Assembly: GCA_030694425.1 (NCBI GenBank)
Contig: JAUXYI010000083.1
Span: forward strand, 1 to 33,532
DNA from: Thermodesulfovibrionia bacterium
GTDB taxonomy: Bacteria > Nitrospirota > Thermodesulfovibrionia > UBA6902 > BMS3Bbin08
DNA: 33,532 nucleotides
Direction of reading: 5' to 3'
The notes beneath the pieces were generated by a model that was given only the letters and a program-made list of their open reading frames with translations, had not been told where the DNA came from and ran no database searches. The first letter of the stretch is position 1. Every line of letters starts with the position of its first letter. Both the position numbers and the translations under genes were made by a program. Of this stretch, positions 1-33,532 are shown piece after piece.

Positions 1-55
1 AAAAGCACTTTGAAGTATGTTTATTTTCCTTCCATTTTTTTCAACTTCCTCTGTC

Positions 56-64
56 TGTTATAAT
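56..64 (+). promoter_or_regulatory. extended -10 promoter of the YgjP-like gene
   Basis: TGTTATAAT is a perfect extended -10 (TGN followed by TATAAT). No good -35 is visible, which is usual for extended -10 promoters. The ATG lies 11 nt after the box, so the leader would be only about 5 nt, and there is no Shine-Dalgarno sequence. Confidence 0.5.
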
Positions 65-75
65 AGTTCCGCTTT

Positions 76-747
76 ATGGAAGAAATTAAAATCAGCAAAA
101 TAATCCGCTCAAAAAGAAAATCTATTGCGCTTGTATTGACGCACGATGCATCACTCGTTATTCGTGCACCGCTCAAAACTCCTGTTGATTACTTGGAAAA
201 TCTGGTTAAGAAAAAACGTGACTGGATTAAAGCAAAGTTGCAGGAAATACAGAACAAACCCAAACCCAAAGCTAAGGAATTTGTAAATGGAGAGTCGTTT
301 TTTTATCTTGGAAAGAGCTATAGGTTGGAAATCCTTGATGGTATTAGTGTTGATATTGCGCTCAAAGATAATCTGCTTTTATCTCTGGAGAAAGTGCCTT
401 ATGCAAGGGATGTTGTGATAAAGTGGTACAAATCGGTCGCGGAAAAGAAGATAAAAGAACGCTGCGAGTGGTATTCAAGACTTACGGGGTACAAGCCGCT
501 CTCAATCAAAATCACTGTTGCTCAAAAAAGATGGGGCTCAAGCGGACCAAAAGGAACAGTAAATTTTAGCTGGCGTTTGATAATGGCGCCGATGGAAATA
601 ATTGACTATGTAATTGTGCATGAACTTGTGCATTTAGAACAAAGAGACCATTCAAGATTATTTTGGGATAAAGTAAAAAGCATCCTGCCTGATTTTAAAA
701 AAAGGCAAAAGTGGTTGAAGGATAACGAAAGGGTTTTGAACATTTAA
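76..747 (+). CDS. YgjP-like (DUF45/SprT-type) zinc metalloprotease
   Basis: A 223-residue cytosolic protein of the YgjP/DUF45 family, predicted zinc-dependent peptidases whose substrates are mostly unknown. The zinc motif HELVH is at residues 182-186, followed by H192 in a HSRLFW context, the family's usual continuation. The N-terminal half carries the basic KKRDWI segment seen in this family. The length is normal. There is no signal peptide or membrane segment. The ATG has no Shine-Dalgarno sequence but lies just after an extended -10 box, so the mRNA may be nearly leaderless. The gene appears to stand alone, and its neighbours say nothing about its substrate. Family assignment is firm; the cellular role is not known. 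Confidence 0.88.
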   Translation: MEEIKISKIIRSKRKSIALVLTHDASLVIRAPLKTPVDYLENLVKKKRDWIKAKLQEIQNKPKPKAKEFVNGESFFYLGKSYRLEILDGISVDIALKDNLLLSLEKVPYARDVVIKWYKSVAEKKIKERCEWYSRLTGYKPLSIKITVAQKRWGSSGPKGTVNFSWRLIMAPMEIIDYVIVHELVHLEQRDHSRLFWDKVKSILPDFKKRQKWLKDNERVLNI

Positions 748-836
748 GAAAAACCTGCGGGGCTAATCAATCTCCACATCCCCATTTCCCTTTTTTTATC
801 AAAACAACGCTGCAACGGGCGTGTTGGGTTATATAA

Positions 837-868
837 GTCGCTCCCTGCGCGGGAGAGTGGATTGAAAC
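837..868 (+). CRISPR. single orphan CRISPR-like repeat, type I-C style
   Basis: A 32-nt unit starts GTCGCTCCCTGCGCGGGAG and ends GTGGATTGAAAC. This matches the length, the internal stem (CTCCC/GGGAG) and the conserved 3' GTGGATTGAAAC of type I-C repeats. No second copy follows within the next 60 nt or precedes it, and no cas gene is in the window, so this is a solitary unit: a relic, an off-locus repeat or an orphan. The 54 nt between it and the next ATG could hold one spacer-length stretch. Confidence 0.55.
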
Positions 869-907
869 TGCGAATAAAGCAGAGGCTTTAGAGTTATCAG
901 GGGTTTA

Positions 908-916
908 TGCTAAAAT
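908..916 (+). promoter_or_regulatory. extended -10 promoter of the DtxR-like gene
   Basis: TGCTAAAAT (TGN plus TAAAAT) ends exactly 6 nt before the ATG at 923, which places the expected transcription start at the A of the start codon. No Shine-Dalgarno sequence is present, so this looks like a leaderless promoter. Confidence 0.45.
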
Positions 917-922
917 TAAACC

Positions 923-1570
923 ATGTCTAAAAAATTAGTAGATGAGATATTGGAACTTCTGTGGTCCATGAAAGAGAAAGGCTCAAGCAGTTATGCTGAG
1001 TTGATTAAGAATATTGGTGATAACAATGCCCCTGAAGTTGTAAGGAAGATGGAAAAATCAGGATTGATAACTGTTTCAGACGATGTAGTTGAATTAAAAG
1101 AGAAAGGCTATGCACGGGCAAGGGATTTGACAAGAAGGCACCGTCTTGCCGAGAGGCTTTTCCATGATGTCCTTGATGTAGACATGGAGGAGATTGAAAA
1201 TACCGCATGTGAAATGGAACATTTTCTTTCTCCTGCCGTTACCGACAGTGTCTGTTCTTTTCTTGGACATCCTCCAACATGCCCGCACGATAAACCAATC
1301 CCCAGGGGAGACTGCTGCTCTAAATACAAACATACGTTTAAGCCTATTGTTACGCAATTAAAAGACTTTGAGGTTGGTGGTCAGGGAAGAATTGTATTTA
1401 TAGTTCCCACAGAAGACTCAAGACTTGAGCGCCTTGCCTCTCTGGGAATTATTCCCGGCAGTATTATCAAATTAAAACAGAAAAAACCTTCATTTGTAAT
1501 AGAAATAGATGAGACCACTCTGGCTATAGATTCAGTAATTGCAGAATGTATTTACGTCAAGCAAGTTTAA
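923..1570 (+). CDS. DtxR/MntR-family metal-dependent regulator with FeoA domain
   Basis: A 215-residue metal-responsive transcription factor, probably a repressor of iron or manganese uptake genes. Residues 1-65 form the N-terminal winged helix. Residues 70-135 form the dimerisation and metal-binding domain: CEMEH at 96-100 supplies the C-x-x-E-H ligands, H73 and E77 match the ancillary site, and a PIP turn follows near 125. Residues about 144-215 are an SH3-like FeoA domain. The protein is cytosolic. It carries extra cysteines (111, 120 and a CC pair near 131) around the metal region, which is unusual and could affect metal preference. No transporter gene is adjacent, so the regulon and whether Fe or Mn is sensed remain open. 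The ATG is 6 nt after a -10 box, with no Shine-Dalgarno. Confidence 0.88.
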   Translation: MSKKLVDEILELLWSMKEKGSSSYAELIKNIGDNNAPEVVRKMEKSGLITVSDDVVELKEKGYARARDLTRRHRLAERLFHDVLDVDMEEIENTACEMEHFLSPAVTDSVCSFLGHPPTCPHDKPIPRGDCCSKYKHTFKPIVTQLKDFEVGGQGRIVFIVPTEDSRLERLASLGIIPGSIIKLKQKKPSFVIEIDETTLAIDSVIAECIYVKQV

Positions 1571-1571
1571 G

Positions 1572-1720
1572 TTATTAATAAGACCATAAGTAATGCCACA
1601 TGACCTTTTTTACTCTGTCATTGCGGCTTGTCCGCAATCCTTCTTAAAGAAAGATTCCCGATCCCGAAGCTTCGGGAGGAATGACAAACTATGTGGTTTT
1701 ACTTATGAATTCCTTAGTAA
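1572..1720. repeat. MITE-like element, copy 0
   Basis: 149 bp bounded by 30-bp terminal inverted repeats (1572-1601 and 1691-1720) that match at 22 of 30 positions, including ATAAGTAA and CCACAT. The core holds a GTCATTGCGG/CCGCAAT hairpin (1617-1638) and the palindrome TCCCGAAGCTTCGGGA (1662-1677). The left end, TTATTAATA...ATAAGTAA, resembles the ends of the elements at 11807 and 23230. It starts 2 nt after the dtxR-like stop codon. Confidence 0.55.
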
Positions 1721-1737
1721 AAAGAGAAACCCTTTTA

Positions 1738-1911
1738 TTATCGTTTCAATGCTGGTTCAAGTACCGATAAGTTATAAAAAGGAGCCTGCCAGTCATTGAG
1801 CATAATAGCTTTATTTAATCTTTGTTCAGCCAGTTCGAAATTTTCTCTCTTGTAATAATTTTCTGCTTCGTCGTAAATAAAATAAATGTCATTTATTTCC
1901 CCTCTTTCAAC
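1738..1911 (-). pseudogene. decayed TPR-repeat protein fragment
   Basis: On the minus strand, an open stretch of 57 codons ends in TAA and has no usable start; a stop lies just upstream. It reads as a tetratricopeptide-like helix pair: DEAENYYKRENFELAEQRLN followed by KAIMLNDWQAPFYNLSVLEP. The A-YY-----E-A---L-KAI-L pattern is typical TPR. It is probably the 3' remnant of a larger gene cut by the neighbouring repeat element. A chance open frame cannot be excluded. Confidence 0.33.
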
Positions 1912-1937
1912 TTAAATACGAAAGAGGGAAGTTTTTT
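1900..1937 (+). terminator. terminator-like hairpin with T tract
   Basis: CCCTCTTTC and GAAAGAGGG form a perfect 9-bp stem around an 11-nt loop, followed by AAG and six T. On the plus strand this is a good intrinsic terminator. It lies far downstream of the dtxR-like gene and upstream of the kinase, and would insulate the kinase operon. Confidence 0.5.
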
Positions 1938-2071
1938 AACTGTGTTTTTCATAATTTATTGTTTTGGTTATTCTACCCTTGCGAGTCCACAAGGACTTAC
2001 CTCAAAAGACATTTGTTTAAACCTATTTTAGCTTATTCCGGTGTTGCCTTCAACTTTACAACACCCTTTAT

Positions 2072-2100
2072 TTGTGAAAAAGAAACTTTTCATGTAAAAT
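2072..2100 (+). promoter_or_regulatory. sigma-70 promoter candidate of the kinase/regulator operon
   Basis: TTGTGA, a 17-nt spacer and TAAAAT. This would give a leader of about 53 nt that carries the Shine-Dalgarno AAAGGAG in front of the ATG at 2160. Confidence 0.4.
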
Positions 2101-2159
2101 ATTAATATATTATAGGAAGAAAAACAGTAAAAAAAGATAACACTCTTTAAAGGAGTTTT

Positions 2160-4142
2160 ATGGCATATAAACTGGAGAAACGAAAAGGTTTTGACCGGTA
2201 TCAGCAGATTGTAGAACAATCCCCTGTTGCAATCTGTATTCAACATGGCGACAAGATTGTTTTTATAAATGCTGCAGGCTTAAAATTTTTTGGCGCAAAA
2301 AATCAGGAACAGATTATAGGAAGGTCAATCACAGAATTTGTAGGACTTAATTACCGGCAATTCCTGGATAGGCAATTTCAAGAGGTGATAGAAGAAGGGA
2401 AAGCAATTGCTCCTTTTGAAGAAAAGCTTATCCGGATGGATGGGAACGAACTTTATGTAGAGATGGAGGCAACTCCATTCCATTACAATGGCAAACCAGC
2501 AGTGCAAATCGTCTTCCGCGATCTTACCATACGCAATGAAATACGAGAACTTTTATTTCAATCTAAACATGATTGGGCAGATACTTTTAATAACATTACG
2601 GATATGATAACTATCCATGACAAGGATTTTAATATCATACATGCCAATAAAGCAGCTAAAAAGATATTAAATCTGCCTCTCTTGGAAGAAAGTATCAAAA
2701 AAATCAAATGTTTTAAATATTACCATGGTACAGGGGGTCCACCTGAAGGTTGTCCCAGTTGTGACTGCCTTAAAACCGGCATACCAGCCAATTTTGAAAT
2801 ATATGAGCCTCATCTAAATATGTTCATTGAGATAAGAGCTATGCCCAGATTTGACAGCAATAATCAATTAATAGGGCTAATCCATATCTGCAGAGATGTT
2901 ACCGAACGCAAGCGGGTAGAGGCAGAGCTTAAAAAAGCTAAAGATGAACTTGAAATAAGGGTAGAACAGCGTACGTCCGAACTAAAAATTACCAATAAGC
3001 AGCTAAGGGAAGAGATTACCGAACGCAAGAGGGCAGAGATGGCGCTCAGAGAAAGTGAGGGTAAATTCCGAAATCTTTCGCAACAGTTTAATGTTCTTCT
3101 CAATGCCATCCCTGATAGCTTGCTTCTTCTATCGCCGGACCTGAAAATAAGATGGGCAAACAAAGCCGCTTATTTCGAATTTAACAAGGAAAATCCCGAT
3201 CTTGCTGATCAATATTGTTACAGTCTCTGCTGTAACCTTACTTCCCCTTGTGACGATTGTCCTGCGATTAAAAGTTTTATCTCGGGAAAAGAAGAAGCTA
3301 CTCAAATATTAGGTTCAGAGGGCAGGTTCTGGGATATAAGGGCGTTCCCTATGAGAAATGAAGACAATATAATAGAGAATGTTATAGAAGTTGCGAGGGA
3401 CATCAGCGAAAAAGTAAAATTACAGGCTGAGACCATGCGGACAAGGCATCTTGCTTCACTTGGTGAACTGGCGGCAGGTGTGGCACATGAAATAAATAAC
3501 CCAATAAATAACATCCTCAACTATGCCCAGATATTGATAGATGAATTTGACAAGGAAAACGGAGGCAATGATAACATTGCATCCCGGATAGTAAAGGACG
3601 CTGATAGGATTGCCACTATTGTCAGGAGCCTCCTTTCCTTTGCCCGTGTCAAGAAGGAGGAAAAGAATTTTATCAACCTTAAAGAGATATTGTCAGATAC
3701 GCTTGCTCTGACAACGGCGCAAATACTAAAGGAGGGCATACTTTTAAAGATAGATATCCCTTCCGACCTTCCTGAAATAATTGCAAATCCCCAGGAAATC
3801 CAGCAGGTATTTTTAAACATCATAAGTAATTCAAGGTTTTTCTTAAATAAAAAATATATAGGATCGCATAAAGATAAGGTCCTTGAAATTTCAAGTGAGA
3901 AAGCAACAATTGATAATAACCGATTTATACAGATTACATTTTATGACCAGGGCACCGGTATTCCTGCTAATATACTTGATAAGGTAGTAAATCCATTTTT
4001 CACAACTAAGCCGAGCGGTTTGGGGACCGGCTTGGGCTTAAGCATAAGCCATCGCATTATTTCTGACCACGGAGGCAGGCTTATAGTTGATAGTGTTGAA
4101 GGAGGATTTACCAGGGTTATAGTTCTTCTGCCTATAAAATAA
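2160..4142 (+). CDS. multi-PAS sensor histidine kinase
   Basis: A 660-residue kinase, the sensor partner of the sigma-54 activator that follows. It has three PAS-like domains (about 12-125, 137-250 and 306-418), a coiled coil at about 250-295 with two T-E-R-K-R endings, HisKA around H443 (GVAHEINNP) and a C-terminal HATPase with YDQGTGIP and LGTGLGLSIS. No transmembrane helix is visible, so it is probably cytosolic. PAS2 has a cysteine cluster (C184, C198, C201, C203) and PAS3 another (C353, C357, C358, C364, C367), of the C...PC.DCP type seen in many anaerobe PAS kinases; a metal or redox role is plausible but unproven. AAAGGAG precedes the ATG at good spacing. The stop is 5 nt before the next start. 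The ligand is unknown. Confidence 0.92.
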   Translation: MAYKLEKRKGFDRYQQIVEQSPVAICIQHGDKIVFINAAGLKFFGAKNQEQIIGRSITEFVGLNYRQFLDRQFQEVIEEGKAIAPFEEKLIRMDGNELYVEMEATPFHYNGKPAVQIVFRDLTIRNEIRELLFQSKHDWADTFNNITDMITIHDKDFNIIHANKAAKKILNLPLLEESIKKIKCFKYYHGTGGPPEGCPSCDCLKTGIPANFEIYEPHLNMFIEIRAMPRFDSNNQLIGLIHICRDVTERKRVEAELKKAKDELEIRVEQRTSELKITNKQLREEITERKRAEMALRESEGKFRNLSQQFNVLLNAIPDSLLLLSPDLKIRWANKAAYFEFNKENPDLADQYCYSLCCNLTSPCDDCPAIKSFISGKEEATQILGSEGRFWDIRAFPMRNEDNIIENVIEVARDISEKVKLQAETMRTRHLASLGELAAGVAHEINNPINNILNYAQILIDEFDKENGGNDNIASRIVKDADRIATIVRSLLSFARVKKEEKNFINLKEILSDTLALTTAQILKEGILLKIDIPSDLPEIIANPQEIQQVFLNIISNSRFFLNKKYIGSHKDKVLEISSEKATIDNNRFIQITFYDQGTGIPANILDKVVNPFFTTKPSGLGTGLGLSISHRIISDHGGRLIVDSVEGGFTRVIVLLPIK

Positions 4143-4147
4143 AAATC

Positions 4148-5836
4148 ATGACTGTAAAAATTTTAGTAATTGATGATGAAGAAGGTATAACTTTTACCTT
4201 CAAGAAATTTCTTTCAAACGCAGGATATGCTGTTACTACTGCTAAAGATTTTGATGAAGCTTTAGCCAGTATTACTAACAAAGATTATGATTTGATATTC
4301 ACGGATATTATCTTAAAAGGCAAGTCAGGGATTGACATTTTGAAAGAGATAAAAGAAAGGGATATCAAATGTCCTGTTGTTATGATTACCGGATATCCTA
4401 ATATTGAGACAGCTTCAGATGCCCTCAGGTTGGGCGCCTTTGACTATATCTCTAAACCAGTGCGGAAGGAGACACTCCTGCATGTTACTAATGTGGCTTT
4501 ACAATACAAGAGATTAAACGATGAGAAAGAGAAATACAGGTCAAATCTCGATGCTATTTTTACGAATATTAATGACGCAATTATTATGGTGGATCATGAA
4601 TTATCATTATTGGAGATGAACGAAAAGGTAAGCAGAATTTGCGGATTTACTCGCGATGCAATTGGGAAATCGCTTAATTCCCTGCCCAAAAAATGCAATG
4701 GCAAATGTCTTGAAGCACTTGTAGAAAATATAAAAACGAAGCAATCTGTTGAGGTGTATCGCCTTGAATGCCGGACTAATGACCGTCCTGAACAGATTGT
4801 AACCCTGACCACATCCCCCATTCTAACCCCTTTAGGAACTGTCTCCAGAGTAATTATGGTAATTAGAGATGAAACACGTCTTGCTGACCTGGAACGAAAC
4901 TTGATGGAACGTCAGCAATTTCATAATATCATAGGGAAAAGCAAGAAAATGCAGGAGATTTATTCCCTTATAGAACTGTTGTCTGATGTTCAGACTACAG
5001 TTCTTATCACGGGTGAGAGCGGGACAGGCAAGGAACTGATAGCCGATGCCATACATTACAAAGGTAACCGAAGTGATAAACCAATGGTCAAGGTAAATTG
5101 TGCAGCTTTGTCCGAGAACCTGCTTGAAAGTGAACTATTCGGACATGTCAGGGGAGCATTTACCGGAGCCTTCAGGGATAAAATTGGGAGGTTTCACATG
5201 GCTGATGGCGGTACGATTTTCTTAGATGAGATTAGCGACATATCGCCAAAGATACAGGTTAAATTATTGAGAGTGCTTCAGGAAATGGAATTTGAACAAG
5301 TAGGAGATTCAAAGCCAATCAAGGTTAATGCCCGTCTAATTGCAGCTACTAATCAGGACCTTTTTAAAAAGGTTAGCTGTGGTGAGTTTAGAGAAGACCT
5401 TTATTATCGGTTAAAAGTAATGACGCTGACTTTGCCGCCGCTCAGAGAGAGGAGAGAGGACATACCGCTCCTTGTAGAACATTTCCTAAGGAAATTTAAT
5501 AAGAAATTCAATAAAGAAGTTGTCGGAATTTCTACGAATGTCCAAAAGATATTTATGAATTACCCATGGCGAGGCAACATCAGGGAGTTGGAGCATACGC
5601 TGGAACACGCCTTTGTCCTCTGCAGCCAGCCTATCATTACTCTTGAACATCTGCCGCCTGAATTTAAGAATGAAGCGTTTTCCATTGAAGAGGAGATAAA
5701 TGACCAGGAAACGGTTCTCAGCGCCTTAGAGAAAACCGCATGGAACAAAGCCAAAGCCGCTCGAATCCTGGGCGTAAGTCGTCAGACTCTCTACAGGAAG
5801 ATGAAAGATTATAAAATTATACAAGACGAAGAATAA
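4148..5836 (+). CDS. sigma-54-dependent response regulator (NtrC/AtoC class) with PAS domain
   Basis: A 562-residue enhancer-binding protein. The receiver domain (1-115) has D9/D10, phospho-acceptor D53 and K103. A PAS domain spans about 130-240, with a C-N-G-K-C pair at 183 and 187. The AAA+ domain (about 258-495) has Walker A GESGTGKE (289-296), the sigma-54 contact loop GAFTGA (336-341) and Walker B IFLDE (357-361). A Fis-type helix-turn-helix (AKAARILGVSRQTLYRKM) is near the C-terminus. A PAS domain between receiver and AAA+ is less common than the plain NtrC layout. It lies 5 nt after the kinase, so they are co-transcribed and very likely a cognate pair. The likely target is the -24/-12 promoter at 6060-6075 directly downstream. 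The arrangement recalls the PrsK-PrsR/RpoN control of PEP-CTERM genes, but orthology to PrsR is not shown. Confidence 0.93.
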   Translation: MTVKILVIDDEEGITFTFKKFLSNAGYAVTTAKDFDEALASITNKDYDLIFTDIILKGKSGIDILKEIKERDIKCPVVMITGYPNIETASDALRLGAFDYISKPVRKETLLHVTNVALQYKRLNDEKEKYRSNLDAIFTNINDAIIMVDHELSLLEMNEKVSRICGFTRDAIGKSLNSLPKKCNGKCLEALVENIKTKQSVEVYRLECRTNDRPEQIVTLTTSPILTPLGTVSRVIMVIRDETRLADLERNLMERQQFHNIIGKSKKMQEIYSLIELLSDVQTTVLITGESGTGKELIADAIHYKGNRSDKPMVKVNCAALSENLLESELFGHVRGAFTGAFRDKIGRFHMADGGTIFLDEISDISPKIQVKLLRVLQEMEFEQVGDSKPIKVNARLIAATNQDLFKKVSCGEFREDLYYRLKVMTLTLPPLRERREDIPLLVEHFLRKFNKKFNKEVVGISTNVQKIFMNYPWRGNIRELEHTLEHAFVLCSQPIITLEHLPPEFKNEAFSIEEEINDQETVLSALEKTAWNKAKAARILGVSRQTLYRKMKDYKIIQDEE

Positions 5837-5914
5837 TAATTGATATCTTCGCTCTACGAGTCATCGACAATAAGTCCCCCCCCTTTTTAAATCCATAAAA
5901 TTGATAGAACAAGA

Positions 5915-5928
5915 TGTGACATGACACA
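5915..5928. promoter_or_regulatory. candidate enhancer site for the sigma-54 activator
   Basis: TGTGACATGACACA is a near-perfect palindrome (12 of 14 positions symmetric), about 130 bp upstream of the -24/-12 promoter. That is a normal distance for an NtrC-class upstream activating site. Only one copy is obvious, so assignment to the adjacent activator is inference. Confidence 0.3.
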
Positions 5929-6059
5929 CAATTGTAACTATCCACTTCTGTATAATTTCACACTTTTTCCCATTTCTTGAATGAAAGACTTCTTCTTCCT
6001 TTTATCCTAACAGTTTGTTTTTCAAGAAGAAATAAGAATTAGGTTATTTATCATTTTCA

Positions 6060-6075
6060 TGGCATGGTTCTTGAT
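6060..6075 (+). promoter_or_regulatory. sigma-54 (-24/-12) promoter
   Basis: TGGCATGGTTCTTGAT fits the consensus TGGCACG-N4-TTGCA, with GG and the -12 dinucleotide separated by exactly 10 nt; the -12 is GA rather than GC. It lies between a sigma-54 activator gene and the small-protein/PEP-CTERM pair, about 50 nt before the first start codon. Confidence 0.62.
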
Positions 6076-6126
6076 AAACAGATAATTAAGTTATTTTAAA
6101 AAAATTAAAAGCAAGGAGAGATAAGC

Positions 6127-6306
6127 GTGAAAGAAATAGAAGTGCAAGAGAAAATTATATACGCAAAAAGGTTATGCCCTCTTATTAAAAGTAAGAGGCC
6201 ATTTGATGATTGTTACTGTATTAAACTGACCAGCCAGGATGTAGAGAAGGCAATATTTTACTGCGGTGGAAATTTTGAAGCATGTGAAATCTATAAAGGA
6301 AAGTAA
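6127..6306 (+). CDS. 59-aa cysteine-rich small protein
   Basis: A small gene starting at GTG with AAGGAG 8 nt upstream, ending 13 nt before the PEP-CTERM gene. The 59 residues contain five cysteines: C17-P, a D-D-C29-Y-C31 pair, C46 and C53. The central part reads RPFDDCYCIKLTSQDVEKAI. The spacing C-x11-C-x-C-x14-C-x6-C could hold a metal ion or cluster. There is no signal peptide, so it is probably cytosolic. It is the first gene after the sigma-54 promoter and so should be under control of the upstream two-component pair. I cannot name the family with certainty. A signalling or redox adaptor linked to the cysteine-containing PAS sensors is a speculation. Confidence 0.65.
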   Translation: MKEIEVQEKIIYAKRLCPLIKSKRPFDDCYCIKLTSQDVEKAIFYCGGNFEACEIYKGK

Positions 6307-6319
6307 AGGAGATCCAATA

Positions 6320-6922
6320 ATGTATAGAAAACCAATTATAGGAATAGTGTTCTTGATTCTTGCGATGTTTATAAATAATGCTGCTGCGTCTCCCAGATCG
6401 GTATCGGATTCTGATGATAAGAGGGATAACAAATTCAAAATTGAATCTGCCAATGATAAGCCTCGTGAGTGGAAACATTCAAAGAATAAGAAACTGAAAC
6501 CTTCGTTAGGCCCGTATATGACAGACGAAGGAAGCACGGCGCCAAAAGCTTATCAGAACTTTGGATGGAATGAAAAACCCTATGCGTTTATACAGTTTGA
6601 TATGGATGATTTAAATACAAAGAAACCGTTGTTTGTATGGTGGAAATGGCGTGATCCAGATGGACATGTTGTTTCTTTTGAGAGAGAACGTATATCCAAT
6701 TTCTCACGAGATACCCTTAATCTCTGGAATTCTCTTGATAACTGGGATATCCACAAGCAGGCTGGCGAGTGGAGTGTAGTAACAAAATGGGTCAATCCCA
6801 GCGGCGGCGTAGGTAAATTTACAAATAACTTTACAGTCATGCCTGAGCCTGTAAGTTCTATCCTTTTCTTATCCGGTGGCGCAGTGTTGGCAATTAGGCG
6901 TTACTGGAAAAGAAAAAAATAA
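6320..6922 (+). CDS. PEP-CTERM sorting-signal surface/exported protein
   Basis: A 200-residue exported protein. AAAGGAGATC lies 7 nt before the ATG at 6320, so this start is preferred over an upstream in-frame ATG at 6266 that lies inside the small gene. Residues 1-24 form a signal peptide ending in A-A-A-S. The mature part is polar and tryptophan-rich (WWKWRDPDG; VVTKWVNPSGG) without an enzyme motif. The C-terminus is a textbook PEP-CTERM signal: V-M-P-E-P at 173-177, a hydrophobic helix and a basic RRYWKRKK end. Such proteins are processed by an exosortase and usually become part of an extracellular matrix or envelope. No exosortase gene is in the window. Expression is probably sigma-54 dependent through the upstream promoter. 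The mature function is not recognised. Confidence 0.85.
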   Translation: MYRKPIIGIVFLILAMFINNAAASPRSVSDSDDKRDNKFKIESANDKPREWKHSKNKKLKPSLGPYMTDEGSTAPKAYQNFGWNEKPYAFIQFDMDDLNTKKPLFVWWKWRDPDGHVVSFERERISNFSRDTLNLWNSLDNWDIHKQAGEWSVVTKWVNPSGGVGKFTNNFTVMPEPVSSILFLSGGAVLAIRRYWKRKK

Positions 6923-6951
6923 GCAATTAAAGAATAAGTTTACTACATCTT

Positions 6952-6983
6952 AAAGCGTCCCGAAGCTTCGGGACGCTTTTTTT
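6952..6983 (+). terminator. strong intrinsic terminator after the PEP-CTERM gene
   Basis: GCGTCCCGAAGC/TTCGGGACGC is a 22-nt perfect palindrome followed by a run of T. It closes the sigma-54 operon. Its centre, CCCGAAGCTTCGGG, also occurs inside the repeat element at 1662-1677. Confidence 0.85.
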
Positions 6984-7045
6984 ATGTATGGCGATTAGAT
7001 TAAGATAGTCTTATCAAACATTATCGAGATATATAAAATTGAGAG

Positions 7046-7924
7046 ATGCATAAAAACAAATTTTTAATCATTATTATTATCCTGACATTGTCTGTAACCG
7101 CGTGTGCAGCCAGAGAGATTAAGCCTGTACCAAAACCGGCAAAGATAGCTGTAGTGCTGGGCGCCGGTTCATCAAGGGGATTTGCGCATATAGGTGTTTT
7201 GAAGATTCTCGAAGCCAACAAAATACCAATTCATATGATAATTGGAACGAGCGCAGGCAGTTTTGTAGGCAGCCTCTATGCCTATACCTGCAATGCCTTT
7301 CAACTTCAGGAGATGTCTTTTTCAATAGAGAAAGGAGATATTATTGATTGGACCATTCCGGACAATGGTTTTATTAAGGGAGAGAAGCTTGAAGAGTTTA
7401 TCAATAAGGCATTGAAGGACACGCCGATAGAGAAATTAAAAATCCCTTTTTATGCAGTTGCAACAGACGTACAGAATGGTAAGGAAGTTGTTTTTGGAAG
7501 CGGCAATACAGGGATGGCGGTAAGGGCGAGTTGTTCAATTCCCGGCATATTCCGACCTGTAAAAATTGCAGACAAGATGTATGTGGATGGAGGGGTTGTA
7601 AGTCCTGTGGCAGTAAATGCTGCAAGAAGGCTCGGCGCTGATGTAGTTATAGCGGTGGACATATCCGCAAATGTTGAAGGCGTACAGCCTGAAGGCACGA
7701 TAGAGAACTTATTGCAATCTATAAGTATCATGTACTCAAAACTTGCCTCTATACAGCTTTCTAATGCAGATGTCGTAATAAGACCCAATGTGGGGAGCAT
7801 AGCCTCAGGCGATTTTTCAAAAAAGCATGAGGCTGTCCTTGAGGGCGAAAAGGCAGCGCTTGAGGCGCTTCCTGCTATCAACAATATAATCGCCGGACTC
7901 ATGCAGGAAGGAAGACTTGAGTAG
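7046..7924 (+). CDS. patatin-like phospholipase, predicted lipoprotein (RssA-like)
   Basis: A 292-residue predicted serine acyl hydrolase. A hydrophobic leader ends in the lipobox SVTAC, so C20 would be lipidated and the protein anchored facing the periplasm. The patatin signatures are all present: glycine-rich loop GAGSSRGFAHIG (39-50, oxyanion hole), nucleophile S69 in GTSAG (67-71) and catalytic D181 in VDGG. The domain runs from about 33 to 225; the tail is helical. The length fits the NTE/RssA group. The gene stands between the upstream terminator and convergent mqnC. A TATAAAAT box lies 6 nt before the ATG and only a weak GAGAG could act as Shine-Dalgarno, so a leaderless mRNA is possible. 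The substrate is likely a phospholipid or lysophospholipid, but this is not shown. Confidence 0.9.
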   Translation: MHKNKFLIIIIILTLSVTACAAREIKPVPKPAKIAVVLGAGSSRGFAHIGVLKILEANKIPIHMIIGTSAGSFVGSLYAYTCNAFQLQEMSFSIEKGDIIDWTIPDNGFIKGEKLEEFINKALKDTPIEKLKIPFYAVATDVQNGKEVVFGSGNTGMAVRASCSIPGIFRPVKIADKMYVDGGVVSPVAVNAARRLGADVVIAVDISANVEGVQPEGTIENLLQSISIMYSKLASIQLSNADVVIRPNVGSIASGDFSKKHEAVLEGEKAALEALPAINNIIAGLMQEGRLE

Positions 7925-7975
7925 GATTGAAAGATAGGTAAATGACAAATTTTTTATGTCTATTCTTTGGGAAAT

Positions 7976-9097
7976 CTACATATATCCAATAATATTGTAA
8001 TACATATCCCTCTGGGCAGGTTTTAAAGACGCTCCTTTTATTGCATTCAGGATATCATTAATTGAAACCATATATTTCACGCCTGCTGAGGCGACAACGT
8101 TTTCCTCAATCATTGTTGAACCAAAGTCATTGGCTCCAAATCTTAAAGCAATCTGGGCAAGTTTTAGACCCTGCGTTACCCATGACGCCTGAATATTAGG
8201 AACATTATCAAGATAAATCCTTGAGAGCGCAAGCACCCGTAGATATTCAACTGCAGTAGCTCCGTATCGTACTGCGTGATGCGTTCTGCGTAATGCGTTT
8301 TTACGCTGTACGCTGTACGCTGTACGCTGTGCTAATTCTGTGTTCCCCGGCTGAAAGCTCCATGGGATAAATGCAGTAAAGCCGTGTGTTTTATCCTGAA
8401 GTTTGCGGATGGCATCAAGATGTTCAACAATGTCCTCCGGCTTTTCAATGCTTCCAAACATCATGGTTGCAGTTGTCTTGATTCCGAGCTTGTGAGCTTC
8501 TTCCATCACCCTTAGCCATCTATCTTTGCCTATTTTTTTAGGGCTTAATTTTTTTCTTATCCTGTCAGAGAGTATCTCAGCTCCGCCGCCTGGAATGGAA
8601 TCAAGCCCGGCCTCTTTTAAAATTTTTATTGTCTTTTTTAATGTAAACCCTGCCTTATCCGCTATATAAGCAATTTCAGGCGGCGAAAAACCATGGACAT
8701 GGATATTAAAATTCTCTTTGATTGATTTTAAAAGCTCAATATAATAATTGATGTCAAATTCGGGGTGAAGCCCGCCTTGTATAAGTATCTGGGTGCCTCC
8801 AAGCGCAATAGTCTCTTTTATTTTTTTAAATAGAGTTTTTTTATCTAAGACATATGCTTCTGGACTTTTCTCGTCCCTCCAGAATGCGCAGAATGAACAG
8901 CGATTTATACAGATATTTGTGTAATTGATATTTCGGTCAATAATAAAAGTAACAATACCTTTGGTATGCAGTTCCTGCCTGATCTTATCAGCCATTGTAC
9001 CGAGTCCGAGGAGGTCGGCGGATTTGAAGAGCTTTAAACCCTCTTTTTTTGTAATGCGATTAATATTTTTTTTTGTTTGGTATTTTCTATTTTTCAT
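7976..9097 (-). CDS. mqnC: cyclic dehypoxanthine futalosine synthase (radical SAM)
   Basis: MqnC of the futalosine route to menaquinone: a radical SAM enzyme that cyclises dehypoxanthine futalosine. The 4Fe-4S ligands are C63, C67 and C70 in NICINRCSFC. Family motifs include IQGGLHPEF, GLDSIPGGGAEIL, MMFG and AFIPWSFQPGNTEL. The 373 residues are slightly long because residues about 256-277 are encoded by a 63-bp stretch of nine 7-bp repeats, inserted after the PGNTEL segment in a loop that varies in the family. Outside it the sequence is intact, so the enzyme is probably active. It follows mqnE on the same strand with a repeat (9116-9184) in the gap. No clear Shine-Dalgarno; TGTTAT ends 6 nt before the ATG. 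Confidence 0.93.
   Translation of the reverse strand: MKNRKYQTKKNINRITKKEGLKLFKSADLLGLGTMADKIRQELHTKGIVTFIIDRNINYTNICINRCSFCAFWRDEKSPEAYVLDKKTLFKKIKETIALGGTQILIQGGLHPEFDINYYIELLKSIKENFNIHVHGFSPPEIAYIADKAGFTLKKTIKILKEAGLDSIPGGGAEILSDRIRKKLSPKKIGKDRWLRVMEEAHKLGIKTTATMMFGSIEKPEDIVEHLDAIRKLQDKTHGFTAFIPWSFQPGNTELAQRTAYSVQRKNALRRTHHAVRYGATAVEYLRVLALSRIYLDNVPNIQASWVTQGLKLAQIALRFGANDFGSTMIEENVVASAGVKYMVSINDILNAIKGASLKPAQRDMYYNIIGYM
8269..8331. repeat. heptad-repeat element inside mqnC
   Basis: Nine consecutive heptamers: GTACTGC, GTGATGC, GTTCTGC, GTAATGC, GTTTTTA, then CGCTGTA three times and CGCTGTG. The left arm (TGCGT-rich) is partly complementary to the right arm (ACGC-rich), so the DNA or RNA can fold back. 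63 bp keeps the mqnC frame. Confidence 0.85.
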
Positions 9098-9115
9098 CTA
9101 CCAATAACACAAGAT

Positions 9116-9184
9116 GTCATTCCGAGCGTAGCGAGGAATCTCAGTTTTTAGAGATTGCTTCGTCACTTTGTTCCTCGCAATGAC
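9116..9184. repeat. GTCATTCC...AATGAC dispersed palindromic repeat
   Basis: 69 bp starting GTCATTCCGAGCGTAGCGAG and ending TTCCTCGCAATGAC. The ends are inverted copies (GTCATT/AATGAC, CGAGGAA/TTCCTCG), with inner GAATCTC/GAGATT. It lies between mqnE and mqnC. It resembles the core of the longer elements in this window but lacks their outer arms. Confidence 0.7.
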
Positions 9185-9220
9185 ATTATTATCTTTGTAC
9201 AAGTTGTTTGGTTGAACATT

Positions 9221-10408
9221 TCACTCTAAATTTTTAACTGGTTTATAAAACGAATCCCTTTCCACTGGAACCTTGCCTGCTTTTTTGATTAAGTTTATCA
9301 ATTCAGCTTTGGACATTGCTTTTTCCGAGAGTGCACCAGCTGAATGTGTAATTTTCTCTTCTATTATTGTTCCATCTAAGTCATCTGCCCCGAACATAAG
9401 GCTGAGCTGTGCAATTTTCTCGCCAAGCATTATCCAGTAAGCCTTAATATGAGGGAAGTTATCAAGGAAAAGTCTTGAAATTGCAATTGTTTTAATGTCG
9501 TCAATGCCATTAGAGTGAACAGTGAACAGCCCGCCCCGCTTCGCAGAGCGAGGCCGGGGTGAACAGTGAACAGTTTTAGATAATCTCGTATTTTTTGGAT
9601 GAAATGATAGGGGAATAAAAGCCTGAAAACCTCCTGTCCTGTCCTGAAGCTCTCTCAGTTTGAGCATATGTTCAACTCTATGTTCATATGTTTCGTGGTG
9701 TCCATAAAGCATGGTTGCATTTGATTTAATGCCGATACTGTGAGCCTTTTCCATGACTTCAAGCCACCTTTTACCATTTATTTTTTCAGGACATATTTTC
9801 GCCCGCACTTTTACATCAAATATTTCAGCGCCTCCGCCGGGGATTGAATCAAGCCCTGCACTTTTTAATGCCTTAAGAGTATCAGTAAGACTCAGTCCGC
9901 TTGTTTTAGAGAAATAATCTATCTCAACTGCTGTAAATGCCTTTATATGAATATGCGGAAAGGATTTTTTAATCTGCCTCAGCATCTCAAGATAGAAATC
10001 AAATGGCCAGTCAGGATGAAGCCCGCCAACGATGTGAACCTCTGTAAAAGGCAGTGATGAGTGACGAGTGACGAGTGACGAGTTCAGTTTATCCTGCCCC
10101 TGACCCCTGACCCCTGACCCCTCTGTTCCGAGTTTTTTGATAATATCTTTAATACTTAATTCATATGCGCCTTTTTCGCCTTTTGAGCGGCTGAATGCAC
10201 AGAATTTACAGCGATTGACACAGATATTAGTAGGGTTTATGTGATGGTTTTGAACAAAATATGCATTATTCCCGTTTATCCTGTAAGCAACCTGAGATGC
10301 AAGCCTGCCAAGTGTGAAAATATCCTCACTATGGAAAAGGATGAGGGCGTCATCAGGCGTAAGACGCTTTCGAGAAAAAACCTTATCTTCGATTTTTTTA
10401 AGGGACAT
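9221..10408 (-). CDS. mqnE: aminodeoxyfutalosine synthase (radical SAM)
   Basis: MqnE, the radical SAM enzyme that joins 3-[(1-carboxyvinyl)oxy]benzoate with SAM to make aminofutalosine, early in futalosine-type menaquinone synthesis. Cluster ligands are C63, C67 and C70 (NICVNRCKFC). MqnE-specific motifs are EVHIVGGLHPD, KAFTAVEIDYF, GLDSIPGGGAEIF, NATMLYGHHET and FIPLSFHPKNT. The 395 residues include two repeat-encoded insertions: about 95-118, just before the EVHIVGG strand, and about 279-298, after the PKNTRL segment. The second lies at the equivalent loop where mqnC has its insert. Core motifs are intact, so function is probably kept. First gene of the mqnE-mqnC pair; mqnA, mqnB and mqnD are not in the window. 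No Shine-Dalgarno; TATTAT lies 6 nt before the ATG. Confidence 0.93.
   Translation of the reverse strand: MSLKKIEDKVFSRKRLTPDDALILFHSEDIFTLGRLASQVAYRINGNNAYFVQNHHINPTNICVNRCKFCAFSRSKGEKGAYELSIKDIIKKLGTEGSGVRGQGQDKLNSSLVTRHSSLPFTEVHIVGGLHPDWPFDFYLEMLRQIKKSFPHIHIKAFTAVEIDYFSKTSGLSLTDTLKALKSAGLDSIPGGGAEIFDVKVRAKICPEKINGKRWLEVMEKAHSIGIKSNATMLYGHHETYEHRVEHMLKLRELQDRTGGFQAFIPLSFHPKNTRLSKTVHCSPRPRSAKRGGLFTVHSNGIDDIKTIAISRLFLDNFPHIKAYWIMLGEKIAQLSLMFGADDLDGTIIEEKITHSAGALSEKAMSKAELINLIKKAGKVPVERDSFYKPVKNLE
9515..9572. repeat. heptad-repeat insertion in the 3' half of mqnE
   Basis: Two GTGAACA heptads (9515-9528), a 30-nt GC-rich palindromic centre (CCCCGCTTCGC...GCGAGGCCGGGG) and two more GTGAACA heptads (9559-9572). 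It is translated in frame as part of MqnE. Confidence 0.8.
10056..10125. repeat. heptad-repeat insertion in the 5' half of mqnE
   Basis: Ten heptads in one phase: GATGAGT, three GACGAGT, TCAGTTT, ATCCTGC, three CCCTGAC and CCCTCTG. Translated as a low-complexity G/S/Q-rich loop between KKLG and EVHIVGG. Confidence 0.85.
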
Positions 10409-10414
10409 GCTTAA

Positions 10415-10445
10415 ATAATAAATGAAAAAGGGTTCAAGTGGTCAA
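10415..10445 (-). promoter_or_regulatory. candidate promoter of mqnE
   Basis: On the minus strand TTGACC, a 19-nt spacer and TATTAT, then 6 nt to the ATG. The long spacer weakens the call. The position again predicts a leaderless or nearly leaderless transcript. Confidence 0.3.
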
Positions 10446-10456
10446 AAGACCGTAGA

Positions 10457-10509
10457 GCGTACTGCGTAATGCGTTTTAACGCCGTACTCAGTACGCTGTA
10501 CTCATTACG
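10457..10509. repeat. inverted heptad-repeat element upstream of mqnE
   Basis: Heptads GCGTACT, GCGTAAT, GCGTTTT, AACGCCG, TACTCAG, TACGCTG, TACTCAT and TACG. The left half carries GCGT and the right half ACGC/TACG, so the arms pair. The units are the same as those inside mqnC (8269-8331). It fills the mqnE-htpX gap. Confidence 0.75.
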
Positions 10510-10559
10510 AATTTACTTGAATCCTCGAACCCTGTCTGTATCGTTATTTGAATTTCTAA

Positions 10560-11402
10560 TTATAGTGTCATACTTTCAAGTCTTGCAATTCTCTCTTCCA
10601 TCGGCGGATGTGTGCTGAATAATTTTGCAAACCCCCTGCCTGACAGCGGATTTACAATAAACATATGGGCAGTAGCGGGTTGCGCATTAAGCGGTATTCT
10701 CTGTGAAGCAATATGTAATTTTTTCAATGCACTTGCAAGATGCCTTGGATTTCCAGCAATTCTTGCGCCGCCTGAATCAGCAGAATATTCCCTTGAACGG
10801 GATATTGCCATCTGAATAAGCATTGCTGCAATAGGCCCTACAATCATCATGACAAGCGCTGCAATTGGGCTTCCGTCTCTTCCATCGTCCCTTCTGCCGC
10901 CGCCAAATATCATTGCCCATTGAGCCATCTGTGCAAGATAACTTATTGCTCCCGCGATTGTGGCAGCAATAGTGCTTATAAGGATATCTCTGTGTTTTAC
11001 ATGGGCAAGTTCATGCCCAATAACTCCTTCAAGTTCTTCCCTGCTCAGGGTTCTCATTATCCCTGTTGTTACTGCGACTGCTGCATGATTCGGGTTTCTG
11101 CCTGTAGCAAATGCATTGGGCTGGTCTTCATTAATTATATAAACCCTTGGCATCGGTATTTCTGCCTTTTGTGCAAGTCTTCTTACAATTGAGTAAAGCT
11201 CAGGGGCTTCATGCTCTCTCACCTCTTGTGCACGGTACATTTTAAGCACAATCTTATCGCTGAACCAATAGGCAAAAAGGTTCATCATCAGGGCAAACAT
11301 GAGCGCCATTGTCATCCCCGATCTGCCTCCAAGGGCGCCGCCTGCCCATATGAGAATGAGCGTAAGTCCAACCATGAGGACCATTGTTTTAAAAGTGTTC
11401 AT
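10560..11402 (-). CDS. htpX: HtpX-like M48 family membrane zinc metalloprotease
   Basis: A 280-residue membrane protease of the HtpX group that degrades misfolded or damaged inner-membrane proteins. Two N-terminal transmembrane helices lie at about 5-25 and 30-50. The zinc motif HELAH (130-134) is followed, after two further hydrophobic segments at about 143-165 and 178-200, by [11 protein letters not shown], which supplies the third ligand. The [20 protein letters not shown] strand before the active site is typical. The length is normal. GGGAGGTAA lies about 9 nt before the ATG, a strong ribosome site. The gene is monocistronic by appearance, between the mqnE repeat and the tyrS-like fragment. 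Assignment to HtpX rather than another M48B member is by motif only. Confidence 0.92.
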
Positions 11403-11532
11403 TTATTTATTACCTCCCGATAGGTCGTAGACCAAATTTCCTTAGTAGGTGTTTGTAAGTATTTTAATGAAAGAATAGCATTAAAAGCAATGGATCGTCT
11501 GGCATCTTACATCAAAAATCCTGTATCCTTTC

Positions 11533-11544
11533 AATACAAACGCA
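11533..11544 (+). repeat. solo 12-bp copy of the MITE-like element end
   Basis: AATACAAACGCA is identical to 12 bp of the left terminal repeat of the elements at 11807 and 23230. It stands immediately before the ATG of the tyrS-like fragment without a matching right end. It may be the scar of an excised or rearranged element, or coincidence. Confidence 0.3.
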
Positions 11545-11545
11545 G

Positions 11546-11605
11546 ATGTTAGAACCTTCAGAACAGATAGAGATAATTAAAAGAAGCTGTGTAGAGATTT
11601 TAAAG
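11546..11605 (+). pseudogene. 5' fragment resembling tyrosyl-tRNA synthetase
   Basis: ATG followed by 19 codons reading MLEPSEQIEIIKRSCVEILK, which resembles the N-terminus of bacterial TyrS (typically S-x-x-E-Q-x-x-x-I-K-R-G-x-x-E-I). The match stops abruptly at the 3' end of the convergent Trm112-like gene, where the frame runs on without similarity to a stop near 11647. Nothing of the catalytic HIGH region is present. It is best read as a truncated gene start left by a rearrangement. Because the match is short, confidence is limited. Confidence 0.38.
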
Positions 11606-11606
11606 G

Positions 11607-11789
11607 TTAGCGTCTGCCCTCTTCTATTTTCTCTGCCTCATCAATAAGCATCACGGGTATATCATCTTTTATGTGATAAAGAAGTTTGCACTTATCGCAG
11701 ATGAGACCGTTTTGGGATTCATTTAACCTTACATCTCCCTTACACTTAGGACATGCCAGTATTTCAAGCAACTCTTTACTAATAGGCAT
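11607..11789 (-). CDS. Trm112-like zinc-ribbon protein (YcaR type)
   Basis: A 60-residue Trm112/YcaR-family protein with two CxxC knuckles (CPKC near 13-16 and CDKC near 31-34) that could bind one zinc ion. In other organisms Trm112 proteins activate methyltransferases; bacterial members are mostly uncharacterised. The protein begins MPISKELLEILACP, the usual start for this family, with IPVMLIDEA at the end. AAAGGAG lies 7 nt before the ATG. An inverted-repeat element (11807-11952) sits just upstream, so the promoter must lie in or beyond it. A partner methyltransferase is not adjacent. Confidence 0.85.
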   Translation of the reverse strand: MPISKELLEILACPKCKGDVRLNESQNGLICDKCKLLYHIKDDIPVMLIDEAEKIEEGRR

Positions 11790-11806
11790 TGTTAACTCCT
11801 TTCTAC

Positions 11807-11952
11807 TAATACAAACGCATTAAATAAATTAACATTAACAGTTAGTGTCGTCATTCCCGTGAAAACGGGAATCCAGTGTTTTTAAAGATTTCTGGATACC
11901 CGCCTTCGCGGGTATGACGGAAACTGTAACATTATTAATTTCGTTTGTATTA
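11807..11952. repeat. MITE-like element, copy 1
   Basis: 146 bp whose left end TAATACAAACGCATTAA matches the reverse complement of its right end, TAATACAAACGAAATAA. The similarity runs to the ACAT/TGT part of both arms. The core (11850-11918) is a dispersed-type palindrome, GTCATTCCCGTGAAAACGGG to CGCGGGTATGAC. Flanks extend the match (CTAC/CTAT), but a clean target duplication is not certain. No transposase is encoded. It occupies most of the 319-bp gap between the Trm112-like gene and the exonuclease; the rest holds only the exonuclease promoter. Confidence 0.7.
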
Positions 11953-12072
11953 ATAGATACAATACAGAGTAAATTGGCATCAAGATTGCCTTATACGTTA
12001 CATTATCTACTTGATGAATAGAATTTTGCAACATCTTCTTCCAAAGACGACTACCATTAATCCAGAATTGTC

Positions 12073-12101
12073 TTGTAATTTACCTTATCAACATGTTAAA
12101 A
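12073..12101 (+). promoter_or_regulatory. promoter candidate of the DEDD exonuclease gene
   Basis: TTGTAA, a 17-nt spacer and TTAAAA, then 7 nt to the ATG. No Shine-Dalgarno sequence, so a transcript starting at or next to the ATG is expected. Confidence 0.4.
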
Positions 12102-12108
12102 AATCTTT

Positions 12109-12792
12109 ATGCCAAAGAAGATTGTAATTGATATAGAAACCATCGGCAAAGACTTTGAATCCTTTGACGACATGTCAAAAGAATATCTCTTGAAATACGC
12201 TGAAACTGAGGAAAAAATACAGGACGCAAAAGACAGTCTTGCCTTTTCTCCCCTTACAGGTGAAATAGTAGCAATAGGCATGCTTAACCCTGATACGAAA
12301 CAGGGGAAGGTATTCTTTCAGTCGCCTGACAACGCACAGGAGCCATTTGAAGAAGATGGAATACAATTTATTGCTGATACAGAAGCCGGGATTCTAAAAA
12401 GGTTCTGGGAATATATGAAGCTCTATGACCAGATAATCACCTTTAATGGCAGGGCATTTGATGCGCCTTTTATTATGATTCGTTCAGCGATACTGGGGAT
12501 AAAACCTACGAGGGATTTGATGCCTAACCGTTATAGCGGCATGTCACATATAGATTTACTTGACCAGCTTACCTTTTTTGGTTCTGTAAGAAGGAAATTC
12601 AATCTCCACATGTGGTGCAAAGCCTTTGGAATAAAAAGTCCGAAAGAAGAGGGAGTTACAGGGCTTGAGGTTGGGAATTTTTTTAAAGAAGGGAAATATA
12701 TTGAGATTGCAAGATACTGTCTTGGAGATTTATATGCAACTAAGGAACTCTTTAATTACTGGGATAAATTTATAAAACCTCCCACATCTTAA
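12109..12792 (+). CDS. predicted 3'-5' exonuclease, PolB-exonuclease-like (DEDD fold)
   Basis: A 227-residue RNase H-fold protein resembling the family annotated as a 3'-5' exonuclease related to the PolB proofreading domain. Motif Exo I is IVIDIETIG (D8, E10), Exo II is TFNGRAFDAPFI and Exo III is YCLGDLYATKEL near the C-terminus. It lacks any polymerase region, and the length fits stand-alone members. The substrate (DNA or RNA) is not known. The gene is monocistronic; its stop overlaps the convergent PAP2 gene by 4 bp. The ATG has no Shine-Dalgarno and follows a -10-like box closely. Confidence 0.82.
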   Translation: MPKKIVIDIETIGKDFESFDDMSKEYLLKYAETEEKIQDAKDSLAFSPLTGEIVAIGMLNPDTKQGKVFFQSPDNAQEPFEEDGIQFIADTEAGILKRFWEYMKLYDQIITFNGRAFDAPFIMIRSAILGIKPTRDLMPNRYSGMSHIDLLDQLTFFGSVRRKFNLHMWCKAFGIKSPKEEGVTGLEVGNFFKEGKYIEIARYCLGDLYATKELFNYWDKFIKPPTS

Positions 12793-13661
12793 ATTTTCAG
12801 TTCCTCCCTGCCTGATTTTTCCAACTTATTATAAAATTTATCCCCGATATAAATAGTAAGAACAAATAGCAGGATTCCTGCAATTATATCAACCACATAG
12901 TGATAGCGGAGATATACTGTTGATACAAGCAGTGCCAGGACCAAAGGCAGAAAAATCCAGAAAATGACTCGTTGAAATTTATAGGCAAGATAAAGCACCA
13001 CAAGGGTCACTGCAGTATGTCCGCTTGGGAATGCATCCATTTTTTTGCCTTCAAGCGCATTAAGCGTGCTGTCAATAATATCCCGTAAAAAAATACCGTG
13101 CAGCTCAGTGCTCTGAAGATGGTTTATCGTAAACCGCGGACCTATTGCAGGCATAAGGATATAGCCTATGAATGAAAGAAAAAAGCAGAGTATGACGAGA
13201 AAAATTCCCCTGTCAAACTGTGTTTTTTCCCCTTTGACTTTTAGTGCTACGCCCAGAATTACCGGCAGGAAATAATAAGAAGTATATGCGAGCTGGAGGA
13301 GCTCGGTGACTATCGGTGTTGTAAACCGCTCCAATGCAACTGTCGGGTGTGCGTTGAAAATCATGTAGTCCAGTTTTATCAGTAATTCGTCATATGTGAC
13401 AGGGTTTATATAAGGGATAAGCCCGCCAAGACTGTCAAAAGTAAACACTACGACTATAGTCGGGAAAATAAAGTCGTAAATCATCTCTAATATTTTGCCG
13501 TCACGCCTTTTTTTGAAATGTATGAGAAGGGAAAGCGCAGTTGCCAGCGAAAGATAAACGGTGAGAAACAGGTATGCATTTGGTATCTGCTTTTTAAAAA
13601 TTATTGTGATAATAAAAAGAAATGCTAAAAATCCGAATGTAAGAATATCTACCGGTCTCAT
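12789..13661 (-). CDS. PAP2-superfamily membrane phosphatase
   Basis: A 290-residue integral membrane protein with about six or seven hydrophobic helices. The PAP2 signature motifs are K-K-M-D-A-F near 190, PSGH (phosphatase motif 2) and YLRYHYVVD (motif 3, with R, H and D in the usual spacing). It resembles the inositol-phosphorylceramide-synthase-like branch of PAP2 proteins, which act on lipid phosphates at the outer face of the inner membrane. The actual lipid substrate is unknown. It is the last gene of the infB-truB group, starting 6 nt after the truB stop, so co-transcription is likely although it has no translation role. Confidence 0.85.
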   Translation of the reverse strand: MRPVDILTFGFLAFLFIITIIFKKQIPNAYLFLTVYLSLATALSLLIHFKKRRDGKILEMIYDFIFPTIVVVFTFDSLGGLIPYINPVTYDELLIKLDYMIFNAHPTVALERFTTPIVTELLQLAYTSYYFLPVILGVALKVKGEKTQFDRGIFLVILCFFLSFIGYILMPAIGPRFTINHLQSTELHGIFLRDIIDSTLNALEGKKMDAFPSGHTAVTLVVLYLAYKFQRVIFWIFLPLVLALLVSTVYLRYHYVVDIIAGILLFVLTIYIGDKFYNKLEKSGREELKI

Positions 13662-13667
13662 ATTTCT

Positions 13668-14570
13668 CTAAGCTATAAAAACAATATCCATTTTAACTGC
13701 GTTTTTCTCCGCTGAAAAGCTGCCTAATGCAAGAAACTCGCCGTCAGGTGATTTTATCTTTATGCCTGCTGCAGTTTTTAAATCATCGGAAAACCCATGG
13801 CACTTGCTTATTTCGAGAGGATTTCCGTTTTTAACAACTCTTATCAGGGATTCATTTATTTTCATTTCTGGCATCCACGAAAGGGCGCTGTCCATTGAAT
13901 AAATACCCGTCTGAGGAAGATGTTCTGTATCGATTGATTTTAATTTCTCTATACTTAAACTATCACTGACACTAAATTGCCCTATTGCTGTGCGTTCAAG
14001 TTCAAAGAGATGTGCCCCAACCCCGAGCTTTTCTCCTATATCATTGCACAATGTCCTTACATATGTGCCCTTTGAACAGATAACCCGAAAACCGACAAAA
14101 GGAATATCTATATTTAAAAGTTCAATATGGCGTATAAAAATTTTTCTTGGTTCAATGGTGATTTCAATCCCTCTTTTTGCATATTTATAAAGCGGTTTGC
14201 CTTTGTATTTTAATGCTGAAAATATAGGAGGTTTTTGAAGTATTTCACCTTCAAAGAAACGCAGTGTATTCTTAATCAGGTGCGCGTCAACTTCAATTTT
14301 GTCCTTTTTACAGATGACGGTTCCGTCTGCATCCTGTGTATCAGTTGTTTCTCCAAGTTTCATCACAGCCTTATATTCTTTACCGAGTGAGGAAAAATAT
14401 GATGCAAGCCTTGTTGCTTTGTTTAAACAGACAAGCAGAACGCCCGTGGCTGATGGGTCAAGGGTTCCTGCATGTCCTGCCTTTTTTGCCTTAAATATTT
14501 TTTTTACTTCTGTTGTTGCTTGATGAGATGTAATACCCTTGGGTTTGTTGAGGTTTATTATTAAATCCAT
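13668..14570 (-). CDS. truB: tRNA pseudouridine-55 synthase
   Basis: TruB makes pseudouridine 55 in the T-loop of tRNAs. The catalytic aspartate is D38 in HAGTLDPSATGVLL; other motifs are KEYKAVMKLGETTDTQDADG, PPIFSALKYKGKPLYKYAR-like and SKGTYVRTLCNDIG. The 300 residues counted from the ATG at 14570 start MDLIINLNKPKG, as is usual for the family; an upstream ATG at 14597 would add nine hydrophobic residues and is rejected. A C-terminal PUA-like part ends the protein. No Shine-Dalgarno is evident, so translation may depend on the upstream nrnA. A heptad-type repeat (14588-14671) fills the gap to nrnA. Confidence 0.94.
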   Translation of the reverse strand: MDLIINLNKPKGITSHQATTEVKKIFKAKKAGHAGTLDPSATGVLLVCLNKATRLASYFSSLGKEYKAVMKLGETTDTQDADGTVICKKDKIEVDAHLIKNTLRFFEGEILQKPPIFSALKYKGKPLYKYAKRGIEITIEPRKIFIRHIELLNIDIPFVGFRVICSKGTYVRTLCNDIGEKLGVGAHLFELERTAIGQFSVSDSLSIEKLKSIDTEHLPQTGIYSMDSALSWMPEMKINESLIRVVKNGNPLEISKCHGFSDDLKTAAGIKIKSPDGEFLALGSFSAEKNAVKMDIVFIA

Positions 14571-14587
14571 GAAATAAATGTAAAAAT

Positions 14588-14671
14588 AAAATATCAAAAA
14601 TCAAAATTGAGGAAGAAAAATTTTAAAAATAAAAAATCCTTAATTTTGCATTTTGATTTTTAATTTTTAAT
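14588..14671. repeat. inverted heptad-repeat element between nrnA and truB
   Basis: A-T rich heptads (ATCAAAA, ATCAAAA, TTGAGGA, AGAAAAA ... AATTTTG, CATTTTG, ATTTTTA) whose arms are complementary. Nearly the same sequence occurs at 16002-16092. Its end overlaps the nrnA stop codon. Confidence 0.75.
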
Positions 14672-15622
14672 AGCGCTTTTTACCGCCTTAAAAATCTTTC
14701 CCTTTACCTCTGTCAGAGAACCGGTTAATTTACAGCCAGCGGCATTCGCATGTCCTCCACCACCAAAGGTTTTTGCAATTTTTGCTACATTGACTTTGCC
14801 TTTTGAGCGGAGGCTTATTTTGTATAAGTTTTTCCTGTCTTCTCTGAAAAGCAGAGCGACTTCACTACCTTTAATTTGTCTTGGGAAATCTACAATACTC
14901 TCAGTATCTTCTATAGAAGTCTTTGTCTTTTTGAACATGTCCCGTGTCACTGTGATAGAAGTTATTTTACCCTTCTTTTCAATTGTAGGTAAACACAGGC
15001 TTACGAGCCTTAAACGGTTGAAGGAGAAATTTTCATATACCTCTTTCGTTATTTCCCAGGGATCTGCGCCTGCCGCAACGAGCCGGGATGCAATTTTTAA
15101 TGATTCAGGAGTTGTGTTGGAATATCTAAACCCTCCTGTGTCCGTTAAAATTGCTGTATATAAATTTGTGGCTATGGCTTTGTCTATAGTGACATGAAGG
15201 GAATGAAGAAGTTTATAAACAAGCTCTCCAGTTGCAGATGCCTTTGGATCGATTAAATTAAGTGATTGCTTCGGTATGACTTGTGACAATAGGAGATGAT
15301 GGTCTATAGTAACAGTGATTTTTGCCCTGAGATTTTTTAATCCTGTTCTCTCCATGTTAGGGCAGTCTACTATGAACATAACGTCAAATTTTCCGGAAGG
15401 AATCTTTCTGGTGACTATCTTTGCAGATGGTAAGAATTTTAAGATATCAGGCACTGGGTCCCTGTTGAGGACATAAACAGATTTGCCCATTTTTTTAAGA
15501 CCTAAAGCAAGGGCGATGCTGGAGCCAATTGCATCGCTTTCAGGACTTATATGGCTTACAATTAGAAATTTTTTATTTGTCTTTATTAATTTCAGAAGCC
15601 TGTGTAAAATTCTCGTCGTCAT
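14660..15622 (-). CDS. nrnA: DHH-family bifunctional oligoribonuclease / pAp phosphatase
   Basis: A DHH-DHHA1 phosphoesterase of the NrnA group that degrades very short RNAs and dephosphorylates pAp. Motifs: VSHISPESDAIGS (motif I; the first D of the usual D-x-D-A-D is replaced, here S-P-E-S-D), FIVDCPN, the DHH triplet in TIDHHLL, and GGGGHANAAGC in the C-terminal DHHA1 domain. 320 residues from the ATG at 15622; a start at 15655 is also possible but lies deeper in rbfA. The gene overlaps the rbfA end by about 50 bp and has no clear Shine-Dalgarno, which points to translational coupling. The infB-rbfA-nrnA-truB order is widespread in bacteria. Confidence 0.92.
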   Translation of the reverse strand: MTTRILHRLLKLIKTNKKFLIVSHISPESDAIGSSIALALGLKKMGKSVYVLNRDPVPDILKFLPSAKIVTRKIPSGKFDVMFIVDCPNMERTGLKNLRAKITVTIDHHLLLSQVIPKQSLNLIDPKASATGELVYKLLHSLHVTIDKAIATNLYTAILTDTGGFRYSNTTPESLKIASRLVAAGADPWEITKEVYENFSFNRLRLVSLCLPTIEKKGKITSITVTRDMFKKTKTSIEDTESIVDFPRQIKGSEVALLFREDRKNLYKISLRSKGKVNVAKIAKTFGGGGHANAAGCKLTGSLTEVKGKIFKAVKSAIKN

Positions 15623-15980
15623 TGGTGGAAGAAGTTGATGATGATTTAATCTCATTTAGCATTTTGTCTATCTTTGCGCCGTATTCTATTGATTCATCAA
15701 ATTTAAATACAAGTTGAGGTATAAATTTTATTTTTACCCTTTTAGCCAGTTCGCTTCTAATAAATCCCGCTGATGACGTAAGTATTTTTAATGTTTCGTC
15801 CTTCTTTGCGGACTCTAAAACACTGATATATATTTTTGCATGTTTTAAGTCATCGCTTACACGGGCATCAGTGACAGTGATGAATCCAAGCCGCGGGTCT
15901 TTAAGTTTGTGCATTATAATATCAGCGACTTCTTCTTTTATCAAATCGCCTATTCTTGCTGAACGTTTGTATGGGTGCAT
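15573..15980 (-). CDS. rbfA: 30S ribosome-binding factor A
   Basis: RbfA helps 16S rRNA 5' maturation and late 30S assembly and is important in the cold. The 135-residue KH-type protein starts MHPYKRSARIGDLIKEEVAD and contains DPRLGFITVTDARVSDDLKHAKIYISV and the RVKIKFIPQLVFKFDESIEYG signature. The acidic/serine tail after residue 115 is longer than the core family and is where nrnA overlaps. AAGGAA precedes the ATG at 6 nt. A repeat (16002-16092) separates it from ylxP. Confidence 0.94.
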   Translation of the reverse strand: MHPYKRSARIGDLIKEEVADIIMHKLKDPRLGFITVTDARVSDDLKHAKIYISVLESAKKDETLKILTSSAGFIRSELAKRVKIKFIPQLVFKFDESIEYGAKIDKMLNEIKSSSTSSTNDDENFTQASEINKDK

Positions 15981-16001
15981 ATTTTTCCTTAAAGTTCAAA
16001 A

Positions 16002-16092
16002 ATTAAATATCAAAAATCAAAATTGAGGAAGAAAAATTTAGATAAAATAGAAAATCCTTAATTTTGCATTTTGATTTTTACATTTTAATTTT
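16002..16092. repeat. inverted heptad-repeat element between ylxP and rbfA
   Basis: Thirteen consecutive heptads in one phase (ATTAAAT, ATCAAAA, ATCAAAA, TTGAGGA, AGAAAAA ... TTAATTT, TGCATTT, TGATTTT, TACATTT, TAATTTT). The first and last parts are complementary. It is a close copy of the element at 14588-14671. Confidence 0.8.
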
Positions 16093-16093
16093 A

Positions 16094-16375
16094 CTACAGC
16101 ATTTCCATTGAGGAATCAATTAATTGAATAGAAGGTGTGTCTAAGACAATGCTTCTGACTTCGTTAAGTATAGCATTTATTATCTTTGTTTCATTAGCAA
16201 CGCAGGCAACTCCGAGTACACTCCGCTGCCAGAGGTCATTTGCGTCTACTTCTGCAATGGAGACATTGAATTTGTTTCTTATCCTGTCTTTGAGACTCTT
16301 AATAATCATGCGTTTTGATTTTAAAGAATTTGATTCAGGCAGATGTAATTCTAAACTGAGAAGCCCGACTATCAT
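16094..16375 (-). CDS. ylxP: YlxP-like DUF503 family protein
   Basis: A 93-residue small protein of the DUF503/YlxP family, often found between infB and rbfA and proposed to act in ribosome assembly or translation. It begins MIVGLLSLELHLPESNSLKS and contains LKDRIRNKFNVSIAEVDANDLW and VLGVACVANE, typical of the family. The length is normal. No Shine-Dalgarno is seen. The biochemical role is not settled in any organism. Confidence 0.88.
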   Translation of the reverse strand: MIVGLLSLELHLPESNSLKSKRMIIKSLKDRIRNKFNVSIAEVDANDLWQRSVLGVACVANETKIINAILNEVRSIVLDTPSIQLIDSSMEML

Positions 16376-16392
16376 AAAAATAAAGATTCAGG

Positions 16393-16493
16393 TTTCAAGA
16401 TGCAAGATACATGGCACAATGTAAATTTATCAATGTAAATTTATAATAAATGTTTTATTCTCTTGTATCGTGTATCTTGCATCATGCATCAAG
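16393..16493. repeat. inverted heptad-repeat element at the infB 3' end
   Basis: Left arm TTTCAAG, ATGCAAG, ATACATG; right arm CTTGTAT, CGTGTAT, CTTGCAT, CATGCAT, CAAG, which is complementary to it. The AT-rich centre contains a direct pair of ATGTAAATTTAT. The infB stop codon (16482-16484) lies within the right arm, so the element supplies the last codons of IF-2. Confidence 0.75.
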
Positions 16494-18974
16494 TTTTGTT
16501 GCAACTTCTTCCTTGATGTAATCTTCAAAGATGTCCCCGACTTTGATGTCGTTAAAGTTTTCTATCATAATACCGCACTCATAACCAGCCTGAACTTCTC
16601 TCACGTCATCTTTAAATCTCTTGAGGGATGCTATCTTGCTGTCGTATATAACGATATTGTCTCTTATGATTCTTATTCCTGAACTTGCCCTTGTTATGGC
16701 GCCGTCAAGGACATAACACCCTGCAACTGTTCCTACTTTTGATATAGTGAAGGTCTGCCTGACTTCGGCCCTGCCGAGGATTTTCTCTATAATGGTTGGC
16801 TCAAGAAGCCCTTCCAATGCCTTTTTAACATCTTCAATGGCATCATAGATAATATTATAAATCCTTATATCCACTCCCTCTTTTTCTGCCAGAGAATGAG
16901 CCTTTGCATCAGGCCTTACGTTAAACCCTATAATAATGGCATTAGATGCAGAGGCAAGCATAACATCGGACTCATTTATTCCTCCTACGCCTGAATGAAT
17001 TACTTTTACCTTAACCTGTGGATGGCTGAGATTCTCAAGAGCATCTTTAACAGCTTCAGCAGAACCCTGAACATCAGCCTTTATGATGATATTCAGATCT
17101 TTTATTTTGCCTTCTTTTATTTTGGCATATAATTCATTGAGGGTAAGTTTTCTTGCTTTTGCAATTTCGCCAGACTTCTGTTTTTGAAGTCTGTTCATTG
17201 CTACCTGCTTTGCTTTTCTTTCGTCCTCAACGACCACAAAGATTTCGCCTGCCTGAGGGATGCCGGGAAAACCAATAACTTCAACAGGCGTTGACGGTCC
17301 GCATTTTTCAATTCTGCGGCCGATGTCATCAGTAAGAGCTCGAACTTTGCCTGCAAGCGTGCCCGCAATAAATATATCTCCCACTTTGAGCGTACCTGAA
17401 TTAACAATGACCGTTGCTACAGGACCCCTGCCTTTATCAAGTTTTGACTCAATTATTGTGCCCTTTGCATGTCTGTTGTAATCTGCCTTGAGTTCCATTA
17501 CCTCTGCCTGCAGGAGTATCATTTCGAGGAGGCGTTCTATCCCTGTTTTCTTCTTTGCTGAAACTTCAACAAAGATATTCTGCCCCCCCCAATCCTCAGA
17601 CACGACGCCGTATTGCGCGAGGTCATTTTTCACTTTTGCAATATTCGCCTCGGGTTTATCAATTTTGTTTATTGCTACCACTATGGGTACATTTGCAGCC
17701 TTTGCATGGTCGATAGCCTCAATGGTCTGGGGCATGACACCGTCATCAGCCGCCACCACAAGAACAACAATATCAGTAACCTTTGCGCCCCTTGCCCTCA
17801 TTATGGTGAATGCCTCGTGACCGGGCGTATCAAGAAAAACAATCTCTTTGTCTTTTAATTTTACCTTGTAGGCGCCAATGTGCTGAGTTATACCGCCTGC
17901 TTCTGTCTCTGTTACCTTTGTTTCCCTTATTGCGTCGAGGAGGGTGGTCTTTCCATGATCTACGTGCCCCATTATAGTTACAATCGGCGGCCGATGACTG
18001 AGTTTAGAAGTGTCAATTTCTACTTCCTCCATAACGGTCTCTTCACTTTCAATGTGTGTTAACTCAACCTTTATACCGAAAGCCTCTGCAGCAATCTGGG
18101 CTGCATCCAAATCTAAGGGCTGGTTTATGGTTGGCATATAGCCGAGTTCCATAAATTTTTTTATGACCTCAGGGAGTTTCTGTCCTATGAGTTCAGCAAA
18201 TTCTTTTACAGTACTGCCTTCCTGAAATTTAAGTACACGCTTTCTTGGTTGAGTTGGAAGGGGTAGTTCTTTTATTTCTGTTTCTGTTTTCTGTGAAGAC
18301 ACCTTTTTTTTGTCAAATCTTTTAAATGCTGGTTTAAAAACATGCCATTTTTTTGCAGTATCAACCCTTTTTATAGTATCAAAAGCCCTTTGCATTCCCG
18401 GCCTTCCCTTAAATTTTGGGATATTCTCTATTTCCATTTCTTTTTTGAACCTGTCAGGAACTTTTATTTCTTCTTCCTCAACCGCGGTTATATCTTTTTC
18501 TTCCATCAGAGGTTCAGAGGGGATTTCTACAGAGGGTTTGATTTCCTCTTTCTCTGCCTTTGGAATCTCTTTTTCAGCTATAGGGGTAATCTTTTTTTCC
18601 GGCAGGATAGTTTTGGGAATCTCAGCAGAAGGCATGCTTTCTGCTAATTTCTTTTTAACAATTTCTTCTTTTGTTTTCTTTTCAATTTTTTTTTCTAAGG
18701 CAGGTTTTTCTTCTAACTTTTCGATTTTCAGGGACTCTTTCTTGATTGGTTTTTTAACCTTCTCAGCCTTAGAAACACGGGGTGTTTTAGCCTGCTCCTT
18801 TTTAAGAGGTTTTTCAGCTTTACGAAGAATTTTCAAGAGCTTAGGTGTTATACTATCATCTACGATTGAGGCATGGTTTTTAGCTTCAACGCCGAGTTCT
18901 GCGAGCTTAACTAACAGTTCCTTGCTTGTAACGTTCAGTTTCTTGGCTAATTCATGGACTCGTATTTTTGCCAT
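16482..18974 (-). CDS. infB: translation initiation factor IF-2
   Basis: IF-2 brings fMet-tRNA to the 30S subunit in a GTP-dependent step. The 830 residues contain an N-terminal IF2_N helix (1-50), a long Lys/Glu/Pro-rich linker (about 52-190), a second IF2_N segment (about 248-310) and the G domain with G1 GHVDHGKTT (336-344), DTPGHEAF and NKID, followed by domains II-IV ending [18 protein letters not shown]. The last few residues (KLDA and stop) are contributed by the adjacent heptad repeat. It is the first gene of the minus-strand operon; nusA, its usual neighbour, is absent, and rpmB is divergent. A promoter is proposed at 19038-19067. An intact, essential gene. Confidence 0.97.
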
Positions 18975-19037
18975 TGTTTATATAATTTTCCCTCTGTATC
19001 TTTTAAATTTTTTTGAAGTTGTAAGATTAATTTTTAA

Positions 19038-19067
19038 ATGTTATCATAAATGGCATCGCTAAAGCAA
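19038..19067 (-). promoter_or_regulatory. promoter candidate of the infB operon
   Basis: On the minus strand TTGCTT, an 18-nt spacer ending in TGA, and TAACAT (extended -10). This predicts a leader of about 56 nt before infB. Confidence 0.4.
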
Positions 19068-19134
19068 TCACGCTTCTTTAAATAAAGTCTATTTTTAGAG
19101 GCAAATAAGTTTTTACAGGGAGGTATAAATCGAG

Positions 19135-19326
19135 ATGGCAGTCTGTGCAGTTTGTGGAAAAAAAAATAGCGTAGGTAACAATGTCAGTCATGCAAACAAC
19201 AGGACAAAACGCATATTTGCTCCAAATCTTCAGAAGGTAAAAATGCATACCAATAATAGAGGGGTAAAGAGAGTTCATGTCTGTACAAGATGTCTTCGCT
19301 CTGGATTTGTGAAAAAGGCAGTATAA
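19135..19326 (+). CDS. rpmB: 50S ribosomal protein L28
   Basis: A 63-residue L28 of the large subunit. The sequence [20 protein letters not shown], the [13 protein letters not shown] strand and VCTRCLRSG are typical. It keeps two CxxC pairs (C4/C7 and near 50/53), so it is the zinc-binding form. GGGAGGT lies about 10 nt before the ATG. It is divergent from infB and followed by a DciA-like gene across an 83-bp repeat. Confidence 0.96.
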
Positions 19327-19329
19327 AAC

Positions 19330-19406
19330 AAGTTATGAGTTATGAGTTAAAAGTTAGGAGTAAAAATCTTCAACTTTTAACTTTCAACTTTTAACCTTCA
19401 ACTCTA
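19330..19406. repeat. inverted heptad-repeat element between rpmB and the DciA-like gene
   Basis: Eleven heptads in one phase: AAGTTAT, GAGTTAT, GAGTTAA, AAGTTAG, GAGTAAA, AATCTTC, AACTTTT, AACTTTC, AACTTTT, AACCTTC, AACTCTA. The first half carries AGTT and the second AACT, so it folds into a hairpin. It occupies essentially the whole gap and ends 3 nt before the next ATG. Confidence 0.85.
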
Positions 19407-19409
19407 ATA

Positions 19410-19850
19410 ATGCAGCGTGTTGGCGGAATCCTCAAAAGGTTTGTTAAAGACTATGGTTTAGAAACGGGGCTTCACCTCGCTGGAATAAAAACGCAGTGGC
19501 AAAAACTCGTAGGACAAACTCTTGCGGCGCATACCTCTCCCGATATTATTAAAGGCAAAACTATTTTTATCAATGTTGATACTCCACAATGGATGCATCA
19601 CCTGAGTTTTTACAAGCAGGAGATGTTGGAAAAACTTAAAAAGTATGGGATTGAAAACGTAAGATTAAGACTGGGCAGGCTGGATGAATATTCTGTCAAT
19701 GAATTTAAAACAGCCAATGCTTATCAGCTGACCGAGGAAGACTCAAGGTATATTGAAAATACGATTAAAAATTTAAAAGACGACGAGCTAAAGGAAAAAT
19801 TCAGAACATTACTTTCAGATGCATTAAGGCATAATAAGAAAAATAAATAA
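19410..19850 (+). CDS. DciA-like DUF721 protein
   Basis: A 146-residue DUF721 protein. The family includes DciA, which helps load replicative helicase DnaB in bacteria without DnaC. It has the N-terminal KH-like domain (WQKLVGQTLAAHTSPDIIKGKTIFINVDTPQWMHHLSFYK region, roughly 28-75) and the LRLG strand that follows. The C-terminal part is helical and charged. There is no Shine-Dalgarno; the heptad repeat abuts the ATG. The DciA role is a family-level inference. Members vary and some lie beside gyrase or rpmB. Confidence 0.75.
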   Translation: MQRVGGILKRFVKDYGLETGLHLAGIKTQWQKLVGQTLAAHTSPDIIKGKTIFINVDTPQWMHHLSFYKQEMLEKLKKYGIENVRLRLGRLDEYSVNEFKTANAYQLTEEDSRYIENTIKNLKDDELKEKFRTLLSDALRHNKKNK

Positions 19851-19882
19851 AATTTAGGCATTAAAGTTCTATACGGGGTTTC

Positions 19883-21136
19883 TTATGCTGACTCGGCGTG
19901 CTTTTCATAGATAAGGACAGGTTTTTCTTTTTTGAGGATTACGTCATCTGTTATCAGACACTCTCTGATTTTGCTCTGCGAAGGGATTTCATACATGACA
20001 TCAAGCATAACTTCTTCAAGGATCGCTTTCAGCCCTCTTGCTCCGGTCTTGCGTTTTACTGCCTGTTTCGCTATAGCAGAATAGGCGCTGTCTGTAAACC
20101 TGAGCGTGACATTATCAAAAGAAAGAAGCTTCTGGTACTGTTTTATTAATGAGTTTTTAGGTTCCTTCAGAATCCTGATAAGCGCTGACTCATCAAGTTC
20201 AGTCAAAGTTGCTATAATCGGAAGCCTTCCAACAAACTCAGGAATAAGCCCATATTTAATTAAATCCTGCGGCTCAATGTCCTCCAGCAGCTCACCTATT
20301 TTCTTCTCTTTTTTGCTTATCAGCTCAGAGCCGAAACCAACCGTTTTTTTGCCTGTTCTCTGGGCTATTACCTCATCAAGTCCTACAAATGCACCGCCGC
20401 AGATGAACAAGATATTTGTTGTATTAACCTGGATAAATTCCTGTTGCGGGTGTTTTCTTCCTCCCTGGGGTGGAACATTTGCAACAGTGCCTTCAGTAAT
20501 TTTTAAAAGCGCCTGTTGAACGCCTTCGCCTGAAACATCTCTTGTTATAGATGGGTTCTCACCCTTGCGGCTTATTTTGTCAATCTCATCAATGTAGATA
20601 ATTCCTCGCTGTGCCTTTTCAACATCGTAATCTGCTTTCTGCAGGAGTTTAAGTATTATGTTTTCGACATCCTCGCCTACATAGCCAGCCTCAGTAAGTG
20701 TTGTAGCATCTGCAATGGTAAAGGGAACATCAAGAAGCCTTGCAAGGGTCTGGGCAAGAAGGGTTTTGCCTGTGCCAGTCGGCCCTATGAGCAGGATATT
20801 GCTTTTTTGTAATTCAACATCAGAATCCGAGGGGTTGTTTATTCTCTTATAATGATTATGTACAGCAACTGAAATAATCTTCTTTGCCTTTTCCTGGTTT
20901 ATCACATAATTGTCAAGATAGCTTTTGATTTCTTTTGGCTTAGGGAGTTTTGTTGAAATGGATATATCAAAAGAAGAGTCAAGTTCTTCTGCCATGATTT
21001 CATTACAAAGCCCGACGCATTCATCGCATATGTAAACAGTTGGTCCTGCGATGAGCTTCCTCACCTCATCCTGTTTCCTGCCGCAGAAAGAACATCTCAA
21101 TAGGTCATCATGCTTTTTAATTATGGTTTCTTTCAT
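19883..21136 (-). CDS. clpX: ATP-dependent Clp protease ATPase subunit ClpX
   Basis: ClpX is a hexameric AAA+ unfoldase that feeds substrates to ClpP. The 417 residues have an N-terminal C4 zinc-binding domain (CSFC near 16-19 and CDEC near 37-40), Walker A GPTGTGKT, the GYVG pore loop followed by EDVEN, Walker B IIYIDEID and the sensor-2 domain at the C-terminus (RGLKAILEE). The ClpP-docking loop is present as I-G-F near the SE/LIS segment. Length and motifs are normal. It is downstream of clpP in a tig-clpP-clpX order that is common in bacteria. A weak AAGGGAA lies before the ATG. Confidence 0.96.
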
Positions 21137-21178
21137 TGTTTCCCTTATTTTTTAGAACATGAGATATTTTTTCTTATC

Positions 21179-21769
21179 TCACGTTTTTTTAGTTGTTACT
21201 ATAACCTCATCAACAATGCCATATTCTTTTGCTTCTGCTCCTGACATAAAAAAGTCTCTTTCTGTATCTGTGTTTATTATTTCAATGGGCTGTCCTGTAT
21301 GTTTTGCAAGTATGTTGTTCAGAATTTCTTTCATTTTAAGGATCTCTTTTGCATGGATTGCAATATCAGTAGCCTGACCATAAAATCCACCGATGGGCTG
21401 ATGTATCATTATGCGGGAATGGGGCAGGGCAAAACGCTTGCCTTTTGTTCCGGCTGTAAGAAGAAGCGCTCCCATGCTTGTAGCCTGTCCAATGCAATAT
21501 GTAGCAATGTCAGGTTTAATGTACTGTATTGTATCATAAATAGCCAGTCCTGCTGACACAATTCCACCCGGAGTATTTATATATAAATGAATATCCTTGT
21601 CGGGGTCTTCTGTCTGAAGAAAGAGAAGCTGGGCGATAACTGTATTGGCGAGAGTATCATCTATTGGAAAACCTATAAAAACGATCCTGTCTTTCAGAAG
21701 GCGGGAATATATATCATATGCCCTTTCTGTTCTTCCTGTTTGTTCTATTACTATCGGAATTAAGCTCAC
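21179..21769 (-). CDS. clpP: ATP-dependent Clp protease proteolytic subunit
   Basis: ClpP serine peptidase, the tetradecameric chamber that works with ClpX. Catalytic triad S98 (ATSMG), H123 (MIHQP) and D172 (TERDFFMS). The 196 residues start at GTG ([20 protein letters not shown]), and AAGGAA lies about 9 nt upstream. Motifs [11 protein letters not shown] and [14 protein letters not shown] are typical. Second gene of tig-clpP-clpX. A heptad element (21789-21837) fills the gap to tig. Confidence 0.96.
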
Positions 21770-21788
21770 TATGGTTTCCTTTCCTTTA

Positions 21789-21837
21789 AAGTTATAAATT
21801 AAATATGTGAAATTTTCTAAACTCCAAACTCCTAACT
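21789..21837. repeat. heptad-repeat element between tig and clpP
   Basis: Seven heptads in one phase: AAGTTAT, AAATTAA, ATATGTG, AAATTTT, CTAAACT, CCAAACT, CCTAACT. The outer units resemble those at 19330-19406. Confidence 0.6.
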
Positions 21838-23100
21838 CTATTTAATAACTGCCTTAGATAACACGGTCTCTAAAATTTTATCAGTAAATAATCTATTTTT
21901 TAGCCCATCCAGAGAACCGTCTCTCATTATATATAATTTTTTTACTTCCTCTGGTTTGAGTTCGTTCTGGGCAGAGAGTTCATCTATAGCTTTTTTAATA
22001 TCATCTTCTGTAATCTCGATTTTCTCTTTTTTGCCGATAGCCTCAAGAATAATCAGTCCCGCCACGTTTTTACGTGCCTTTTGTTCATAGTCTTTTTTTA
22101 ATTCTTCATCTTTTTTGATGGGTATATTATCTCTCGTTAAACTTTGTTTTGCTTCAAGAATCATATGCTCTAACTCCCTGTTCACCATAGAGGCAGGGAC
22201 CTCAAGATTGTGATTACTGACGAGATAGTCAATTATTTCATTTTTATATTCAGTGGTTATCTGATTTTTCTTCCTGTTGTATATATTTTCATGTATCTTT
22301 TTTTTAAGTTCTTCCATATCACTGCACTTAAAACCTTTTGCAAATTCGTCGTCTAACGGCGGGAGAATTTTTTCCTTAATTTCTGTGATTAAAACTTTGA
22401 AAAGGATTTCTTTCCCGGCAATAGTTCTGTTAAGATGCTCAGCCTCAAAATTTATTTTAATTTCAAGATTATCTCCTTTTTTCTTGCCTGAGAGGGAGCC
22501 AGTAAATTCTTGAGGCAGTGCCTGAGAGCCGAGGATGAAGGGATAATCTTTTGAAGAAAGCTCTTTGACTTCTTCTCCGCCAGTGAATGCCTTACAGTCA
22601 ATAATAGCTACATCTCCTTTTCTCAGCGGAATGTCAGAAACTTTAAGAATTGCCTTGTTTTCCTGTAACACATTGAGCGCCGTTTTTACCTCGTCTTCTT
22701 CCACTGAAAAAGGTTTTTCTTTTAGTTCAATTCCTTCGTAATTGAGATTTTCTATCTCGGGCTTTATCTCTACTGTGACTGTAAAGGAAAGCGGCTGGTT
22801 TTTTACAATCTTCAAATCTCCGTCTATATCAGGATAAGTAACAGGCGTTATCTTTGCTTCTTCAACTGCCTTTGAATAAAATTCTGGAACAATTTTGCCT
22901 AATACCTCATTTTCAATCTCTTTGCCGAATTTTCTCTCGAGAATGGACTGCGGTACTTTGCCTGGCCTGAAACCGGGTATTTTAGCGATTGTTTTTAACT
23001 TATTGTAGGCTTTTGCGATTTCTCCCTCAATTACAGAAACGGGAATATTAATCTTAAGCCTTCTTGTTGTTGGTGTTTTTACTTCGACTTCTTGCAACAT
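21838..23100 (-). CDS. tig: trigger factor, ribosome-associated chaperone
   Basis: A 420-residue trigger factor that holds nascent chains at the ribosome exit. The N-terminal ribosome-docking signature is [18 protein letters not shown] (about 42-60). An FKBP-type prolyl isomerase domain lies at about 160-240 ([18 protein letters not shown] and [12 protein letters not shown]). The helical C-terminal arms contain [17 protein letters not shown]. First gene of the operon with clpP and clpX. The ATG has no Shine-Dalgarno; a TTGACA promoter ends 6 nt before it. Confidence 0.94.
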
Positions 23101-23106
23101 ATAGAA

Positions 23107-23135
23107 TATTAAAATTTATTCTAAAAATTTGTCAA
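23107..23135 (-). promoter_or_regulatory. tig operon promoter (TTGACA / TTAATA)
   Basis: On the minus strand a perfect TTGACA, a 17-nt spacer and TTAATA, then 6 nt to the tig ATG. Transcription should start at the start codon, giving a leaderless mRNA. Confidence 0.6.
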
Positions 23136-23229
23136 TGAATTCGAATTTGAATGAATTTGATAATTTTGTATCAATATATCTTTTCAGTTCTACAAATATT
23201 ATTTCATGCATAATTTACCTTGCTGTTAT

Positions 23230-23381
23230 TAATACAAACGCATTAAGTAAGTTGACATAACTCTTTAGTGTTGTCATTCCCGCTTGTCGGTCCCGATGCT
23301 TCGGGATTAAAGAAAGATGCCGAATCCCGAAGCATCGGGAGCATGACAGAAAATGTAACATTACTTATTTCGTTTGCTATA
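23230..23381. repeat. MITE-like element, copy 2
   Basis: 152 bp with left end TAATACAAACGCATTAAGTA, nearly identical to copy 1, and a right end of which the reverse complement is TATAGCAAACGAAATAAGTA. The core is a GTCATTCCCG...GCATGAC palindrome with inner CCCGATGCTTCGGG and CCCGAAGCATCGGG hairpins. It sits in the divergent tig/pilM spacer, upstream of the CRP-like site. The 408-bp spacer is otherwise accounted for by the two promoters. Confidence 0.72.
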
Positions 23382-23402
23382 GTAAAGATAAATATACATC
23401 CT

Positions 23403-23418
23403 TGTGATATAAATCACA
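23403..23418. promoter_or_regulatory. CRP/FNR-type operator upstream of pilM
   Basis: TGTGATATAAATCACA is an exact TGTGA-N6-TCACA palindrome, the site type of CRP/FNR-superfamily regulators (CRP; also HcpR in anaerobes). It lies about 54 bp upstream of the -35 of pilM. Class-I activation of the pilus operon is plausible. The regulator is not in the window. Confidence 0.6.
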
Positions 23419-23471
23419 TCAATTTTTGCCTCATTATACTACCTTAATCAGTATGATGCAGCAAAAAAATC

Positions 23472-23501
23472 TTGACAATAGTAAGACTTTTCTGATATTC
23501 A
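23472..23501 (+). promoter_or_regulatory. pilM operon promoter candidate
   Basis: A perfect TTGACA followed by GATATT at 16 nt or TATTCA at 18 nt. The ATG is 7-9 nt beyond the -10, with no Shine-Dalgarno in front of pilM, again pointing to a very short leader. Confidence 0.5.
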
Positions 23502-23508
23502 TAGAACT

Positions 23509-24564
23509 ATGCTAATTAGCGGCAGACGGATAATAGGTTTAGATATAGGCTCCAAAAATATTAAGGCTGTTCAACTTAAAGACCTCAAGGGCGGATATCA
23601 GCTGGACCGGCTGGGCATGGTTTCTGTTTTACCCGAACTAATAGTAGACGGCTCTATCCTTGATGCTCCCCGTGTCACAGAAGCTATAAAAGGGCTCATT
23701 TCAGATGCAGGTATCAAGGCAAAAGATGCGGTGATTTCGGTCTCGGGCCACTCTTCAGTGATAATAAAAAGAATTTCTCTTCCTCAAATGGCTGAAGAAG
23801 AATTAGAAGAATCAATAAAATTCGAGGCAGAACAGTATATCCCATTTGATATAGAAGATGTAAGTTTAGATTTCCAGATACTTGAACAGAGACAGGATGA
23901 GAATCAGATGGATGTTATGGTTGTAGCAGTAAAAAGAGATAAGATAAATGAATATGTGTCTGTTGTTAGCGAGGCCGGACTTAATCCTGTAATCGTTGAT
24001 GTAGACGCTTTTGCCCTTGAGAATGTATATGAAATCAATTACGAAATTAATCCAAACGAAAATATAGCGATTGTTAATATTGGCGCCAGTACAATTAACA
24101 TGAACATACTTAAAGGAGGCATCTCTGTTTTTACAAGAGACAGTTCCCTCGGGGGCAATCTGCTTTCAGAGGCGCTTCAGAGGGAATTTACCATTTCTTA
24201 TGATAACGCAGAGCGTTTAAAATACGGGGAGGCTGTTGAAGGGGTTCCCCAGGAGGATGTGGCAGCAATCTTAATGTCTGCCTCTGAAGATATCATCGGG
24301 GAGATTTCCCGGTCTTTTGATTTTTTTAGAACTACGAGCAAACAAGGAGACGAGATACATGAAATAATACTCAGCGGAGGCTGCGCTTTAGTAAAAGATT
24401 TTGTGCCGCTGCTATCAGAGAGGATAGGAATAGGCGTCAAGATTATGGATCCCTTTAAAAATATTCGGATCCCGGACTCATTTGATAAGGGACATTTAAA
24501 AAGAATAGAACCTATAATGGCTGTTGCCGCAGGTCTGGCATTAAGGAGAGTTGGGGATAGATGA
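23509..24564 (+). CDS. pilM: type IV pilus inner-membrane assembly protein PilM
   Basis: PilM is an actin-like cytoplasmic ATP-binding protein that docks on the PilN N-terminus and links the pilus alignment complex to the cytoplasm. The 351 residues start RRIIGLDIGSKNIKAVQL (phosphate-1 loop) and include FEAEQYIPFD, VNIGAS (phosphate-2) and ILSGGCALVKDF (adenosine motif). First gene of pilMNOPQ. The stop overlaps the pilN start by 4 bp. Confidence 0.94.
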   Translation: MLISGRRIIGLDIGSKNIKAVQLKDLKGGYQLDRLGMVSVLPELIVDGSILDAPRVTEAIKGLISDAGIKAKDAVISVSGHSSVIIKRISLPQMAEEELEESIKFEAEQYIPFDIEDVSLDFQILEQRQDENQMDVMVVAVKRDKINEYVSVVSEAGLNPVIVDVDAFALENVYEINYEINPNENIAIVNIGASTINMNILKGGISVFTRDSSLGGNLLSEALQREFTISYDNAERLKYGEAVEGVPQEDVAAILMSASEDIIGEISRSFDFFRTTSKQGDEIHEIILSGGCALVKDFVPLLSERIGIGVKIMDPFKNIRIPDSFDKGHLKRIEPIMAVAAGLALRRVGDR

Positions 24565-25100
24565 TAAAAATAAACCTCCTGATAGTAAAACGTAAGAAAA
24601 AAAACGTGCAAGTATACAGCACACTTATTCAGGGCGGCATTATTCTGGGCTTAACTATTCTGGTGCTCGGGGTTTTCGCTTTTCATTTAATCAGTAAGGT
24701 TTCTGATATGAGGGAGGCAGAGGCAGGTAAGAAGAAAAGACTTGGTGAATTGCAGGTGCTGATTAAAGAGGTGGACAATTATGAAAAAGATAATGCGTCT
24801 TACAAAGAGAAAACCAGAATTATTGAGCAATTAAAGAAGAATCAGCAAGTGCCGCTGAGACTTCTTGACGAAGTGAGCGAGCATCTTCCTAAGGGGGTCT
24901 GGCTTACTTCGCTGGCAGACCAGCAAGGCGTTATAAATATAAGCGGTTATGCTTTTACAAACTCAGACTTAGTTGGTTATGTTCAGAATTTGAAGAGTTC
25001 CAAATATATAGAAGAAGTTGCTTTGATAGAATCACGGCAGACAACAATGGAAAATACCTCTGTATATCAATTTAGATTGACTTTTAAAATTAAGGTATAG
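24561..25100 (+). CDS. pilN: type IV pilus assembly protein PilN
   Basis: A 179-residue bitopic inner-membrane protein. The short cytoplasmic N-terminus MIKINLLIVKRKKK is the PilM-binding INLL motif. One transmembrane helix lies at about 24-45, then a coiled coil (about 48-95) and a periplasmic ferredoxin-like domain (LLDEVSEHLPKGVWLTSL onward). Its start overlaps pilM, implying coupled translation. Confidence 0.9.
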   Translation: MIKINLLIVKRKKKNVQVYSTLIQGGIILGLTILVLGVFAFHLISKVSDMREAEAGKKKRLGELQVLIKEVDNYEKDNASYKEKTRIIEQLKKNQQVPLRLLDEVSEHLPKGVWLTSLADQQGVINISGYAFTNSDLVGYVQNLKSSKYIEEVALIESRQTTMENTSVYQFRLTFKIKV

Positions 25101-25107
25101 TACAGCG

Positions 25108-25674
25108 ATGAATTTAAATATTAAAAATATTCCACCGTATTTAAAGACAATTATTTACATAGCGCCTTCTCTGATATTAGTAATATTGTTTATTATCCTT
25201 ATTTATATCCCCAAGAATGATGAAATAAAAAAGCTGACAGCTATCATAGTAAAGTTGGATAATGAAATTGCAAGCAGTGAAGTGAAGGTAAGGAAACTTG
25301 ATGAACTCAAGGTTGAGAATATTAGATTAAAAGCAAGACTTGCGGAATTACAGGAACAATTACCTGAGGAAAAGGAAGTTTCACCTCTCTTAAGGCAGAT
25401 ATCAGATTTGGGACTTAAATCAGGGCTGGAAATACTTTTGTGGAGACCGGAGACGAGAAAACCGGATCCAGCAGGCCTTTATGTTGAGATTCCAGTGCAG
25501 GTTGATGTTACCGGCGGATATCATGACCTTGGTATATTTTTCAGTCATATAAGCCAGATTAAGCGAATTGTAAATTTATCTAATATAAAACTGGAGAGTT
25601 ATACAGCCAGGAGCGGAGCCAAAATTATTAAGGCGAATTTTACCGCGAGTACTTTTTCGGCTGTGACTAAATAA
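25108..25674 (+). CDS. pilO: type IV pilus assembly protein PilO
   Basis: A 188-residue bitopic protein with one transmembrane helix at about 13-33, a coiled coil (about 38-92) ending LQEQLPEEKEVSPLLRQIS, and a ferredoxin-like periplasmic domain (VDVTGGYHDLGIFFSHISQI). It pairs with PilN in the inner-membrane alignment complex. It begins 7 nt after pilN. Confidence 0.92.
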   Translation: MNLNIKNIPPYLKTIIYIAPSLILVILFIILIYIPKNDEIKKLTAIIVKLDNEIASSEVKVRKLDELKVENIRLKARLAELQEQLPEEKEVSPLLRQISDLGLKSGLEILLWRPETRKPDPAGLYVEIPVQVDVTGGYHDLGIFFSHISQIKRIVNLSNIKLESYTARSGAKIIKANFTASTFSAVTK

Positions 25675-25676
25675 AT

Positions 25677-26228
25677 ATGGCTAAGACAGAAAAAAATAAA
25701 AAAATAGCAGCGCTATTTTCAATTATGATTTCCATTGCTTTTGTTTTTTCTGTTTTCTCGGGATGTAAGAAAGAACCCTCTCTTGCAGAAAAGACGAAAA
25801 CAGGGGCGGCAGGAGCGCAAAAAATCGAGTCAGCGCAGCAGCCAATGGCTCAAGGGGCAGCTGAGGCGAAAGAAGAAGTCTATGTTTATGACCCAAAAGG
25901 CAGGGTTGACCCGTTTGTACCGCTTGTGGAAACCACAAAAAAAGAAAAAGACAAAAAAGCTATTGCTGGAACCCTTGAGAGTTACGATGTAACAGATTTT
26001 AAATTAATAGCAATTGCGGAAAGGGAGAATAAACGGTACGGCTTGCTTCTTGCTCGTGATAACAAGGCTTACACTGTAAGAGAAGGCTCTGTCCTTGGTT
26101 TACACAAAGGTATAGTTAAAGAAATAACGCCCAATAAAATTGTTATATTTGAATATACTAAAGATTATAAAGGAGAGCTAAAACCCCGACAGGTTGTTTT
26201 AGAGCTCTTTAAAGGGGAGGGAGAATAA
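25677..26228 (+). CDS. pilP: type IV pilus lipoprotein PilP
   Basis: A 183-residue inner-membrane lipoprotein that connects PilN/PilO to the PilQ secretin. A leader with lipobox FSGC is followed by a flexible Gln/Ala-rich linker. The PilP beta domain starts at YDPKGRVDPFVPLVE and contains LKLIAIAERENKRYGLLLARDN-like strands (KLIAIAERENKRYGLLLA) and YTVREGSVLG. Two nucleotides separate it from pilO, and its TAA overlaps the pilQ ATG by one base. Confidence 0.93.
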   Translation: MAKTEKNKKIAALFSIMISIAFVFSVFSGCKKEPSLAEKTKTGAAGAQKIESAQQPMAQGAAEAKEEVYVYDPKGRVDPFVPLVETTKKEKDKKAIAGTLESYDVTDFKLIAIAERENKRYGLLLARDNKAYTVREGSVLGLHKGIVKEITPNKIVIFEYTKDYKGELKPRQVVLELFKGEGE

Positions 26229-28456
26229 TGATACTTAGAAAAACCCTGTTACTTTTTTTGTTAATACTTGCGTGCTTAATAATACCATTTGATATATCAT
26301 CAGCAGAGCCGCAGGTCGGAGTCCCTGAGATTACAGGTATAAATGTAGAAAAAGCAGGTGACATTACCGAAATACAAATAGAGAGTAATTTCCCGGTGCC
26401 GTCCTACACTATTTATAATCCAGAAGACCCGTACAAGGTTGTTGTGGAGCTTCAGGGAATAGCCCCGGGCAACTTAAAGGATAAAATGGTGATTGATAAA
26501 GCAGGGGTGGCTGAAATACTCATCTCAAAGGTTGAAGGCGCTGTAAAAACCGTAAGGCTTGATATTACACTTACTGTGCCTGCTGATATCAAGCCTGTTC
26601 AAAAAGGAAAGGCTTTAGTCTTTGCATTTCGTAATCTTGAGGCAGAAGAAGTTGCGGAGGCCCCCGCAAAAGAACTTCCTGTTATAGAGGCCCAAAAAGA
26701 GCCCGAACCATCTGCAGCAAAGGCAGGGGTAATTGAGGATATTGAACTTGTGAAATCCGCTGACAAAGTGGATGTTTTAATACATGGCGACGGCAGTATG
26801 TCTCCGAAAGTTTTTGAAATCGAAGGCAATAAACTCATTGTTGATATACCTGATGTGACAACCAAAATTGATTCTTATAAGGCATATGAATCGCCGGTTG
26901 CAGGGATAAGGATAGGTAAACATTCTGATAAGACAAGAATAGTCTTTGACCTTATGGAATCTGCAAAGTATCATGTATCAACAGAAGATAAGCAAATCAG
27001 GGTTTCATTTGAAAAGCCGCAGGTAAAAGTTGCTAAAGCAGAAGAAGCGCCTGCCCCTGAAAAATCCCGACTCATTCAGGACAAGGCAGAGATTCCTGCC
27101 CCTGAAAAATCCCGACTCATTCGGGACAAGGAAGCGGCTGCTGCACATGAACCAGCGCCATTTATCACAAAAGAGTACACCGGAGAGAAAATATCTATTG
27201 ATTTTCAGGATGCGGACCTTATACATATTTTCAGGCTTATTGCAGATGTAAGCGGATATAATATTGTGGTAAGTCCTCAGGTCAAAGGGAAGTTCTCCAT
27301 GAAGTTGATAAATGTGCCGTGGGACCAGGCGCTTGATATAATTCTCAGAAATTATGGTCTATCAAGGGCAGTAGAAGGCAAAATTATACGTATAGCTCCA
27401 ACATCTGATATTGCTCAGGAAGAGGAGAACATAGCCAAGGCAAAAGAGGCTGCGCTTAAGTCAGGAGACCTTGAAACAAGGATTTATAAATTAAATTATG
27501 CTGAGGTTAAAAAAATAGAAAAAGTCATTAAAGACGCCAAAATAATGAGTCTGAGGGGTTATTTCAGCATTGACGAAAGGACAAGTACAGTGGTCCTAAG
27601 AGATGTCCCGAATATACATAGTGAATTTGAACAGCTTATTAAATCCCTTGATTTACCAACTCCGCAGGTTAATGTAGAAGCAAAGATTGTTGAGGTATCA
27701 ACTAATTTTACAAAAGACCTCGGCGTGCAATGGGGTGCTTTATGGAGGCCTTCTGATATGGGAGGTAGAGTAACAATAGCAGGTGTACCTAGCACTGGCA
27801 CAGGCAGTATTACTAACCTTGCTGGCAGCAATCCAAGCGGCAATACCACTGGTTATCCCAGCAATAATCCTCTTATGGTAAATCTTCCTGCTGCTGTTGG
27901 ATCAGGCTCTGGGGGTGCATTAGGGCTTGGTTATATAAGCGCGGCTAATAATTTTATTTTAGACCTGCAGCTTTCTGCTATGGAGAGCACCGGTAAGGGT
28001 AAGATAATTTCTAATCCAAGGATTACCACACTTGACAATCACGAGGCAAAAATACAGCAGGGTAAGAAGATTCCTTATTCAACAACTTCTTCTGAAGGTA
28101 CAAAGACAGAGTGGACTGATGCAACACTTGAACTTACAGTTATCCCTCATATTACTCCTGATGGAACTGTTGTAATGAATGTGGAAATAAAAAAGAATGA
28201 GGCTGATTTTTCTAGAACATCTGGAGGGGTACCTACTATTGATACGAAAGAGGCAAAAACTCAAGTTTTGATAAAGAATGGGGATACCTTGGTTATTGGA
28301 GGCATCTTTAAGACTACCATTTCAAAAGCTCACGCAGGTATTCCTGGGTTTTCAAAAATACCTATACTGGGATGGCTTTTCAAAAAAGAACTGGATAAAG
28401 AAGAGACAACCGAACTCCTTATATTTATAACTCCAAGGATTGTTAAAGATATGTGA
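26228..28456 (+). CDS. pilQ: type IV pilus outer-membrane secretin PilQ
   Basis: A 742-residue secretin that forms the outer-membrane pilus pore. Signal peptide 1-26 (ends SSA), two AMIN-type domains (about 35-135 and 165-260), a repeat-derived linker (about 275-302), a secretin/TonB short N-terminal domain (ISIDFQDADLIHIFRLIADVSGYNIVVSP), N1 (LNYAEVKKIEKVIK) and the secretin core from VNVEAKIVEV to LLIFITPRIV. The core signature VIPHITPDGTV and the final GWLFKKELDKEETTELLIFI are conserved. GGGGAGGGAG lies just before the ATG, overlapping the pilP end. Length and order are typical of pilMNOPQ. The linker holds a 45-bp direct duplication. Confidence 0.95.
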   Translation: MILRKTLLLFLLILACLIIPFDISSAEPQVGVPEITGINVEKAGDITEIQIESNFPVPSYTIYNPEDPYKVVVELQGIAPGNLKDKMVIDKAGVAEILISKVEGAVKTVRLDITLTVPADIKPVQKGKALVFAFRNLEAEEVAEAPAKELPVIEAQKEPEPSAAKAGVIEDIELVKSADKVDVLIHGDGSMSPKVFEIEGNKLIVDIPDVTTKIDSYKAYESPVAGIRIGKHSDKTRIVFDLMESAKYHVSTEDKQIRVSFEKPQVKVAKAEEAPAPEKSRLIQDKAEIPAPEKSRLIRDKEAAAAHEPAPFITKEYTGEKISIDFQDADLIHIFRLIADVSGYNIVVSPQVKGKFSMKLINVPWDQALDIILRNYGLSRAVEGKIIRIAPTSDIAQEEENIAKAKEAALKSGDLETRIYKLNYAEVKKIEKVIKDAKIMSLRGYFSIDERTSTVVLRDVPNIHSEFEQLIKSLDLPTPQVNVEAKIVEVSTNFTKDLGVQWGALWRPSDMGGRVTIAGVPSTGTGSITNLAGSNPSGNTTGYPSNNPLMVNLPAAVGSGSGGALGLGYISAANNFILDLQLSAMESTGKGKIISNPRITTLDNHEAKIQQGKKIPYSTTSSEGTKTEWTDATLELTVIPHITPDGTVVMNVEIKKNEADFSRTSGGVPTIDTKEAKTQVLIKNGDTLVIGGIFKTTISKAHAGIPGFSKIPILGWLFKKELDKEETTELLIFITPRIVKDM
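27050..27131 (+). repeat. 45-bp tandem duplication in the pilQ linker
   Basis: A 37-nt segment beginning CCTGCCCCTGAAAAATCCCG occurs at 27050 and again at 27095 with one base different. It encodes PAPEKSRLI-[QR]-DK twice. It keeps frame and lies between the AMIN and short N-terminal domains, where length changes are tolerated. Confidence 0.85.
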
Positions 28457-28467
28457 TGTTATTTTGC

Positions 28468-28581
28468 CTATGGTCATAAAATATAAATTCGTTTACGTTT
28501 AAAGAATATAATCTTGTCATTGCGGCTTGTCCGCAATGACATAAATATTAAAGCTAAACTTATTTAATGCTGTTACCATAG
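28468..28581. repeat. MITE-like element, copy 3 (short, diverged)
   Basis: 114 bp between pilQ and aroC with inverted ends CTATGGT/ACCATAG, a subterminal ATTAAATAAGTTTAG (minus strand) resembling GCATTAAATAAATTAACA of copy 1, and the core hairpin at 28516-28540. Weaker than copies 1 and 2 but with the same layout. Confidence 0.45.
28516..28540. terminator. perfect GTCATTGCGG/CCGCAATGAC hairpin after pilQ
   Basis: A 10-bp perfect stem around a CTTGT loop. It has no T tract, so it is a weak intrinsic terminator at best, but it is the only hairpin after the pilus operon. The same hairpin occurs at 1617-1638. Confidence 0.4.
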
Positions 28582-28587
28582 AACTAT

Positions 28588-28593
28588 TATAAT
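28588..28593 (+). promoter_or_regulatory. -10 box upstream of aroC
   Basis: A consensus TATAAT 8 nt before the aroC ATG, without a convincing -35 and with no Shine-Dalgarno (only the complement, CCTCCT, is present). Predicts a near-leaderless aroC mRNA. Confidence 0.4.
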
Positions 28594-28601
28594 CCTCCTA
28601 C

Positions 28602-29882
28602 ATGCCAGAAAAGTTAAGATACCTCACTTCAGGAGAATCCCATGGGAAAGCTCTGTTATGTATTATTGATGGGATATGCTCAGGGCTTTCAATCTCAAAA
28701 GAAGATATTAATAAAGACCTGCTGAGGCGGCAAAAAGGCTACGGCCGCGGCAGCCGCATGAAAATAGAATCTGATTCCGTGCAAATCCTTTCAGGTGTCA
28801 GATGGGGAAAAACCCTTGGCTCGCCAATAGCGCTTCTAATAGAAAACAAAGACTGGCAAAACTGGAAGGATATTATGAGTTCGGAACTCAGGGACTCCAG
28901 ACTCCAGACTCCAGACTATAGACTCTCTGTTACTCGTCCACGCCCAGGGCATGCAGACCTTGCAGGCGCAATAAAATATAATACCCATGACATAAGAAAT
29001 ATCCTTGAACGCTCAAGTGCACGGGAAACCGCTGCGCGGGTGGCTGTCGGCGCAGTGGCAAAGAAATTTTTATCTGAATTTAATATTAAGGTGATAAGTT
29101 ATGTGACTGAGATAGGGGGAATTAAAGCACAGAACACAGAGCACAGAACACAGAGCACAGACACATTTCTATCCTTGTTCAAAAAAGCAGAGACTTCTCC
29201 TGTGAGGTGCCCGGATAAAAGAGCAGAGAAAAAGATAATCAATAAGATTAATACAGCAATAAAAAGAGGGGACAGCCTTGGCGGAATTTTTGAGGTAGTT
29301 GCTACAGGGGTTCCGGTTGGACTTGGAAGCTACAGCCAAGGTGACAGGAGACTCAATGCAAGGCTTGCTTATGCGCTTATGGGTATTCAGGCAATAAAGG
29401 GAGTAGAAATAGGACTTGGTTTTGAAATGAGCAGGAGATTCGGATCTGAGGTTATGGATGAGATTTTCTATAGAGCACAGAGCACAGATAACCTCCCTAT
29501 ATCCCCCCTTACCAAGGGGGGAATTAAAGAGGGGTTTAGTAAAGGGGAGATGGGGGGATTTGGTTTTTACAGAAAAACTAACAATGCCGGGGGCATTGAA
29601 GGCGGCATAAGCAATGGCATGCCAATAGTTTTGAGGGCTGCTATGAAACCAATTCCTACATTAAGAACACCGCTCTCATCAGTTGATATTATCAGTAAAA
29701 AAAGTTTTAACGCAGCATATGAAAGGTCAGACGTCTGCGCAGTGCCGGCTGCATCTGTTATCGGCGAGGCAGTAGCTGCCTTTGTAATTGCTGATAGTTT
29801 TCTTGAGAAGTTCGGCGGTGACAGCATAGATGAGATTAAAAGGAATTATGAAGGGTATTTGAAGCAGATAAGTAACTTCTAA
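28602..29882 (+). CDS. aroC: chorismate synthase with repeat-encoded insertions
   Basis: AroC makes chorismate from 5-enolpyruvylshikimate 3-phosphate with reduced FMN. Signatures: [84 protein letters not shown] and [13 protein letters not shown]. The 426 residues are longer than the usual 350-390 because of three insertions: about 94-109 (ACTCCAG-type heptads), 175-187 (AGCACAG/AACACAG heptads) and 291-321 (AGCACAG plus a C/G-rich palindrome). All fall between conserved motifs and keep frame. Catalytic motifs are intact, so it is probably functional. First gene of the aroC-aroKB pair; reading frame checked across all inserts. Confidence 0.94.
28883..28926 (+). repeat. heptad-repeat insertion 1 in aroC
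   Basis: GAACTCA, then GGACTCC, AGACTCC, AGACTCC, AGACTAT, AGACTCT. Translated as the loop after the [11 protein letters not shown] segment. Confidence 0.8.
29126..29160 (+). repeat. heptad-repeat insertion 2 in aroC
   Basis: Five heptads alternating AGCACAG and AACACAG. Translated as [11 protein letters not shown]. Confidence 0.85.
29474..29562 (+). repeat. repeat insertion 3 in aroC
   Basis: Two AGCACAG heptads followed by a C/G-run repeat with the perfect stem CCCCCCTT/AAGGGGGG (29503-29521) and a second arm AGATGGGGGGATTT. This is a dispersed-type palindromic repeat translated as [11 protein letters not shown]...GEMGGFG. Confidence 0.75.
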
Positions 29883-29922
29883 GTGAAATTATATCCGCAG
29901 ACATAAACATTAAAAGATGAAT

Positions 29923-30105
29923 AGTCCGCAGATTACACAGATTGACACAGATTATTTTAAAAAGATTTTTTGGTTATTTACTCTTTTTAATCTGTGGAAT
30001 CTGCGAAATCTGTGGATGAATAATTTAATCAGTAGATTACTCAGATTTTATTAATTCTTAAATTTCTAAATTTATAATCTGTGAAAGTCTGCGTAATCTG
30101 TGGAT
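29923..30105. repeat. 9-10 bp period repeat (CAGATTACA / AATCTGTGG) between aroC and aroKB
   Basis: Left arm CAGATTACA, CAGATTGACA, CAGATTA (29928-29955); right arm AATCTGTGG, AATCTGCGA, AATCTGTGG (29988-30016); then a second, looser pair (about 30030-30048 and 30076-30105). Arms are complementary, so two hairpins are possible. This fills the 239-bp gap; no promoter is obvious. Confidence 0.7.
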
Positions 30106-30121
30106 TAATTGTTTTTTTCTT

Positions 30122-31699
30122 ATGAAAATCGTTTTGACAGGATTTATGGGCACAGGCAAGACCTCAGTTGGCAGGGAGCTAAGCAGAAGGCTCGGGTACG
30201 AATTTATAGACACTGATAACCTCATAGAAGAGCAGGAGGGTATGCCCATATCTCTCATCTTCAAAGAAAAGGGCGAGGATTATTTCAGGTCAGTTGAATG
30301 TGCTGTGGTAAAAGAGGTATCAGAAAAAAACAATGTAGTGACTGCCACCGGCGGCGGGATTATTAAAAATAAAAAGAATGTGGAAAATCTTGGCAGGAGA
30401 GGGGTTATTGTCTGGTTAAAAGCAGACCCCGAGATTATTCTTAAGAGGGTTATGCTCGAAGGAGGCAAAAGACCTTTGCTTGATATTGAAGAGCCGCTTA
30501 ATGAAATCAAAAGATTGCTTGCTGAAAGAGAAAAACTTTATATGCAGTCAGATATCTCTATTTCGACAAGCTTTATAACACCAGGCGAGGCTGCAGAGGA
30601 AATTATAGAAAGACTATCTCTTGATGTGGAAAAAGTAAGGGTAGAATTAAAAGAACGGAGTTATGAAATTATTATTGGAAGAAAAACCCTTCAGAAACTC
30701 GGTCTCAGACTCATAGAATTCAGACCATCCAGTATTGCAATTGTGAGCAATAAAACTGTTTTCCCTCTTTACAAGGATGTGATTCTAAAGTCAATAAGTG
30801 AATGCGGATTAAAACCAGAGGTTTTTCTTGTGCCTGATGGAGAAGAATATAAAGACATTTTGTGGGCTTCATATTTGTACGGGCAACTCCTTAAAGCCAG
30901 GTTCGACAGGGATTCGCTTCTTGTTGCGTTTGGCGGCGGTGTCGTAGGAGATTTAACCGGATTTGTAGCCTCAACATATATGAGGGGAATAAAATATATT
31001 CAGGTTCCGACGACTCTTCTTGCACAGGTGGACAGTTCTGCAGGAGGAAAGACAGGGGTTAACCATGAGCTTGGCAAAAATATGATAGGAACTTTTTATC
31101 AGCCCTCGCTTGTTCTGGTAGATGTTGACACATTAAAAACGCTTCCGCAGAAAGAATTCAGCGCAGGCATTGCTGAAATAATAAAGTACGGTGTCATTGC
31201 TGACAAGGGGCTATTTGATTTTTTGGAGGCGAACATAAAAGACATTTTTTCGTTAGGAGACAGTCTTATTGATATAATTAAACGCTCTTGTGAGATTAAG
31301 GCTGATGTGGTCTCAAGGGATGAAAGAGAATCTGGTTTAAGAGCAATACTTAATTTCGGCCACACGATTGGTCATGCTATAGAGACTGCAACAGGATACA
31401 CAAGATTTCTTCATGGCGAGGCAATTGCAGTGGGCATGTGTGCCGCTGCACGGATTGCGGTTAGAATGGGAATTTTTCAGGGAAAAGATGCAGAGCGCAT
31501 AAAAAATCTTGTTGAACTATATAAACTGCCAAGCACAATGCCCGATGGTATTAATACCTCTGGTATTATTAATGCCATGGAGGTTGATAAAAAAGTCAAA
31601 GCTGGCAGGATAAGATTTATCCTGCCAGAGTCTATTGGTAAAGTCAGAATTGAGGAAAGTGTTGACAGGGAGCTGATTAGAGAGGTGTTGAGTTCCTGA
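30122..31699 (+). CDS. aroKB: fused shikimate kinase / 3-dehydroquinate synthase
   Basis: One 525-residue polypeptide with two shikimate-pathway enzymes. Residues 1-165 are shikimate kinase: P-loop GFMGTGKT (7-14), D-T-D after FI, and the GGG of ATGGGI. Residues about 172-525 are 3-dehydroquinate synthase: NAD site DGEEYKD and GGGVVGDLTGFVASTYMRG, VPTTLLAQVDSSAGGKTGVN, and metal ligands in AEIIKYG, LNFGHTIGHAIE and LHGEAIAVG. A comparable AroKB fusion is known in Thermotoga. All catalytic motifs of both halves are present. The ATG has no Shine-Dalgarno. The stop overlaps the convergent RND gene by 23 bp. Confidence 0.94.
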   Translation: MKIVLTGFMGTGKTSVGRELSRRLGYEFIDTDNLIEEQEGMPISLIFKEKGEDYFRSVECAVVKEVSEKNNVVTATGGGIIKNKKNVENLGRRGVIVWLKADPEIILKRVMLEGGKRPLLDIEEPLNEIKRLLAEREKLYMQSDISISTSFITPGEAAEEIIERLSLDVEKVRVELKERSYEIIIGRKTLQKLGLRLIEFRPSSIAIVSNKTVFPLYKDVILKSISECGLKPEVFLVPDGEEYKDILWASYLYGQLLKARFDRDSLLVAFGGGVVGDLTGFVASTYMRGIKYIQVPTTLLAQVDSSAGGKTGVNHELGKNMIGTFYQPSLVLVDVDTLKTLPQKEFSAGIAEIIKYGVIADKGLFDFLEANIKDIFSLGDSLIDIIKRSCEIKADVVSRDERESGLRAILNFGHTIGHAIETATGYTRFLHGEAIAVGMCAAARIAVRMGIFQGKDAERIKNLVELYKLPSTMPDGINTSGIINAMEVDKKVKAGRIRFILPESIGKVRIEESVDRELIREVLSS

Positions 31700-33532
31700 A
31701 TTTTCTGCCCCTCCACAGCATATAAATCGCTGGATAAATAACGAGCTCAAGGATTGTTGAGGTAATGACTCCGCCGACCATCGGAGCCGCAATGCGTTTC
31801 ATGACGTCTGCGCCTGTTCCGTGGCTGAACATTATGGGGATAAGCCCTGCAAGTATGACGCTTACCGTCATTATCTTCGGACGAATCCTTTTTACAGCGC
31901 CGTACATTACTGCTTCTCTCAAGTCGCCAATTGAATTCAGCTTCCCTTCCTTCTTCCATCTTTCATATGCAAGCTCAAGATAAAGGAGCATTATAACGCC
32001 TGTCTCAGCATCAAGACCTGCAAGCGCTATTATGCCCACCCATACCGCAATGCTCATGTTGTAATTTAAAAGATAAAGGAGCCAGAATGAGCCTACAAGA
32101 GAGAAGGGAACTGCAAGAAGAACTATGAACGTTTTGGTCACTGACTTCGTATTCAGGTATATGAGCACAAAGATTATGAGCGCTGTGAGGGGGATGACAA
32201 GTTTGAGTCTTTCCTGTGTTTTTACAAGGTGCTCATATTCGCCGCTCCATTCAAGGCGGTAACCTTCAGGGATTTTCATAGAAGCAACCTTTTGTTTTGC
32301 CTCGTTTACATAACCTCCGATATCCCTTCCTGTAAAATCTATGTATACATAGGCGGTCAAAAGCCCTTCTTCACTCTTTATCTGTGTGGGGCCTTTTACA
32401 ATCTTTATATCAACAAGCTCGCCTAATGGAACCTGAAGAATTTTCATTGAAGCCGGTTGAAGGCTGCTCATCGAAGTCTGTCCGAAGGATCCTGTGGACT
32501 GGCTTCCGGCTGCAGACTGCTGACTATTCATAACAGGCACAAGGACCCTTTTGAGTTTTTCAATGTCATTTCTCAATTCCCTTGAGTAGCGGACATTTAC
32601 AGGATAGCGTTCCCTGCCTTCAACAGTAATTGTCAGGTTCATGCCGCCGACCGCAGTCTGCACTACTTCCTGAATGTCATCAACATTTATCCCGTATCTT
32701 GCGGCTTCTTCACGCTTAATATTGAAATCCAGAAAATATCCTGTTGTCACTCTTTCCGCATAGACGCTTCTTGTGCCCGGAATATCTTTAATGATGTTTT
32801 CTAACTCCAATCCGAGTTTCTCTATTTCCTCAAGCTTTGGGCCTAAAACCTTGATTCCTACAGGCGTTCTTATGCCTGTAGAAAGCATGTCAATGCGGGC
32901 TTTTATCGGCATTGTGAAGGAATTTGCAACTCCCGGGATGCTCAATGCGTCGTTCATCTCATTCTTTAATCCTTCAACTGTCATCCCTTTTCGCCATTCA
33001 TGTTCAGGCTTGAGATTTATAACTGTTTCAAACATCTCAAGAGGAGCAGGGTCTGTTGCTGTCTCTGCGCGGCCTGCTTTTCCGAATACCTGCTCAACTT
33101 CGGGAATCTTCTTCAGAATCTTATCCTGCATCTGTAAGAGTTTAGATACCTCTGATATTGATGCGCCCGGCACTGTAACAGGCATATAAAAGAGTGTCCC
33201 TTCATAAAGCGGAGGCATGAATTCCGAACCGAGTTTTATAAATGGATAGGCGGTAAGCGCCATGATGATTATTGCAATGACAATAACGCTCTTTTTGAAT
33301 CTGAGGGCGAGGATTGCCACCGGCTCGTATATCTTGTGGAGGATTATGCTTATTGGATTTTTCTCTTCAGGTCTTATCTTCCCGCGGATGAAGAGCGTCA
33401 TCAACACAGGCGTCAACGTAATCGCAAGGAAAGATGAAAAAAGCATTGCAAATGTCTTTGTGTATGCCAGTGGTTTAAATAATCTTCCTGCCTGAGCCTG
33501 AAGCGTAAATACAGGCAGAAATCCTACGGTGA
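31677..33532 (-). CDS. CusA/CzcA-type heavy-metal RND efflux pump, 3' part (partial)
   Basis: The C-terminal 617 or so residues of an inner-membrane proton-driven metal efflux pump. The frame stays open to the window edge (reading TVGFLPVFTLQAQAGRLF), so the 5' part is missing; an ATG at 33446 is internal. Visible parts: helices of the first half, the second periplasmic loop with MPIKARIDMLSTGIRTPVG (a Met equivalent to one of the CusA copper/silver ligands), and the last six helices including AGLDAETGVIMLLYLELAYERW. This favours a Cus-like monovalent-metal pump over Czc, but only by motif. A Ser/Gln-rich stretch of about 30 residues near 32450-32531 is partly heptad-repeat derived. Confidence 0.9.
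   Translation of the reverse strand, partial: TVGFLPVFTLQAQAGRLFKPLAYTKTFAMLFSSFLAITLTPVLMTLFIRGKIRPEEKNPISIILHKIYEPVAILALRFKKSVIVIAIIIMALTAYPFIKLGSEFMPPLYEGTLFYMPVTVPGASISEVSKLLQMQDKILKKIPEVEQVFGKAGRAETATDPAPLEMFETVINLKPEHEWRKGMTVEGLKNEMNDALSIPGVANSFTMPIKARIDMLSTGIRTPVGIKVLGPKLEEIEKLGLELENIIKDIPGTRSVYAERVTTGYFLDFNIKREEAARYGINVDDIQEVVQTAVGGMNLTITVEGRERYPVNVRYSRELRNDIEKLKRVLVPVMNSQQSAAGSQSTGSFGQTSMSSLQPASMKILQVPLGELVDIKIVKGPTQIKSEEGLLTAYVYIDFTGRDIGGYVNEAKQKVASMKIPEGYRLEWSGEYEHLVKTQERLKLVIPLTALIIFVLIYLNTKSVTKTFIVLLAVPFSLVGSFWLLYLLNYNMSIAVWVGIIALAGLDAETGVIMLLYLELAYERWKKEGKLNSIGDLREAVMYGAVKRIRPKIMTVSVILAGLIPIMFSHGTGADVMKRIAAPMVGGVITSTILELVIYPAIYMLWRGRKFRNSTPL
32497..32531. repeat. weak heptad-repeat insertion in the RND gene
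   Basis: GACTGGC, TTCCGGC, TGCAGAC, TGCTGAC, TATTCAT in one phase, translated on the minus strand as MNSQQSAAGSQST. Degenerate, but in the same style and at a variable loop before the PLGELVDIKI strand. Confidence 0.4.

Follow-up and report, generated by a model that had tools for sequence, protein, structure and literature searches.

The mqnC gene of the source genome, whose closest relatives belong to the Thermodesulfovibrionia of the Nitrospirota, contains an insert of heptanucleotide units that is probably a single member of a large class of short palindromic repeats, each of about 60-110 bp with arms made of heptads, which disperse and, in surface loops, are tolerated and translated. Arrays of this class were abundant and almost purely of period 7, often stood as inverted pairs, included some near-identical copies at separate loci, and were located in frame in loops of housekeeping enzymes. 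The window referred to below is the whole stretch of DNA that was analyzed, with a length of 33,532 nucleotides.

The insert and its host gene

The host gene (positions 7976-9097, reverse strand) encodes the cyclic dehypoxanthinyl futalosine synthase MqnC. Its ORF of 373 amino acids scored 490.9 bits against TIGR03699 (cut-off 428.1) in one alignment, residues 13-370, that runs across the insert. This alignment and the intact frames of the relatives agreed with the in-frame placement proposed in an earlier note, which had also placed the insert after PGNTEL, a segment that it immediately follows, and had described the radical SAM motif as untouched; the cysteines C63, C67, and C70 of this motif are invariant and distant from the insert in sequence. 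In the AlphaFold2 model of the protein (mean pLDDT 86, pTM 0.87), residues 259-276 fell below a pLDDT of 50 while the rest of the fold was confident, and the insert is thus predicted to be a disordered loop. The nearest solved structure was that of MqnE (6xi9), which is also the nearest by sequence.

The insert (8269-8331) is composed of the units GTACTGC, GTGATGC, GTTCTGC, GTAATGC, GTTTTTA, CGCTGTA, CGCTGTA, CGCTGTA, and CGCTGTG. The earlier note had counted nine heptads, and nine 7-base units are indeed present, but they comprise two inverted words rather than a single nine-copy tandem array. TRF identified two period-7 arrays at 8268-8298 and 8302-8330. The former is the first arm, with heptads of the form GTNNTGC that were also apparent in the sequence, and the second arm (8302-8331) includes four heptads of CGCTGTA or CGCTGTG with 100% matches in TRF. 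Between them, a TTTT loop (8299-8302) is flanked by GCGT (8295-8298) and ACGC (8303-8306), both in the sequence and in the RNA and DNA folds. With four GTNNTGC heptads, TTTT, and four inverted CGCTGTR heptads, that is, two different words inverted around GCGT-TTTT-ACGC, the insert forms an imperfect palindrome. When folded alone, it reached -24.2 kcal/mol as RNA (z -4.0; none of 200 shuffles did as well), and the DNA fold gave -16.7 (z -4.5).

The insertion of 21 residues claimed earlier was genuine, but on balance 20 residues (60 nt) are gained, since the loop has 31 residues here and 11 in the family. The reading as a true insertion of heptad repeats, accepted in frame within a loop distant from the radical SAM motif, is supported.

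Replacement of the loop among relatives

MqnC sequences were collected from relatives within the same family, order, and class as well as from named genomes representing many phyla, and the loop was delimited by NT and the conserved YLR helix. In other phyla, it had 11 residues in nearly all sequences parsed by script and 12 in one, while several further sequences failed the parsing pattern and were judged short by eye alone. In the Thermodesulfovibrionia, the loop ranged from roughly 16 to 70 residues, with some class members at 11-18. Its filling differed in almost every genome of this class, the sequences being repeat-derived and unrelated to one another. Most were heptad-like, for example SQKSEVRSQKSK.., GVKSEELRVKS.., GVRDQGLG.., and QQSAVSGQRSA.., and others were palindromes of different kinds, including PPSPPFTKRG, GRGTARRAP, and RRGVLPCAPTGA. 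The self-match over the inserts was 0.51 at a shift of 7 and 0.43 at a shift of 14, compared with 0.24-0.32 at other shifts, and 43 period-7 arrays were found in the loops versus three elsewhere in the mqnC genes. The fillings were in frame and stop-free in all genomes examined, and the only two stops in the extracted frames were both upstream of the start. An ordinary conserved family loop, under which relatives would carry the same 21 residues, was ruled out because they have different residues at this site, and the reading as an insertion stands.

The pace of replacement was evident among sister species in a tree built from the MqnC protein with the loop removed. In two sister pairs, G029 with G031 and G006 with G011, the flanking DNA was 92% identical and the fillings were unrelated, starting and ending at nearly the same codon positions. 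The steps of 21 bp, which the earlier note had expected between strains, were not observed between species: among 34 genomes, the excess lengths covered all residues modulo 7 with no preference (chi-square p = 0.38), as the fillings hold spacers, inverted arms, and non-heptad palindromes besides whole heptads.

The arms covaried. Among 39 MqnC loops, pairing of the 5' half with the 3' half of the same loop averaged -17.7 kcal/mol, versus -12.1 with the halves of other genomes. Once row and column effects had been removed, the observed value was not reached in any of 20,000 permutations, although the comparisons are not fully independent owing to shared ancestry among species. Only about half of these 39 loops folded better than shuffles, so that the hairpin is common, not universal.

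A second hypervariable loop was found in mqnE (9221-10408), where an in-frame insert at 10053-10122 consists of AGTGACG and CCCCTGA arrays. Other phyla had 43 residues in this stretch, compared with 41-77 in the Thermodesulfovibrionia, where its filling is repeat-derived. The same gene also contains AGTGAAC/GTGAACA arrays at 9514-9574, in the loop homologous to the mqnC insert.

Heptad arrays and dispersed copies in the genome

Statistics for the source genome were drawn from stretches totalling 379-579 kb. In 379 kb, at a score of at least 12, 73 arrays of period 7 were found, together with 40 of period 14 and seven of period 21, while every other period from 2 to 20 had from zero to five. 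A shuffled control of 379 kb contained a single period-7 array, and the repeats are thus far beyond chance. Tandem arrays in this genome were almost exclusively of period 7, at about 17 per 100 kb, and at a lower threshold 54 of 94 lay wholly within ORFs. Adjacent arrays were mostly inverted (22 to 5; 22 of 28 pairs), with spacers of 0-63 nt among the 28 pairs. Among relatives, for which samples of 40-200 kb were used, array density lay between 0 and 42 per 100 kb, and 24 genomes summed to 187 period-7 arrays versus a mean of 12.5 per period for periods 5, 6, 8, and 9.

Some period-7 arrays were present in other phyla too. Long AGTCAGG or TGATTCC-type arrays with words like those of the Nitrospirota were seen at the Bacillota loci L135:2154-2201, L132:415-443, and L155:2224-2275. 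The source genome also contains AT-rich arrays (AAAATTC.. / ..TTTTGAT) as inverted pairs, which are mainly intergenic and rare within genes; intergenic examples are L058:2411-2504, L062:6143-6252, and L072:17626-17734.

Similarity of the mqnC insert to other parts of its own genome was partial, at 71-93% over 27-76 nt. It matched a 106-bp dispersed element at 89% over 45 nt, at three genome sites. The three copies of this element are intergenic and 92-94% alike; one lies beside mqnE in this window (C4:10425-10535), where the sequence match has a GCGTNNT core in common with the insert, and the others are on C62 and C21. With regard to MITEs, which have terminal inverted repeats and a target-site duplication, the element seemed by eye to have inverted ends, but neither a target-site duplication nor clean terminal repeats were identified. 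Additionally, an element of the cobalamin genes had 36 matches in the genome, one of them 92% over about 106 bp. Judged by sequence similarity, the 106-bp and cobalamin-gene copies are the main evidence pointing to dispersal over growth in place.

The cobalamin biosynthesis cluster itself (G000:C48, about 65.6-87.9 kb; L070:5600-20000 and L071:1-7900) carried in-frame heptad inserts in most of its genes, and family models aligned on either side of them. It included 30 arrays in 22.3 kb, whereas the density elsewhere was 12.6 per 100 kb (Poisson p 7e-21, for a region picked after seeing the excess). At L070:9737-9850, 11719-11800, and 16507-16600, CAGAACA arrays inside genes are directly followed by a palindrome of the NPPxPPxNKG type, which suggests a composite element. 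Heptad arrays were also noted in the chorismate synthase gene aroC (window 28602-29882). They occupy 28893-28924, 29128-29161, and 29472-29488, and the third adjoins a palindrome of the PPLTKGG type. A low-complexity stretch, VMNSQQSAAGSQSTGSFGQTSMSSLQPAS, in an ORF of an RND-type transporter (window 31677-33446) looks like another repeat-derived insert.

Several candidate agents were considered for the spread of these repeats. REP and REPIN sequences are palindromic dispersed repeats accompanied by RAYT transposases, and the genome studied here likewise has dispersed palindromes together with seven Y1 transposase genes (PF01797). Unlike in REP/REPIN systems, no matching heptad element was found beside any of the seven, two of which were flanked by short period-8 or period-14 repeats of other words. 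Y1 counts were weakly correlated with array density among 24 genomes (rho 0.39, p = 0.06), and in view of both results a Y1/RAYT agent was dropped. Reverse-transcriptase or telomerase-like templating was likewise set aside: the genome had no match to a reverse transcriptase domain (RVT_1), and a single template is hard to reconcile with the variety of words within one genome. A known RNA family was discarded after an Rfam search of the window gave no match.

Known systems and the origin of the insert

Features of the insert are shared with several known systems. The Rickettsia palindromic elements (RPE), as summarised in PMC10969869, are small palindromic repeats that have entered unrelated metabolic genes in frame and undergo translation there. 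The mqnC insert is similarly palindromic and in frame within a protein gene. It differs from RPE, which are given as about 150 bp with a conserved peptide, in its Nitrospirota host and its arms of degenerate heptad arrays, in words that vary among copies and genomes, and in a different peptide in each relative. In Geobacter metallireducens, multicopy tandem heptanucleotides occur both between and within genes, some paired on opposite strands with variable spacing, and were described as putative regulator sites or RNAs (PMC2700814). Opposite-strand heptad pairs with variable spacing are found here as well (22 of 28 pairs), but the consensus words appear to differ, and here the repeats were followed across species at one protein site. 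Degenerate tandem 7-base units dispersed in the genome are also known as the cyanobacterial STRR and from Xanthomonas and Nostoc (PMC4692102), and as TAACTGA in Beggiatoaceae (PMC4679880). Those heptamers were reported as mostly intergenic with one or few words, whereas many words, inverted pairs, and many intragenic arrays were observed here, in a host that, unlike those of STRR, is not cyanobacterial but belongs to the Nitrospirota. According to PMC4692102 and PMC4679880, an excess of heptanucleotides is a general feature of bacteria and has been put down to slippage of the polymerase. The mqnC case joins known features (heptads, opposite-strand pairs, and in-frame palindromes) and adds that they are rapidly exchanged at a single site of one protein across an order, a situation for which a limited literature search found no describing paper.

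On the best reading, by analogy, the elements may work like RPE and resemble in appearance the heptanucleotide pairs of G. metallireducens, and the MqnC loop would be a place where small repetitive DNA lands and is turned over. A new element would land in the permissive disordered loop or overwrite an old one, selection would purge versions that are out of frame or bear stops, and the ribosome would translate the survivor. Slippage and hairpin-templated copying would afterwards make the heptads more uniform, both inside each arm and from one arm to the other, so that the word would change fast while the hairpin layout persists. With respect to MqnC, it is most likely a selfish or neutral element.

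Growth in place, in which replication slippage with a preference for 7 nt and hairpin template switching build and rewrite arrays in a permissive loop with no mobile element, is a possible but rather unlikely alternative. It would draw on the slippage invoked for the bacterial heptanucleotide excess (PMC4692102, PMC4679880), on the register of some arrays with the host GAGTTA (Glu-Leu) codons, and on the covariation of the arms, as expected from templated copying. The near-identical 106-bp copies at separate loci, however, require copying between loci, sister species show wholesale replacement of the filling, and non-heptad palindromes (GTAGGGGC.., CCCCCTTT..AAAGGGGG) occupy the same MqnC site. 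Covarying arms would also fit a hairpin kept for protein binding or translation control, as has been proposed for the repeats of G. metallireducens (PMC2700814) and Beggiatoaceae (PMC4679880), and the repeats are concentrated in the cobalamin cluster and present in menaquinone genes. Such a functional RNA or regulator site is nonetheless improbable, given that about half of the MqnC loops fold no better than shuffles, that words and lengths differ between sister species, and that the window is without an Rfam match.

Phase variation, with gain and loss of 7-bp units switching mqnC on and off, has a precedent in the 7-bp repeat contingency loci reported from Haemophilus, and since 7 is not a multiple of 3, single-unit slips would shift the frame. 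The site was in frame and stop-free in every genome examined, though, the array lies deep within a biosynthetic gene, and similar arrays occur in many housekeeping genes, which makes this explanation very improbable. An assembly artefact is the least credible of all: the draft genome comprises 101 contigs and repeats can mis-assemble, but many independent assemblies, including single-contig ones, showed similar in-frame fillings at the same codons.

The bacterial excess of heptanucleotides has been recognized for years, and no explanation for it has gained acceptance. As a conserved enzyme provides fixed flanks on both sides, the turnover of elements can be read here as a comparative experiment over dozens of species. 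It is conceivable, though unlikely, that a new copying system spreads palindromes built from a strict unit of 7 nt and exchanges them time and again at identical codons in conserved enzymes; if so, the MqnC loop, with a second one in MqnE, would be a natural record of the element family active in each lineage. At a single site, housekeeping enzymes take up anything between a few and about 60 unrelated residues and still remain in frame. Loops of this kind amount to a natural inventory of tolerated insertions, useful in protein engineering and in studies of protein evolution, and their origin from repeats deserves the attention of annotators.
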